Below are positions 1 through 61,350 of a DNA stretch of 61,350 bases, piece by piece. The translations under genes and the position numbers were made by a program. Each line of letters begins with the position of its first letter. The first letter of the stretch is position 1. The notes under the pieces are model-generated. The model worked only from the letters and a program-made list of their open reading frames with translations. It searched no databases and was not told where the DNA came from. Source of the stretch: Bacillota bacterium (lineage in GTDB: Bacteria; Bacillota; Clostridia; Clostridiales; Clostridiaceae); assembly GCA_021781655.1 (NCBI GenBank), contig JAJXWJ010000012.1, forward strand, positions 1-61,350, in the 5' to 3' direction.

Positions 1-1
1 G

Positions 2-52
2 TCATACAGACTTAAGGAACAGATGCAGCATATGACTGAAGATGCATCATAA
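2..52 (+). CDS. 3' end of a plus-strand gene cut by the window edge
   Basis: An open frame runs in from the left edge and stops with TAA at 50-52. Only about 16 codons are visible (ending HMTEDAS), too few to assign a family. A strong hairpin follows at once, which supports a genuine gene end. Confidence 0.35.
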   Translation, partial: SYRLKEQMQHMTEDAS

Positions 53-61
53 AATACAAAA

Positions 62-113
62 TAAAAATGTAGGTTTTCATACATATTTATTTTGTATAAA
101 ACCTACATTTTTA
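62..113. terminator. Bidirectional intrinsic terminator
   Basis: Arms of about 15 bp (AAAATGTAGGTTTT and its complement around 98-113) enclose an AT-rich loop, with A/T tracts on both sides. It can end the plus-strand gene at the window edge and stop minus-strand transcription from the right. Confidence 0.7.
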
Positions 114-230
114 TATTGACTTTTGCATATATTTACATATTATCACATTTTATTGCAAATGTAACTGTCTTTATATAAAATTAATTATTTGTAATCTTCA
201 TTAAAATTTTTTTCACGAATAAAAATATAA

Positions 231-270
231 AAGGGATAGTATTCCTACTAACTTAGGAATACTATCCCTT
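231..270 (-). terminator. Intrinsic terminator after the truncated AAA-like gene
   Basis: A perfect 17-bp stem (231-247 with 254-270) and a 6-nt loop are followed on the minus strand by a T-rich tract. It lies just downstream of the AAA-like gene stop at 294-296. Confidence 0.8.
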
Positions 271-301
271 CTGCATTAAACCATTTAAATGTATCATTCA
301 T
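248..301 (-). pseudogene. Remnant of a cold-shock gene (first ~11 codons)
   Basis: Positions 271-304 match the start of the intact cold-shock gene (2781-2814) with about two differences in the first 33 bases. Read on the minus strand it gives MNDTFKWFNAE, against [11 protein letters not shown] in the intact copy, then runs into the terminator and stops at 248-250. It overlaps the end of the AAA-like gene. No RNP motifs remain, so it is a fragment left by recombination or deletion. Confidence 0.7.
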
Positions 302-1307
302 AAAGGATTTTTTCTATATTTAACCCTCCATTTGTCTCTAAAAATTGTGTCTTAAAATTATATTCATCTATTTTACTGTAATTATTTTCTAATTTAGACA
401 CCATGTAATTATAAATAATTTCCGAAAAAATTTTATTTGACAATGTTACTTTTCCATTTGTATTTTTAAAATATCCGTAAATTATACCTATTTCAATTAT
501 AGGATTATAATTATTAAAATTTTTATCAAATCCATTTACAATTAAATCATATATATATTGATAAAGTTCATTATTATTTTCTAAATTTTTAATTACACTA
601 TCAAACAATGTATTTCTTTCTTCTAGCAATATCTTAACCGCATTTTGTATATCTGCAATACTCCAAGATTTTTTATTGTCTACATATATTATTTCATCAA
701 TTATCTGACAAAGCCTGCTAACTAAATACGGATACCCATTTGTAAAAAAAAACACCTCTTTACTAAGCATTTCAATATCCATTATTAATTCATTATCATT
801 GCAGTAATCTTCTAGCATTGTAGCGATTTCCTCTGAAGAAAAACTCATATCAACATTAAAATCTACTGCTATATTCCAGGGTGAATTATATTTTGTTTCT
901 TCTTCTTTTCTAAGCTTTAATTTTAAGTTTTTCACATCATGAAGTCCTGCTAAAATAACTGATTTAAAGGTATAATCCTTGCCCGCTTCTCTCAATAAGT
1001 ACTTATTTCTAAGCATCCCTATAAAACTTAAAAACAGCTGATTATTAGAACTTTTATCTACTTCATCAATTATTAATATTACTTCCTTTTCTGAAATCCT
1101 AACAAACTCTGTTATTATATCTGATAAATCTTCTAAATCTTCTATTTCCATTTTTAATAAATTTATTAATTTTTCATTTTTCTCATTATGTTTTATAGCT
1201 CTATAAATTAACTTTAAAAATTTATTTGAAAATTTGTTTTCATCTTGAAATACTAAATCTCCAATACCCTCAAAACTTAAACTAACCACTAAATATTTTT
1301 CTTCCAA
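294..1307 (-). CDS. AAA-like ATPase, N-terminally truncated (no Walker A)
   Basis: The 337 residues resemble the AAA-like ATP-binding family found in multiple copies in clostridia. A Walker-B-like strand is present (VILIIDEVDKS, about residues 75-85), followed by the family's helical C-terminal part. Members normally begin with about 60-80 residues carrying the P-loop (…RQYGKTT…). Here the frame opens with TTG at 1305-1307, and an in-frame TAA lies about 33 nt upstream, so the nucleotide-binding loop is missing. I see no upstream piece before the helicase gene. It is probably a decayed gene; if translated it should not hydrolyse ATP on its own. Confidence 0.6.
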   Translation of the reverse strand: MEEKYLVVSLSFEGIGDLVFQDENKFSNKFLKLIYRAIKHNEKNEKLINLLKMEIEDLEDLSDIITEFVRISEKEVILIIDEVDKSSNNQLFLSFIGMLRNKYLLREAGKDYTFKSVILAGLHDVKNLKLKLRKEEETKYNSPWNIAVDFNVDMSFSSEEIATMLEDYCNDNELIMDIEMLSKEVFFFTNGYPYLVSRLCQIIDEIIYVDNKKSWSIADIQNAVKILLEERNTLFDSVIKNLENNNELYQYIYDLIVNGFDKNFNNYNPIIEIGIIYGYFKNTNGKVTLSNKIFSEIIYNYMVSKLENNYSKIDEYNFKTQFLETNGGLNIEKILYE

Positions 1308-1375
1308 GCTAATTATTAGAGGAAATACATATTCGTATTAATTTAAAGTCACAACTTCACTATGTTTTTTCACTT

Positions 1376-2518
1376 CTAATTTTTATTTACAAAGGGGTGA
1401 TTATCAATTATTGATATAGCTTTCCCAATAGTTTTTTCTACTCCTTTAAATGAAGCTCTTTCCTCTTCATCGCAAAAAGTAATAGCTATCCCTTCTGCAC
1501 CAGCTCTTCCAGTACGTCCTATTCTATGAACATATGTCTCTGGTACATCTGGAAGGTCAAAATTTATTACGTGAGACAATTCATTAACGTCAATACCTCT
1601 CGCTGCTATATCTGTTGCTACTAGCACCCTTAACTTTTTTTCTTTAAAATTCTTTAGAGCAAGTTGCCTCGCAGTTTGTGACTTATTGCCATGAATAGCT
1701 TGTGCTTCTATTCCAGCTTTAATTAAATCTCTCGTTATTTTATTTGCACCATGTTTTGTTCTCGAAAATACAAGTGCTGATTCAATATTTTTATCCTTCA
1801 ATAAGTGAATTAACAAAGCTTTTTTATTCTTCTTGTCAACATAATATGCAAATTGCTTTATTGTATCAGTAGTTGATGAAACCGGTGCAACTTCTACCTT
1901 TATTGGTTTTACAAGAATAGAGTCTATCAATTTAGAGATTTCTTTTGGCATGGTTGCAGAAAACAACATCGTTTGCCGATTTTCAGGAAGCTTTGCTATA
2001 ATTTTTTTTACATCATGACCTAATCCCATATCAAGCATTCTGTCAGCTTCATCAAGCACAAAGAACTTTATATTTTCTAGGCTTATGTGCTTTTGATGAA
2101 TTAAATCCAAAAGTCTACCTGGCGTAGCAATTAAAATATCTACTCCTGACTTTAATGTATTTACTTGAGGATTTTGTGAAACTCCACCAAAAATAGCCGC
2201 ATTTTTTAATCCTAAATGCCTACCATAAGCTGTAAAGCTTTCTTCAATTTGAATTGCTAATTCTCTAGTTGGTGCTAAAATTAATGCCTTTATTACTTTT
2301 GTTTCTTTCTTATTGTTTTGCTCTGTATAAATATGCTGCAAAATTGGAATTGCAAAAGCTGCTGTCTTTCCAGTCCCCGTTTGAGCGAGTCCTACCAAAT
2401 CCCTTCCTTCAAGCAAAACTGGTATAGCTTGTTCTTGTATAGGGGTAGGACTCTTGTATCCTTCTTTTTTAATAGCCTTTAAAATAGGCTCAATAATATT
2501 TAATTTTTCAAACAACAT
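1376..2518 (-). CDS. rhlE: DEAD-box ATP-dependent RNA helicase, RhlE-like
   Basis: This 380-residue protein has all the DEAD-box signatures in order: Q motif with conserved Gln near residue 28, Walker A AQTGTGKT near 45-52, PTRELA near 84, DEAD near 156, SAT near 189, and ARGID and HRIGRTGR in the second RecA domain. It ends soon after the second domain with no basic or RNA-binding tail, which fits RhlE-type rather than CshA/DbpA-type helicases. Its role is ATP-driven unwinding of short RNA duplexes in ribosome assembly or mRNA decay. The cold-shock gene transcribed just before it suits a low-temperature function, though a terminator separates the two. Confidence 0.9.
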   Translation of the reverse strand: MLFEKLNIIEPILKAIKKEGYKSPTPIQEQAIPVLLEGRDLVGLAQTGTGKTAAFAIPILQHIYTEQNNKKETKVIKALILAPTRELAIQIEESFTAYGRHLGLKNAAIFGGVSQNPQVNTLKSGVDILIATPGRLLDLIHQKHISLENIKFFVLDEADRMLDMGLGHDVKKIIAKLPENRQTMLFSATMPKEISKLIDSILVKPIKVEVAPVSSTTDTIKQFAYYVDKKNKKALLIHLLKDKNIESALVFSRTKHGANKITRDLIKAGIEAQAIHGNKSQTARQLALKNFKEKKLRVLVATDIAARGIDVNELSHVINFDLPDVPETYVHRIGRTGRAGAEGIAITFCDEEERASFKGVEKTIGKAISIIDNHPFVNKN

Positions 2519-2568
2519 GTTTCTCCTTTATAAGTGTTCTTCACTTTATTCTTATTTAAAAACTAAAA

Positions 2569-2597
2569 ACCCCTCAAATAGGATTACTATTCAAGGG
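2569..2597 (-). terminator. Intrinsic terminator of the cold-shock gene
   Basis: On the minus strand CCCCTTGAATAGT pairs with a TATTTGAGGGG arm and is followed by TTTTTAG. It separates the cold-shock gene from the helicase gene. Confidence 0.8.
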
Positions 2598-2613
2598 GTA
2601 AAATATTTTTTAA

Positions 2614-2811
2614 TTAAATAGCAGTAATATTTTCAGCTTGAGGTCCTTTTGGGCCTTTAACCACGTCATAAGAAACATTTTGTCCTTCTTGAAGTGATTT
2701 GTAACCATCTGAGTTTATTTGAGAGAAATGTGCAAAAACATCGCTTCCATCTTCTCCAGTAATAAATCCAAATCCTTTTTCTGCATTAAACCATTTAACT
2801 GTACCATTCAT
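2614..2811 (-). CDS. cspA: Cold-shock protein, CspA family
   Basis: A 65-residue single OB-fold protein. It contains the RNP1-like KGFGFI motif near residues 13-18 and the RNP2-like DVFAHF near 26-31, and binds single-stranded RNA and DNA as an RNA chaperone. The ATG at 2809-2811 is chosen because GGAGGT lies 7 nt upstream and this is the family's normal start (MNGTVKWFN); the longer frame to 2862 adds a non-homologous extension. It has its own terminator and is monocistronic. A fragment of a second copy lies at 248-301. Confidence 0.95.
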
Positions 2812-3006
2812 AAATGTGTACCTCCGAAATTTTATTATTCTTAAACTTATTGCAAAAATCAACTAATAAAATCTCGATATCATCATACTTTAAACGTACT
2901 AATTGAAATATATTAATGTTTTATTATTTACTACTAAATTTAAGTTCCTTTTAACATTAACACAGTTTTTTAATAAACGCAAGTGCAAATATTAAAAATA
3001 CTATTT

Positions 3007-3294
3007 TTAGAATAACTTTTTATATAAGTTCATCTCAGGTTGCTTTTCCATAAATTCGCCCATCTTTGGTACTATCTCTGTAAAATGAGATGATTTCGAA
3101 TGTCTTTGAAGGGCATCCATATCCTCCCATTCCTCAATAATTGTAAGAACCTTTGAATCTTTTTCATCTTCAAACAGTTCATATTTTATGCAGCCTTGCT
3201 CTTTTACTGTAGCTTCTATTAATTTTTTTGCATTTTCTAAAAATTCACTAATTTTTTCTTCTTTAACAAAATGTTTTGCTACTACTTTAATCAT
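3007..3294 (-). CDS. Antibiotic biosynthesis monooxygenase (ABM) domain protein, YgiN-like
   Basis: The 95 residues form one ferredoxin-like ABM domain, with the typical opening IKVVAKHFVKEEK, the central EQGCIKYELFEDE and the strand TIIEEWED. Small dimeric members include quinol monooxygenases (YgiN) and heme-degrading proteins. The residues seen do not tell which activity applies, and no heme-ligand signature is obvious. The ATG at 3292-3294 is preferred over an in-frame GTG three codons earlier because GGGGTG is correctly spaced for it. The gene stands alone. Confidence 0.8.
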   Translation of the reverse strand: MIKVVAKHFVKEEKISEFLENAKKLIEATVKEQGCIKYELFEDEKDSKVLTIIEEWEDMDALQRHSKSSHFTEIVPKMGEFMEKQPEMNLYKKLF

Positions 3295-3401
3295 TATATA
3301 CACCCCTTATATTTTGTAAATATGGCACTAAAAAAAACACCTTATTATTCCATAATTTTATCACTAAATTCAACAAATTCAAATAATTTATTTGCCTATT
3401 T

Positions 3402-4388
3402 TTAGATAGAATCTGAAGGAAACAATATACCACTCTTACTTCTAGCAATAGTTTGAACTTCACTAACTATGAGAGTATGCTCCAATAAGCTATAACATTT
3501 TTCCAAATCATTGCTTTTAATTATACTTGAAAATTCAACAAATTCATTTACCATACGATGTTCATAATTATTGTCATTAATTTCTTTGCTTTCACCATTA
3601 TTCATTAAAAGCTTAAAGCCATCACAAACATTTGTAGGTGTATCCTGAAAAATACATCCTTTATCACCTTGTATATTGTTAGCAATTGGTGCCTTACAAT
3701 CTTTTGCACCAATACATACACATTTAAACCCTTTATATTCAAGTATGAGAATACCTGAGGTGTCTATTCCTCTTTCAATATTGGGAAAATATTCGATATT
3801 ATCAGGTTTTCCAAACAACCCAACTATATAATGTATATTGTATATATTTAAATCCATTAATGCACCACCTGAAAACTTTGAATCGAAGGCAGGAAGTGCA
3901 ACTCCAGCTTTAAAGCTATCATATCTACTGGAATATTGAGAATAATTGCACTGCACAACTTTTATATCTCCTAATAATGGAAGCATCTCTTTTATCCTTT
4001 TATAATTGGGAAGATATTGATTTGTTATAGCTTCAAAAATAAATAACTCTTTTTCTTTTGCTAACTTGCTTAATATTTGTGCCTCTCTATAATTTGTAGT
4101 AAATGGCTTTTCTACAATAACATTTTTATTATTTTCTAACGCGTTTTTAGCGAATTCGAAATGCAAGTTATTCGGTAAAGCAACATATATTGTATCAACT
4201 TCGCAATTTAACAATTCATCATAAGTATAAAAAATGTTTTTTATACCATACTCCTTCTTAAATTCTTCCATTATAGTTTTACTTCTTTCAGTGCCGCTTA
4301 TTGCATACACTTCTATATCATTTAAGTACTTGCTTATTGAAAGAAAATCTTTTACAATCTTTCCTGATCCAATGATTCCTAGCTTCAC
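3402..4388 (-). CDS. Gfo/Idh/MocA family NAD(P)-dependent oxidoreductase
   Basis: About 328 residues. The N-terminal Rossmann fold starts with KLGIIGSGKIVKDF (dinucleotide-binding GxGxI) and has the family EKPF motif near residue 95-100, with the catalytic-type Lys. A C-terminal substrate domain of the GFO_IDH_MocA_C kind follows. These enzymes oxidise or reduce sugars, inositols or trans-dihydrodiols; the substrate cannot be read here. The start is taken as GTG at 4386-4388. GGAGGG lies 8 nt before it, whereas the ATG five codons upstream overlaps that same ribosome-binding site. Confidence 0.85.
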   Translation of the reverse strand: MKLGIIGSGKIVKDFLSISKYLNDIEVYAISGTERSKTIMEEFKKEYGIKNIFYTYDELLNCEVDTIYVALPNNLHFEFAKNALENNKNVIVEKPFTTNYREAQILSKLAKEKELFIFEAITNQYLPNYKRIKEMLPLLGDIKVVQCNYSQYSSRYDSFKAGVALPAFDSKFSGGALMDLNIYNIHYIVGLFGKPDNIEYFPNIERGIDTSGILILEYKGFKCVCIGAKDCKAPIANNIQGDKGCIFQDTPTNVCDGFKLLMNNGESKEINDNNYEHRMVNEFVEFSSIIKSNDLEKCYSLLEHTLIVSEVQTIARSKSGILFPSDSI

Positions 4389-4469
4389 TTTCCATCCCTC
4401 CATGATGACTTTATAGTTATTTTGTCCCTTCTACAATTTTAACTCATTTATAATATTTTTCAACATATA

Positions 4470-6245
4470 CTATACTTTAAATCTGCCTACTACTTCTTCT
4501 AGCTTTTCAGCAATTTCTTTTAGTTTAATGCCATTACTTGCAAGAGATTCAATTTCTTTTAGCTGCTCTTCCATAGAAGCAGAAACTTCTTCTGTTGCTG
4601 CAGCTGATTGTTCGGAAACTGCTGAAATTGATTCTATAGATTTTACTATATCATTTTTCTCCTCTGCAACTTTTGATACACTATCTGTAACATTACCCAT
4701 ATGCTTTAACGTATTGTCAATGGAGGTTGCAATTACAATATATGCTTCTTCTGTTGCTACTAATGCTTTATTAACTCCATCAGCAATTTTTTCTCCTTGA
4801 TTTATACTAAATTTTGCACTTTCAATTTCTTTTTGTATGTTTTCAATTTCAGTTGCAATTTTATGAGTTGATTTTGCCGTCTCTTCTGATAATTTTCTAA
4901 CTTCTTCAGCAACAACTGAAAATCCTTTTCCAGATTCACCTGCTCTAGCTGCTTCAATTGCTGCATTTAATGCTAATAAGTCTGTTTGAGCAGCAATATC
5001 TTGTATTGTGTTTACTATTTCCCCTATAGACGCTGATTTCACTGAAAGGTTTCCAATTTTTTCTGCAACATCTTTTGATGCTTCATTATTTTTATCTTGT
5101 TCAATTTTTAATTTCTTAAAAGTATCATTACTTTCCTTATTTATTTGCAAAACACTTTCTGAAAGGCTTTTAACTTCCTTAGCACTAACAAAAGCTATAT
5201 CTATTTCATCAGATAGATTTATTAATTTATCCGAGCTCGTCTGAGAATCAGTAGCCTGCAAAACAGCTCCTTTTGCTAATTCTCCGACTGTTTCAGATAC
5301 TGCTTTAATGGATTCTTTTGTATCTGTTGTTGCGTTATACATTTTTTCTGAAAACTCTAATATAAAGTTTGAGTTATCTTTCATAAGACTCATAATACTT
5401 CTAAGCTCTTTTCTTAGATTTGCAACAGCCTTTGCAATGTCACCCATTTCATCCTTATAAGAAAATATAAATTCATAATTTTTATCATAAGAAATATCTA
5501 AATCAGCAGTTTTATTTACTAATTGTGTAATCACTTTTATTGGTTTTGAAATTTTTTTACTAAATATAAATGCTAAACCTGATGCTATTATTAACAAAAA
5601 TACGATTACAATTATTATATTTTCAATATTTCTTACTAATTGCTGATTTAAACTTGCCTGTTTTGCATTTACAGCACTATTTATATCAGTTAAATAATTT
5701 CCTGTACCTATTATCCATTTAAAAGGTTTAAACTCCAAGCTATATGCCCTTTTTTCTAAAGGTGTTGTTTGCCCTTTTTTAGGAAACCAATAATTTGTGT
5801 AGCCTCCGCCTTGTTTCATTCCATTTGATATTATTCCTTGTATGTATAGATTACCTTTCAAATCTTTTGCATTATATCTATTAGTACCTTCTGTCTTAGA
5901 GCCATATAGAACTACATTTGTTCCATTTTCTGTATCAGCCCAAAAATATCCACCGTTTCCATAGCTCAATCCTCTTAATAAATCAGCACCTTCTTTTTCT
6001 GCTTCTGCTTGTGTAATTTTTCCACTCACGTATTCATTATTTATTTCATTTAACATCGAGACCGCACTTTGAACTTCGTATTTTATTTCTGCGTCAAATT
6101 GACTTCTCATTGTTGTATTTAAACTGGATACCATTGCTGAATTTGTATTACTTGTCTGATAAACCAAAACAAAAGCCATTACTAATGAAGTTACCATTAC
6201 TATACTTATAGCCATAAGCATAATTTTAGTTCCTATTTTTTTCAT
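4470..6245 (-). CDS. Methyl-accepting chemotaxis protein with an extracytoplasmic Cache domain
   Basis: This 591-residue transducer has a membrane helix at about 8-28 and a periplasm-facing Cache_2-type sensor to about residue 200. The sensor shows the motifs [14 protein letters not shown] and [10 protein letters not shown] second membrane helix (about 206-230), a HAMP region and a long cytoplasmic coiled coil follow, with the conserved hairpin tip [20 protein letters not shown]. It passes ligand signals to CheA/CheW. No CheR-tethering pentapeptide is present at the C-terminus. AAGGAGG precedes the ATG. The ligand is unknown; small organic acids are common for this Cache type. Confidence 0.92.
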
Positions 6246-6324
6246 CGTGCTACCTCCTTTAATTTTCGCAATATTCTATATTTTATATAATACTATGTTT
6301 TTCTCGTAACAGCAATATAAATAA

Positions 6325-6353
6325 CGCACCTGCTCTAAACAAAGCAAGTGCGC
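6325..6353 (-). terminator. Probable terminator after the first GH1 gene
   Basis: An 8-9-bp stem with one wobble pair (GCACTTGCT with AGCAGGTGC on the minus strand) lies between the GH1 stop and the chemoreceptor gene. The T-tract is weak. Confidence 0.5.
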
Positions 6354-6376
6354 CATATTTTCTACAAAAACATTTC

Positions 6377-7843
<1,467 letters not shown>

Positions 7844-7898
7844 TTATTTCCACGCATTACAGAAAACGATACTTTCTTACTGTCAATTATTCTTAACT

Positions 7899-9821
<1,923 letters not shown>

Positions 9822-9836
9822 TTAATATATAAAAAA

Positions 9837-9920
9837 GCGAGACCAAATTTATATATATAACTGCAAAATTGCATCTTTATATATACCCTTTGGTCTCGCC
9901 TGCATTACCAGTAACAATCC
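9837..9920 (-). promoter_or_regulatory. RAT/terminator module A in the bglP leader
   Basis: Read on the minus strand, a ribonucleic antiterminator sequence (GGATTGTTACTG…GCAGGCGAGACC, 9891-9920) overlaps the 5' arm of a strong terminator. The stem GCGAGACCAAA pairs with TTTGGTCTCGC and is followed by TTTTTT. Binding of a LicT/BglG protein to the RAT would prevent the terminator forming and allow transcription into bglP. Confidence 0.85.
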
Positions 9921-9944
9921 ATAAATATTCTGTTTGTAAATAAT

Positions 9945-10026
9945 GAAGACCTCAACCAATCAAAAGAAATATAACTATCTCTTTTCATTAATTAAGGTCT
10001 CGCCTGATCGAATCAGTAACAATCAC
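9945..10026 (-). promoter_or_regulatory. RAT/terminator module B in the bglP leader
   Basis: A second RAT-like sequence (GATTGTTACTGATTCGATCAGGCGAGACC on the minus strand, shown here as its two halves GATTGTTACTG and CAGGCGAGACC, 9994-10026) overlaps a longer, imperfect stem-loop reaching to 9945. It is transcribed before module A, so two antitermination decisions lie in series ahead of bglP. Confidence 0.75.
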
Positions 10027-10037
10027 TATATTTAATT

Positions 10038-10090
10038 TGTAAGCGTTTAACTTATATTTTTATGATAACTCTATTATTGCTTTTTGTCAA
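10038..10090 (-). promoter_or_regulatory. bglP promoter with cre-like (CcpA) site
   Basis: The minus strand has TTGACA (10085-10090), a 17-bp spacer and TATCAT (10062-10067). Just downstream lies TGTAAGCGTTTAAC (10038-10051, plus-strand reading), close to the catabolite-responsive element consensus. The -35 lies just past the 3' end of the antiterminator gene. This supports carbon-catabolite repression by CcpA in addition to antitermination. Confidence 0.65.
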
Positions 10091-10098
10091 TGCTTTTT

Positions 10099-10935
10099 TT
10101 AACTTTTTTGTGTTACTTTTTGAATATGAATTGTTAAGTATAATTTTTCCTCATTGCTTAATTCTTTTTCTAAATATTTCTCTACTCTTAGCATACAATC
10201 ATATGCTCTTTTGTATTTTGATTTTACTTGTTCAAATAAGAAATCATCTTCTGAAGTTGTATCGCTTTTTATACTACTATTTAATCTTTGAAAAAAGAAT
10301 CTTAAATGTGTTACAAATCTCTCATAACTTATTGATTTTTCATCTAAAGTAATATTATAAGCATAGGTTACTATATTTAAAATGTCTTGAACCATCTTAG
10401 TTTGCTTAGCTATATCATCTATCTTGCTATTAGAGTTATTTCCTTGTGCGTTAATTAGATGAAGGGCAATATTCCCAGCTTCAGCTTCAGATAATTGTAT
10501 ATTTAATTCTTCTTTTATTAATTCAAGTGCCTTTAAGCCTATTTTGAATTCTTTAGCATAAAATTTCTTAATTTCCCAAATCAAAGCATTGGTTATATTA
10601 ATGCCCTCTTTTTTTAATTTTATTGCACTGTTTATGTGATCCGTTAGTGTAACATATAAATAGTCATTTAGCTGAACATCTAAAATATTTTTTGCATATT
10701 CAATTATGTCATAGCAAAGTGAAACATATTCTGATGGTATATCTTCTAATAACAATTTAAACTTTTCAGAAGCATCCTTTTGCTTAAGAATAAAAGTTTT
10801 TTCAATCAAGCTTTCGTCTACTTCTTCGCCAGCACTTTTTTTAAAAGCAATTCCACATCCCATTACTACATATTCATGTTTATCAGCATCTTTAGCTACT
10901 ATAGCATTATTGTTAAATATTTTCTTAATAATCAT
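10099..10935 (-). CDS. licT: BglG/LicT family transcriptional antiterminator
   Basis: The 278 residues begin with an RNA-binding CAT domain (about 1-58, opening KKIFNNNAIVAKD). Two PTS-regulation domains follow. PRD1 has conserved His residues near LTDHINSAIK and ALHLINAQ; PRD2 has them near RFVTHLRFFF and LTIHIQKV. The protein binds RAT RNA when PRD phosphorylation by EIIB and HPr signals that substrate is present. Three RAT elements in this locus (one ahead of its own gene, two ahead of bglP) are the evident targets, giving positive autoregulation. Confidence 0.95.
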   Translation of the reverse strand: MIIKKIFNNNAIVAKDADKHEYVVMGCGIAFKKSAGEEVDESLIEKTFILKQKDASEKFKLLLEDIPSEYVSLCYDIIEYAKNILDVQLNDYLYVTLTDHINSAIKLKKEGINITNALIWEIKKFYAKEFKIGLKALELIKEELNIQLSEAEAGNIALHLINAQGNNSNSKIDDIAKQTKMVQDILNIVTYAYNITLDEKSISYERFVTHLRFFFQRLNSSIKSDTTSEDDFLFEQVKSKYKRAYDCMLRVEKYLEKELSNEEKLYLTIHIQKVTQKS

Positions 10936-10984
10936 AACATTATCCTCCCTTCTTTATTTTTTCTAAAAGTAGACTTATACAATA

Positions 10985-11065
10985 AAAACCTTAATTAATC
11001 AAAAGAGACAATATATCTCTTCTCATTAATTAAGGTTTCGCCTGATCGAATCAGTAACAATCACA
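10985..11065 (-). promoter_or_regulatory. RAT/terminator module C ahead of the antiterminator gene
   Basis: A RAT (11033-11065 on the minus strand, same core as module B) overlaps a terminator whose stem AAACCTTAATTAAT pairs with ATTAATTAAGGTTT, followed by a short T-rich run. It places the antiterminator gene under its own control. Confidence 0.85.
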
Positions 11066-11074
11066 ATATATTAA

Positions 11075-11120
11075 TGTAAGCGTTTAATTATATAATATAT
11101 TCATTTATAGTCATTGTCAA
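11075..11120 (-). promoter_or_regulatory. Promoter of the antiterminator gene with cre-like site
   Basis: TTGACA (11115-11120) and TATTAT (11092-11097) are spaced 17 bp on the minus strand. TGTAAGCGTTTAAT at 11075-11088 matches a cre and is nearly identical to the site ahead of bglP. Confidence 0.65.
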
Positions 11121-11207
11121 CTACTTTAAATGAAATTACTTCAATATAATATTTAATTCTTAACAAAAATAAAAAAATTGTGTTCGTTTTTATTCTATGA
11201 TAATTTT

Positions 11208-11275
11208 CCGCTTGGAACAATTGGATTGATTGTAAAAGCATGCAGTGCTGTGCCATAATTTCCTGTAACCGCTGC
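11208..11275 (-). pseudogene. 68-bp fragment of a GH4 6-phospho-beta-glucosidase gene
   Basis: This stretch matches 13732-13799 inside the intact GH4 gene at about 66 of 68 positions. On the minus strand it encodes the piece AVTGNYGTALHAFTINPIVP. Flanks on both sides are unrelated to the intact copy, and no start or stop of a gene is linked to it. The surrounding gap (11121-11377) otherwise holds only a weak hairpin near 11308-11332. Confidence 0.8.
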
Positions 11276-11377
11276 CGTAATTATTCGTTAAGAAAAAAAT
11301 ATGCTATCCATCTCCATCCTTTAGAGGAATGGAGAATTTTGCTTGTAAAAGTTAAAAATCACTAATTATTAATAAAA

Positions 11378-11413
11378 GAGCTGTCGCACTAAATAAATAG
11401 TGCGACAGCCCCT
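11378..11413 (-). terminator. Intrinsic terminator of the second GH1 gene
   Basis: A GC-rich stem GCTGTCGCACT/AGTGCGACAGC with an ATTTATTT-like loop, followed on the minus strand by TCTTTTATT. Confidence 0.85.
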
Positions 11414-11416
11414 TTA

Positions 11417-12985
<1,569 letters not shown>

Positions 12986-12989
12986 TTAA

Positions 12990-13201
12990 GAATCAAATGA
13001 TATTTTAGGAAAGCAAAAGCTTGAGCGATTAGGAAGTGCTTCAGGTGCTATTATGGACATTCATAAAGAGAAGCTACATTCTAATAATATAGAAAATTTA
13101 TTTGAAATTATTTTAAAAAGGTTATGAAAATCATTCCAAATGCTACAATGGGATCAATTTTAGAACTAAAGGATGGTATTATACTTAAAAACGAAATTTA
13201 A
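12990..13201 (+). pseudogene. Unrecognised gene remnant with a frameshift
   Basis: Two consecutive plus-strand frames without a ribosome-binding site read as one protein tail if a frameshift near 13125 is repaired. The first is about 45 codons with the segment LERLGSASGAIMDIHKEKL; the second ends DGIILKNEI with TAA at 13199-13201. I do not recognise the family. The rest of the gap to 13414 is AT-rich and shows nothing I can support beyond the leader of the small gene that follows. Confidence 0.35.
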
Positions 13202-13414
13202 TTATATATCTATATGCAAACAATCACAATATACTTTATATTCTTTTAATTTTTTATTAACAAATTAGTAACATTTTATTAATAAATTGAAACGATTTCT
13301 CATTTGCAATATTTTTAAAAAAATTATAAAATATAAATGTAAACAATGAAAACAATAAATTATATTAATTGATAGAATGTATTGTTTTTAATAAATTATT
13401 AGGAGGAATACAAA

Positions 13415-13570
13415 ATGAAATTTTTAAGAGAAGTATTTAGTAAAGAAAATATTATGAGGTCTTTGGCATTAAATCACTTTGCTACAACAAGAATGACAAA
13501 ATATGATGTTCAACTTTTTATGGAACTTTATAATTCAACTAATGGTTCAAAAACAGAAAAAGCTGCATAG
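13415..13570 (+). CDS. Small protein of 51 residues, unknown function
   Basis: A short plus-strand gene with an excellent ribosome-binding site (AGGAGGAA, 7 nt before ATG) and its own intrinsic terminator. The product (starting MKFLREVFSKENIMRSLA) is moderately basic and charged, with no signal peptide or membrane helix and no motif I know. It runs against the minus-strand genes on both sides. The quality of the expression signals is the main reason to call it. Confidence 0.6.
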   Translation: MKFLREVFSKENIMRSLALNHFATTRMTKYDVQLFMELYNSTNGSKTEKAA

Positions 13571-13599
13571 CTTTCAATATGCAGCTTTTTCTGTTTTTT
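13554..13599 (+). terminator. Intrinsic terminator of the 51-residue gene
   Basis: A 16-bp stem (CAGAAAAAGCTGCATA with its complement at 13578-13593) is followed by TTTTTTG. The 5' arm overlaps the last codons of the small gene. Confidence 0.85.
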
Positions 13600-13637
13600 G
13601 AAGTCATATTAATATTATGCAAATCTCTAAAATAATT

Positions 13638-14987
13638 TTATTTTTCTATCTTTTCTATCTTTTCTTTAAATTGAGGTAGATAATCTTTGTGAGCTACAAG
13701 CATTTCATCTAATAATGTTTTAGCTATATTACCGCTTGGAACAATTGGATTAATAGTAAAAGCATGCAGTGCTGTGCCATAATTTCCTGTAACCGCTGCT
13801 TTAATTGTAGTTTCCTCCATTGCTTTCATTATTTGCACCATTCCTCTTGGAGCAGGATCAAATTTACCCCAATTAATAGGCTGAGGCCCATTTGATGTAA
13901 TTATACTTGAAATTTCAACTATTGAATCATATGGCAAGTCTTTTATAGCTCCATTATTTTTTGTACTAACTACCATACTAGTTCTTTTGTCGTTGTATAT
14001 AGAAGAAATTAGTTCACAAGCAGCATCGCTATAATATGTTCCGCCTCGTTTAGTCAATTGTTCTGGCTTATAATTTAAATTTGGATCTTTATAAAGTTCA
14101 AATAATTCAGCTTCTGTTCTTTTTACTACTTCAGCTCGAGTTTCATTTTTATGGAAGCTTTTAATTTCTTCTTCAAGCATATCATTTGTAATATAATAAT
14201 ATCTGTGATAAGAACATGGCAAAATTCCCAAATCTTCAATCTGCTCGTAGTTAAACTTTAAGTCTTTAATATTTGCCATGCCAGTTACTTCAACTGCTTT
14301 TTCAGGATGATATAGTTTTTCTATTACTTCTTTAGTTCTTTCCTTGCCTTCTTTATCCCAAACCCTGTGCCAATGAAAGTGATTTAAACCTGCAAATTTA
14401 AAAAACAAATTCTCTTCTTTTTCATTTAAAACTTCACAGCATAATTTAATATATCTAATTGGCACATTGCATAAACCTACAGTTTTTTTAAAGCCACCAT
14501 ATTTTATTGCTGCTTCTGTAATCATTCCTGACGGATTAGTAAAGTTAACGAGCCATGCATTTGGGCACAACTCTTTCATATCTTTAATAATATCTAAAAT
14601 TACTGGAACTGTTCTAAAAGCTTTAAACATACCACCGGCACCATTAGTTTCTTGTCCAATAATACCATGGCTCAAAGGAATACGTTCATCCTTTATTCTC
14701 GCATCTAATAATCCGACTCTAAATTGAGTAGATACGAAATCTGCATCCTTAAGGGCCTCTCTTCTATCTAAGGTTAAATGAACCTCCCAATCTAAACCTT
14801 CTTTTGCTACCATACGTTTTGCAAGTTCTCCAACTATATTTAGTTTTTCTCTTCCCTCTTCTATATCAACTAGCCAAATTTCTTTTATTGGAAGCTCATT
14901 TTTTCTTTTTATGTAACCTTCAATCAATTCTGGAGTATAACTTGAACCGCCTCCAATAGTAACTATTTTTAGTTTATCCTTCCTCAT
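13638..14987 (-). CDS. licH: 6-phospho-beta-glucosidase, glycoside hydrolase family 4
   Basis: The 449 residues start with a Rossmann NAD-binding segment (VTIGGGSSYTPELIEGY). The family motifs NFTNPSG near residue 148, GLCNVP near 173 (metal-ligand Cys) and NHFHWHRVW near 202 (metal-ligand His) are present. GH4 enzymes cleave phosphorylated glycosides by an NAD+- and Mn2+-dependent redox-elimination mechanism, unlike the two GH1 enzymes nearby. Its length is normal for the CelF/LicH group. It appears monocistronic. A 68-bp piece of a near-identical gene lies at 11208-11275. Confidence 0.93.
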   Translation of the reverse strand: MRKDKLKIVTIGGGSSYTPELIEGYIKRKNELPIKEIWLVDIEEGREKLNIVGELAKRMVAKEGLDWEVHLTLDRREALKDADFVSTQFRVGLLDARIKDERIPLSHGIIGQETNGAGGMFKAFRTVPVILDIIKDMKELCPNAWLVNFTNPSGMITEAAIKYGGFKKTVGLCNVPIRYIKLCCEVLNEKEENLFFKFAGLNHFHWHRVWDKEGKERTKEVIEKLYHPEKAVEVTGMANIKDLKFNYEQIEDLGILPCSYHRYYYITNDMLEEEIKSFHKNETRAEVVKRTEAELFELYKDPNLNYKPEQLTKRGGTYYSDAACELISSIYNDKRTSMVVSTKNNGAIKDLPYDSIVEISSIITSNGPQPINWGKFDPAPRGMVQIMKAMEETTIKAAVTGNYGTALHAFTINPIVPSGNIAKTLLDEMLVAHKDYLPQFKEKIEKIEK

Positions 14988-15090
14988 TATAATAAATCCC
15001 CCTTTTTCTTAAGAAATTGTTTACAAGTAAAGTATAGACTTTACTTTCTTTAATTTCAATTCGAAAAAGTATTATCTGTATTGATACAGT

Positions 15091-16005
15091 TTATTTCCTC
15101 ATTATAATAAGAACTATAGGCATCACTACGATACCAATTATAATAGATACTGAAGTCATAAAGGCCGATATCTCAACATCTGCTCCAGCTTCACTAGTAA
15201 AACCGGAAATCATTGCTGCAAGAGGTGCAAAATAAAGCATACATAATACCATTTTGATATCTTTTGAAAAAGGCAAGAAAAACATTGTAATTATAGTAAA
15301 AGCTATTGAAAAGCCGTATCTTATTACAAGAAACTTAAGGGCTATGTTAAGTTTATGTTTATTTAACTTAAGTTCTAATCCAATTCCTATCATAAGCATT
15401 GCCATAAAAGTATTTGCACTTCCTACAGTACTAGTAAAAGTGATAACAGGAGATGGAAAATGTAATTTAAGCAGTCTAAAAATTAATAAGAACAAATATG
15501 TATCAAAAATAGGCGAGCTAAACATACTTTTAATAAAACTCATTGGTGTTATCTTTTCCTTATCTTTAGCAATCGCCATTCCAAAACCATATCCAATGCC
15601 TGCTGCAGCTATTGAATTTCCAATATCGAATATGGAAGCAATAAGAACAGCAAATGAACCAGCAAAACCTGAAATATATGGCATAGCAAATGCGCCTATA
15701 TTATAACTTGAGCTATTAAATATGCTAAATGCCTTTTCTTTTGAGCCTTTTTTTCGATTTAAAAAGTATGCAGTTAATTGTTGAATTAGATTTGTTAAAA
15801 TACCAACTGCAACTAAAAACATTAGTCCAAGATTAATGTTGAAAGTATTAAAATTTGTTGCAAGTGCACAAGGTAGTGTTATATAAAGCGCTACCTTGGA
15901 GAACTTTGGAAAATCATCATAACTAACCCATTTCAATTGTTTTATACCATAACCTATTGCTATAATTAAAACTAAAGAAATAGCTTTAATAAATATTTGT
16001 GTCAT
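15091..16005 (-). CDS. AEC-family permease (auxin efflux carrier/malate permease-like)
   Basis: A 304-residue integral membrane protein with about ten hydrophobic helices in two five-helix halves. It has the family pattern of glycine- and proline-containing breaks (for example NIGAFAMPYISGFAG in the middle and GFTSEAGADVEISA near the end). AEC transporters export or import small carboxylates or other anions; the substrate is not deducible. It follows the HAD gene by 15 bp on the same strand and probably shares its transcript. Confidence 0.85.
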   Translation of the reverse strand: MTQIFIKAISLVLIIAIGYGIKQLKWVSYDDFPKFSKVALYITLPCALATNFNTFNINLGLMFLVAVGILTNLIQQLTAYFLNRKKGSKEKAFSIFNSSSYNIGAFAMPYISGFAGSFAVLIASIFDIGNSIAAAGIGYGFGMAIAKDKEKITPMSFIKSMFSSPIFDTYLFLLIFRLLKLHFPSPVITFTSTVGSANTFMAMLMIGIGLELKLNKHKLNIALKFLVIRYGFSIAFTIITMFFLPFSKDIKMVLCMLYFAPLAAMISGFTSEAGADVEISAFMTSVSIIIGIVVMPIVLIIMRK

Positions 16006-16020
16006 TTTTTCTCCTATGTA

Positions 16021-16443
16021 CTAATTTAAAATAAATTTTTCGATAACTTCTGCCAATACACCCTCGTTGTTATCATTTTTACAAACATATTTGCATGACT
16101 TTTTAACAGCAGCAACTGCATTACCAGCGGCTACACTTAACCCTGCAGCATTTAACATAGACATATCATTAAAATTATCTCCTACTGCAATAGTTTCTTC
16201 TTTTTTTATTCCTAATAGCTCAGCTAATTTTAGCATTGCTTCTCCCTTATTTACTCCATGCTTATTTAACTCTAAATAACGATTTGAAGAATAGCTTACA
16301 CTAACTGTACCTTTTCCTGTTGCTGGTACAAATTTAACTCCTAGCTCTGTAGCTTTTTTAATTGCAGCAATATTTTTTTCACATACTTTGTGTTCATCAT
16401 TTAACAAAGTTTCATCTAAATCGCTTACTATTAGCTTGTACAA
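16021..16443 (-). CDS. Cof-type HAD phosphatase lacking its cap domain
   Basis: Only 140 residues, against about 260-270 for the Cof/YidA family. The N-terminal part with motif I (DLDETLLN, residues 8-15) runs to ATGKGT near residue 48. It then joins directly to RYLELNKHGVNKGEAM (motif III Lys), followed by motif IV GDNFNDMSML. The whole C2-type cap is missing, as expected of an in-frame deletion of about 125 codons near 16290-16312. Core catalytic residues survive, so it may still fold, but substrate selection by the cap would be lost. It could be treated as a pseudogene. Confidence 0.75.
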   Translation of the reverse strand: MYKLIVSDLDETLLNDEHKVCEKNIAAIKKATELGVKFVPATGKGTVSVSYSSNRYLELNKHGVNKGEAMLKLAELLGIKKEETIAVGDNFNDMSMLNAAGLSVAAGNAVAAVKKSCKYVCKNDNNEGVLAEVIEKFILN

Positions 16444-16508
16444 TAATATCCCTCCCTTTTCTACTCACATTATATCTTTTTAGTTAAAGATATACAATTT
16501 AAGTTGTA

Positions 16509-17093
16509 TTATCTATTCAACCCTTTTACGACCACATATCCTTCAGTTATTTCCACTTCGCTTATACTTCCGTTGTCAACTTTGAAATGCCAACTATCCT
16601 CAACTTTCATACCTAAAAGCATGGATATTGCATTTCTTATAAAGCCCCCATGAGCTACAATTAAAAAATTGCCTTCTTCTTTTAATATTTTATCTAAAAA
16701 GGATTTGTGTCTAGTGTATGCTGCAATCACACTTTCTCCTTTTGGAAAAATAAAATCAGCTTTTCCTTTTATCCACTCTGAATGTTCCTTAGGATACCTT
16801 TCCTCAATTTCTTTATAGGTTAAGTTATCCCAGAGTCCAAAATTAATTTCCTTTAAAGCCTCGTCAAAAATTATTTCCTTTGGAAAAATTTCATGAATAA
16901 TCGAAGCTGTCTCTCTTGCTCTTTTAAGTGGGCTGCAATATATTTTATCGATAGCTTCATCTCTAAGCTTATCAGCTACTTCAATTGCTTCTTCGATGCC
17001 AGTTCTATTTAACGGAACATCTGTATGTCCAACAAATGCTCCAATTTTGTTGCTTTTTGTTTGTCCGTGTCTAACTAAAATTAATTTTAACAT
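16509..17093 (-). CDS. cobC: Histidine phosphatase, probable alpha-ribazole-5'-phosphate phosphatase
   Basis: 194 residues of the phosphoglycerate-mutase-like superfamily. The catalytic motif LVRHGQT is at residues 5-11, a Glu-containing DEALKEINFGLWDN is near 78-92, and the second catalytic His is in VAHGGFIRN near 147. Being the last gene of the cobalamin run, 1 bp after cobS, it most likely removes the phosphate of alpha-ribazole phosphate or adenosylcobalamin phosphate in nucleotide-loop assembly. The superfamily alone would not prove this; position does most of the work. Confidence 0.87.
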   Translation of the reverse strand: MLKLILVRHGQTKSNKIGAFVGHTDVPLNRTGIEEAIEVADKLRDEAIDKIYCSPLKRARETASIIHEIFPKEIIFDEALKEINFGLWDNLTYKEIEERYPKEHSEWIKGKADFIFPKGESVIAAYTRHKSFLDKILKEEGNFLIVAHGGFIRNAISMLLGMKVEDSWHFKVDNGSISEVEITEGYVVVKGLNR

Positions 17094-17094
17094 T

Positions 17095-17850
17095 TTATCT
17101 ACCTACCACATTCAAAATAATGTACGATACGATAATAAATATTGTTTGATTCAGTTCACAAACCGCTCCTAATACATCACCAGTAGCTCCATCTATTTTT
17201 TTGCTGAACAATTTTATTAACACAACTGCAGATATGATTGGAAATATCCACAAAAAATTGTTTAAGTCTGCTACAAGAAAAATAATCAAATATATAGCGG
17301 TGCCAATTGCTAATTCCTTTTTCCCACAATAATCTATGAAGGATTTTCCAAGACCTTCACCACTTCTGGCATACTTTGATAAGCTTGCACCTACTATAGA
17401 GCCTAATCTCCCTGCAACAGGGAATAATATAAGCATTTTAATTATATAATTTGAATAAAATTCAGATAGAAAGGCAAAGTTTAATAAAAAAACTGAAATT
17501 ATTGCAAGTACTGCATTTGTCCCTACCCTGCTGTCTCGCATGATTTCTAGTATTCTTTCCTTTGGTCTATTTGAAAATAAACCGTCAAAAGTGTCACCTA
17601 AACCATCTAAATGAAGACCACCTGTAAGCACTATGTATTCAATTAAAATTAAAGCTACACATAACTGTTGCGGCAATAACATGTTTAACACCACAAAAGA
17701 AAATGCAAGTATTATTCCAATAACTAAACCTATTAATGGAGCAAAGGCAAGACCTTTTCCAAAGTCTTCATTCCCAGCTTCTGCTTCATATTTTATAGGA
17801 ATTGTTGTTAGAAATTGAAGCATTAATATTATTCTTTTTATTATCCTCAC
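17095..17850 (-). CDS. cobS: Adenosylcobinamide-GDP ribazoletransferase (cobalamin synthase)
   Basis: A 251-residue polytopic membrane protein. The CobS signature LTGGLHLDGLGDTFDGLFS is near residues 75-94, carrying the acidic residues that bind Mg2+, followed by ERILEIMRDSRVGTNA. It joins alpha-ribazole (or its phosphate) to adenosylcobinamide-GDP at the membrane, the last assembly step. It lies 13 bp after cobU and 1 bp before the phosphatase gene. Confidence 0.95.
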   Translation of the reverse strand: MRIIKRIILMLQFLTTIPIKYEAEAGNEDFGKGLAFAPLIGLVIGIILAFSFVVLNMLLPQQLCVALILIEYIVLTGGLHLDGLGDTFDGLFSNRPKERILEIMRDSRVGTNAVLAIISVFLLNFAFLSEFYSNYIIKMLILFPVAGRLGSIVGASLSKYARSGEGLGKSFIDYCGKKELAIGTAIYLIIFLVADLNNFLWIFPIISAVVLIKLFSKKIDGATGDVLGAVCELNQTIFIIVSYIILNVVGR

Positions 17851-17863
17851 TACATTTCACTCC

Positions 17864-18421
17864 TTATTTAATTCTAACAGGAATTCCTGATACACAAAAG
17901 TACACCTCTTCTGCTGCTTTTGCTAAAATTTGATTTGCCCTTCCTGCTATATCTCTAAATAATCTTCCAAGGGGATATTCTGGAACTAACCCCATGCCGA
18001 CTTCATTAGTAACTATAATAAATTTTGAATCATTCATTTCAATGAGTTCTATCAATTTATTTATCTCTCCATCAACATAAGCTTCTATTTCTAAAATTTC
18101 TTCTTTATTAATATTATCTACGTCAGTGCACTTTTCAAGTATTAAATTTGTTACCATGTTTGTGATACAATCTAACAAAACACCATTTGTATTTTTTAGT
18201 TTTTCTGAAAGGTTAATATCATAATCCTTATACCCCTCAAAGGTTTCCCACTCTTTTGGCCTTTGTGCCTTATGCTTTTTTACCCTAAGCTTCATTTCTT
18301 CATCAAAAGGTATTGAAGTTGCAATGTATAAAATATTACCTATAGTATCTTTAGCTAACTTTTCTGCATATGAACTTTTGCCGCTTCTCGCTCCACCAGT
18401 TACTAATATTATTTTACCCAT
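17864..18421 (-). CDS. cobU: Adenosylcobinamide kinase/adenosylcobinamide-phosphate guanylyltransferase
   Basis: About 185 residues with a Walker A (VTGGARSGKSSYAEKL) right at the N-terminus. The KHKAQRPKEWETFE segment contains the His that becomes guanylylated, and the C-terminal part reads EYPLGRLFRDIAGRANQ. It phosphorylates adenosylcobinamide and then transfers GMP from GTP. The start is ATG 18419-18421, one base after the stop of cobO. The longer frame to 18448 adds nine residues with no counterpart in the family, although it has a GAGGG before it. Confidence 0.93.
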   Translation of the reverse strand: MGKIILVTGGARSGKSSYAEKLAKDTIGNILYIATSIPFDEEMKLRVKKHKAQRPKEWETFEGYKDYDINLSEKLKNTNGVLLDCITNMVTNLILEKCTDVDNINKEEILEIEAYVDGEINKLIELIEMNDSKFIIVTNEVGMGLVPEYPLGRLFRDIAGRANQILAKAAEEVYFCVSGIPVRIK

Positions 18422-18422
18422 A

Positions 18423-18953
18423 TTAAAACTCGATTCCTTCTCTTGCATTTATTCCCTCTTCATAAGGATGCTTTAACCCTTTCATTTCTGTCACATAGTT
18501 TGCAAGGTCAAATATTTCCTTTGGTACATCTCTTCCTGTCAATACAAGCTCTAAAGCTTTGGGTTTTTCATTTATTAACTGTTCTACTTCTTTAAGATTA
18601 ACAAGGTTGTTTTTTAGAGAACCCATTATTTCATCTAATATTATTAAATCCCATTGTTCACTTTTAGCATTTTCAATTGCATAATCTAAAGCTTTTTGCT
18701 CGGATTGTTTTAATAAAGCCTTTTCTTCATCATTCATATTCCAAAAAAATCCATCAACCTTTTTAGTCCTAAAATATTTAAAATTTTCGTCTAATTTATC
18801 TATGCTCATAAGCTCACCTGAACTTCCGCTTTTAAGAAATTGAATAAGAAGAACTTTTTTTCCTCTTCCCCAAGCTCTAAGTCCAAGTCCTATTGCTGCA
18901 GTAGTTTTTCCTTTACCGTCACCGGTGTATACATGCACTAAACCTTTATTCAT
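18423..18953 (-). CDS. cobO: Corrinoid adenosyltransferase, CobO/BtuR type
   Basis: 176 residues with an unusual P-loop TGDGKGKTTAAIG at residues 10-22, the Walker-B-like LIILDEIMGSL and the C-terminal GLKHPYEEGINAREGIEF typical of the ATP:co(I)rrinoid adenosyltransferase CobO/BtuR/CobA(Salmonella). It attaches the 5'-deoxyadenosyl group to cobalt in reduced corrinoids. It lies 4 bp downstream of cbiH and 1 bp upstream of cobU. Confidence 0.95.
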   Translation of the reverse strand: MNKGLVHVYTGDGKGKTTAAIGLGLRAWGRGKKVLLIQFLKSGSSGELMSIDKLDENFKYFRTKKVDGFFWNMNDEEKALLKQSEQKALDYAIENAKSEQWDLIILDEIMGSLKNNLVNLKEVEQLINEKPKALELVLTGRDVPKEIFDLANYVTEMKGLKHPYEEGINAREGIEF

Positions 18954-18957
18954 TTAG

Positions 18958-19692
18958 CTATACCTCCCCTTCATATTTTATACTATAACCTCTTGGCGTT
19001 ACAATTTTACCGTCCTTTATGTAACTTTGACTATTACCTATAATAACAATTGATAGCATATCTGAATTTTGGTAATCAAAGGTATCTAGTGTACTTATTA
19101 TAACCTCTTCACCAGCCCTAAGAGCATTTTTAACAAGTCCTACAGGCGTAGTTCCTTTTCTATATTTTTTTATTATATCTAAACATTCCTTTAAATATTC
19201 TGGTCTACCATTACTTCTTGGATTGTATAAGGATATAACAAAATCAGCATCTGAGGCCATATCTACTCTCTTTTTAATTTTTTCATATGGTGTCATTAAG
19301 TCGCTAAGACTAATGTTGCAGTTATCATGCATAAGAGGAGAACCTAAAAGTGAAGCTGCTGCAGTAGCTGCAGTAAGACCTGGTATAACTTCTATTTGTT
19401 CATCCTTTTTAAGTTCATATATTAAACCAGCCATTCCATAGATGCCAGAATCACCTGTACTTACTATAGCTACAGTTTTATTTTTTGAAAGTTCCAAAGC
19501 TTTCTTACATCTTTCAACTTCACCTTTCATCCCAGTAGCATAAACTTCTTTACCTTCTATTAAAGGCTCTATAAGTTTTATATACTTTGTATAACCTACT
19601 ATAATTTCGCTATTTAAAATTACTTCTTTTGCTTTAATTGTCATATGTTCTAATCCGCCTGGACCAATTCCTACTACGTATAGTTTACCCAT
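18958..19692 (-). CDS. cbiH: Cobalt-precorrin-3 C17-methyltransferase
   Basis: 244 residues of the tetrapyrrole methylase fold with VVGIGPGGLEHMT at the N-terminus, STGDSGIYGMAGL near 79 (SAM site) and PGLTAATAAASLLGSPLMHD near 100. The CobJ/CbiH-specific SLSDLMTPYEKIKKR follows. It methylates C17 and drives ring contraction in the anaerobic pathway. Its start overlaps the end of cbiJ by 8 bp. The fused ferredoxin-like C-terminal domain found in some clostridial CbiH proteins is absent. Confidence 0.94.
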   Translation of the reverse strand: MGKLYVVGIGPGGLEHMTIKAKEVILNSEIIVGYTKYIKLIEPLIEGKEVYATGMKGEVERCKKALELSKNKTVAIVSTGDSGIYGMAGLIYELKKDEQIEVIPGLTAATAAASLLGSPLMHDNCNISLSDLMTPYEKIKKRVDMASDADFVISLYNPRSNGRPEYLKECLDIIKKYRKGTTPVGLVKNALRAGEEVIISTLDTFDYQNSDMLSIVIIGNSQSYIKDGKIVTPRGYSIKYEGEV

Positions 19693-20470
19693 AATTTTTT
19701 ATCTCCCTTATTTTATCCACAATTTCTTTTTCACTATTATAAACTTTTCCACAATTTTCTTTTTCCCTGTCTATTATAAATGCATAAATGTCTTCTTCTA
19801 TTGCTGCTATTAGCTTTTCTTCTGCACCACCCTCAGCACCGCTGTCTTTTAATATTATTGCCTTTGCATCATAATGTTTTATAAATCCTTTGTTTAACTG
19901 AAGACTAATAGGTCCTTTTATAGCTACAATATCTTCTATATTTATATTTAATTTTAAGCAGTTTTCCATAACCTTTAAAGAAGGCAGTACCCTGTGCACA
20001 AATCTTGCTGGAATATTTGCTTCCACAAATTTTTTCAAATTGTTGCTTCCAGTAGTATTTAAAATAACACCATTTTTTAAAGTCTTTATAGATTTTATTT
20101 TTTCAAACAATGTTTCATAATTATCTACAAAAATTACTTTATCCTCATCTTTATATTTACTAGTAACTGCTGGTCTTTCATATCTTAAAAATTGTAAACT
20201 TAATTCACTGCATATTTCCCTCAAGTTTTTTGTTACTTCTTTGGCATATGGATGAGATGCATCTACTACAAGTGTTACTCCTTTTTGTAGCAGCATATTT
20301 TTAATTTCTTCCTTCATAAGCGGTGACGTATTTAAATATTTGTATTTGAATCCTTTTAAAAGTTCCCCGCCATACTCAGTAGCTGTTGAAATCAACAGAT
20401 TATCTGTATACTCATTTAAAGCAGAAACTATATTTTTACCTTCTGATGTTCCAAGAAACAAAGCTATCAT
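19685..20470 (-). CDS. cbiJ: Cobalt-precorrin-6A reductase
   Basis: About 261 residues of the CobK/CbiJ family. The NAD(P)-type opening IALFLGTSEGKNI, the central VVDASHPYAKEVTKNLRE near 85-102 and the RVLPSLKVMENC region are present. It reduces the C18-C19 double bond of cobalt-precorrin-6A. The start is ATG 20468-20470, behind GAGGTG at proper spacing; an in-frame GTG three codons earlier coincides with that ribosome-binding site. Confidence 0.92.
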   Translation of the reverse strand: MIALFLGTSEGKNIVSALNEYTDNLLISTATEYGGELLKGFKYKYLNTSPLMKEEIKNMLLQKGVTLVVDASHPYAKEVTKNLREICSELSLQFLRYERPAVTSKYKDEDKVIFVDNYETLFEKIKSIKTLKNGVILNTTGSNNLKKFVEANIPARFVHRVLPSLKVMENCLKLNINIEDIVAIKGPISLQLNKGFIKHYDAKAIILKDSGAEGGAEEKLIAAIEEDIYAFIIDREKENCGKVYNSEKEIVDKIREIKNYG

Positions 20471-20480
20471 AATTTTCACC

Positions 20481-21455
20481 TCAACATTTTCCTATACACA
20501 AGGTCATTCCATCTAAAGCTAATTTTTCTACTATAATCTTGCCATTACTAAGTTCTACACAAGGCTCGCATACCGCTTTAACTCCAATAGTCTTTTTTAC
20601 AAAAGCACTACCTTCAAATTTCCACTCTATTTTTCTTATTTGTTCAATGGACCAAATATCTAAGTGGCAATCCAAAGCCTTTTTCAGCTTTAATATGGCT
20701 TCTTCATCTTTTTTAACTTCTACTGTAGCAATAGTTTTTATTGCTCTTATATCTAAATTATTTTGTATAAATGCTTCTTGTAATTTTGCATACATTTTTT
20801 CGAAAGGATAATTTTTTTTACAGCCTATGCCTATAACAAGATTTTTTCTTATTAATTTTAAATATGGCACACTAGAATTAATATTTAATTTATTTGTTAC
20901 AAAAATAGCTCCAGCAGCCTCATCTATTGCTTCTACATAACCCATTGGACAAAGTATTTCCTTGTCTTCATCAATAAAAGCTACCTTTTTATTATTTACT
21001 AAAAGTGCTGCAATGTCTTTTTCTATATCCATATTCGTTATAATAAGATTATTTTCTTGTGCTAAAACATCTGGTGCCTCAAAGCCTATATTATCAGAAG
21101 CTGTCGTTATTATTGGCTGAGCTTTAATAATTTTTGCAATTTGTAAAGTTAGCCTATTTGCTCCACCTAAATGACCACTTAAAAGGCTTATTACAAATTT
21201 TCCAGTACAATCAATTACAATTACTGCTGGATCAGTTAGCTTGGTGTTTATATATGGTGCTATACTTCTTACTGCTATTCCAGTAGAAGAAATAAATATA
21301 ACCGCCTTATAATTTTCCATAGCTTCTTTAACGCTTGACTTCATATCAAAAGCTTCACTTCTATATTTAGAAAACAATTTAATTTTAATGCTATTCTCTA
21401 TTTTGTCAGCAATTAAATCTCCCATTTCTGTAACGCTAATTACTGCAGCCTCCAT
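20481..21455 (-). CDS. cbiG: Cobalt-precorrin-5A hydrolase
   Basis: 324 residues with the three-part CbiG architecture: an N-terminal domain (to about 110) with AVIFISSTGIAVRSIAPY, a central domain with LLSGHLGGANRLTLQIA and TTASDNIGFEAPD, and a C-terminal domain starting VIGIGCKKNYPFE near residue 218. It opens the delta-lactone ring and releases acetaldehyde, a step specific to the oxygen-independent pathway. Ten bases separate it from cbiJ and eight from cbiF. Confidence 0.94.
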   Translation of the reverse strand: MEAAVISVTEMGDLIADKIENSIKIKLFSKYRSEAFDMKSSVKEAMENYKAVIFISSTGIAVRSIAPYINTKLTDPAVIVIDCTGKFVISLLSGHLGGANRLTLQIAKIIKAQPIITTASDNIGFEAPDVLAQENNLIITNMDIEKDIAALLVNNKKVAFIDEDKEILCPMGYVEAIDEAAGAIFVTNKLNINSSVPYLKLIRKNLVIGIGCKKNYPFEKMYAKLQEAFIQNNLDIRAIKTIATVEVKKDEEAILKLKKALDCHLDIWSIEQIRKIEWKFEGSAFVKKTIGVKAVCEPCVELSNGKIIVEKLALDGMTLCIGKC

Positions 21456-21463
21456 AATTAAAA

Positions 21464-22207
21464 TTAAACCCCTTTTCTATACATATGAGTAAAGCTTTTA
21501 TCGTATAAAAGACTTTTATTGTAATCACAATCTATAAAATCTCCTACAAGAATCTGTGCACATTTTGTTATGTTTGCAGCTTTAACTTTTTCACTTATAT
21601 CATCAAGAGTTCCGATAATTGCTCTTTCATCTTCCCAAGTAGCTCTTTCTACAACAGCTATAGGAACATTTCTTCCATATCCTTTTTTTAGCTTTTCCAC
21701 AACTTTATCTATCATACTTATGGATAAAAATATCGCCATAGAAGCTCCTACTGCTGCTAATTTTTCTAAATCCTCTGTTTCAGGTACTGGTGTTCTTCCT
21801 TCAACCCTTGTAAGTATTACCGTTTGCGTAACTTTTGGAAGGGTAAATTCCTTTTTTATTGCAGCAGCTGCAGCAGTAAAGGAGCTTACACCAGGAATAA
21901 CTTCATATGATATATTCATTTTATCTAATTCATCCATTTGCTCCTTTATTGCTCCATATATTGCTGGGTCTCCTGTATGAAGTCTCACCACTATTTTGTC
22001 TCTATTATTTTTAATTACTTCTAGTACTTCCTCTAAATTCATTGAAGCTGAATTATAGGTTTTTACACCTTCCTTGCAAAAGGATAAGTGCTCACTGCTT
22101 ACTAAAGAACCTGCGTATATAACTGCATCAGCTCCTTTTAGTATTTCTCTGCCTTTAACCGTTATTAAATCCACATCACCAGGTCCTGCTCCGATAAAAT
22201 ATACCAT
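21464..22207 (-). CDS. cbiF: Cobalt-precorrin-4 C11-methyltransferase
   Basis: 247 residues of tetrapyrrole methylase fold. FIGAGPGDVDLITVKG is at the N-terminus, VRLHTGDPAIYGAI near 84 and PGVSSFTAAAAAIKKEFTLP near 104, followed by the CobM/CbiF pattern TQTVILTRVEGRTPVPE. It transfers a methyl group from SAM to C11. It sits 4 bp after cbiL. Confidence 0.95.
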   Translation of the reverse strand: MVYFIGAGPGDVDLITVKGREILKGADAVIYAGSLVSSEHLSFCKEGVKTYNSASMNLEEVLEVIKNNRDKIVVRLHTGDPAIYGAIKEQMDELDKMNISYEVIPGVSSFTAAAAAIKKEFTLPKVTQTVILTRVEGRTPVPETEDLEKLAAVGASMAIFLSISMIDKVVEKLKKGYGRNVPIAVVERATWEDERAIIGTLDDISEKVKAANITKCAQILVGDFIDCDYNKSLLYDKSFTHMYRKGV

Positions 22208-22211
22208 TTTG

Positions 22212-22880
22212 TTACTCCTTTCTATGTGCTATTATTAGCGCCATATATTCTCTATTTTTTATTATATCTTCTTTATTTCTTATGACTTCTTGCCCATCTC
22301 TGCCAGCTTTTTTCACATATACATAGCTAAAGCCTCTTTGTTCTAGATAATTGATAACTTCCTCTTCCTTTTTATAAACCTTCATTATTACTACATTCTT
22401 TTCTTCTTTAATAGCTTCTAAACTATTGCTAGGAATAATTAATAGTGGCTCATCACCGATAACTAAAGGCTCCTTGGCAAGGCTAGCGCAAGCGCAAAAG
22501 GAAGTAATACCTGGAATCGTTTCTGTTTCATAACCTTTCTCTTCTATATATTTCAAAAGATAAATATAGGTACTGTAAATAAAGGGGTCTCCTATAGTTA
22601 AAAAAGCTACATTTTTACCTTCTTTAATTTTTTCTTCAATGGTTTTAAAGGCTTCAAAAATTTTACCTTCCTGCTCTTCTCCACCCATTGGGAAATGTTT
22701 TATTAATACTTCTGTTCCTTCTTTAATAAACTCCTTTGCAGTATCTAGTGCGATGCTTTTTCCCTTTGCCATAGAGCTAGGAGCTACTATAACCTCTGAA
22801 TTTTGTATAATCCTAACCGCTTTTAAAGTTAATAATTCACTATCTCCAGGTCCTACACCTATTCCATATAATTTTGCCAT
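22212..22880 (-). CDS. cbiL: Cobalt-precorrin-2 C20-methyltransferase
   Basis: About 222 residues with YGIGVGPGDSELLTLKAV, a Gly/Asp SAM motif FLTIGDPFIYSTYIYLL and PGITSFCACASLAKEPLV, as in CobI/CbiL. It methylates C20 of cobalt-sirohydrochlorin-type intermediates, the first committed methylation after SUMT. The start is ATG 22878-22880, just past the cbiT stop, giving the expected MAKLYGIG beginning; a GTG seven codons earlier would overlap cbiT. Confidence 0.93.
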   Translation of the reverse strand: MAKLYGIGVGPGDSELLTLKAVRIIQNSEVIVAPSSMAKGKSIALDTAKEFIKEGTEVLIKHFPMGGEEQEGKIFEAFKTIEEKIKEGKNVAFLTIGDPFIYSTYIYLLKYIEEKGYETETIPGITSFCACASLAKEPLVIGDEPLLIIPSNSLEAIKEEKNVVIMKVYKKEEEVINYLEQRGFSYVYVKKAGRDGQEVIRNKEDIIKNREYMALIIAHRKE

Positions 22881-22887
22881 TCGTTCT

Positions 22888-23448
22888 CTACCTACTTCCA
22901 CTTATAATAAAAATTGGATTACCAGCAACTAGCATATAACTGTTTCCTCTAGTTTTGCTAACTCCAATTTGGACACATTCTGTTTTAAAGCCTAACTTTT
23001 TTAAAGTTTCCATGGCTAAATATAAATTATTTATAGTTATAAAATTTAGTACTATTTTACCCTTTGGTTTTAGCTTCTGTGAATAACTTTCAATAATTTC
23101 TGTAATGTTTCCACCACTTCCACCTATAAATATTCCATCAAAGGTTTCCTTAATGTCCTTTTCCACCTGAAGAGCTTCACCTTCAATAACCTGTAAGTTT
23201 TCAGCGTTAAATTTTTCTTTGTTTTTGTAAATTACCTTTAGTGCTTCCTCATCCATTTCTATAGCAACGACTTTACCCTTAGGACTGCATTTACTCATTT
23301 GAATACTTATGGAGCCAGTTCCTGCACCTATATCTAAAAGGTTATAATCCTCTTCTATTTCAAGCTTTGCAATACTAAGTATTCTAATTTCTTCCTTTGT
23401 CATAGGGCAGTCTCCTCGTATGAACTCCTCATCTTTAATGTATTTCAA
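22888..23448 (-). CDS. cbiT: Cobalt-precorrin-6B C15-methyltransferase (decarboxylating)
   Basis: 186 residues with a class I SAM-methyltransferase core LLDIGAGTGSISIQMSK near residues 36-52. The CbiT hallmark IRGDCPMTKEEIRILSIAKL precedes it (named here by its ends, GDCPMTKEEIR), and FIGGSGGNITEI follows near 110. It methylates C15 and decarboxylates the C12 acetate. CbiE and CbiT are separate proteins here, whereas many bacteria have them fused as CobL; the genes abut. Confidence 0.95.
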   Translation of the reverse strand: MKYIKDEEFIRGDCPMTKEEIRILSIAKLEIEEDYNLLDIGAGTGSISIQMSKCSPKGKVVAIEMDEEALKVIYKNKEKFNAENLQVIEGEALQVEKDIKETFDGIFIGGSGGNITEIIESYSQKLKPKGKIVLNFITINNLYLAMETLKKLGFKTECVQIGVSKTRGNSYMLVAGNPIFIISGSR

Positions 23449-24078
23449 CTATTTTACCTCCCTTTCAACTATAACCACGCATAAATCTGAAAACAAATTA
23501 TTTACTAACTTTTCTGGTTTTCCTGAAGTTATTTTTTCATCTTGATATGATAGATTTTCACCTACAAAAACTTCTGCTTTTATACTATTTCTTATTAACT
23601 CTTTACATATAAAGTTTGGATTACTTTCCTTGTCTGTTAACCAAACAGATAATTTATTATTTAAAACTTCTTTTGCGATTTCTTCTCTTCTTCCATGAAC
23701 ACTTTTAAGCTTTGCATCTTGCCAAGGCTTTTTTAGCTTAGAGCATAGATATTGAAAGGAGCTAATTCCTGGAATAACTTCTATTTTGCCATCATAATTT
23801 TTCATTATATAATCTGTTATTCCATAAAAGCATGGGTCTCCAGAAGCTACAATAGCTATACTACTCTTTTCGTTATCTTTAATAAATTGAGCAGTTGCTT
23901 TAAGTGAATTTATATAAACTTTGTTCCCATTTATAAAATTTAAGCTGTTTATTGCTCTTAGAAAGCCTATTACATAATCGCAGCTTTCTATAACCTCTAC
24001 TGCTTTTGGCAAAATGTAAGCTTTATCACCAGGACCTATGCCAACTATAAATTTACTGCTATTGCTTCCTGTTGTCAC
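23449..24078 (-). CDS. cbiE: Cobalt-precorrin-7 C5-methyltransferase
   Basis: About 209 residues with a tetrapyrrole methylase fold ([50 protein letters not shown]). It methylates C5 and works with CbiT. The start is taken as GTG 24076-24078, 8 nt after GGAGG; the ATG five codons upstream overlaps that ribosome-binding site. This leaves a 20-bp overlap with the end of cbiD, a sign of translational coupling. Confidence 0.92.
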
Positions 24079-25141
24079 AAAGCACACCTCCATCCATAGA
24101 ATACAATATTACTTCAGCTTCTACCTCATTATGAGTATATATTTTAATCCTATTTTCAATTTTATCTGCAATCCTTTTATATATATCCTTAAATTTATTA
24201 TCTATTATTTTTACTGCACCTTCTGTAGTCTTTTCATTATAAACTCTTTGTACTAGTTCTATATCTGCACCCATTAATGCAAGTTCTAAAGCCAATACCT
24301 CGAGTCTTACATCACAAACCTTGCTATGTGTGTTAAAGCAGCCTGCAGATACCTTTGAAAGCTTTCCTATATGACCAACTATAAGTGCTTTTTTGATTTC
24401 TTTTTCTCTTAAACACTCTAGGGCATAGCCAACATAGTTTGACATTATTACCGACTTATTTAAATCCAAATTTAGTGCCTTTGCTTTATCTTCTCCCATA
24501 TTTCCAAAGAGAAGTATCAAGTCTTTATGTCCTGCAGCAGCTTTTTGGCTTATTTCAAGCTTTACTGATTCTTTTAAAGCTTCCTCTGACATTGGCATTA
24601 CAATACCAGTGGTTCCAAGGATAGATATGCCACCTAATATATTTAGTCTAGGATTAAAAGTCTTTTTTGCTACCTCTTCACCTTTAGGCACAAAAATTGT
24701 AATTTCAACTCCACTTTCCTTTGGTAACACCTTATCCACTTCTTTTTTTATCATAAGCCTGGGAACATGATTAATAGCTGGTTCACCCTTTTTTACATAT
24801 AGCCCTTCACTGTGAACAACACCTACGCCTTTTCCACCTTTTAAGATGTAACCTTCTTTTATCTTTCTTGCCCTAGCCCAAATTTCAAGACCATGAGTAG
24901 CATCAGGGTCATCTCCACCATCTTTAATTATGCAACATTCCACAAAGTTTTGTCCTTTATTTACCTTTTCTATATGCAAATCTAGTTCAATGCCCTTTGG
25001 AGTATCTATTTTTATTTGTGTTATCTCTACTTTTTCGTAAAGCATCTTAGTTGCCGCCTTTGCCGCTGCAGCAGCACAAGAGCCTGTTGTATATCCACAT
25101 CTTAATTTTTTACCTTCAAAAGTTACATATAGATCAAGCAA
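24059..25141 (-). CDS. cbiD: Cobalt-precorrin-5B C1-methyltransferase
   Basis: 360 residues with the family signature [20 protein letters not shown] near the N-terminus (residues 13-32), [11 protein letters not shown] near 75, and the C-terminal [19 protein letters not shown]. CbiD methylates C1 by a SAM-dependent reaction unique to the anaerobic route and is unrelated in fold to the CbiE/F/H/L group. About 130 bp containing a small inverted repeat separate it from cbiC upstream. Confidence 0.95.
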
Positions 25142-25201
25142 ACTAATCCCTCCTTTTGTATTTTTACTTTCTAATCTTGTATTAATTTAGTTGATTCAAA
25201 G

Positions 25202-25261
25202 TTGACAATGGACAATGAAAGTGAAGAAAAATTTCTTTCATTGTCAATTGTCCATTATCAA
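25202..25261. repeat. Small inverted repeat of the GGACAATTGACAATG type
   Basis: The arms TTGACAATGGACAATGAAA and, on the other side, TTTCATTGTC-AATTGTCCATTATCAA-type sequence can pair except for an extra TTGACAAT. The same words recur at 35618-35652. This looks like a dispersed intergenic repeat between cbiC and cbiD. Confidence 0.55.
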
Positions 25262-25273
25262 TTATCAATTGAA

Positions 25274-25897
25274 TTATCTTTCATATATCATATACATAAG
25301 TGCATTAACTATAGCTGCTGCTACAGTGCTTCCGCCTTTTCTTCCTCTAACAGTTATCATTGGAATATTAAGCTTTTCAAATTGTTCCTTTGACTCTGCC
25401 GCACCTACAAAACCAATTGGTGCACCAATTACGAAGCTTGCCTTTGCTTTGCCCTCTTCAATAAGCTCCTTTAGTCTAAATAATGCCGTTGGTGCATTTC
25501 CAAAAGCAAAAAACTGAACACCATCTTCTACTGCCTTTTCAATAGCTGCCATAGACCTTGTAATTCCTCTTTCTTTTGACAGTTTAGCTACTTTTTCATC
25601 GCTCACATAGCATACACACTTACAGTTTAAAGCTTTTAGTGCGCTCTTATTTATTCCTGAAAGTGCCATATTAGTATCTGTATAAATTGTTACACCCTTT
25701 TTTAAAAGCTTTAAAGCCTCCTCTATTGAACCTTCTCTAATATATAATAAATCCTTATATTCAAAATCCGCTGTGGTATGTATCACTCTTTTTATAATTT
25801 TAAGCTCATTTTCACTAAAGTTATGCTCTCCCATTTCTTCACCGATGATTTCAAAGCTTCTTTTTTCTATATCCATTGGTTTTTTTATATAATCCAA
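25274..25897 (-). CDS. cbiC: Cobalt-precorrin-8 methylmutase
   Basis: About 207 residues. The CobH/CbiC pattern includes MDIEKRSFEIIGEE near the N-terminus, the catalytic His in KRVIHTTADFEY near 35-46, and GAPIGFVGAAESKE with GRKGGSTVAAAI near the end. It moves the C11 methyl to C12, giving cobyrinate. The start is TTG at 25895-25897 because a perfect GGAGGT lies 7 nt upstream; the longer frame to 25945 runs through that site. It is the first cobalamin gene after the accessory patch and needs either read-through or its own promoter. Confidence 0.93.
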   Translation of the reverse strand: MDYIKKPMDIEKRSFEIIGEEMGEHNFSENELKIIKRVIHTTADFEYKDLLYIREGSIEEALKLLKKGVTIYTDTNMALSGINKSALKALNCKCVCYVSDEKVAKLSKERGITRSMAAIEKAVEDGVQFFAFGNAPTALFRLKELIEEGKAKASFVIGAPIGFVGAAESKEQFEKLNIPMITVRGRKGGSTVAAAIVNALMYMIYER

Positions 25898-25972
25898 TTC
25901 GTTACCTCCTAAATTTTTGTACTGAAATTTATTTTTATATAACAATAATAAATATTGTTATTATTTATTTTA

Positions 25973-26833
25973 TTATACATTCTTCTTACCAAAATGTACT
26001 TTTCTATGACAATTTGGACATAAAGCTAAAGTATTATCAATAGTATCTTCTCCTCCTTTTGACAATTCAGTCTTGTGATGCACTTCCAGATAAGGTGTAC
26101 CATCCGAAGTTCTTATAAAAGGTGCATCTTTATGACAAAGTTCACATTTACCATTTGCTCTTACTAAAGTTTCAGCTACCACGTCTGGATTCCTGTTAAA
26201 TACAATTATTTTAGCAATAACTTTTTCAGGCATCTTTTTCGCATGTTTTAATCTTTTTAATCTATCTAAGCTTGAAGACCTTTTCGCCTTAATTACATTG
26301 TTTTCAAATTCGTACTTTAAATTTTCTAATAATTTTATTTCTTGATATTCCCAAAACTGTGTTAAAAAATCTTTACCTTCTATATCATGTCTACGTATAG
26401 ATTTCCCAAATGGCGTTTTCTTTACTATAAATGAAGCTCTTCTATAACTTTCCCATACTAAATTATTTTCGTTAATATAGCTGAGTTCACTTAATTGTTC
26501 AAAATGTATCCAATATAATTTAAATTCGCAATTAATTGTACTTTTAACTTGTTTTTGAATAATATTATTTTTTAATTCAGGATGTATCTTATCTTGTATC
26601 ATCCATATACCTTTATCTGATTTATGACAATATGCTATAAGATATAATCTACCGATAATAAAAGATATTGCTGTATTATTTCCACCAAAATATGCCTCAC
26701 TAGGAATACCTGTATTTTTAAATCCATTCTCAAAAAATTTTATCAAGTCATCCTCTTTATCTTTTAGACTCTTTTTATTTGATGTCCAATTTAAAATTAC
26801 TTCCTTATAATCTTTAATTTTGATCATCCCCAT
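25973..26833 (-). CDS. HNH endonuclease domain protein
   Basis: 286 residues. The C-terminal HNH zinc-finger nuclease is clear: CELCHKDAPF near 233-242, YLEVHHKTELSKGGEDTIDN near 252-271, then ALCPNCHRKVHFG. The two CxxC pairs hold the zinc and HHK supplies the catalytic His. The N-terminal 200 residues are of unknown family and may give target recognition, as in McrA-like enzymes. No methylase partner is adjacent. No clear ribosome-binding site precedes the ATG at 26831-26833, and a second ATG two codons later is equally possible. Confidence 0.85.
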   Translation of the reverse strand: MGMIKIKDYKEVILNWTSNKKSLKDKEDDLIKFFENGFKNTGIPSEAYFGGNNTAISFIIGRLYLIAYCHKSDKGIWMIQDKIHPELKNNIIQKQVKSTINCEFKLYWIHFEQLSELSYINENNLVWESYRRASFIVKKTPFGKSIRRHDIEGKDFLTQFWEYQEIKLLENLKYEFENNVIKAKRSSSLDRLKRLKHAKKMPEKVIAKIIVFNRNPDVVAETLVRANGKCELCHKDAPFIRTSDGTPYLEVHHKTELSKGGEDTIDNTLALCPNCHRKVHFGKKNV

Positions 26834-26867
26834 TATATAGATTTATTAAGTTCAAAACATTCAACAT

Positions 26868-27068
26868 CTAATTAACATTTCCTCTACAGAAAATTATAGC
26901 TACAGATAGATTAAATTGCTTTCTATTTATTATCGTCACTTTTCCTGTTTCTTTCTTATAATTCAAATTTTTAAGAACAATCAAAAATGAATCATTATCT
27001 GAATAAAACTCAGGTTCTTTATCATCTGTATATTGGGATTGAACTTGTTTAACTGTACCAATCATCAT
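26868..27068 (-). pseudogene. Fragment of an AlbA_2-type ATPase gene
   Basis: Of 66 codons, about 30 match a segment of the intact protein encoded at 28004-29482 (shared DKEPEFYSDNDSFLI and LKNLNYK). The DNA match at 26940-27020 against 28310-28400 is close. The N-terminal AlbA_2 and ATPase domains are gone and the end is unrelated. Its frame begins at the stop of the HAD gene, so it might be translated by coupling, but no function is likely. Confidence 0.75.
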
Positions 27069-27737
27069 CTATATATAATTCAGAACATCTAGAGGTTTTT
27101 CGATTTGTTCAAAGTTCTCTTTTCTGCCTGATGGTTGCATTGTTCCCTCTTGTAAATACCAAACCGCTTGGACAGCATTCATTCCTAGTTCTCTAGCAGC
27201 TTCTAATTCAAAACTACCTCCGTCTCCCACATATACACATTCATCAGCTTTTACCATCAATTTATTCATACATCTTTTATAGATTTCAGCATCCGGTTTT
27301 TGTATTCCTTGTTCATATGATAGGTAAACTGCATCAAAATATGGAAACAGTTCACTTTTTTGAATTACATATGCTTCCTCAGAAAAACAATTACTTATTA
27401 GTCCTATCATAATTCCTTTTTCCTTTAAGCTACAAAGCAATGATATTATTTCTGGGTGCAAATGATTAAAACACTCTTTTTTTGCTGCTATACGTTTTTG
27501 AACAATTGAATCCTGTAATTCCTTAGAATAGCACTTGTTCTTTGTAAAAATCATTTCTAATGCTTCCTCCAATGTCATTTCACCTATTGTTCGGTGGATT
27601 TCTGTAGGCTTCCACAGTTCTTGAAATTTATCTTCTGATATTCCTGCATCTATAGACATTTGTGTTCCAAAATATAGAGGACTTTTAAAATGAGTTATTA
27701 AAGTTTCATACATATCAAAAATTACTGCTTTTATCAT
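27069..27737 (-). CDS. HAD-family hydrolase (subfamily IA)
   Basis: 222 residues. Motif I FDMYETL (nucleophile Asp8, general acid position occupied by Tyr10), motif II in GLISNCFSEE near 112, motif III Lys in QKPDAEIYKRC near 142 and motif IV VYVGDGGSFELEAARELGM near 168 are present. It resembles small-molecule phosphatases or dehalogenase-like proteins; Tyr in DxY occurs in several clostridial members. GGAGG precedes the ATG. It lies among gene fragments in the cobalamin interruption and has no evident pathway link. Confidence 0.85.
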   Translation of the reverse strand: MIKAVIFDMYETLITHFKSPLYFGTQMSIDAGISEDKFQELWKPTEIHRTIGEMTLEEALEMIFTKNKCYSKELQDSIVQKRIAAKKECFNHLHPEIISLLCSLKEKGIMIGLISNCFSEEAYVIQKSELFPYFDAVYLSYEQGIQKPDAEIYKRCMNKLMVKADECVYVGDGGSFELEAARELGMNAVQAVWYLQEGTMQPSGRKENFEQIEKPLDVLNYI

Positions 27738-27768
27738 AAATAAACCTCCTGTTTTGACAAATTGATTT

Positions 27769-27990
27769 TTAGTATTTTATAAACTCTTTTGCTTCATTTA
27801 GTATTCTTTTTGAACTCTCAAATTGAAAAGCATTCATTGCTTCTTCATATGTCATTAAATAAGCACCTTCTAATTCCTCTTCTTGATAACATAGTTGCTT
27901 TTTATCATACTCCGCAACAAAATATATAAATCTATAAAATCGTTCCATCAGGAGCATTTTCATATGTAGCATAAATAATATGAACTGCAC
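27769..27990 (-). pseudogene. C-terminal fragment of a NUDIX hydrolase
   Basis: The frame reads RFYRFIYFVAEYDKKQL and EEELEGAYLMTYEEAMNAF, typical of the last third of NUDIX tetraphosphatase-like proteins. The NUDIX box itself (GX5EX7REUXEEXGU) is absent. Upstream of codon 15 the similarity appears to continue in another frame (YATYENAPDGT), which suggests a frameshift near 27944 before the gene is cut off at the ATPase gene end. Confidence 0.65.
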
Positions 27991-28003
27991 AATGATGAAT
28001 TAT

Positions 28004-29482
28004 CTATTTCAGTCTATATCTCCTATCCTTATTGCCGCCAACTACTTCTACTTTTTCTTTCTCAATTAATCCTTTCAAAATAGTTTTCGTTCTAGTTGTT
28101 TTTACTCCTAACCGCTCTGCTATCTCATCTAATCTATATTCCTTTTGTGGCACCATATACTGTAATAATATATCATATTGTTGTTGCGTTTTTATCGTCA
28201 CTTTTTTATCGTCACTTTTTATCGTCGCTTTTTTATCGTCACTTTTTATCGTCGCTTTTTTATCGTCACTTTTTATCGTCGCTTTTTTATCGTCACTTTT
28301 TATCGTCGCTTTTCCTTTTTCTCTCTTATAATTCAAATTTTTAAGAATAATCAAAAATGAATCATTATCTGAATAAAACTCAGGCTCTTTATCAACAGTA
28401 TATGTTGGTTGAATTTTATAATCACCTAAAATCTTTTTGAATCCACTACCTCTACGATCCATATATCTAATACGATTAAATATATCCGCTATAATAGGAT
28501 TTCTTCTTCGAGAAGGAATATGTAACAGATCTCTATCCTGTATTTTACTTCCATCAATCATTCCACCTGGTGAATAAATTTCAATGCGGTCATCAAACAT
28601 ATCAACATGAACTTCACTGCCAACTTCAAGATAATTTCTATGGATTAAAGCATTAACAAGTGCTTCTAATACTGGTCTTTCTGGATAATCTTGCATTTCC
28701 AAACGACCATCAGAAGTTTTTTTCCATCGAACTTTCGAATTATTTTTCACAAATTCAGTACCGTCCTGAAGCAAATTAATAAGACCGCCTGAAAATTCTT
28801 TATCGTCAATAGCATCAATTATACCGGGTGCCTTGTCAAGACCATTCCATCTAGTACAAAATAACCTAGAATGTCTTATAGGCGATTCGTCCGCCAATAG
28901 TGCCCCTGCATTTGTTAAATTACCATCTTCATCTACAATACCAAATGATTCATAATCTGAATCTTCAAATGAATTTCCGCTTCTCTGTTTATACGTAGCT
29001 TTCAATTTAGAAAATGCATAGTCATCAAAATTATATTTTGACTTGAGACTATCATACGAAGCAGCACTTCCTTTAATTACAAGTTCCTTTAATTTCGCCC
29101 TATCTACTGGTACGCTCTCATTCCCAATACGTTGATATGCAATTTTGGTTCCATCCCCATCATAATAATATGGTGTTTCATCTCCAGAAAACACTTTCAC
29201 AATAACAAGTTTCTTATTATCTTCTGTTCTATAGAAACTAAGCTTAAAATTAGGTATTGGGTCTAATCTTACTTTGATCTGTTCACTTATAATCTCTGCA
29301 TCACGCTCTGCATTTTTTAGTCCAATAGCAATATCATCATTTGAAATACCAAATATAAGAACCCCACCCATACCATTAGCAAATGCACTTATGCTTTTAC
29401 ACCAACTTTTAGGTTTCTTTACTTCTAGCATTTCTTTTTTATCATATTCAGTTGCTTCTCCAATCAAATCTTTTATGTCCAT
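28004..29482 (-). CDS. AlbA_2 (Schlafen-like) domain ATPase/DNA-binding protein
   Basis: 492 residues. The N-terminal AlbA_2 domain (about 10-120) includes EVKKPKSWCKSISAFANGMG and GVLIFGISNDD. A middle region and a GHKL-type ATPase portion follow (about 270-370, with VLEALVNALIHRNY and a DRRGSGFKKIL segment). A charged linker has four 9-residue repeats (KATIKSDDK), and a winged-helix-like C-terminus (EIAERLGVKTTRTKTIL) ends the protein. Such proteins are annotated as transcriptional regulators or found in defence islands. Partial sequence from a second copy lies at 26868-27068. Confidence 0.85.
   Translation of the reverse strand: MDIKDLIGEATEYDKKEMLEVKKPKSWCKSISAFANGMGGVLIFGISNDDIAIGLKNAERDAEIISEQIKVRLDPIPNFKLSFYRTEDNKKLVIVKVFSGDETPYYYDGDGTKIAYQRIGNESVPVDRAKLKELVIKGSAASYDSLKSKYNFDDYAFSKLKATYKQRSGNSFEDSDYESFGIVDEDGNLTNAGALLADESPIRHSRLFCTRWNGLDKAPGIIDAIDDKEFSGGLINLLQDGTEFVKNNSKVRWKKTSDGRLEMQDYPERPVLEALVNALIHRNYLEVGSEVHVDMFDDRIEIYSPGGMIDGSKIQDRDLLHIPSRRRNPIIADIFNRIRYMDRRGSGFKKILGDYKIQPTYTVDKEPEFYSDNDSFLIILKNLNYKREKGKATIKSDDKKATIKSDDKKATIKSDDKKATIKSDDKKVTIKTQQQYDILLQYMVPQKEYRLDEIAERLGVKTTRTKTILKGLIEKEKVEVVGGNKDRRYRLK
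28201..28308. repeat. Tandem repeat, four exact 27-bp copies, in the ATPase gene
   Basis: The 27-bp unit begins at 28201, 28228, 28255 and 28282 without change, with partial units on both edges. It encodes KATIKSDDK on the minus strand. Since 27 is a multiple of three, copy-number change alters linker length without shifting the frame. Internally the unit is a 13/14-bp near-duplication (TTTTATCGTC twice). Confidence 0.95.
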
Positions 29483-29518
29483 TTTTCCATCTCCTCAATA
29501 TTATATGAACATTTTTTA

Positions 29519-29792
29519 CATTTTTAATCATTTTTTCTATATAACATACTTCTCGATTTATATCATTTACTCTATCCATCAGCACTACATTATGTGACCA
29601 TGGAATTTGTGCAACTACTTGTTGCACAAATTCCATGTCTATATATTCAGATGCAAATTTTCTCATATATTTTAAATTTCTAGAAGAAAATTCTTTTTGA
29701 TCTGGAAATTCATCTTTTATCTCTTTTGCAATATTGTCAATTACTTTTGCTCCCCAACCTTCTGACTTCAGTATTCTGATTTCTGCTTTCTG
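29519..29792 (-). pseudogene. Fragment of a DUF1016/YhcG-type nuclease gene
   Basis: Read on the minus strand from the cbiA stop codon the frame gives ILKSEGWGAKVIDNIAKEI, then SSRNLKYMRKFASEYIDMEF and VQQVVAQIPWSHNVVLMDRV, typical of the DUF1016 N-terminal domain of YhcG (PDDEXK nuclease). The real start, the last part of that domain and the whole nuclease domain are missing. The fragment begins within a few bases of the end of cbiA and ends at the ATPase gene, so both ends look like recombination joints. Confidence 0.75.
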
Positions 29793-31100
29793 TCATACTA
29801 AACTCTTCAAAAACTCCAAATCACTAAAAAAATGAACATGTGGATAAGCTCCCAAGGTATTATTTTTTAAATAGCCACATTTCCACTCTTTAATTTTTCC
29901 ATCATAGTTTTCCTTTTTCACGTCATATATTTTGTTTTCTTCCGATGTTATAAAGGACTTATGAAACTCATGACAATTTATTTTCATTCCCTTTGGAAAT
30001 ATATGATTATCTCCATCTATTTCAACCTCTGCATAGCCAAAGTTTTTTAGTCCCTTTCCCATCTCAGCTTTTCCTTTAAAAAAGCCTACCATTTTACTGC
30101 CTTCAATGCTCTCCATCAAATACATGAGCCCACCGCATTCTGCGTAGGCTTTATTACCACTATCTAAATATTCCTTTATGCTTTTCAGCATACTAACGTT
30201 TAGGCTTAGCTTTTCTTTAAAAACTTCAGGATAACCACCACCTAAATATAAGAAATTAGTTCCCTCAGGGATATTCTCATCCTTTAAAGGACTAAAATAT
30301 TTAACCTCACCAAGCTCCTCTAAAAGTTCAAGATTTTCTTTATAGTAAAAACTAAAAGCTTCATCAAAAGCTACTGCTGTTTTTAGCCCCATATTTTCTA
30401 AATGAAAGTCATCTTTGCTTTTCTCTGTAGCTGTAAAGCAATGGATTAGACCATCCATATCTACATGCTTCTCTAAAAGTTCACTGCATACTTCAATCTT
30501 GTTATTTAAATCTTCAACTTCAACACTTTGAACAAGTCCTAAGTGACGGCTTTTCAGATCTAATTTCTCCTCCTTAGGTACATACCCAAATACTTTAAGC
30601 TTAGGACTGCAATGTTTTTGTATTGAAGCTTTTAAAAGGTTATAATAGCTTTCAGTAACATTATTTATAATTACACCTACAATATTATTTTTATCAAAAG
30701 CTAGAAGTCCATTTATTTCTGCACATAAAGTTATGCTTTGTGCTTTTGGAGAAATAACTAATACTACTGGCAAATTTAAAATTTTAGCAACATCAGCAGT
30801 TGAACCCTCAGAAGTGATCCCTTTTCCATCGTATAATCCCATAACTCCTTCTATGATTCCAAGCTCTCCATCTCCTCTAGAATAGGAAGCCTTGATTCCT
30901 GCCTTACCCATTAGATGTTTATCTAGATTTCTAGAGGCTTTCCCAGTAATATACTTATGAAAGGCTGGATCTATATAATCTGGACCTACTTTATAACCTT
31001 GCACACTATATCCCCTTTTCATCAAGGCTCTCATTAGTCCTAAGGTTATAGTAGTCTTGCCACCGCCGCTTTTATTTGAAGCTATAACTATACTTTTCAT
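29793..31100 (-). CDS. cbiA: Cobyrinate a,c-diamide synthase
   Basis: 435 residues. The N-terminal P-loop IASNKSGGGKTTITLGLMRAL is at 5-25, EGVMGLYDG near 99 is the second ATP motif, and the C-terminal class I glutaminase has the nucleophile Cys in YAECGGLMYLMES near 328 and the His in NCHEFHKS near 383. It amidates the a and c side chains of cobyrinate with glutamine. It overlaps cobD by 4 bp. Its stop codon is the last cobalamin sequence before the accessory patch. Confidence 0.95.
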   Translation of the reverse strand: MKSIVIASNKSGGGKTTITLGLMRALMKRGYSVQGYKVGPDYIDPAFHKYITGKASRNLDKHLMGKAGIKASYSRGDGELGIIEGVMGLYDGKGITSEGSTADVAKILNLPVVLVISPKAQSITLCAEINGLLAFDKNNIVGVIINNVTESYYNLLKASIQKHCSPKLKVFGYVPKEEKLDLKSRHLGLVQSVEVEDLNNKIEVCSELLEKHVDMDGLIHCFTATEKSKDDFHLENMGLKTAVAFDEAFSFYYKENLELLEELGEVKYFSPLKDENIPEGTNFLYLGGGYPEVFKEKLSLNVSMLKSIKEYLDSGNKAYAECGGLMYLMESIEGSKMVGFFKGKAEMGKGLKNFGYAEVEIDGDNHIFPKGMKINCHEFHKSFITSEENKIYDVKKENYDGKIKEWKCGYLKNNTLGAYPHVHFFSDLEFLKSLV

Positions 31101-32188
31101 AATGCTTCCTCTATATCCTTTAAAGCTTCTACAAGCTTATTATTTTTATCTCTATCTTTAATAGCAAATCTAACAAAATTATCGTCCAAACCTCTAAAGT
31201 TTGATGCCTTTCTAATAACAATTCCTTTTTCTAAACATAAGTTATAAAGGCGACTACCATTAAAGTTTTTTAGTTTGCAAAGTATAAAGTTGCAATTAGT
31301 GGGATAAACTTTTTGTATAAAGCTGATTTTTTCCAAAGCTTTTGGTAAATAGTTTATTTCTTCTTTTATCCACTCTCTGCTTTTATTTATGTACCCTTCA
31401 TCCCTAAGGACATACTTAACAGCTAGTTCTGCAAAACAGTTTATATTCCATGGGTTTTGCTTTCTAATTATTTCACTTATTAAAGCATTGTCTTTGCTTA
31501 TTCCATAACCAAACCTAATACCAGGCATTCCGAAAAATTTAGTCAAGGCTCTTATTATAAAAATACATTTGTATTCTTTAAGCTCGCTAATATAACTATT
31601 AGCTCCACTATAGGCAAATTCTATAAATGCCTCATCTATAATTATTGTTTTTCCTGTTTCTTCTGCATATTTAATAATCGGCATAAACTTTTCCTTATCA
31701 ATTAAGCTGCCATCAGGATTATTAGGATTTCCAATAATAACTGCGTCCGTTGTTTTAAACTTATTTAAAATATCATCATAAACTAATTCCATGGTGTCAC
31801 TTCGTGTTGAAAACTTAACCTCACAGCCCCATTTCTTTGCATCTATTTCATATTCCGCAAAGGACGGAACCGCAATAGTTATGCTTTTAAAGCAGCTAAT
31901 TACAAGATCTATAATTTCTGCTGCACCATTTCCTAAAACTATATTTTCCTTAGTTATATAAGCTTTATTTAAATAATGTATTAAATTAGCTTTTAGTTCT
32001 CTATAATGAATATCTGGATAAAGCTCTGCATTTTTTATGCCTTCCAATATATTTTCCTTAAAGCTATTTGATATACCTATAGGGTTTATGTTTGAACTAA
32101 AATCTAAAAGCTCATATCCTTTAAATATTCCATCAGAATATATATCTCCACCATGTACACTGTTTATTTTTTCATTTTGCTTATCCAC
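31097..32188 (-). CDS. cobD: L-threonine-O-3-phosphate decarboxylase (aminotransferase fold)
   Basis: 363 residues of PLP fold type I. NINPIGIS near 33, LGNGAAEII near 84, GNPNNPDGS near 155, and IIDEAFIEF precede the PLP-binding Lys in RALTKFFGMPGIRFGYG near 213-229. CobD makes (R)-1-amino-2-propanol phosphate for the nucleotide-loop linker. HisC is a close relative, but placement between cbiB and cbiA and the presence of a threonine kinase gene (43616-44497) favour CobD. The start is GTG 32186-32188. Confidence 0.92.
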   Translation of the reverse strand: MDKQNEKINSVHGGDIYSDGIFKGYELLDFSSNINPIGISNSFKENILEGIKNAELYPDIHYRELKANLIHYLNKAYITKENIVLGNGAAEIIDLVISCFKSITIAVPSFAEYEIDAKKWGCEVKFSTRSDTMELVYDDILNKFKTTDAVIIGNPNNPDGSLIDKEKFMPIIKYAEETGKTIIIDEAFIEFAYSGANSYISELKEYKCIFIIRALTKFFGMPGIRFGYGISKDNALISEIIRKQNPWNINCFAELAVKYVLRDEGYINKSREWIKEEINYLPKALEKISFIQKVYPTNCNFILCKLKNFNGSRLYNLCLEKGIVIRKASNFRGLDDNFVRFAIKDRDKNNKLVEALKDIEEAL

Positions 32189-32221
32189 TTCTATTCACCA
32201 CACTTTCATAACAATCACTTA

Positions 32222-33166
32222 TCACTTGGCAATAAATAAAACTATAATACTTGTAAAAACCAAAACAACAATTTCTGATGAATACATTATCTTTATTGCA
32301 GCCTTTATGTGCTCCTTATTTAAGGCTTTTATATTATCACCTATAGTAGGTTTTTCTACAATTTCTCCAAAATATACGTTAGTTCCACCAAGCTGCACCT
32401 TTAGTGCTCCTGCAGTAGCTCCTTCTGGGTAAGCACAATTTGGACTTTTATGATTTTTTCTATCTCTTATCATTATTTTTAAGCTTTCAATTATACTGCC
32501 CTTTACAAAAGGTGCACTTAAACACATTGCAAGGCCAGTTATTCTAGCAGGAATAAGATTAGCTATATCATCTAGTTTTGCTGGAAAAAAACCTATATCA
32601 CCATACTTTTCATTTTTGTAACCAAGCATAGAATCCATAGTATTTATTCCTTTATAAAGCATTGCAAATGGTGCTCCTCCTATAATAGCAAATAATAATG
32701 GAGCTATTATTCCATCAGAAGTGTTTTCTGCAATAGTTTCAACATCTGCCCTAATAATTTCTTTCTCTGAAAGGCTTGTGGTATCCCTTCCAACAATATA
32801 AGATAATTTTACTCTAGCATCTTCAATATCTTCCTTTTCTAGACTATAAAACACCTTTTTGCCTTCCATATGTAGGCTTCTAGCTGCAAGTGTTGTCCAA
32901 ATGATAAATATGTTTACACCATGATAAAGTATCCAGTTTATTTTGCATAATTGTAAAATAGCAAATGGTACAGTAAAAGTTATTAAACCTACTATTATAA
33001 CTATCAGAAAACCTGCAAACTTTAATTGTTTACCTTTTCTAAAGCTTTTTCTAAAGAAACCTTCTAAAGCTCGTATAACTTTTCCGATATAAATTATAGG
33101 ATGAGGAAACCAGTACGGATCTCCTATTGCCCAGTCGATTATAACCGCTATAGCAATATCAAACAT
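32222..33166 (-). CDS. cbiB: Adenosylcobinamide-phosphate synthase
   Basis: A 314-residue membrane protein with about five hydrophobic helices. Family motifs are [15 protein letters not shown] near 10-24, [20 protein letters not shown] near 126, and [19 protein letters not shown]. It links aminopropanol phosphate (or aminopropanol) to adenosylcobyric acid at the membrane. It overlaps cbiP by 8 bp. Confidence 0.95.
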
Positions 33167-34643
33167 ATTTTTTTATCCCCATTATTTCGTATATTTTATT
33201 TATATCTAAGCTATTTCTAACTATATCCGCTAATTTGTCTAATTCCTTTTCTCTAACATTTTCATATTTGATAGAAGCTTTTTTCTCAATACCTTTACTT
33301 TTCCTTAAAGTGTTGACTATGTGCTGTCTAAAATCTATTCCATCGAAAATGCCATGAATGTATGAGCCCATTACATTTTTAGTTTCATTTATAGCTCCAT
33401 CGTAATAGTTAACCTTTTGTCCATTCTTTTCTTTTATGGTTATTAAAGGCTTTGAACCTTGTTCATAGGTACAATTACCCATATGTATCTCATAACCATA
33501 TATATTTAAAGCTTTGTTTTCTATTTTGGCTTTTATTCTTGTCGTCACCTTTTCTTTTTCAAATACTGTTTTTATATTCAAAAGTCCCATTCCTTCAACT
33601 GACTTTAAAGAAGTTTCAACCTCATAAGGGTCTTCAATTAAGCTTCCTAGCATTTGATATCCACCACAAATGCCAATCACCATTCCCTTTTCACTATAAT
33701 TTTTTATTGCCTCTTCAATTCCACTTCGTCTTAAATATAAAAGGTCTTCAATGGTGTTTTTTGTTCCTGGAATTATAACTAAATCTGGATTACCAAACTC
33801 CTCTAAGGAAGTAATATATCTAACCGAAACATCTTCTTCAATTTTCAACGCGTCGGTATCGGTAAAATTTGATATGTGAGGAAGTTTTATTACTGCAACA
33901 TCTATTGGTGCTGTAATCATTTTATTAAATTCCACAGCTCCATCTTCATCCTCTAAAGCTAATCTAAAGTATGGTACAACTCCAAAGGTAGGAATTTTAA
34001 TTATATCCTCCAGCATTGATAGTCCAGGTTTTAAAATTTCAAGATCTCCTCGAAACTTATTTATAATAGTACCTTTTACTCTTTTCTTTTCCTCATCTTT
34101 AAGCAGGAGCATTGTACCTGCAAGTGAAGCAAATACTCCTCCTTTATCTATATCACCTACAATAATTACAGGGGCATCTACCATTTCTGCCATTCCCATG
34201 TTTACAATGTCTCTATCTCTTAAGTTTATTTCTGCAGGGCTTCCTGCACCTTCCATTACTATGATGTCAAACTGCTCTTCTAAAATGCTAAAGTCTTCCT
34301 TTAACATTTCTTTAAATTGAAGCTTCATATTATGATATTCCATAGCACTGCAGTTACAATATACTTTTCCTTTTACTATAACCTGACACTTTTTATCGGT
34401 AGTAGGCTTTAGTAAAATAGGATTCATGAAGGCTTCTGGCTCAAGCCCTGATGCATATGCTTGAAGCACTTGAGCTCTGCCCATTTCTTTTCCGTCTAAA
34501 GTTATGTAGGAATTTAAGGACATGTTTTGCGATTTATATGGCGTTACTTTATAACCATCTTGCTTAAATATTCTACAAAGTGCTGTTACTAATATACTTT
34601 TCCCCACCGAGGAGGCAGTTCCTTGTATCATTATCTTAGCCAA
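33159..34643 (-). CDS. cbiP: Adenosylcobyric acid synthase
   Basis: About 494 residues. The N-terminal DTBS-like ATPase has [19 protein letters not shown]; the CobQ/CbiP signature [18 protein letters not shown] is near 80 and [20 protein letters not shown] near 125. The C-terminal glutaminase has Cys in [10 protein letters not shown] near 328 and a conserved His in GSYIHGIFD. It amidates the b, d, e and g side chains. The start is TTG at 34641-34643, one base after the cbiK stop and 8 nt after AAAGGAGG; the longer frame into cbiK lacks homology. Confidence 0.95.
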
Positions 34644-34644
34644 A

Positions 34645-35478
34645 TTACTGTCCTCCTTTTTTAGTGTGTCCAACTCCTAAATAAGTATCATGAAAAGCAT
34701 CTTCAACATGTTTTATGTAAATGTCTTGAAACTTTTCAAGCTCTCCTAGTCCATGTAGATAAGTTTCTACATTAAAACCTTCATTAGTTAAAACTTTTTT
34801 CCAAGAAGTCTCATCCTCTCCAGCCATATCATTTTGTGCATGATCCCCAGCCACTACCATCAATGGAATTAAAGTTACGTCTTTTCCACTACCACTTTGT
34901 TTTATTTTATCAATAACATTTCTAAGTGATGGATATCCATCTACATTTGCTATAAATACTTTATCAAAACCTCTATCCACAAATACTAGCTTTAAGCAAG
35001 AATAGCAGGCATTCGAAAAATGATTTGTACCATGTCCCATAAAAATAGTAATCCTATCCTCTGGAATTATATCTTTTATAGCATCAACTAATATACTATA
35101 ATCATCTGGAATTTCTGAATCTTCACCTTTATAATACAAAATAGGTCTTCCGGTTTTAATCCACGAGAAGTCATCTTTGTATTTATCCACTATTTTTGTG
35201 ATGTATTGAAATTCTACCCCTGGTATCATATGAAGAGGCTGAACGATAACTTCTTCAAAGCCTTCTTTTTTAAGCTTCTCTAAAGCTTCCTCTGGAGTAT
35301 CAACAATTATTCCATCTCTATTTTTAAGTATTTTTATAATAATATGGGCCGTAAAAGCCATCTTAACTTCATAGTCTTTATATTTTTCTTTTATTCTTTC
35401 TTCTATTTTATCTATAGTAACTTTTCTAGTCTCCTCGTAAGTAGTCCCAAAACTTACAATTAATATCGCTCTTTTCAA
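34645..35478 (-). CDS. cbiK: Sirohydrochlorin cobaltochelatase, CbiK type
   Basis: 277 residues opening [19 protein letters not shown]. The metal/catalytic His are in [15 protein letters not shown] near 146-160 and [16 protein letters not shown] near 208. It inserts Co2+ into sirohydrochlorin, the entry to the anaerobic branch. The start codon is TTG (35476-35478) behind AAAGGAG. There is no signal peptide, so a cytoplasmic enzyme is expected. It is the first gene after a 424-bp gap full of repeats, downstream of hemL. Confidence 0.94.
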
Positions 35479-35617
35479 AGTTTTTCTCTCCTTTACAGTT
35501 TAAATACCATTTCTCTTTTTTACATACACCTCGTTTTAATTTATTAAGTAATTTAAATAACTTACGAACTGCTACTTAAGTTATAAAACGTTTATGAGTT
35601 AATCGCACTTCGTATTA

Positions 35618-35652
35618 ATGGACAATTGACAGTTGACAATTGACAATGAAGG
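35618..35652. repeat. GGACAATTGACA-type short direct repeats
   Basis: Three overlapping copies of (GA)CAATTGACA-like words (GGACAATTGAC, AGTTGACAATTGAC, AATGAA) match the repeat at 25202-25261. This part of the hemL-cbiK gap has no coding signal. Confidence 0.5.
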
Positions 35653-35799
35653 TAGATTTTCCTCCGATACTCTACGTAAAATCCTTAACATAACTTAATT
35701 GGCTAAGTCAATTAAGAAAAACATCCATTTAAAATCAATTATTTTTATATTCATAAATCTCAATATTATTTAGATAAAACTACCATTTTATATAGCGCA

Positions 35800-35890
35800 G
35801 TAAATTTTGCGTCAGACAAGGAAGCAGGTTCCGAAGTATAATTAAGGATTATCTAAGGGTTCTGCTGACGCGGTATGACACAAAATTTAC
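35800..35890. repeat. 91-bp imperfect inverted repeat, MITE-like
   Basis: The ends GTAAATTTTGCGTCA and TGACACAAAATTTAC pair with one G-T type mismatch. Inside, GCGTCAG (35809-35815) can instead pair with CTGACGC (35865-35871), and AGCAG with CTGCT, so alternative hairpins exist. It lies 12 bp past the hemL stop, in the gap before cbiK. It could be a non-autonomous mobile repeat or a transcription/mRNA-processing element. Confidence 0.65.
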
Positions 35891-35902
35891 AAGCTCTCTA
35901 AC

Positions 35903-37177
35903 TTATTTAGTAAAAGCTCTCGCCACCTCTAAAAATTTATCTATATCCTCTGAACTATGCTTCACACTTAAAAATATAGCCTCAAACTGTGATGGTGCAA
36001 TATATATGCCGTTTTTCAATAAGTGAGTGAAAAACTTATTAAACATTCCTGTATCACATTTCTTTGCGTCTTCATAATTTTCCACCTTATCTTCCTTTGT
36101 GAAAAATGCAGTTAGCATAGCGCCACATCTATTAACTACAAGTGGAATATTGTTTGCTTTAGCAATTTCTTTTAACCCTTCTTCTAGCTTTTGTCCTAAA
36201 GCTTCTAAATGTTTATATAAATCTGGATTGTTATATAATTTCTCTAAAGTTGCAAGGCCTGCTGCCATTACTATTGGATTACCAGACATAGTTCCCGCCT
36301 GATACACTGGTCCAAGTGGTGACAGCTTTTCCATTATCTCTTTTCTGCCACCGTACGCACCAGAAGGAAGTCCTCCTCCCATAATTTTTGCGAAGGTAGT
36401 TAAATCAGGTTTTATTCCGTATAGGCTTTGTGCCCCTTTATAGGCAACTCTAAACCCGCTCATTACTTCGTCAAATATTAATAAACTTTTATATTCATCA
36501 CATAAATCTCTAAGACCTTTTAAAAATTCAAACTTTGCAGGAATAACTCCCATATTTCCTGCCACAGGTTCGACTATTATAGCTGCAATATCATTTTCAA
36601 ATTTTTCAAAAATATTTTTTACACTTTGTAAGTCGTTGTAGTCTGCAATCAAAGTATTCTTAATGCTTTCTAATGGCACTCCTGCACTGCCTGGAATTCC
36701 TTCTGTCATAAGTCCTGAGCCAGCACTAACTAAAAAACCCTCAAAATGGCCATGATAACAGCCAGAAAATTTAATAATCTTATCCCTGCCGGTATATCCT
36801 CTAGCAAGTTTTACAGCACTCATTGTAGCTTCTGTTCCAGAGTTAACCATTCTTATCATTTCAATATTATCTAAAGTAGTGCAAATATGCTTTGCAAGCT
36901 TTAATTCAAGTTCTGTAGTTGCCCCAAAAGCGATTGCATTTTCTGAAGTTTCTTTAATTGCTTTTACTACAGCTTCATCACAATGACCTAGTATCATTGG
37001 ACCCCATGCACCTACAAAATCTATATATTCTTTTCCATCTTCATCATATATTTTAGCTCCGACACCTTTTTTTATAACTGGAGGATTAACTTCTACATCT
37101 TTAAAGGCTCTAACAGGACTATTAACTCCACCTGGCATATACTTTTTTGATTGTTCAAATATATAATCATTTCTCAT
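35903..37177 (-). CDS. hemL: Glutamate-1-semialdehyde 2,1-aminomutase
   Basis: About 424 residues of PLP fold type [13 protein letters not shown] is near the N-terminus, [20 protein letters not shown] near 120, EPVAGNMG near 203, and the Schiff-base Lys in [17 protein letters not shown] near 265. It forms 5-aminolevulinate from glutamate-1-semialdehyde. The start is ATG 37175-37177, which overlaps the hemB stop as ATGA and has GGGGG 8 nt upstream; the seven extra codons of the longer frame lie inside hemB. Confidence 0.95.
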
Positions 37178-38163
37178 AAAATTATCCCCCTTAGCCATTT
37201 TGCTGCTTCTATGGCATAATAAGTTATAATCATATTTGCACCTGCTCTTTTAATAGATAAAAGCATTTCTAGTGCAATTAGCTTTTCATTAATATAGCCG
37301 AGACTTGCTGCTGCCTTTACCATCGAATATTCACCACTAACGCTGTAGGCAGCGACAGGAATATCAAATTTATCGCTGGCTTTTCTTATTATATCTAAAT
37401 AAGAAAGGGCTGGTTTAACCATTATTATATCTGCCCCTTCGTTGATATCCGCTTCAATTTCGCTCATTGCTTCTTTCGAATTTGCTGGGTCCATTTGATA
37501 GCTTTTTCTATCACCAAATTGAGGTGCTGAATTTGCAGCTTCTCTAAAAGGTCCATAAAATGCTGAACAGTATTTTGCACTATAGGCCATTATAGGTATG
37601 TTGTCATAGCCCTTTGAATCTAGTGCTTCTCTAATAGATGCAACCCTTCCATCCATCATATCGGAAGGTGCTACCATATCCGCCCCTGCCTCCACATGTG
37701 AAAGTGCTATTTTGCATAAATAATCCAAAGTTTCACCATTGTGAACATGCCCATCATGAACTATTCCACAATGACCGTGATTTGTATATTCACACATACA
37801 AACATCTGTTATTACCCATATATTTTGGTTTACTTCTTTTATCTTTCTTATTGCTCTTTGTACTATGCCCTTATTATCGTAGGCAGGAAATCCTGTTTCA
37901 TCTTTATCTTCATCCTTTGGAATTCCAAAAAGCATTATTCCTTTTACCTTAGCTTCCTCTACTTCTTTTATTATTTCTGGAAGTCTATCTATTGAAAAAT
38001 GATAATTTCCTGGAAGTGAAGATATTTCATTTTTTATATTTTCACCTTCCACTACAAAAATAGGATATATAAAGTCTGAAGGTGTTAATACAGTTTCAGA
38101 AACCATATCTCTAATTTCTTTTCTAGCTCTAAGTCTTCTGTGTTTTCTAACCATTTTTTTCAT
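37174..38163 (-). CDS. hemB: Porphobilinogen synthase (delta-aminolevulinate dehydratase)
   Basis: 329 residues. The metal-site Cys/His cluster [16 protein letters not shown] is near 116-131. The two Schiff-base lysines are in [18 protein letters not shown] near 194 and [13 protein letters not shown] near 247. It condenses two aminolevulinates. The cysteine-rich site suggests a zinc enzyme. The gene overlaps cobA-hemD by 17 bp; ATG at 38161-38163 and ATG three codons later are both possible. Confidence 0.95.
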
Positions 38164-39625
38164 CTTCTTTCATTTTTATTAACTTTTCTATCATTCCATC
38201 TTCTGTATAGGAGTCTGCCATTACTGCTTGAATACCATGTTTTTGTAATTCTTTAAAGGTTACTGGTCCTATTGCAATTACTTTTTTGCTTTTTAATGCT
38301 TCTAATGTAACCATTTCAATTAGATTTCTAACTCCTGAAGGGCTTGTTAATAAAACCACATCAACTTTATTAAACTCATTATTATCCTTTATTTCTCCTT
38401 TTATTGGCTCATAGGTGTACACTATATCAACTATAGCACCACTTTGTACTAATCCATCATAAATAGCTTTTCTAGAAAGCTTTGAGCAAGGTATTAAAAC
38501 TTTATCACCAGCTTTTATTTTGGGGTTCAAAATTTCTATTAAGTTTTCTCCTACAAATTCCTCTGCTACTATATCCGCTATTATACCTCTCTCTCTTAGT
38601 GCTTTTTCTGTAGCACTTCCTATAACTGCAAAGGTTCCTTTAAGCTTTCTAATATCTATATTGTTTTCCTTTAAATAATCAAAAAATATGTTTACACCAT
38701 TTACACTAGTAATAACTATATAATTATATAATTCAAGTTTTTCGATATAGCCAACTAAACTTTCAGATAGGTTTTTAATTTTAATTGCATTAATTTCTGT
38801 AACCTCTGCTCCTAAGTCAAGAAGTTTTTCATTTAACTTATTTGCTGCATTTTTTGCCCTGGTAACACAAATATTTGTACCAAAAAGAGGGCTTTTTTCG
38901 TACCAATTTAATGCTTGACTAAACTTTACTACATCTCCAATTACTATTATGCAAGGAGACTTAAAGCCTTTTTCTCTTGCCTTAACTGCTATATTATCAG
39001 TTTCTCCAATAACCACCTGTTGCTCTTTTGTAGTGCCCTTCATAATAACCGCTGCAGGAGTTTTTGGATCTTTACCATTTTCTAAAAGATATTCTGTTAT
39101 TTTTTCTATGTTTTCAAGTCCCATAAGAAAAATCAAAGTACCTGTAAGCTTTGCAACGCTTTCCCAATTAATATTTAACTTTTTAGCACTCATTCCAGTA
39201 AATACATGAAAGCTTTGAGACTCACCTCTTGAAGTAACTGGAATACCAGCATAACTTAAAACTGAAATCGCTGAAGTTATACCTGGAACAACCTCAAAAG
39301 GAATATTTTCTTTTAAAAGTTCTAAAGCTTCTTCTGTTCCCCTTCCAAATACGTAAGGATCTCCACCTTTAATTCTTCCTACAACGTGACCTTCCTTTGA
39401 AAGTTTAACAAGCATGCTGTTTATTTCTTCTTGGGATTTATAGTGACAACCAGGCTCTTTTCCACAATAATATATTTGACAATCTTTATTTAAATACTTT
39501 AAAAGATTTTGCCCAGCTAGTCTGTCGTACAATACTGCTGTACATTTTTTTAATACCCTTATAGCTTTTATAGTTACTAACTCTTCATTTCCTGGACCTG
39601 CACCTATTAAAAATACTTTTCCCAT
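38147..39625 (-). CDS. cobA-hemD: Uroporphyrinogen-III C-methyltransferase/uroporphyrinogen-III synthase fusion
   Basis: 492 residues in two domains. Residues about 1-240 are SUMT (FLIGAGPGNEELVTIKA, GRIKGGDPYVFGRGTEEA and PGITSAISVLSYAGIPVTSR). Residues about 250-492 are HemD (FGTNICVTRAKNAANKL, VITSVNGVNIFFDYL, LLTSPSGVRNL). One protein thus closes uroporphyrinogen III and methylates C2 and C7, giving precorrin-2. This fusion is common in clostridia. It commits the pathway to B12 and siroheme; no hemE is found nearby. Confidence 0.95.
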   Translation of the reverse strand: MGKVFLIGAGPGNEELVTIKAIRVLKKCTAVLYDRLAGQNLLKYLNKDCQIYYCGKEPGCHYKSQEEINSMLVKLSKEGHVVGRIKGGDPYVFGRGTEEALELLKENIPFEVVPGITSAISVLSYAGIPVTSRGESQSFHVFTGMSAKKLNINWESVAKLTGTLIFLMGLENIEKITEYLLENGKDPKTPAAVIMKGTTKEQQVVIGETDNIAVKAREKGFKSPCIIVIGDVVKFSQALNWYEKSPLFGTNICVTRAKNAANKLNEKLLDLGAEVTEINAIKIKNLSESLVGYIEKLELYNYIVITSVNGVNIFFDYLKENNIDIRKLKGTFAVIGSATEKALRERGIIADIVAEEFVGENLIEILNPKIKAGDKVLIPCSKLSRKAIYDGLVQSGAIVDIVYTYEPIKGEIKDNNEFNKVDVVLLTSPSGVRNLIEMVTLEALKSKKVIAIGPVTFKELQKHGIQAVMADSYTEDGMIEKLIKMKEDEKNG

Positions 39626-39639
39626 ATTATTCTCCTTAA

Positions 39640-40512
39640 TTATCCTAGTAATATTTTTTCACCTAAAGCTTCTCCAAGCATTTTATAATCTTTTTTGTTC
39701 CCACTGACAGATTTTTTTATAAAACTTCCATCTACAATAAAAAAACCAGTTATATTTATTATTTCTCCATCAAGCTTTGCATAAGCACCAATGGCACTAT
39801 GACAGTCTCCATTTAAGCTTCTCATAAAGCTTCTCTCAGCTTCTACACAAATTTTTACATCTTCATTATTTAAAGCTTTAAAGTACTTTGCTTTTTCGTT
39901 TGTTTTAACTACCTGTACTCCAATTGCACCTTGACCAACTGCAGGAACTATATCTTCTACACTAAAATAATTTGTAATTATTTTAGTAAGACCTAATCTT
40001 TTAAGTCCTGCTGCTGCAAGCACTATTCCATCTAAGTTTTCTGTTTCTATTTTTTTAATTCTAGTTTCTACATTACCCCTAATAGGAACTGTAATGATGT
40101 CCGGTCTTAAATTTTTAATTTGAACTATCCTTCTGTTGCTGCTTGTTCCTACCTTTGCCCCTTTAGGCAGTTCATAAAAGTTAACTCCTTTTAGCGATAT
40201 AAAAGCATCTCTTACATCTTCTCTAATTGGCATAGCTGCAAGGCAAAAGCTTTCATCCATCTCAAAAGGAACATCCTTCATGCTATGAACTGCACCATCA
40301 GCTTTTCCCTCTAAAAGTGCCTTCTCTATATCCTTTACAAATAGACCCTTTCCTCCAATTTTATCCAAGGAAACATCTAGTCTTTTATCTCCTTCAGTTT
40401 TTATTAGCAGCTTCTCACACTGTGCACCAAATTTTTGGTTTAAAAGACTCATAATAAAATCTGTTTGTACTAATGCTAGTTTACTTCCTCTAGTTGCTAT
40501 TTTTATATTCAA
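39640..40512 (-). CDS. hemC: Porphobilinogen deaminase (hydroxymethylbilane synthase)
   Basis: About 290 residues: [18 protein letters not shown] at the N-terminus, HSMKDVPFE near 80 with the catalytic Asp, [17 protein letters not shown] near 125, [10 protein letters not shown], and the dipyrromethane-cofactor Cys in [13 protein letters not shown] near 236. The start is TTG at 40510-40512, since GGAGGT lies 7 nt upstream; the longer frame would run through that site and into the preceding gene, whose end it already overlaps by 23 bp. Confidence 0.94.
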
Positions 40513-41143
40513 AGCTATTACCTCCATAAAACAATTTAAGAATTTTTTCATGTACTCCTTTTTCTAAAAAAAAGTTAAAATCATCTGAAGCTGTAAAAGC
40601 CATTATTTCTTTTTTAAATGGTGAAGCTTTTATTTTATTTCTTAGAGCAGTATTAAACTGTGCTAAGGAATCGTATTTAAGTAGTTCCTTTTTAACTTTA
40701 TCCTTTAAAAAAATAGAGGTTTTAGGATTGCCTCCTTTTATGTTTAAACTAAAGTTAACATTTTCTGTATTATCTTGAATAGGCAAAATAAACTTTCCCT
40801 TTATGAAATCTGAACAGTTTAAATAAAGCTTAAACTCCTCTTCACAATCTCCAATTATTTTATCTAAATCGTAACCTTTTTTAATAGCTATTATTATCAA
40901 ATGATTTTTTTCTAAATATTTCTTTTTATAACTATCTGTAATTTTATGTATGCCTTTTAAAGTTTCAAATTTTTCATTAAATTCTTTTGCTACTACTGTA
41001 ACCTTTACTCCTTTATCTGTAAGACTTTTGCATTTAATATAGGCACTATTTCCCCCACCTATTACTAGTACCTTAAGACTACTTGTAAGTATTGCCACAT
41101 TTAAATAATTTAACAAAATATCTTCTCTAATATTTTGAGACAT
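40490..41143 (-). CDS. Precorrin-2 dehydrogenase (siroheme synthase N-terminal domain type)
   Basis: 217 residues. An N-terminal Rossmann segment [19 protein letters not shown] is near 23-41, then [21 protein letters not shown] and the characteristic [18 protein letters not shown] region of the Met8/CysG-N family. It oxidises precorrin-2 to sirohydrochlorin with NAD+, supplying CbiK and siroheme synthesis. The start is uncertain: the ATG at 41141-41143 lies inside hemA close behind GAGAGG, and a TTG nine codons later is possible. Confidence 0.88.
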
Positions 41144-42303
41144 TCCTCTTCTCTTCCTTCCAATTTCGCTTCCTTAAGCACTTCTATAGCGTTATTAATA
41201 TATACATTCGATATACTTTTTAATAATTTTTCCGCTAAAGCATCTATATCCTTGCTCTCCCTTTTGTTTTTGAAGGTTTTTATTCTATCTAAACTAACTT
41301 TGTTTCCAAAGCTTTTAATTTCCTGAATTTTGGGGGATAAGTCTCTAAGATATACCCACTGCATGAACTTTTCAATAGCTTCCTCGATTATCCACTTATA
41401 TTTTTTCATTTGCTCAATTCTCATAGCTTTATTTTCTTCATCTATGCTACTAATATCATCTATATTATAAATTTCTATATTCTTCATAGTATAAATATCC
41501 TTGTGCACATCCCTTGGTACAGCCATATCAAAAATAAGCATATTTTTTTCTGGAATTTCCTCCTTATTTAAAACTGTATGAGGTGCGGAAGTACAGCTAA
41601 TAACAGCATCTACCAGTGATAAATATTTTGTTTTTTCAGAAAAACTTATAAACTTAACTCCACTTAATAAAGGTACCTTTTCATACTTTTTAATATCTCG
41701 TACAACTATATATAAATTGTCAAATTTTCCGCTAGATAAATACTTTAAAACCAAACTGCCAGTATCTCCATAACCAATGAGCATTATATTTCTTATTTCT
41801 CTTTTGGCTATTTCTCTAGATACAATAGAAGCAGAGGAAACAGGAATTTTATAAATTTCACAGCTATCTTTAAACTTTTTACTACAAGTTATTGCATTTT
41901 GAAATAATCTTTGGAGTGAACCTCCTGCTGTTTTATTTTTAAGTGCTGCTTCATATCCAGTTTTTATTTGACCTAATATTTGGTCTTCACCAATAATTTT
42001 AGAATGAAACCCGCAGGAAACCTCCATTAGATGCTTAACAGCCTCTTTATCTTTAACATAAAATATGTATGAAATAAGCTCCCTATCCCAACACATTTCT
42101 TTAAAAACCTTTTCTAGCAATATTTCTTTTTCAAAATTCGTGTCTAAATATATTTCCGTTCTATTGCATGTACTAACTATTACAACAGTGCCGATATTTT
42201 GAAAAATACTTTTCAATCTTTCATCTAATTTGGATGAAACGATAGAAAACTTTTGCCTTATATCTATATCGCAATAACCTTTTATTCCTATAAGCTGTAT
42301 CAA
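41110..42303 (-). CDS. hemA: Glutamyl-tRNA reductase
   Basis: 397 residues. The catalytic Cys is in VVIVSTCNRTEIYLDT near 44-59, SCGFHSKIIGEDQILGQIK near 96-114 is the family signature, and the NADPH domain has MLIGYGDTGSLVLKYL near 178. It reduces Glu-tRNA to glutamate-1-semialdehyde. It is the first gene behind the cobalamin riboswitch and terminator, so tetrapyrrole entry itself is set by B12 level. It overlaps the next gene by 34 bp. Confidence 0.95.
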   Translation of the reverse strand: MIQLIGIKGYCDIDIRQKFSIVSSKLDERLKSIFQNIGTVVIVSTCNRTEIYLDTNFEKEILLEKVFKEMCWDRELISYIFYVKDKEAVKHLMEVSCGFHSKIIGEDQILGQIKTGYEAALKNKTAGGSLQRLFQNAITCSKKFKDSCEIYKIPVSSASIVSREIAKREIRNIMLIGYGDTGSLVLKYLSSGKFDNLYIVVRDIKKYEKVPLLSGVKFISFSEKTKYLSLVDAVISCTSAPHTVLNKEEIPEKNMLIFDMAVPRDVHKDIYTMKNIEIYNIDDISSIDEENKAMRIEQMKKYKWIIEEAIEKFMQWVYLRDLSPKIQEIKSFGNKVSLDRIKTFKNKRESKDIDALAEKLLKSISNVYINNAIEVLKEAKLEGREEECLKILEKIFC

Positions 42304-42328
42304 TTTATATCATCTCCAAAGTAAAATA

Positions 42329-42352
42329 CCCCTACTGTTAACTCAGTAGAGG
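42329..42352 (-). terminator. Intrinsic terminator between the cobalamin riboswitch and hemA
   Basis: On the minus strand CCTCTACTG-AGTTAA-CAGTAGGGG is followed by TATTTTACTTT. Its place right after the aptamer and 26 bp before hemA fits a B12-dependent attenuator. Confidence 0.75.
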
Positions 42353-42383
42353 TAAAATAATCAAAACACATGTTTTTTATTTA

Positions 42384-42541
42384 TGCCTCTATCCGCCCAA
42401 CGCAGAATAGCATCAGTTATGGCAGGTCTCCTGACTCACGGGTCTATCTCCTCTTACCTTCCCAGTTATTTGAGCCAGTGGTTAAGATTCGTCTCCGTCT
42501 ACAGTAGCGTGGGCTGTAATGGATTTTCACCATTTTCCCTA
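42384..42541 (-). promoter_or_regulatory. Cobalamin (adenosylcobalamin) riboswitch
   Basis: On the minus strand the order of conserved blocks is that of the cobalamin riboswitch: GGGAA…GGTGAAAATCC, ACAGCCC, CTACTGT…GACGGAGACGA, CCACTGG, GGGAAGG, and the B12 box CCCGTGAGTCAGGAGACCTGCC (cited as GTCAGGAGACCTGCC). It lies between cobT and hemA with a terminator directly downstream. High B12 should turn off hemA and the genes behind it. Confidence 0.95.
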
Positions 42542-42579
42542 TTAAACTCTAAAAAAAGAGTACCATAAAAGCTTTTTAT

Positions 42580-43638
42580 TTAATTAAGTGGTTTATACGG
42601 CTCAATATTAGCATCATTAAAAGTTCCCATTTCAACATAAGCATTTACTGCCATATCTATAATATTAAAAAAAAGTGCTGCTCCAGTTCCTTCCCCTAAT
42701 CTCATATCTAAGTTTAGGGTAGGTTCAAAGCCAAGAGCTTCCATAATTTTTTTACTTCCTGGTTCTGCAGAACTATGGGAAGGAAATATGTAATCTTTAG
42801 CTATTGGATTTATTTTAATTGCAACTAGTGCTGCAGTTGCCGAAATAAAACCATCTATAACAACAGGTATTTTATAATACGCTGAGCCTAAATAAACTCC
42901 TACTAGCCCTGCTATATCAAATCCTCCTACCTTAGAAAGCACATCTATTGGATCTTTACAATCTGGCTTATTTAATTCTATGCTCTTTTTAATAACATCA
43001 ATTTTATTTTTATAAGCAGCTTTCGAAAGTCCAGAGCCTACTCCAACCATTTTTTCAACTTCGCTACTTGTTAAAACAGCAGCCACAGCACTGCTTGTTG
43101 TAGTATTGCCTATACCCATTTCTCCAGTACCTAGCAAATTATAGCCTTTTTCTTTTAAATCTTTAACAATCTCAATACCAATCAATATTGCCTTTTCTGC
43201 TTCTTCTCTAGTCATTGCTGGACCCTTTAACATGTTAGAGGTTCCTTTTCTTATTTTTCTATTTATTATATCACTACACTGTATATCATCGTCAACACCA
43301 ATATCTACCACCGTAATGTCCGAAGAGGTGTGTTTTGAAAATACATTGATTCCAGTTATTCCTTTTAAAAAATTTTTAGTAACTGTAGCAGTTACACTTT
43401 TAGGGCAAGAACTTACACCCTCATCTGTAACACCATTATCAGCACACATTATAACAATAGTTCTCTTATCTACTTTAGGAATAGAGGTGTTTAATATTCC
43501 TCCAAGCCTCTTTACTATTTCTTCTAATTTTCCTAGACTTCCAAGAGGTTTTGTTAAATTATCTAGTCTATTTTGAATATCACAAACTACTTCTTCATTT
43601 ATTTTTTCAATGTTATTAATATAATGCTGCAGTTTCAT
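42580..43638 (-). CDS. cobT: Nicotinate-nucleotide-dimethylbenzimidazole phosphoribosyltransferase
   Basis: About 352 residues: LTKPLGSLGKLEEIVKRLGG near the N-terminus, IVIMCADNGVTDEGVSSCP near 60-78, GTGEMGIGNTTTSSAVAAVL near 165, and the catalytic Glu in DMRLGEGTGAALFF near 310. It activates the lower-ligand base as its ribotide. The start is ATG 43636-43638, 5 nt after GGAGG; the frame extends six codons to a GTG. It overlaps pduX by 23 bp and lies upstream of the riboswitch, so it is outside that attenuator's direct control. Confidence 0.94.
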   Translation of the reverse strand: MKLQHYINNIEKINEEVVCDIQNRLDNLTKPLGSLGKLEEIVKRLGGILNTSIPKVDKRTIVIMCADNGVTDEGVSSCPKSVTATVTKNFLKGITGINVFSKHTSSDITVVDIGVDDDIQCSDIINRKIRKGTSNMLKGPAMTREEAEKAILIGIEIVKDLKEKGYNLLGTGEMGIGNTTTSSAVAAVLTSSEVEKMVGVGSGLSKAAYKNKIDVIKKSIELNKPDCKDPIDVLSKVGGFDIAGLVGVYLGSAYYKIPVVIDGFISATAALVAIKINPIAKDYIFPSHSSAEPGSKKIMEALGFEPTLNLDMRLGEGTGAALFFNIIDMAVNAYVEMGTFNDANIEPYKPLN

Positions 43639-44497
43639 AGCTTCCTCCAAAATCACAATCTATGTATCTATTTATTTGCTCCTTATTTATAGTTTTGAGC
43701 TTATATATTTTATAGCCTTGTATATTTTTTATTTTATTTATAGCATTATTTAAACTTCTTTCATCATAGTAAACAATCGCAAGTACATCACCACTATGAG
43801 CTCCTATGACGCCTAAACCGCCTGTAGATTCCTTAACCTTTAGAACATATGGCAATATGCTGTAGGAAAGCCTATGTTGATTTCTAATAATGCTTTCAGT
43901 AGCTACTTTTGAAAGTGTTTCAATTGTATAATCATTTTTTAGACTAATAACTAAATCATCCACTGATTTTTGCATCGGCAAATTTTCATTATTAAACCTA
44001 ACTGTATTTATATTTCTAGTACCTTCAAAAACTAGTATATGAAATTCAAAATACCTTCCAATGTTATTTATAAGTAAACCCTCTTTATAATCAAAGGCAG
44101 TAAATTCATTAAAAATTATGCTATCTGTTGGCTCTATTTTTATGCATTCTTTAACAAGCTCTTCTTCAATAAAGCTTTTATTAAACAATTTTAATAAAGC
44201 ATAATAAACGCCACATAAATCTGCAGTACTGCTAGCAAAACCTTTTTCATGAGGAATACTTGATATTATTTTTATATCTAATTGTTTATCAAACTCTTTT
44301 AAATTCCAAGAAGCTAATATGTTACTTAAAAACCTTCTACTTTTAGGGTAATTATATTTATGTATAACCGCTTTACTTTCAAAAAGCTCAATTTTTGAAA
44401 AAAGGTTAACTGGATATGATAAAAGCACTTCTTTACCTTGAAACTTCCCTTGAACAATTTCCCCTATACTCCCTGGATAAAAAACCGTTGCTTCCAT
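43616..44497 (-). CDS. pduX: L-threonine kinase, PduX-like GHMP kinase
   Basis: 293 residues of the GHMP superfamily. The opening FYPGSIGEIVQGKFQGKEVL resembles PduX. The ATP-binding loop PHEKGFASSTADLCGVYYAL is near 87-106, and the C-terminal GGLGVIGAHSGDVLAIVYYD is motif 3. PduX makes L-threonine phosphate, the substrate of CobD. Overlap with cobT strengthens the assignment. Both lie ahead of the riboswitch and need their own promoter. Confidence 0.87.
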   Translation of the reverse strand: MEATVFYPGSIGEIVQGKFQGKEVLLSYPVNLFSKIELFESKAVIHKYNYPKSRRFLSNILASWNLKEFDKQLDIKIISSIPHEKGFASSTADLCGVYYALLKLFNKSFIEEELVKECIKIEPTDSIIFNEFTAFDYKEGLLINNIGRYFEFHILVFEGTRNINTVRFNNENLPMQKSVDDLVISLKNDYTIETLSKVATESIIRNQHRLSYSILPYVLKVKESTGGLGVIGAHSGDVLAIVYYDERSLNNAINKIKNIQGYKIYKLKTINKEQINRYIDCDFGGSYETAALY

Positions 44498-44630
44498 AAA
44501 AACTCCTTTAATTTACCTAAAAAGAAAATCATCATTTTTTAATCAATAATTATTTTCTCGTAATTATTATACTCTAGTATGTTTACTTATACAATCTTTT
44601 AGACTATAGATTGTGACATAGATAAAACAA

Positions 44631-44666
44631 AAGTTGAAAAGATGCATTTCTGCTTCCCTTCAACTT
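44631..44666 (-). terminator. Probable terminator of the glycosyltransferase gene
   Basis: AAGTTGAA and TTCAACTT arms enclose a 20-nt loop; the minus strand continues TTGTTTTATC. It lies 9 bp after the gene's stop. Confidence 0.6.
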
Positions 44667-44675
44667 TAAAATTTA

Positions 44676-45833
44676 TTAAACTAATTTTTCAACTAATTGC
44701 TGTAAATTGTATTGGTCACTGGAAAAATCATTGTTCATTATAAAATCTGTTATATTTTTCGCTGTGTTTTTGTCACAAAATTTCTTTTGAGCGTGCTTTA
44801 TTTCATTTAGCTTTTTAGCATCATCTTTAAGCAAATCTTCCATTACGCTATGTAAATTTCTAACTTTGTAACACACAACTCCAAGATTATTGCTTTCTGC
44901 AAAAGCTGGATTACCTTCTTCTTGACCAGGTAAACATCCTGTAATAACTAATGGAATATTGCAGGATACTACTTCCATCATAACATTTGGACTTCCTCTA
45001 GTAAATGCTATATCTGACTCAAGCATAAGTTCCTCAACGTTTTCAAGGAATCCATACACCTTAACCCTATCTCCATACTTTTCATTTAGAGATAATTCCA
45101 ATTTTTTTCTTAGAGCTTTATTTCTTCCGGCCACAATACTAACTGTGCAATTAAAATTATTTAAAAGTATTTGTGCAATTTTTTTCATATTTCCTACACC
45201 TTCACCGCCACTCATAATTAAGCATTTTAGTGGTTTATCAAGAGTGTAATCATTTTTACTCTCAAAAGATTGTTCTTCAAGTTCTCCATGAAATCTAGAG
45301 CGAACAGGAAAACCTAATACCTTTATCTTTTTTTCATCTACTCCATAGCTTATGCATTTTTCTTTAGCTTCTTTAGTTGGGCTTATTATATAATCCGCTC
45401 TATTATCAGCCCATAATGGAGTAATACTTACCAAGTCGGCTATTAAGGTGATAACCGGTATTCTAATCCTGTTTTTCTCTAAAATGTTTAATATAGAACC
45501 ATTAAAGTTTGGATGAACAGACAAAATTAAATCCGGATTTATCTTTCTAATTAATTTTAAAAACTTAACTTTTATTGTCATTTCAACTATCTCGTTAATT
45601 AATGAAGGCTTATTTGCAGAAATATCATAAATTATTTCCCACAAACCTTCCATGTTTCTTGTAATTGAGCCATAAGATTTACCAACCTTAATTAATGGCC
45701 TCCCGCCTAAAGAAAACCCATCAACAACATGAATATTAACACTATCAGGGAATTTTTCACATAAAGACTCTGTTATACTCTTATGACCATGACCCGTATG
45801 GTCAGAAGAAATTATTAATATATTATTTACCAT
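44676..45833 (-). CDS. GT28/MGDG-synthase-like glycosyltransferase
   Basis: About 385 residues in two halves. The N-terminal half is MGDG_synth-like (NILIISSDHTGHGHKSI, with LSVHPNFNGSILNIL near 110). The C-terminal GT28 half has KCLIMSGGEGVGNMKKIAQ near 205-223, VYGFLENVEELMLESDIAFT and a Pro-Gly-Gln-Glu loop (GCLPGQEEGN). The family includes processive diacylglycerol glucosyltransferases such as UgtP and MurG relatives. Acceptor and sugar cannot be read; a membrane glycolipid role is likely. The start is ATG 45831-45833 behind GGGG, not the frame start at 45851. Confidence 0.85.
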   Translation of the reverse strand: MVNNILIISSDHTGHGHKSITESLCEKFPDSVNIHVVDGFSLGGRPLIKVGKSYGSITRNMEGLWEIIYDISANKPSLINEIVEMTIKVKFLKLIRKINPDLILSVHPNFNGSILNILEKNRIRIPVITLIADLVSITPLWADNRADYIISPTKEAKEKCISYGVDEKKIKVLGFPVRSRFHGELEEQSFESKNDYTLDKPLKCLIMSGGEGVGNMKKIAQILLNNFNCTVSIVAGRNKALRKKLELSLNEKYGDRVKVYGFLENVEELMLESDIAFTRGSPNVMMEVVSCNIPLVITGCLPGQEEGNPAFAESNNLGVVCYKVRNLHSVMEDLLKDDAKKLNEIKHAQKKFCDKNTAKNITDFIMNNDFSSDQYNLQQLVEKLV

Positions 45834-46155
45834 GATATGCCCCTTTCGCAAGTCTTCCTTTCTTCTTAGTATTTTATTTTGTAGTTCTTTTATTATTTTG
45901 TAAATAAAAATAATATTTTATTCATTAGCAGAAAAAAATAACAATCCGTATGCTACAATATATAGTATATATTTTTATTTGAAAATTATCAACTTACACT
46001 TAATATAAATTATTTTGCTTTATATCCTTGTTGCTAATTTATTATTTTTTTGTTAGAATAATTCAGTATAAATTTATTAAATATTAAGAAAGTATTAATG
46101 ATTATGTATATATATATAGGATATAATAGTTAACGTACTTATAATATTTCTGATT

Positions 46156-46172
46156 ATTTACAATTTGTAAAT
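46156..46172. promoter_or_regulatory. Palindrome in the divergent glycosyltransferase/MFS intergenic region
   Basis: ATTTACAA-T-TTGTAAAT, a perfect 17-bp palindrome, lies 27 bp before the MFS start codon and is a candidate operator. The 365-bp region (45834-46198) is very AT-rich, with TATAAT-like -10 candidates at 46122-46127 and 46140-46145 but no convincing -35. Nothing else is supported there. Confidence 0.4.
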
Positions 46173-46198
46173 TTTTTGTTAAGGAGCTGCATAATACA

Positions 46199-47599
46199 AT
46201 GAAATTAAGCAAATTTAAAATGATATACACCATTTCTGTATTTATAGCTCTTGCAGCTTTTGACAATATAGTAATCGGTTTATTCCCTCCACTTTTCCCA
46301 TATATTGCTCATAGTCTTAAGCTACCAGATGCAGTACTTGGTATAATTTCTGGTATGAACATTTTTGTAACATGCATATCGGCCATTTTTTGGGGATACT
46401 TTGCTGGCAAATTTGATAGAAAAAAACTTATTATAGCTGGTACCATTATTTGGTCTTTATCTGTATTATTTACAGCCTTAAGCAATTCTTTTTTAGAACT
46501 GTTTATTTTTCAATTTCTAACTGGCATTGGTCTTGGATGCATTTCATCTATTGGTTACAGCATACTTTCAGACTACATCCATCACAGTAGAAGAGGTTTA
46601 GTACTCAGTTTATGGGGAATGTCTCAGGGCCTTGGCGGAATTATTGGTGCTCTTATGGCCTCTTTATTAGGAGGTTCTGCAAATTGGAGACATCCTTTTT
46701 TACTTGTTAGCTTTATCGGTTTTCTTCTAATTTTCTTTTATATTTTTGTAGAAGTGCCTTCTGTGGGTAGCTCCGACCCTGAATTAACAGATTTGATTAA
46801 GGAAGGTTATCAGTACAATTACAATATAGAATTTAATCATATTTTTGAAATAGTATCAAAAAGAAATAACATATTATTGTTTTTCCAAGCATTTTTCTTA
46901 AATATGTCAACTGGTGTACTTATATTTTTACCACTACTTTATAAAACCAAAATAATGAACATAGGATATGACACAAATACCGCTCTTATAGCTTCTGGTT
47001 TTATGTATGGAATTTTTCAGTTAGGTGGTTTAACCTCTGCATTTTTCGGACATTTAGGCGATAAGCTTCAAGAAAAAACTTACAAGGCAAGGCCAATTAT
47101 AACTTCATTTTTTGTATTTATTACTATGCCCTTATATTTAGCTATGTTTTTTGTTCCTATGACAGGCTTAAAACTATCAACCTCTGGGAATTCACTAATT
47201 GTAATACTAAATATTATTTCCCAAATTTTCACCAATCCTTATATTACGATTATATTCATATTAGCCTTTTTTGCAAGTGCTACACAATCTGCAAATACTC
47301 CAAACTGGTTGGCACTTATAACTGAAACTAACTTACCAGAACATAGGTCAACTGCTTTTAGTGTAGCTAATTTTGCTAATGGTATCGGAAGAAGTGTTGG
47401 AAATTTTGCTTTCAGTGGAATAGTGGCCTTTATTTCTTTACATTCAAAGGCTTCAAATAGTTACATAGTTGCAATGTCCATATTTCAAGTCTTCCTAGTA
47501 CCTTCAGCCCTATGCTATATTTTAATGACTAGAAACATAACAAAGGATGTTAGGGAATTAAAAACTATTTTAAGCGAAAGAGCTAAAAATGCTAAATAA
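46199..47599 (+). CDS. Major facilitator superfamily transporter
   Basis: A 466-residue membrane protein with about 12 helices. The loop 2-3 MFS signature GYFAGKFDRKKLIIAG is near 67-82, LTGIGLGCISSIGYSILSDY is in helix 4, and the second-half loop is GHLGDKLQE. N and C termini are cytoplasmic by the positive-inside rule. Substrate unknown. It is the one large plus-strand gene of the window, divergent from the glycosyltransferase. AAGGAG lies 12 nt before the ATG, slightly far, but no better start is available. Confidence 0.88.
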   Translation: MKLSKFKMIYTISVFIALAAFDNIVIGLFPPLFPYIAHSLKLPDAVLGIISGMNIFVTCISAIFWGYFAGKFDRKKLIIAGTIIWSLSVLFTALSNSFLELFIFQFLTGIGLGCISSIGYSILSDYIHHSRRGLVLSLWGMSQGLGGIIGALMASLLGGSANWRHPFLLVSFIGFLLIFFYIFVEVPSVGSSDPELTDLIKEGYQYNYNIEFNHIFEIVSKRNNILLFFQAFFLNMSTGVLIFLPLLYKTKIMNIGYDTNTALIASGFMYGIFQLGGLTSAFFGHLGDKLQEKTYKARPIITSFFVFITMPLYLAMFFVPMTGLKLSTSGNSLIVILNIISQIFTNPYITIIFILAFFASATQSANTPNWLALITETNLPEHRSTAFSVANFANGIGRSVGNFAFSGIVAFISLHSKASNSYIVAMSIFQVFLVPSALCYILMTRNITKDVRELKTILSERAKNAK

Positions 47600-47600
47600 A

Positions 47601-47639
47601 AAATAGGTGACAGAATAATTTATTTTCTGCCACCTATTT
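47601..47639. terminator. Bidirectional terminator between the MFS and cysK genes
   Basis: AAATAGGTG(A)CAGA pairs with TCTG(C)CACCTATTT; A and T runs flank it on both sides. It serves the convergent MFS (plus) and cysK (minus) genes. Confidence 0.8.
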
Positions 47640-47642
47640 CTT

Positions 47643-48578
47643 TTATTCTTCTGAAAACAAAGTAGTTGATAAGTATCTTTCACCTGTATCTGGTAATAAT
47701 ACAACAATCTTTTTACCCTTATTTTCTGGTCTTCTTGCTATTTCCGTTGCTGCAAAAGTAGCTGCTCCTGATGAGATTCCTACTAAAAGTCCTTCACTCT
47801 TTGCAAGCTCCTTAGCAGTAGCAAAGGCTTCTTCATTTTTAACCTTAAATATTTCATCTACTACATCTATGTTAAATATATCTGGGACAAAACCTGCTCC
47901 CAAACCTTGTATTTTGTGAGGACCAGCTTTTCCACCTGAAAGCACTGGAGAATCAAATGGTTCAACTGCTACTATTTTAATGTTTGGATTTTTCTTTTTT
48001 AAAGCTTCTCCAACTCCAGTTATTGTACCACCTGTTCCAACTCCTCCAACAAATATGTCTACTTCTCCATCAGTATCTCTCCATATTTCCTCTGCAGTAG
48101 TCCTTCTATGAATTTCTGGGTTACTAGGATTTTTAAATTGCTGTGGTACAAAAGAATTTGGCGTTTCTTTTGAAAGTTCTTCTGCTTTCTTTATTGCACC
48201 CTTCATTCCTTCTGCACCAGGAGTTAATATTAATTCAGCTCCTAAAGCTTTTAATAAATTTCTTCTTTCAACACTCATTGTTTCTGGCATTGTAAGTATT
48301 AATCTATAACCTTTAGATGCTGCAACAAAAGCAAGACCTATTCCTGTATTGCCGCTAGTTGGCTCTATTATTACTGTATCTTTATTTATTATTCCTTTAT
48401 CTTCTGCATCCTTAATCATAGCGTATCCGATTCTATCTTTAACACTTCCAGCTGGGTTGAAATATTCAAGCTTAACGATAACTTCTGCATCTAAACCCTT
48501 CTTTGAATTGTAATTTGAAAGTTCCAATAAAGGTGTATTTCCTATTAAATCAACTAATTTTTTTGCTATCTTTTTCAT
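47643..48578 (-). CDS. cysK: Cysteine synthase A (O-acetylserine sulfhydrylase)
   Basis: 311 residues, PLP fold type II. The Schiff-base Lys is in [16 protein letters not shown] near 42, the substrate loop is [13 protein letters not shown] near 67, and the phosphate-binding loop is [14 protein letters not shown] near 176. It makes cysteine from O-acetylserine and sulfide. The start is ATG 48576-48578, 7 nt after GGAGGT. Sulfide could come from the AsrABC reductase encoded at 55-58 kb. Confidence 0.95.
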
Positions 48579-48622
48579 AATCATTACCTCCGTTTTTTAA
48601 TTCCTACATTTCCTATATGTTT

Positions 48623-48651
48623 AATATAGCACTTTGTTTTTATTTTGTCTA
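48623..48651 (-). promoter_or_regulatory. Probable cysK promoter
   Basis: TAGACA (48646-48651) and TATATT (48623-48628) are separated by 17 bp on the minus strand, about 45 bp before the start codon. Confidence 0.5.
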
Positions 48652-48750
48652 TAGTATTTTTATATTTTTTCTAATCATTCCAAAAATATATGTAGCTTTA
48701 TTATTAGTAGTACCCAAAAAATGAAAATAAATAGGTGTGCTTATAATTTT

Positions 48751-48779
48751 GATGGGGCTGACTCTTTGAGCGCCCCATC
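48751..48779 (-). terminator. GC-rich hairpin downstream of hcp
   Basis: A perfect 8-bp stem GATGGGGC/GCCCCATC stands in otherwise AT-rich DNA 34 bp after the hcp stop. Only a short AAAATTATA follows on the minus strand, so it is a weak terminator or an mRNA 3'-end stabiliser. Confidence 0.5.
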
Positions 48780-48812
48780 TTGAATCAACATTGACCTATT
48801 TTAAAATTTTAC

Positions 48813-50450
48813 TTATCCTAATATTTCTTTCAAATCTTCATCAGGTGTGCTTATTGGTTTAATATCAAAGTTATCAACTAAATATTTTAATACGTTTGGA
48901 CTCAAAAATGCTGGTAAGCTTGGTCCAAGATATATTCCTTTTACACCTAAGGAAAGTAGTGCAAGTAGGTCTGCCACAGCTTTTTGCTCATACCAAGATA
49001 TTATTAAAGATAATGGTAAATCATTTATTCCGCACCCAAAGGCATCTGCTAATGCTAGAGCTATTCTTACTGCCGAATATGCATCATTACATTGACCTAC
49101 ATCTAATAATCTTGGAAGACCAGCAACCTCTCCAAATTCTAGCTTGTTGAAACGATATTTTCCGCAAGCTAAAGTTAATATTATAGCATCTTTTGGTACT
49201 TTTTCTGCAAATTCTGTATAGTAGTTTCTTCCTGGCTTAGCTCCGTCACATCCTCCTATTAAAAAGAAATGTTTAACTTGTCCATTCTTTACTGCATTTA
49301 TTATCGCCTCAGCATTGCTTAAAGTGGCTTTATGTCCAAAACCTACAAGTATTTCTTTTACTTCATCGTCTTCTTCATATCCTCCAAGTTCCAATGCTTT
49401 TTCTATTATTTCAGAAAAATCTTTATTACCATTTTCATCCTTATCTATATGCTTAATCTCATCAAAGCCTACAACACTTGTTGTGAATATCCTGTCTTTA
49501 TAAGAATCTCGTGGTTTCATTAGACAGTTAGTAGTCATTAAAATGCAACCAGGGATACTATCAAATTCTTTTTGTTGATTTTGCCATGCACTTCCAAAGT
49601 TACCTACTAAATGCGAATATTTATTTAACTCAGGGTATCCATGAGCTGGTAACATTTCTCCATGAGTGTATATATTTATGCCTTTTCCTTCTGTTTGGTC
49701 AAGAAGCATCTGTAGATCTCTAAAATCATGCCCAGATACTACTATAAAAGGACCTTTCTTTATATTAACATTTACTTTTGTTGGCGTTGGAGAATTATAT
49801 TTTTCATTATTAGCTTTATCTAAAACCTCCATAACCTTAACGCTCATTTTCCCTGCCTTCATAAGACATCCAATAAGCTCCTCAAGCTTTAAGCTATCAT
49901 CCGTCATACTTGAAAGCGCTTTAAAATAAAAATCATCTACCTCATCGCTATTATAATTTATAAATCTAGCTTGATGAGAATACGCTGCTATACCTTTTAA
50001 CCCATACTTTAATGTTTCTCTTACAGACCTTATGTCACCATCTAATTGTTCATCGTACATAATTCCTGCTCCTTTTGCATCTAAAAGCATTTCCTCTTTT
50101 GTACTACTTAAATTATAAAGTGCTTCTTCATTTTTCACATCAGCATTAACCTTTTCTCTCAATACTTCTTTTATTTGTTGTGATTTTTTTAATGCCTTTA
50201 AATGATCCTCTGAATTAAAATTTACATTGGTTAATGTCATAAATAAACTATCTTCTACAAATTTAACTACTTCTTTATCAATTTTTTCACCTTTTTCTAT
50301 CAATTTATTTGCATAAATCGATATACCTTTTAATTGATATATAAGTAAATCCTGCAGTGCTGCTATTTCCGGAGTTTTTCCGCAAACTCCTCCTTTAGTA
50401 CAACCCTTTCCAAATGCTGTTTGTTCACATTGATAGCAAAACATTTCCAT
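48813..50450 (-). CDS. hcp: Hydroxylamine reductase (hybrid-cluster protein)
   Basis: 545 residues. The N-terminal Cys set MFCYQCEQT…GKGC…GGVC (positions 5, 8, 17, 23) binds the 4Fe-4S cluster. The hybrid-cluster ligands lie in later blocks such as VSGHDF and THGEMLPAHGYPEL, CILMTTNCLMKP, GGCDGA and TLACGKYRFN. It reduces hydroxylamine or NO-derived species during nitrosative stress. Length matches the group. GGAGGGG precedes the ATG. No hcr reductase gene is adjacent and I see no CRP/FNR-type palindrome before it. Confidence 0.95.
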   Translation of the reverse strand: MEMFCYQCEQTAFGKGCTKGGVCGKTPEIAALQDLLIYQLKGISIYANKLIEKGEKIDKEVVKFVEDSLFMTLTNVNFNSEDHLKALKKSQQIKEVLREKVNADVKNEEALYNLSSTKEEMLLDAKGAGIMYDEQLDGDIRSVRETLKYGLKGIAAYSHQARFINYNSDEVDDFYFKALSSMTDDSLKLEELIGCLMKAGKMSVKVMEVLDKANNEKYNSPTPTKVNVNIKKGPFIVVSGHDFRDLQMLLDQTEGKGINIYTHGEMLPAHGYPELNKYSHLVGNFGSAWQNQQKEFDSIPGCILMTTNCLMKPRDSYKDRIFTTSVVGFDEIKHIDKDENGNKDFSEIIEKALELGGYEEDDEVKEILVGFGHKATLSNAEAIINAVKNGQVKHFFLIGGCDGAKPGRNYYTEFAEKVPKDAIILTLACGKYRFNKLEFGEVAGLPRLLDVGQCNDAYSAVRIALALADAFGCGINDLPLSLIISWYEQKAVADLLALLSLGVKGIYLGPSLPAFLSPNVLKYLVDNFDIKPISTPDEDLKEILG

Positions 50451-50618
50451 ATGTACCCCTCCAATTATTCAGAATATTAAAATTTTATACAATTTAAGTA
50501 TATAACATCCGACAAAATATAGCAACATTTAGTAAAATTATTTATGAATATTTAATATAAAACAATTCTAAGTAAAATTTTTAGATATATTTAGAACAAA
50601 TTTTTTAATAAGTTATAA

Positions 50619-50648
50619 AAAAAACATCAGCAAAAGCTGATGTTTTTT
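50619..50648 (-). terminator. Intrinsic terminator of the ACT/UPF0210 pair
   Basis: CATCAGC-AAAA-GCTGATG flanked by A6 and T6; it lies directly at the stop of the UPF0210 gene. Confidence 0.85.
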
Positions 50649-50649
50649 G

Positions 50650-52008
50650 TTAATTTTTAAAACTATGAACTGGTGCTGGTATTCTTCCGCCTCTTTCAGC
50701 AAAATCAAAACTAGAAAATTTGCTTACTGCCATAATTGGTGCCTCTCCAAATAGGCCACCAAATTCAACTCTATCCCCTACAGTTTTACCAATTACAGGA
50801 ATCAATCTAACCGCTGTTGTCTTATTATTAATTACTCCAATAGCTGCTTCATCAGCAATAATAGCTGAAATAGTAGAATCTGGAGTATCTCCTGGTATTG
50901 CTATCATATCAAGTCCAACTGAGCATACACAAGTCATTGCTTCAAGCTTTTCAAGGTTTATAGCCCCAATATCTGCTGCTCTAATCATACCTTCATCTTC
51001 ACTTACTGGAATAAAAGCACCACTTAAGCCTCCAACATTTGAAGAAGCCATAATACCACCTTTTTTAACTGCATCATTTAAAAGTGCTAAAGCCGCAGTA
51101 GTACCAGGACATCCACATGCCTCAAGACCCATCTCTTCTAAAATTCTAGCAACGCTGTCTCCCACAGCTGGAGTAGGAGCTAAAGATAAATCTACTATTC
51201 CAAAGGGAACATTTAATCTTCTTGCTGCTTCATTTGCAACTAATTGACCTGCTCTTGTAATCTTAAAGGCAGTCTTTTTAATAGTTTCAGCAACCACATC
51301 AAATCTTTCTCCTCTAACGTTTTCTAAGGCAGATTTAACAACTCCTGGTCCACTTACACCTACATTTATTACGCATTCAGCTTCTCCACCTCCATGGAAA
51401 GCACCTGCCATAAATGGATTATCTTCAACAGCATTAGCAAATACAACTAGCTTTGCAGCTCCAAAACAGTTGTTATCCTTTGTAAGGTATGCTGTCTGTT
51501 TTATTATTCTTCCCATATCTCTTACTGCATCCATATTTATTCCTGCTTTTGAAGTACCAATATTAACAGATGAACAAACTCTTTCTGTTACTGACAAAGC
51601 CTCTGGAATGGATTCTATAAGGATTTTATCACCTTTTGTATAACCTTTATGAACAAGAGCGGAGAAACCGCCTAATATATTAACACCTACTGCTGCTGCA
51701 GCTTTATCTAATATCTTTGCATATTCTACATAACTAGTATCACTGCTGCTTTGTGCAACTATTGAAATTGGAGTTACAGATAACCTTTTATTTATAATAG
51801 GAATTCCATATTCTAATTCTATCTGTTCACCAACTTTAACTAAATTTTCAGCATATCTAGTTATTTTATCATAAATTTTTTGTCTAGATTTATTTCCATC
51901 ACTATCACAGCAGTCAAGAAGAGAAATTCCCATTGTAATTGTTCTAATATCTAGGTTTTCTTTTTCAATCATATTGATTGTTTCTATAATCTTATTGTTA
52001 TTTATCAT
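50650..52008 (-). CDS. PFL-family (DUF711/UPF0210) protein
   Basis: 452 residues of the UPF0210 family, glycine-rich throughout ([15 protein letters not shown] near 117, [20 protein letters not shown] near 213, [13 protein letters not shown] near 300, [19 protein letters not shown] near 326). Structures of relatives show a pyruvate-formate-lyase-like barrel but no demonstrated reaction known to me. The gene follows the ACT-domain gene by 18 bp, the usual conserved pairing. Both lie behind a glycine riboswitch, which points to glycine or one-carbon metabolism. Confidence 0.88.
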
Positions 52009-52026
52009 TTTTTCAACTCCTATATT

Positions 52027-52296
52027 TTATACTTCATGCATGCTTTTAAATATATCTTCATGTTGAATTTTAATAGACACTTCTAGCTCTTTAGCCTTTT
52101 GCTCTAAAGCATCCTTTATCGATTTAAAATCCTTTTTAGATTTTTCGATATCTACAAACATTATCATTGTAAAATAACCTTGCAATAATGTTTGATTTAT
52201 ATCCATAACATTTATATTATTGTCAGAAAGTACAGAGGTAACTCCTTGAATAATACCAACCTTATCTTTACCAATTACAGTTACAACAGCCTTCAT
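52027..52296 (-). CDS. ACT-domain protein (UPF0237)
   Basis: 89 residues consisting of one ACT domain (KAVVTVIGKDKVGIIQGVTS, then NINVMDINQTLLQGYFTMIM). Such domains bind amino acids and resemble the GcvR N-terminus. It is probably the ligand-sensing partner of the UPF0210 protein encoded 18 bp downstream. A glycine riboswitch and terminator are placed in its leader. Confidence 0.92.
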   Translation of the reverse strand: MKAVVTVIGKDKVGIIQGVTSVLSDNNINVMDINQTLLQGYFTMIMFVDIEKSKKDFKSIKDALEQKAKELEVSIKIQHEDIFKSMHEV

Positions 52297-52382
52297 AATT
52301 AAATAGCCCCCTTATTTTTTTATTACTTTAATATTATTTTTAATAATTTTATTTTTACTCCTAAGATATATAAAAAATAAAA

Positions 52383-52410
52383 AGAGACTAAAACAAAACG
52401 ATTAGTCTCT
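52383..52410 (-). terminator. Terminator in the glycine-riboswitch leader
   Basis: AGAGACTA and TAGTCTCT arms with a 12-nt loop, followed on the minus strand by TTTTATTTTTT. It lies between the aptamer and the ACT gene, as in transcriptional on-switches. Confidence 0.8.
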
Positions 52411-52464
52411 AGAAAGCATGAATGCATACTAAAAGAAAAAGCATTTAATAGCTTATCCTTAAAG

Positions 52465-52551
52465 CGTCATCTCTGTTCTTTTACCTGAGAGCTTCGCCAA
52501 AAATTTTGGCTTTCCCCTTCGGTGCTCATAAGAGTCTCTCCAGAGTTTCGT
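52465..52551 (-). promoter_or_regulatory. Glycine riboswitch, single aptamer
   Basis: The minus strand reads CTCTGGAGAGACTC…, CACCGAAGGGGAAAGCC, a variable hairpin, GGCGAAGCTCTCAGGTAAAA and GAACAGAG. These are the conserved glycine-aptamer blocks (GGAGAG, CCGAAGG, CTCTCAGG, AAAAGRACAGAG). I find no second aptamer upstream or downstream. It controls the ACT/UPF0210 pair. Confidence 0.88.
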
Positions 52552-52693
52552 CAAATATCGGTTTATTATCTATTCCGACATCATCATCCGACACTATAAA
52601 ATTATTAGTACAATGATAACACATTATTCACTCATAAATCAATAGTGTTATATAAAATTTTAAATTTGTAATTTAAAATTTATGAATAAAACC

Positions 52694-52905
52694 TGCTATA
52701 CTAAAGCAAGGGTTGGTTAAAGAAGTTTCCTGACTATCTCATCGCAACCAGCATATAAGTTGAATTGATTTTTAAAATAAAAGAAACTAGTAAAGGGTGA
52801 AGGATTATATATCAAGGCTTCACCCTTTATTAATGGGTTCAACTTAGTTGCTATTGTGTTGATCTCGATAATAGGAGTAAGCCCCCAGTAAGGATGGTGT
52901 AGAAA
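52694..52905 (+). promoter_or_regulatory. Promoter and long structured leader of the 114-residue secreted protein
   Basis: An extended -10 (TGCTATACT, 52694-52702) is followed by about 200 nt of leader with strong pairing potential. GGTTG (52711-52715) pairs with CAACC (52745-52749). A 14-bp helix forms between 52751-52764 and 52838-52851 with two internal mismatches. Inside it an 11-bp hairpin forms between AAAGGGTGAAG (52792) and CTTCACCCTTT (52818). A C-rich tail (GTAAGCCCCCAGTAAGG) precedes the start codon. I do not recognise a known riboswitch consensus. Confidence 0.6.
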
Positions 52906-52907
52906 AT

Positions 52908-53252
52908 ATGTTACGCTTAAAGAATGGTACGAAAAAGTTTGGTATTTCTATATTATTTGTTGTAACATTAATGTTAACTATTTCAATTGTTAGTATTGAT
53001 GTATTTGCAAAAAACAATTCAAATACTACAACTTCAAAGTCAGCTGTAATTAGTAGTCTACAAAAAACTAGTGAATCAACAAATAAAATTGTTCAGCAAG
53101 GAACTCAAGCAGTAAATTATTCTCAAGAAGATTTACAAAATTATATTAAGCAGAATCCAGAAGAATTCGATAAAAATAATGCAGCTAATATTTTAACTGA
53201 CTATATGAAATCAAAAAATTTAGACCATCTTACTGCTGAATCTAATAATTAA
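52908..53252 (+). CDS. Small secreted protein, unknown function
   Basis: 114 residues. A basic N-terminus (MLRLKNGTKKFG) and hydrophobic stretch (ISILFVVTLMLTISIVSI) are followed by DVFAKN, a plausible signal peptidase I site. The mature part of about 80 residues is polar, rich in Asn, Ser, Thr and Gln, with no cysteine. It includes a mildly amphipathic tail (YSQEDLQNYIKQNPEEFDKN). I know no family for it. The unusually long leader suggests RNA-level control. AAGGA is 13 nt before the ATG. Confidence 0.7.
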   Translation: MLRLKNGTKKFGISILFVVTLMLTISIVSIDVFAKNNSNTTTSKSAVISSLQKTSESTNKIVQQGTQAVNYSQEDLQNYIKQNPEEFDKNNAANILTDYMKSKNLDHLTAESNN

Positions 53253-53294
53253 AAATACAAATGAATAATAAAAAAAATATTAAGTATTACAAAT

Positions 53295-53373
53295 TGGGGT
53301 ATTGCCAACATTTCCGACAAAACCCACGCTAAAGCATAAAATAGGAAAAATTTTAAAATTCACCTACGTTAAG
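53295..53373. repeat. Dispersed repeat, copy A
   Basis: Shares with copy B (54094-54172) the start TGGGGT, an exact 28-bp core from GCCAACATTTCC to CCCACGCTAA, and the ending AC(C)(C/T)ACGTTAAG. Spacing between the CCCACGCTAA and C(C/T)ACGTTAAG words is alike. The gap 53253-53719 otherwise holds the hairpin at 53617 and AT-rich DNA. Confidence 0.8.
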
Positions 53374-53616
53374 CCGGTTATCAATGATACACAATGTACT
53401 TTTGTCACATTCAAACTCCTTATTTATCAAGGTTTTTCAATTCTATACCCAAAATAGTACCATAGTGTAAAAATATTTCAAAGGTTAAAGGATTAGGTAA
53501 CCTATTTTGTTAGATTATTGATAATTGCTATAGTTTAGTAACGTAAATTTGAATATATAATTCTAAACATAAAAGAGGAAAAAAGATGTATAAATTTATA
53601 TTTTAAGAGAAGAAAG

Positions 53617-53649
53617 TCAATTACCACCAGCTTAGCTGGTGGTAATTGA
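53617..53649. repeat. Perfect 15-bp hairpin
   Basis: TCAATTACCACCAGC-TTA-GCTGGTGGTAATTGA (each arm 15 bases). There is no T-tract on either side (TTGGACGTAAAA follows), so it is not a normal terminator. It recalls the subterminal hairpins of IS200/IS605-like elements. Confidence 0.75.
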
Positions 53650-53719
53650 TTGGACGTAAAAACGCTCGTTTATAGATAAATATATGATATATTGTGATTA
53701 TACAAGGAGGATATGTTTT

Positions 53720-53935
53720 ATGAAAATAATTAAGGAATTTTATAAATTTAGACAGAATGGATTGAAATTTGTATTTCTCACTTTAGTGTTTGCTATAATT
53801 ACTGGAATTTTAAGTTTTCAATCTAACAAAATGGTTTCTAAAACCTTGTATGCAGGTTCATCAATCCTATTTTTTTGTAGTACAATATATACAACTTTTT
53901 ATTTTATAAGAGAGTTCATTAAATCAAAAAAATAA
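53720..53935 (+). CDS. Small two-helix membrane protein, unknown function
   Basis: About 71 residues: a basic N-terminal segment MKIIKEFYKFRQNGLK, two membrane helices (FVFLTLVFAIITGILSF and TLYAGSSILFFCSTIYTTFY) and a basic end (REFIKSKK). GGAGG lies 9 nt before ATG 53720-53722; the frame reaches 53684 but without a ribosome-binding site. No family recognised. Its neighbours are repeats and gene remnants. Confidence 0.6.
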   Translation: MKIIKEFYKFRQNGLKFVFLTLVFAIITGILSFQSNKMVSKTLYAGSSILFFCSTIYTTFYFIREFIKSKK

Positions 53936-54000
53936 AAATAATTGAATTTAAAAAGTTGAATATGGATTTTCATGTAAATATAAATTTTTTATTGTTATAG

Positions 54001-54030
54001 TTTAACTTATATATTACTATATAAGTTAAA
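54001..54030. promoter_or_regulatory. Perfect 13-bp inverted repeat, candidate operator
   Basis: TTTAACTTATATA-TTAC-TATATAAGTTAAA lies 9-22 bp upstream of a GAGGAG ribosome-binding site and the truncated gene at 54053. It looks like a repressor operator overlapping a promoter. Confidence 0.55.
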
Positions 54031-54052
54031 TTATATACGAGGAGTGTTATAT

Positions 54053-54142
54053 TTGAAGTATTTACCTAAAAAGTATGTATGTATAAAACAGCATGGGGTG
54101 ACGCCAACATTTCCGACAAAACCCACGCTAAGCAAAAAATGA
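54053..54142 (+). pseudogene. Start of a small gene cut off by repeat copy B
   Basis: GAGGAG lies 8 nt before a TTG start. The first 13-14 codons (MKYLPKKYVCIKQ) are gene-like, then the frame enters repeat copy B and reads GVTPTFPTKPTLSKK to TGA at 54140-54142. The good ribosome-binding site and upstream palindrome suggest that a real gene was interrupted here. Confidence 0.55.
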
Positions 54143-54172
54143 GCAGAAAGTTTAATTTCTACCCACGTTAAG
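54094..54172. repeat. Dispersed repeat, copy B
   Basis: See copy A (53295-53373). The copies agree over the first half and at the final ACGTTAAG and differ in the AT-rich middle. Copy B begins inside a small reading frame and is followed by a 24-bp perfect palindrome at 54186-54209 (arms TTGATTACCAAT). Confidence 0.8.
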
Positions 54173-54185
54173 ACGTTCTTTTATG

Positions 54186-54209
54186 TTGATTACCAATATT
54201 GGTAATCAA
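54186..54209. repeat. 24-bp perfect palindrome
   Basis: Arms TTGATTACCAAT and ATTGGTAATCAA without a spacer, 14 bp past repeat copy B. The remaining DNA to 54440 has only a small hairpin-like stretch near 54340 and no gene I can support. Confidence 0.6.
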
Positions 54210-54440
54210 TAATATTGCTTTGATAACCACTGGCTATGCGCAACATCATAAACTTAAGAAATTTTTATTAGTACGTTAAAATGATTCGCAGTGAATATTG
54301 AATATTTCTATATATTGGATATAAAAAAGAGCATAAGAATCCGTTGATTAAAAAAATGGATTTTTTGCTCTCTTATTATTATTGGTTTCTATTAATATCC
54401 TAATAATTTTTTTTGAACAATCCTATAGCTATATTTTCGT

Positions 54441-54824
54441 TTACTCGAACTGGATGCTTGTATTGGTACATTTCTTTTCCTTTAATTCGCTAACAATTTC
54501 AGGATGGTTTTTCTTTATTTTAGCTATTCTAGAGCTAGTATGTATTAATTTTTTAGCTTCATCCATTTTAGTCATAAGCCCGCGCTCTTTTTTATAATCA
54601 TTTGAAGATAATTTAAACAAATATTTAATATTATTTTTTTCTAAGAAATTAACAAATTCAATAGAAGGATATCCTCTATCAAATATTATGATAATTTGAT
54701 GATTGTTAAGGAGTTCTTTTACTGCATTAATATTTTCTTTGGCTAATTCACTTTCACTGGATTTTATAGAACCTATTTGTAAATCTAAAAAGAAGTGATT
54801 ATATACATCGAATATCGAAAACTT
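54441..54824 (-). pseudogene. Decayed DDE (IS4-like) transposase fragment
   Basis: The minus strand encodes about 127 codons from FSIFDVYNHFFLDLQIGS through IIIIFDRGYPSIEFVNFLEK and KYLFKLSSNDYKKERG to a stop at 54441-54443. These are the middle and catalytic part of an IS4-type transposase (second Asp in FDRGYPS). The N-terminus and the last part are missing; downstream the sequence RVNENIAIGLFKK continues in another frame, so there is also a frameshift. No terminal inverted repeats were identified. The gap 54825-55181 holds only the terminator at 55021. Confidence 0.8.
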
Positions 54825-55020
54825 ATTTCACTTTTTTATGATAATTAATATAATCAAGCCTTATGGTGTATTTCACTAAATATCGTAAAGAATTATAACT
54901 CCGAGTTTAACACAACTACTGTTTTATTGAACTCATAAAAAATATTGTTTTGTGAGCATTGACAGTGGTCGTACACTTTAGGGAGTACCATATGTATAAA
55001 ATACACCATAACACATCAGG

Positions 55021-55057
55021 AAAAATACCAGGAATTTTGCCTCTCTGGTATTTTTTT
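55021..55057 (+). terminator. Intrinsic terminator (plus-strand orientation)
   Basis: AAATACCAG and CTGGTATTT arms around a 13-nt loop, followed by a T7 run. The A5 on the other side may let it also act for asrC on the minus strand, though it is about 125 bp past the asrC stop. Confidence 0.7.
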
Positions 55058-55181
55058 ATCATCAATAACAAAATCAATAACTTTCAGTCTTTTGTGTCAT
55101 GAACTACACATGCACTTATATCTGCATATTCTTTTATATTTTCACTTAACCAAAATGAACCTAAAGCTTTACTATCAAGGC

Positions 55182-56132
55182 TTACCAATTTATAGTACTT
55201 GCAACCTGTGCATTTTTAGGAAGCACCACATCCTTAAGCGCCCATTTTTTGAATTCTTGATAGCCAGTTCTATCTACAATGTAACCAATATGCTCTTTCC
55301 TTAAAGGTGCATCCTTGTCGATATATTCATTTACAAAATCATAGGTATTTAAAATAATCTTTATAATACTATCTTCATCTACCCAAGTTATAAAATCTTT
55401 AGCAAGTCTTGGATTCTTTTTCCCTGTTCTTCCCATTATAACTAGCTTGTAATATTTTTTTTCACTTCTTGTCCATGCACCCATAGGACATTTATTTATA
55501 CATTCTCCGCAACCTATACATCTTTTTTCATCTCTAATAATTTTAAAATTTTCAAATTTTAAAGCTCCAGTTGATCTTTTTTCACAGTTTTTTACGCAAG
55601 CTTCACAGCCTATACATCTATAGCTATCATACTGTGGCTCTGTCATTCCTATGATTCCAAAATCTTGCATTCTAGCTTTTATACAGTCATTTGGACAACC
55701 TGTCAACGCAATTTTTATATGCAAATCATTTGGAAATATAGCTTTTTCTATTTTCTTTGCAAAAGCTGTTGTATCATAATTTCCAAAAGGGCATACTTTG
55801 TTTCCTACACAAGCAGATACATTTCTAGCTCCTGCTGCAGAATAACCTGTATTAGGATCTATTTGATTTATTTCTAAACCTTCTATTATAGGCTGTATAA
55901 GCTTATTGATTTGAGGTATATATTTCATATCTATACCCGGTATTTCAAAGCCTTGCCTAATCGTTATATGAACAGTTCCATTTCCATATCTCTCAGCTAT
56001 ATCCTTTATAATCTCAAGATATTTTACTTCCAAATGTCCTCCTGGAACCCTTATTCTTATAGAGGTTTTTCCCCTTTCTTTTGTAACTCTAAAAGCATTT
56101 CCTTTTAAAAGCTTAGTATTTATATCCATCAT
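55182..56132 (-). CDS. asrC: Anaerobic sulfite reductase subunit C (siroheme subunit)
   Basis: 316 residues. An N-terminal ferredoxin-like sulfite/nitrite reductase half is followed by the siroheme/4Fe-4S cysteines in VCPFGNYDT near 115 and TGCPNDCIKARMQDFG near 147. Two ferredoxin clusters then follow, CIGCEACVKNCEKRS near 171 and CIGCGECINKCPMGAW near 200. It carries out six-electron reduction of sulfite to sulfide. The start may be either of two adjacent ATGs (56132 or 56129); the ribosome-binding site is AAGGTG. Siroheme needs the sirohydrochlorin made by the hem/cob genes of this window. Confidence 0.95.
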   Translation of the reverse strand: MMDINTKLLKGNAFRVTKERGKTSIRIRVPGGHLEVKYLEIIKDIAERYGNGTVHITIRQGFEIPGIDMKYIPQINKLIQPIIEGLEINQIDPNTGYSAAGARNVSACVGNKVCPFGNYDTTAFAKKIEKAIFPNDLHIKIALTGCPNDCIKARMQDFGIIGMTEPQYDSYRCIGCEACVKNCEKRSTGALKFENFKIIRDEKRCIGCGECINKCPMGAWTRSEKKYYKLVIMGRTGKKNPRLAKDFITWVDEDSIIKIILNTYDFVNEYIDKDAPLRKEHIGYIVDRTGYQEFKKWALKDVVLPKNAQVASTINW

Positions 56133-56140
56133 TTCACCTT

Positions 56141-56932
56141 CTAATCTATTAATTCTTTAGCTTCAGAAAACTTAAAAACAGGGCCATCTAAACAAATATA
56201 GGTATCATTAATTTTACAGTGTCCGCATTTTCCAACACCACAACACATTTTCCTCTCATATGAAACCCAAATATTTTCTTCTTTAATTCCTAGTTTCTTA
56301 AATTCCTGAACTGTAAATTTCATCATAATAGGTGGTCCAACTATTATAACCTCTACGTCCTCTATATTGTTAATCTTTATATCCTTAACATAATTTGTTA
56401 TTAAGCCTTTGTTACCTTTATAATCTTCTTTAGCACTATCAACTGTTACAGTAACCTTAACGTTATTTTTCCAGTTTTCTATATCATTTTTAAAAAGCAT
56501 ATCTTCTGGAGATTTAAAACCTGCTAAAACATTAATATCCTTAACTTCACTTCTATTTTCAGAAAAATAATCTATTATTCCTTTTACTGGTGCAAGTCCC
56601 GTGCCACCGGCAGCAATAATTAGTTCTTTATCCTTATAGTTTTCTATATCAAAGCCATTACCGTAAGGACCTCTTAAAAACAAAGTATCCCCGGGAAAAA
56701 ATGTGTGTATAACGTCTGTTACCTTTCCAACCTTTCTTATTGTCAAATCTATATATCCTTCTCCTATTCCACATATAGATATAGGTGCTTCGCCATATTT
56801 AGGAATTGATACCTCAAAAAATTGTCCTGGTTTAACTTCTTCATTATTTTCCATTCTAAAGGTGTAATCGATATCTGTATGAGGTTCTATTTTTATGATT
56901 TTACTACGCCTAGGTAAATATATATTTTCCAC
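56141..56932 (-). CDS. asrB: Anaerobic sulfite reductase subunit B (flavin/NADH subunit)
   Basis: 263 residues. An FNR-like FAD domain comes first (YTFRMENNEEVKPGQFFEVS and FLRGPYGNGFD near 95). The NAD(P)-binding part has IIAAGGTGLAPVKGIIDYF near 109. A C-terminal 2Fe-2S cysteine set CCGVGKCGHCKINDTYIC is near 230-247. It passes electrons from NADH to AsrA and AsrC. Gaps of 6-8 bp to both neighbours indicate one operon. Confidence 0.95.
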   Translation of the reverse strand: MENIYLPRRSKIIKIEPHTDIDYTFRMENNEEVKPGQFFEVSIPKYGEAPISICGIGEGYIDLTIRKVGKVTDVIHTFFPGDTLFLRGPYGNGFDIENYKDKELIIAAGGTGLAPVKGIIDYFSENRSEVKDINVLAGFKSPEDMLFKNDIENWKNNVKVTVTVDSAKEDYKGNKGLITNYVKDIKINNIEDVEVIIVGPPIMMKFTVQEFKKLGIKEENIWVSYERKMCCGVGKCGHCKINDTYICLDGPVFKFSEAKELID

Positions 56933-56938
56933 TTTTAA

Positions 56939-57943
56939 TTATCTCCCATCTCTATTATTAAGTTTATTTATACACTTTGAAAATGAAATATATTCCGGAC
57001 AAACATCATCACATCTTCCGCAACCTACACACATGTGGTATCCATAGCGTTTTTTAAAGTCATATACTTTATGCATAACTTTAAACCTCATTCTTTCGCC
57101 ATGATCTTTTCTAAAGCTATGTCCTCCAGCCATTTTAGTGTAACCATCAATTTGACAGGAAGCCCAAACCCTTCGTCTTTCACCTACATTTTTATTGTCA
57201 TTGTAAAATATATCCTGCATTGTAAAGCAGCTACAAGTTCCACAAACGGTGTTACATCTTCCACAAGCTATGCACCTAGAAGAGTATTCCTTCCAGCCTT
57301 CCCAAGAAAAAGTATTAACATCTAAATCATCTGGAATATTTACCGTTGTTTCATTTGAAGTTACTGCCTTAAACTTAATGTTTTCATCAGAGACTTTAAT
57401 TTGAGAATCCATAAAGGCTTCAAAGTTATCATCTTTAATTTGTACAAAAACTTGTCCATCTTCTTCTTTTACAAACATACTATAATCTTCACTATCGTTT
57501 GTACCCATGCTTACACAAAAGCAGTTTTCAAAGCTCTCTCTACATTCCATAATTACAAATTTAATTTTATCTCTTCTTTTTTTATAGTAATTGTCTTCAA
57601 AACCGTTTCTTAAATAAATTTCATCTAATCTTTTTACAGCATGAATATCACAGCTTCTCATAAAAACTAGTATATTATTAATCTCTTCCTTAGGCTCTGT
57701 AATGCTATCTTCTGTAAAATAAAATAAGGTTTCTGTTACTGGCAAAAGTACTTCCTTTGGTGAAAAATTAGATTTTTTATTGAATTCGATTTGACTTATA
57801 CTATTTACTTCTCCATATCTAACTGTATCTGTATCGGAAAAAGTACCTTTTCCCTTTAATAGCATGGGGGCATATACCTTATATTCCCCTTTTATATTTT
57901 TTAAGAAGTCATCAAACTCAAACGTGGTCATTTTATAATTCAA
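56939..57943 (-). CDS. asrA: Anaerobic sulfite reductase subunit A (ferredoxin subunit)
   Basis: About 334 residues. Two 4Fe-4S ferredoxin motifs lie in the C-terminal half, CIACGRCNTVCGTC near 225 and CVGCGRCDDVCPEY near 311. A conserved domain of the hydrogenase-beta-like 4Fe-4S family is upstream (FMRSCDIHAVKRLDEIYL). It relays electrons in the AsrABC complex. The start is TTG at 57941-57943, 7 nt after GGAGGT; an ATG four codons later is too far from the site. Confidence 0.93.
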   Translation of the reverse strand: MNYKMTTFEFDDFLKNIKGEYKVYAPMLLKGKGTFSDTDTVRYGEVNSISQIEFNKKSNFSPKEVLLPVTETLFYFTEDSITEPKEEINNILVFMRSCDIHAVKRLDEIYLRNGFEDNYYKKRRDKIKFVIMECRESFENCFCVSMGTNDSEDYSMFVKEEDGQVFVQIKDDNFEAFMDSQIKVSDENIKFKAVTSNETTVNIPDDLDVNTFSWEGWKEYSSRCIACGRCNTVCGTCSCFTMQDIFYNDNKNVGERRRVWASCQIDGYTKMAGGHSFRKDHGERMRFKVMHKVYDFKKRYGYHMCVGCGRCDDVCPEYISFSKCINKLNNRDGR

Positions 57944-58002
57944 AACAATTACCTCCATTCGTCATATATTCTCTTAAATTATCATATTTAAATAAAAAAA
58001 AA

Positions 58003-58018
58003 CGTGACAATCATCACG
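58003..58018. promoter_or_regulatory. CRP/FNR-like palindrome ahead of asrABC
   Basis: CGTGA-N6-TCACG, a perfect half-site pair in the layout of CRP/FNR-family operators (TGTGA-N6-TCACA). It lies 60-75 bp before asrA. A TATGAT-like -10 about 15-20 bp downstream on the minus strand would place it at an activator position near the -35. Confidence 0.65.
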
Positions 58019-58054
58019 AAAATTAAAGATTTTGATATTTTTTTAACAAATAAA

Positions 58055-58080
58055 GGACTGCAAAAATATATATGCAGTCC
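58055..58080 (-). terminator. Intrinsic terminator of folE
   Basis: GGACTGCA and TGCAGTCC arms, with TTTATTTG following on the minus strand. Confidence 0.75.
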
Positions 58081-58097
58081 ATCATTTTTTTTTACTT

Positions 58098-58682
58098 TTA
58101 TTTATATAAATACATTAATCTATTAAACAAATTGGTATCGGTTTTAAATCTTCCTCTCATAGTAGTAGTTAAGGTTTTAGTTCCCGGTTTTTTTATTCCT
58201 CTCATTGTCATGCAGCCATGTTCTCCTTCTATAATTACAGCTACATCCTTAGAACCTGTTATTTTCATAATAATTTCGGCTATATCATCACCAATTCTCT
58301 CCTGAAGCTGAAGCCTTCTAGTTACCATATCACAAACCCTTGCAATTTTACTTAAACCTATTATCTTATTCATCGGTATATATGCTACAGCAACCTTCAT
58401 ATTATACATTAATGCTAAATGATGCTCACAATGACTAAATACTTCTATATCCTTCATCAAAACTAAATCATCATTTTTTTCCATGCATACATCATCTTCA
58501 AAGGTTTTATCGAACATATTTGCTATTTCATCATTTGAATAGTTCATACCTTCAAATATTTCTTCGTACATTTTTGCAACACGCATTGGTGTTTCCTTTA
58601 AACCTTCCCTATCTGGATTGTCTCCAAGTGCTATAATAATTCCTCTTATATGTTCTTCAATAGCTTTTACATCAATTGACAT
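58098..58682 (-). CDS. folE: GTP cyclohydrolase I
   Basis: 194 residues. The zinc ligands are in the blocks [20 protein letters not shown] near 90-109 (Cys, His) and [16 protein letters not shown] near 162 (Cys). [19 protein letters not shown] is near 24-42 and [17 protein letters not shown] near 148. It opens folate/tetrahydropterin synthesis from GTP. The start is ATG 58680-58682 with AAGGAG 9 nt upstream; the longer frame to 58736 adds 18 non-homologous residues. It is monocistronic. Confidence 0.95.
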
Positions 58683-58814
58683 AATACTACTCTCCTTGCT
58701 ATTTTGAATATTGTTAATCTTATTTTCCCAAATCAAGTCTACAAATTTTTTAATTTAGTATAACACTTAATTTTAATATTAACAATATACAAAACTTTGT
58801 ACAAAAAAAAAATT

Positions 58815-58849
58815 AGATGGCACGAACTAATAAATAGTTCGTGCCATCT
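58815..58849. terminator. Strong bidirectional terminator
   Basis: A 15-bp perfect stem AGATGGCACGAACTA/TAGTTCGTGCCATCT with A-rich and T-rich flanks, 14 bp after the stop of the gene at 58863-59597. Confidence 0.85.
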
Positions 58850-58862
58850 TTTTTAATTTCTA

Positions 58863-59597
58863 TTAAACAAACGTATTTAATAGCGATGCCCACTCATTGT
58901 CTTGCTGCAGCTGTGCATAGTTATTATATAATTCAAAGCTTGTTGTTCCTAATGAAAGTGTACTACTTGTTGGTTGACTAGCAAAACTAGATAAAGAACT
59001 TTGAGTAATATTTTGAGCAATAGAACCTGCTGTTACTGCCAGCCCATCAAATCCATTAAAAGCTGATTGAACTGTTGAGGGAGAATTTTGCAAGGCATTA
59101 TTCAAAGTATTTTGATCCATGCTTAATGTGCCGTCGCTATTTTGTGTTATACCTATAGATTGTAAATTGCTGGAAATATTATTATAACTATTTGATAAGT
59201 CACTTGCTACAGATGTATTTAGGTACTCACCATTCTGATTTGCAAAGTTTATCATATTATTATAGGAATTTACAAAATTATTTATACTGTCACTATTTAC
59301 CGAATTACCCCCATTTAAATTTGATGAATTACCAGTTAATTGATTTGCAGATTGATATAAGCTATTTGCATAACTACTAAATTGTACTAATGCATTAAGC
59401 TGATCCGTAGAAGATTGTATATTGGTATTATTTGCCGTTGTTGCAGCTGTTGCAGCATTGTACAAAGTACTTGGACTTAATGCTTCTTCCATGCTTTGCA
59501 TAATAGTATTAGATGACGTAGTGCCAAATAACGATTGACTTTCACTGTACATAGAAGATATTTGAAATTGTTCTAACGATGATATAGAGCTTGACAT
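58863..59597 (-). CDS. Orphan protein resembling the C-terminal part of flagellar cap FliD
   Basis: 244 residues, very rich in Ser, Asn, Thr and Gln, without cysteine, signal peptide or membrane helix. Residues about 105-190 follow the FliD C-terminal pattern: INNFVNSYNNMINFANQNGE, LSNSYNNISSNLQSIGITQN, DGTLSMDQNTLNNALQNSPS and VQSAFNGFDGLA. The hydrophobic heptads near both ends would suit coiled-coil export substrates. No other flagellar gene is in the window. It may be a flagellar-secreted or spore/surface protein; the function is not established. It is monocistronic with a strong terminator. Confidence 0.6.
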   Translation of the reverse strand: MSSSISSLEQFQISSMYSESQSLFGTTSSNTIMQSMEEALSPSTLYNAATAATTANNTNIQSSTDQLNALVQFSSYANSLYQSANQLTGNSSNLNGGNSVNSDSINNFVNSYNNMINFANQNGEYLNTSVASDLSNSYNNISSNLQSIGITQNSDGTLSMDQNTLNNALQNSPSTVQSAFNGFDGLAVTAGSIAQNITQSSLSSFASQPTSSTLSLGTTSFELYNNYAQLQQDNEWASLLNTFV

Positions 59598-59748
59598 TAA
59601 AATCCCCTCCTCTCAAATTTATATTTATATAATAGTCGAATGAAAATTATTAAAATATATACAAAGAATACATTATTAATAACTTATTCATACTTATTTA
59701 AGATTCCTTTAATAATTCTATGTAGTTATAGTATACTCCTTAATGTTA

Positions 59749-60483
59749 TCATTTTGAAGGCAAAAATTTTAATGGTAATTTTATAATGCCTTCTGCTGTT
59801 ATACTAGCTTTTGTTCTAATAATATTAGAACAAATTTTATACCAAATAAAATTAGATAAACATATAGCTATGAAAATCAGCCAATACTTTACAGAAGTAT
59901 AGCTTTGCGTAACTTGTAAAATTAATAAAAGAATAGATAGTACAGGGAATACTACAATATTAACTATTATACCGATTACGTAAGTGCGAGCACAAAAATT
60001 CATAATTAATGAGAACATTACATTTATGGAATAGCAAGTTAATATAATTGCAAAAAAAGTGATGAAAATTATAAAGTTTAATTTAACAGATAAATTTTTA
60101 TAGCTTGTACCAAAACCTGAAAGAATAAATTTATATCCAAAATGCTTACAAAATAATTGTAAAAATTGTAAAATCAAAATTTCATAAAGTGCATATATAA
60201 AGCTTTTAACTACTACCATTATTTTTATAGAGTTAAAAAATACTTTCCTATTTGAAGTAAAATTAGAAAACATAATAAATCTAAATCCTAAGCTTATAGG
60301 ATAATCTATTACCATGCACATCATCCACGCTGTATTACTTACAAAATTTACACTTATAACACTACCTTTACTAATCCCTATATAATCTGTCATAAAAAAT
60401 ATTGTGCTTATAATTATTGGATATACTAATATGAATATATCCTGATTTCTATATAACCTTAAACACACTTTTAGTTTTTTCAA
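59749..60483 (-). CDS. Polytopic membrane protein, ABC-2 permease-like
   Basis: 244 residues with about six hydrophobic helices (for example IFILVYPIIISTIFFMTDYI, LNFIIFITFFAIILTCYSI, IGIIVNIVVFPVLSILLLIL). The layout is as in the short permease subunits of peptide or lantibiotic-immunity ABC exporters. Charged loops are few and no ATP-binding motif exists. It starts 14 bp after the gene at 60498, so the two are co-transcribed and may form a heterodimer. The assignment is by topology and context only. Confidence 0.5.
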   Translation of the reverse strand: MKKLKVCLRLYRNQDIFILVYPIIISTIFFMTDYIGISKGSVISVNFVSNTAWMMCMVIDYPISLGFRFIMFSNFTSNRKVFFNSIKIMVVVKSFIYALYEILILQFLQLFCKHFGYKFILSGFGTSYKNLSVKLNFIIFITFFAIILTCYSINVMFSLIMNFCARTYVIGIIVNIVVFPVLSILLLILQVTQSYTSVKYWLIFIAICLSNFIWYKICSNIIRTKASITAEGIIKLPLKFLPSK

Positions 60484-60497
60484 AGCTCACACCTCCA

Positions 60498-61217
60498 TTA
60501 TATAAATACGTCTGATTTTTTTATTTCTATCCAATTTCCGTACAAAACTAAAATTAATACAACGAAAAAAGGAAATATATAAACTGTATCTATATTTGCA
60601 ATTGCTACAAATAAGTTTGTAATATTCGTTTTTGCTACTGCATAAATTATCGGTAAAGTCTCAATAGTAGTTAATGTCAAAATCACTATATTTCTTTTCA
60701 TATCTTGAAATTTATTTTTCAACAAAAATATATAGTTTAAGAATATGAAATAAATACTTACAATTAAAAAACTAAAAATTGCAAATTTAAATAAAGAAAA
60801 AAAGCTCACTCCAATTAGTTTTAATAATTTGTAATTAAAAACTCCAATTAAGATTAATGGGATTATTTCTATTATTATCATACTAATTAAAAGTAATAAG
60901 TTAAATTTAATTGTATAAATATAATATTTTTTCCTTGTAATATTAAAAAAGGATGATATTCTAAGTAGCTGTTTCCCATTAATCTGAAAAATGAACACTA
61001 ATATAGGAAAATTAATTAAAAAAGCCAAACTATGCAATAGCCTTATTATATTAATATCATTATAATTAGCAGTATTATGAGAAAACGTATTTATCATGTC
61101 AACTACTATTAATAACAAATAAGGCACACTAATATATATAATAGTACCAAGTCCTAAAAGACCTAAAGATTCTAAAATTTTCTTTTGAATTTTACCGCAT
61201 TTTTTTAATTGTTCCAT
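60498..61217 (-). CDS. Polytopic membrane protein, ABC-2 permease-like
   Basis: 239 residues, six or so membrane helices (LGLGTIIYISVPYLLLIVVD, LLHSLAFLINFPILVFIF, NLLLLISMIIIEIIPLILIG and others), a basic N-terminus (EQLKKCGKIQKKI) and a short cytoplasmic end. It is paired with the gene at 59749 in size and topology. An ATPase partner would be expected upstream, beyond the right edge of the window. The ribosome-binding site is weak (AGGAT, 5 nt before ATG). Confidence 0.5.
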   Translation of the reverse strand: MEQLKKCGKIQKKILESLGLLGLGTIIYISVPYLLLIVVDMINTFSHNTANYNDINIIRLLHSLAFLINFPILVFIFQINGKQLLRISSFFNITRKKYYIYTIKFNLLLLISMIIIEIIPLILIGVFNYKLLKLIGVSFFSLFKFAIFSFLIVSIYFIFLNYIFLLKNKFQDMKRNIVILTLTTIETLPIIYAVAKTNITNLFVAIANIDTVYIFPFFVVLILVLYGNWIEIKKSDVFI

Positions 61218-61268
61218 AGATATCCTGGTTTCTAAAACTATGACAAATTAAATTTGCATAGTTTTTCA

Positions 61269-61287
61269 TCCTACTGACTAAGTAGGA
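61269..61287. repeat. Short hairpin near the right edge
   Basis: TCCTACT-GACTA-AGTAGGA, 7-bp perfect arms, about 52 bp upstream of the last membrane-protein gene. No clear T-tract follows. A minus-strand frame ending NEHEILR stops near 61327-61329 and could be the tail of the next gene, but too little is visible. Confidence 0.4.
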
Positions 61288-61350
61288 CGGTAGTGTCACA
61301 GGATTCAACTACTAGGATTAAGACTACTATCTTAAAATCTCATGTTCATT

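Follow-up and report, generated by a model that had tools for sequence, protein, structure and literature searches.

The two copies of an approximately 79-bp repeat which lie 799 bp apart and in direct orientation in the 61,350-nt stretch of DNA analysed here (the window) are very probably orphan ends of Tn3-family transposons, each copy consisting of a terminal inverted repeat (IR) of 38 bp and, separated from it by a spacer of 28 nt, a repetition of the innermost 12 bp of this IR (the half-site). The source elements were, with equally high confidence, two Tn3-family transposons or transposase-less miniatures thereof (TIMEs), and the subgroup to which the ends belong has its relatives in Tn1546, in mer transposons known from Bacillota and in a transposon of clostridia. 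While the window locus as such is no more than an ordinary scar, the shape of the 79-bp unit points to a conserved transposon-end extension in the Tn1546-like/mer branch. Both copies, A (53295-53376) and B (54094-54175), are found on the + strand and share 78% identity over 82 nt, as expected from the preliminary description of two such copies. The exact core common to both, GCCAACATTTCCGACAAAACCCACGCTAA, was confirmed as well, its length however being 29 bp and not the 28 bp given there. The features of the locus are compiled in Table 1.

Table 1. Features of the repeat locus, given as positions of the window.
Feature	Position	Strand	Remarks
Copy A IR	53296..53333	+	GGGG outer end at left; last base A, not G; 1 mismatch to consensus in 35 scored positions
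Copy A half-site ACCTACGTTAAG	53362..53373	+	displaced inner 12 bp of IR, 28 nt inside IR end
Putative tyrosine-recombinase core GATACACAATGTACTTTTGTCAC, copy A interior	53386..53408	+	near-palindrome; 4/23 mismatches to palindromic core of MITE family
Gene of 71-aa small protein	53720..53935	+	no Pfam family above cut-off; 70% identical homologue in G025
Dyad upstream of truncated gene	53996-54035	.	arms of 18 nt, 94% complementary; putative operator or terminator
Gene stub, probably of peptidase-C39 ABC exporter	54053..54094	+	truncated by copy B; 14 codons left, (M)KYLPKKYVCIKQH
Copy B IR	54095..54132	+	GGGG at left; 0 mismatches in 35 scored positions; gives stub gene its new 3' end
Terminator-like hairpin with T tail	54139..54166	-	overlaps copy B half-site; strand is tnpA strand in intact relatives
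Copy B half-site ACCCACGTTAAG	54161..54172	+	28 nt inside IR end
Transposase remnant	54444-54824	-	truncated at its start; DDE_Tnp_1 domain (E 4.6e-8); directly right of copy B

The repeat is not confined to this place, whereas its occurrence here only had been named as an outcome that would refute the preliminary interpretation. A 20-mer of the repeat was found twice in the window when up to three mismatches were allowed (no match in 100 shuffles) and twice in the 3.71-Mb assembly with up to two, and an exact scan with one genome per species identified it in 42 other genome stretches and in two contigs of a viral collection. The flanks of these 44 loci, whose inspection had likewise been proposed, bounded a unit of 38 bp that starts with GGGGT and ends with CTAAG; one locus (L033) is without the GGGG end, and at four of the 44 (L010, L018, L021, L039) the 20-mer lies within unrelated sequence. 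Blastn of 53250-54250 against phages and plasmids returned no homologues. With up to three mismatches, 56 sites of the IR were counted in 32 of 206 family genomes, the two of the window included, as compared to no site in the 206 genomes for a reversed-pattern control. In Clostridium tyrobutyricum (L031), inverted IRs at 676 and 6033, 5358 bp apart, bracket tnpA and a resolvase gene, the encoded proteins being a transposase of 985 aa (DDE_Tnp_Tn3, PF01526, E 2.3e-153) and a serine resolvase of 186 aa (PF00239, E 6.2e-44). The same two genes lie within 4596 bp in L024, and tnpA was located inside the same end also in L004, L013, L073 and L078. As inverted pairs enclose tnpA and the resolvase gene in L031 and L024, the repeat is identified as the terminal IR of a Tn3-family subgroup, and it has the Tn3-type form of about 38 bp with a GGGG start and a TAAG end, copy A ending with TAAA. 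The earlier view of copy B, and of the repeat as such, as the end of a mobile element is hence borne out by the same IR flanking tnpA in relatives, while the suggestion of an unrecognised insertion sequence found no support, the end beside tnpA in relatives being one of the Tn3 family. IS21-like ends and prophage attachment sites had been first guesses and were dropped once tnpA was found beside the same end.

A weight-matrix scan of the window revealed no inverted partner end but only the two + strand ends, which scored 59 and 65, the next best score of about 6 being within the shuffle range. With up to 15 mismatches to two end types, the next best sites of the window after A and B have 15, and no end beyond A and B was found in the genome with up to three mismatches, a threshold which a weakly conserved partner could escape. 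Tblastn gave no credible match to tnpA or tnpR in the window. As no partner, no tnpA and no resolvase gene were found, A and B are taken as orphan ends, and the window holds no complete Tn3 transposon, i.e., no tnpA and resolvase gene between two inverted IRs. Without a partner end in the window, a whole TIME, which would be a tnpA-less pair of inverted IRs with some hundred bp in between, was ruled out at A and at B. Such elements do occur in relatives, namely as tnpA-less IR pairs 164-396 bp apart in family genomes, in a Desulfosporosinus MAG and in a Bacteroidales MAG. The small non-autonomous element considered in the preliminary description thus has complete counterparts with these ends in relatives, but does not describe A and B, which are single ends. 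As to the 5-bp target duplication expected of a Tn3-family transposon, among the pairs of the relatives the same 5 bp (ATTAT) flank both sides in L026 (164 bp) only, most others being without such flanks. The sole trace of a Tn3 transposase found in the genome is a 35-aa tnpA fragment on contig C160 with 80% identity to the L031 TnpA. On this contig (G000; L047/L048) the fragment is cut by an inverted pair of another end type, GGGGTATGGCAACGATTCG..., and behind the relic lies a gene of the Phage_integrase family, upstream of which there is a palindrome resembling a core site. The DDE_Tnp_1 remnant next to copy B is presumably of IS4 type. Each of the two ends would have arisen by replicative transposition, in which TnpA joins the IR to the target, and after joining the rest of the element would have been lost, leaving a single end.

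Copy B entered a resident gene, as homology to intact exporters reaches B and is cut there. The truncated ORF starts with TTG (54053-54055), retains 14 native codons with the last one, H, at 54092-54094, and continues with the IR-derived codons GVTPTFPTKPTLSKK to a TGA at 54140-54142; the small truncated gene is hence real, and the dyad described upstream of it is present, too (Table 1). A degenerate DNA pattern for KYVCIKQH identified, among 206 genomes, one beside the window's own (G143), and with the DNA of 53936-54094 as query, 87 of the 206 genomes showed matches, most of which are taken to be short AT-rich matches and one of which (G023) extends to the joint. Both the G143 and the G023 match run on as intact exporters (MKNPFKKYICIKQHDLKDCGAACLATISKQYG... 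and ...KKYVCIKQHDIKDCAAACLATISKQYG...), the intact homologues of the stub having a Peptidase_C39 and ABC architecture (KYICIKQHDLKDCGAACLA), whereby Peptidase_C39 and ABC_membrane domains were both found in the first of them (L101). The DNA alignments of the stub to both exporters end at 54095, the first IR base, whose G equals the G of the next exporter codon; the joint is 54094/54095. With this, an intact version of the gene and the insertion joint, both of which had been called for, are at hand, the truncation by copy B is confirmed, and the gene start, which had been considered as potentially specific to the repeat, occurs without it in two relatives. The 14 codons left and the bases preceding them match the intact genes, and judged from this homology the interrupted gene probably encoded a peptidase-C39 ABC exporter of the bacteriocin type. 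The gene of the 71-aa protein, which is situated between the two copies, shares 84% identity at the DNA level with a homologue in G025 located about 3 kb from an ORF that resembles a double-glycine peptide; for this reason a locus of the bacteriocin type is likely. Contig C10 of G000 (L157/L165 1-2991) encodes the C-terminal part (511 aa) of a related exporter, open at the contig start and 70% identical to L101, which may be a second exporter or the other part of the stub gene; a C39 part for it was not found in the assembly. On C10, an ORF resembling an exporter accessory protein follows, and another broken exporter is represented by an isolated piece of peptidase C39, within a frame of 74 aa, on another contig (G000, C108:46243-46419).

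Two direct ends 799 bp apart that are the only two of their genome are unlikely to be two random insertions, and such a direct, close pair runs against Tn3 target immunity. It may therefore be asked whether A and B go back to the local duplication of a single end, or whether they border, as direct repeats, a composite unit resembling a TIME-COMP, by which the 71-aa gene and the exporter promoter were moved together; TIME-COMPs bounded by directly oriented TIMEs have been reported (PMC13367494). The finding of only two copies in 3.71 Mb, close by and in the same orientation, agrees with this, and direct IR pairs within 5 kb (a limit chosen after seeing the list) occur in three of 206 genomes (G000, G076, G150) as compared to about 0.045 expected at random. 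Both versions are nevertheless considered improbable, given that the exporter homology runs up to B and stops there, B having entered a resident gene, that the 28-nt spacers of A and B have diverged and that their interiors differ: A leads into a recombinase-like core, whereas the inner 39-68 nt of B weakly resemble the ends L080, L024, L004 and L031 (E 0.0003-0.01). Hairpins in the repeat units might furthermore suggest a structured or regulatory RNA, or a promoter element common to two neighbouring genes, yet the unit adjoins the tnpA 3' end in intact elements and none of the 12 weak matches obtained in an Rfam scan of 52600-54500 reached the gathering score, by which a structured RNA was rejected and this explanation as a whole became hardly credible.

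Beyond the identification of A and B as Tn3-family ends, the half-site is the feature that sets the 79-bp repeat apart from a plain IR. It copies IR positions 27-38 and lies 40-41 bp, or near four helical turns, away from the original within the IR. Of the paired words CCCACGCTAA and CC(C/T)ACGTTAAG, formerly read as recognition sites or RNA stems, one is the inner IR end and the other its displaced copy, in line with the first of these readings. From 84 distinct IR matches, 73 ends were taken, which had no more than six mismatches, two or three G at positions 2-4 and an inner sequence of 90 nt or longer, and a half-site with up to two mismatches was found 15-45 nt inside at 47 of these, 38 times at exactly 28 or 29 nt, as compared to a mean of 12.5 and a maximum of 25 in shuffles. 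The half-site is present at all six ends at which tnpA terminates 59-61 nt inside the IR, and likewise in L019, where a broken tnpA lies 868 nt inside. A hand count of the 12 IR pairs with both ends scored gave eight with the half-site at one end (L031, L015, L026, L035, two in L065, L068, L060), two with it at both (L016, L024) and two at neither (L003, L027); a location at one end only is hence a tendency.

For a wider comparison, tnpA-side ends were taken from plasmids and other genomes. Among 24 related elements (Tn1546-like, mer, clostridial), whose TnpA C-terminus is 69-100% identical to that of L031, the 12-mer of the respective IR recurs at offset 28/29, with at most four mismatches, in 23, L150 with five being the single miss, as opposed to none of eight distant elements (34-63% identity); shuffles of the 32-element set gave a mean of 0.18 and a maximum of 2. 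In four of the eight distant elements (L109, L110, L111, L113) tnpA extends into the IR, so that non-coding sequence which could accommodate a half-site is lacking. The set does not comprise L019 (broken tnpA, no IR candidate), L139 and L144 (no IR candidate), L136 (the same element as L013) and L073, whose IR begins with TGGG and was missed by the pattern, but which has the half-site in the 73-end scan; L135 (the L031 element) and L112 (whose tnpA has no IR in its vicinity and is followed by another transposase) were not among the scanned tnpA-side ends. In a C-terminal tree of 33 elements and 146 columns, with L150 labelled as bearer, the half-site bearers cluster, the distribution requiring three changes (0 of 500 shuffles as low) on weak forks. 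Pairs of IR and half-site such as ...ACAACGCTAAG with ACAACGTTAAG, CGTACGCTAAG with TGTACGCTAAG and CCCACGCTAAG with CCCACTCTAAG document that the half-site tends to follow the element's own IR sequence: in 18 distinct pairs, the left six letters of the IR 12-mer and the half-site differ by 1.56 mismatches within elements versus 2.35 when permuted (P ~0.0001, kinship among elements ignored). A search for more tnpA loci in viral contigs yielded 20 stretches that fit a pattern, none of which was confirmed, and a sequence taken as the Tn4430 IR matched four plasmid records, the one inspected being without annotated tnpA.

As to the function of the half-site, the Tn4430 transposase structure provides a reference, for which it is reported that TnpA reads box A in trans, that DBD2 and DBD4 read the start of box B1 and that DBD1, the key specificity determinant, reads box B2, with base contacts at positions 21-36 (PMC9579193). 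As the half-site copies IR positions 27-38, DBD1 might bind it; it would cover most of what DBD1 reads, these positions being those of the TnpA of another element, and it is without box A, the part where cleavage occurs. By this analogy TnpA may well bind the half-site, which would then represent an accessory docking site, located mostly at the tnpA-side end and partly overlapping a probable tnpA terminator. Such a site could load TnpA on the tnpA-side end first or hold a second protomer, by which the two transposon ends would become non-equivalent. A more far-reaching proposal, put forward tentatively and with less confidence than the binding as such, is that the whole subgroup (Tn1546, mer, clostridial) possesses asymmetric ends, the tnpA-side one bearing, some four helical turns further in, an additional DBD1 half-site that is not cleavable, that would recruit extra transposase for one-end-first assembly or target immunity and that miniatures would need to move. 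If a second docking site exists in this subgroup, the transposon end is incomplete in constructs that reach only a little beyond the IR, and a candidate DNA determinant would be available for the asymmetric assembly of transpososomes.

The half-site sits shortly past the tnpA stop codon and might instead not be a transposase site at all but be conserved only as one arm of the tnpA terminator. Where tnpA lies 59-61 nt inside, i.e., at six ends, the spacer together with the half-site forms a fold of -8.1 to -17.8 kcal/mol on the tnpA strand, the strongest hairpin of all ends being that of L080 (-18.4 kcal/mol). Over the 29 ends with the half-site at offset 29 and at most two mismatches, covariation of the dyad was 0.247 versus 0.168 when shuffled (a value reached in 0 of 500 shuffles), and the share of paired cells was 71.3% versus 67.2% (2 of 500), best at slide 0, whereas pair-count and pair-type measures were weaker (62 and 20 of 500 shuffles), RNAalifold predicted no consensus structure over the same ends and a consensus terminator scan of L031 did not report the hairpin. 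Moreover, the CTAAG part of the half-site is outside the stem, and a resemblance to the element's own IR at a fixed offset is at odds with a mere terminator arm. Among the seven complete small elements (L015, L026, L035, two in L065, L068, L060), only the half-site end of L026 folds so, with a shorter hairpin. As tnpA-less small elements thus keep the half-site but mostly not the hairpin, a DNA site is favoured and a role as terminator arm only is held to be rather unlikely, although in tnpA-bearing elements the half-site probably does overlap the tnpA terminator.

The nearest known elements are Tn1546 and the mer transposons of the Tn5084/TnMERI1 type, which have the same 38-bp GGGG...TAAG IR. 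Two plasmid elements, L104, which has mer genes nearby, and L105, which adjoins genes of the vanA cluster, would by gene content be of the Tn5084/TnMERI1 and the Tn1546 type, respectively; both carry the half-site at the same offset of the tnpA-side end, and TnpA of these types is 59-63% identical over 99% of the L031 TnpA. As compared to Tn1546 and the mer transposons, the window keeps one end each, without tnpA, resolvase gene or recognised passenger genes. For TnARS1 of Bacillus sp. MB24, the published description gives a pair of 78-bp IRs with GGGG start and TAAG end as well as 5-bp direct repeats (PMC6920998). By length (78 = 38 + 28 + 12) and ends, this 78-bp IR is probably a 38-bp IR plus displaced half-site, present at both ends in TnARS1 as opposed to mostly one end here. 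TIMEs are inverted pairs without tnpA, described from Pseudomonas and Enterobacteriaceae in the portions of the papers at hand (PMC4133298, PMC13367494), from which A and B differ in having no partner end. Tn5401 is reported to possess an additional TnpI-binding repeat near each end (PMC7157771); these extra sites serve the recombinase TnpI, whereas the half-site copies the transposase IR. The structural work gives TnpA recognition sequences as 38-bp, and in the open-licence literature, as far as its text was accessible, a displaced half-site of the IR was not found to be described for this Tn3 subgroup. At the tnpA-side ends of L106 and L114 (Enterococcus and Listeria Tn3), the middle part of the IR recurs in inverted form directly behind the IR (GGGAATTTGTA / TACAAATTCCC in L106), which makes a hairpin that derives from the IR in a different manner.

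Inside copy A, the near-palindrome GATACACAATGTACTTTTGTCAC may be a TnpI-like recombination core of the kind used by the Tn4430/Tn5401 (TnpI) group, its accessory repeats not being recognised. The 50-65 bp around it match six other family genomes, and at least five of nine distinct matching loci lie in miniature elements with other terminal repeats, two of which were measured (274-277 bp). A similar palindrome is found upstream of the Phage_integrase-family (tyrosine recombinase) gene on C160. The MITE family in question is of about 275 bp (L067, L130-L133; G075, G077, G082, G083) and has ends such as TGGGTGCTTTTACCTTACCCGCCAAAAAGGTATATTAG as well as a palindromic recombinase-like core. In the window, 53617-53649 forms a perfect 16-bp inverted repeat with a 1-nt loop (ACCACCAGCT/AGCTGGTGGT), terminator-like on the - strand, which was found nowhere else in the genome and hence is single copy; the stretch 53572-53640 matches four other family genomes. 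In L007 (3109-3671), an IR end with half-site is followed by the gene of a 92-aa RelB-family antitoxin (PF04221, E 7.6e-12), a possible passenger.
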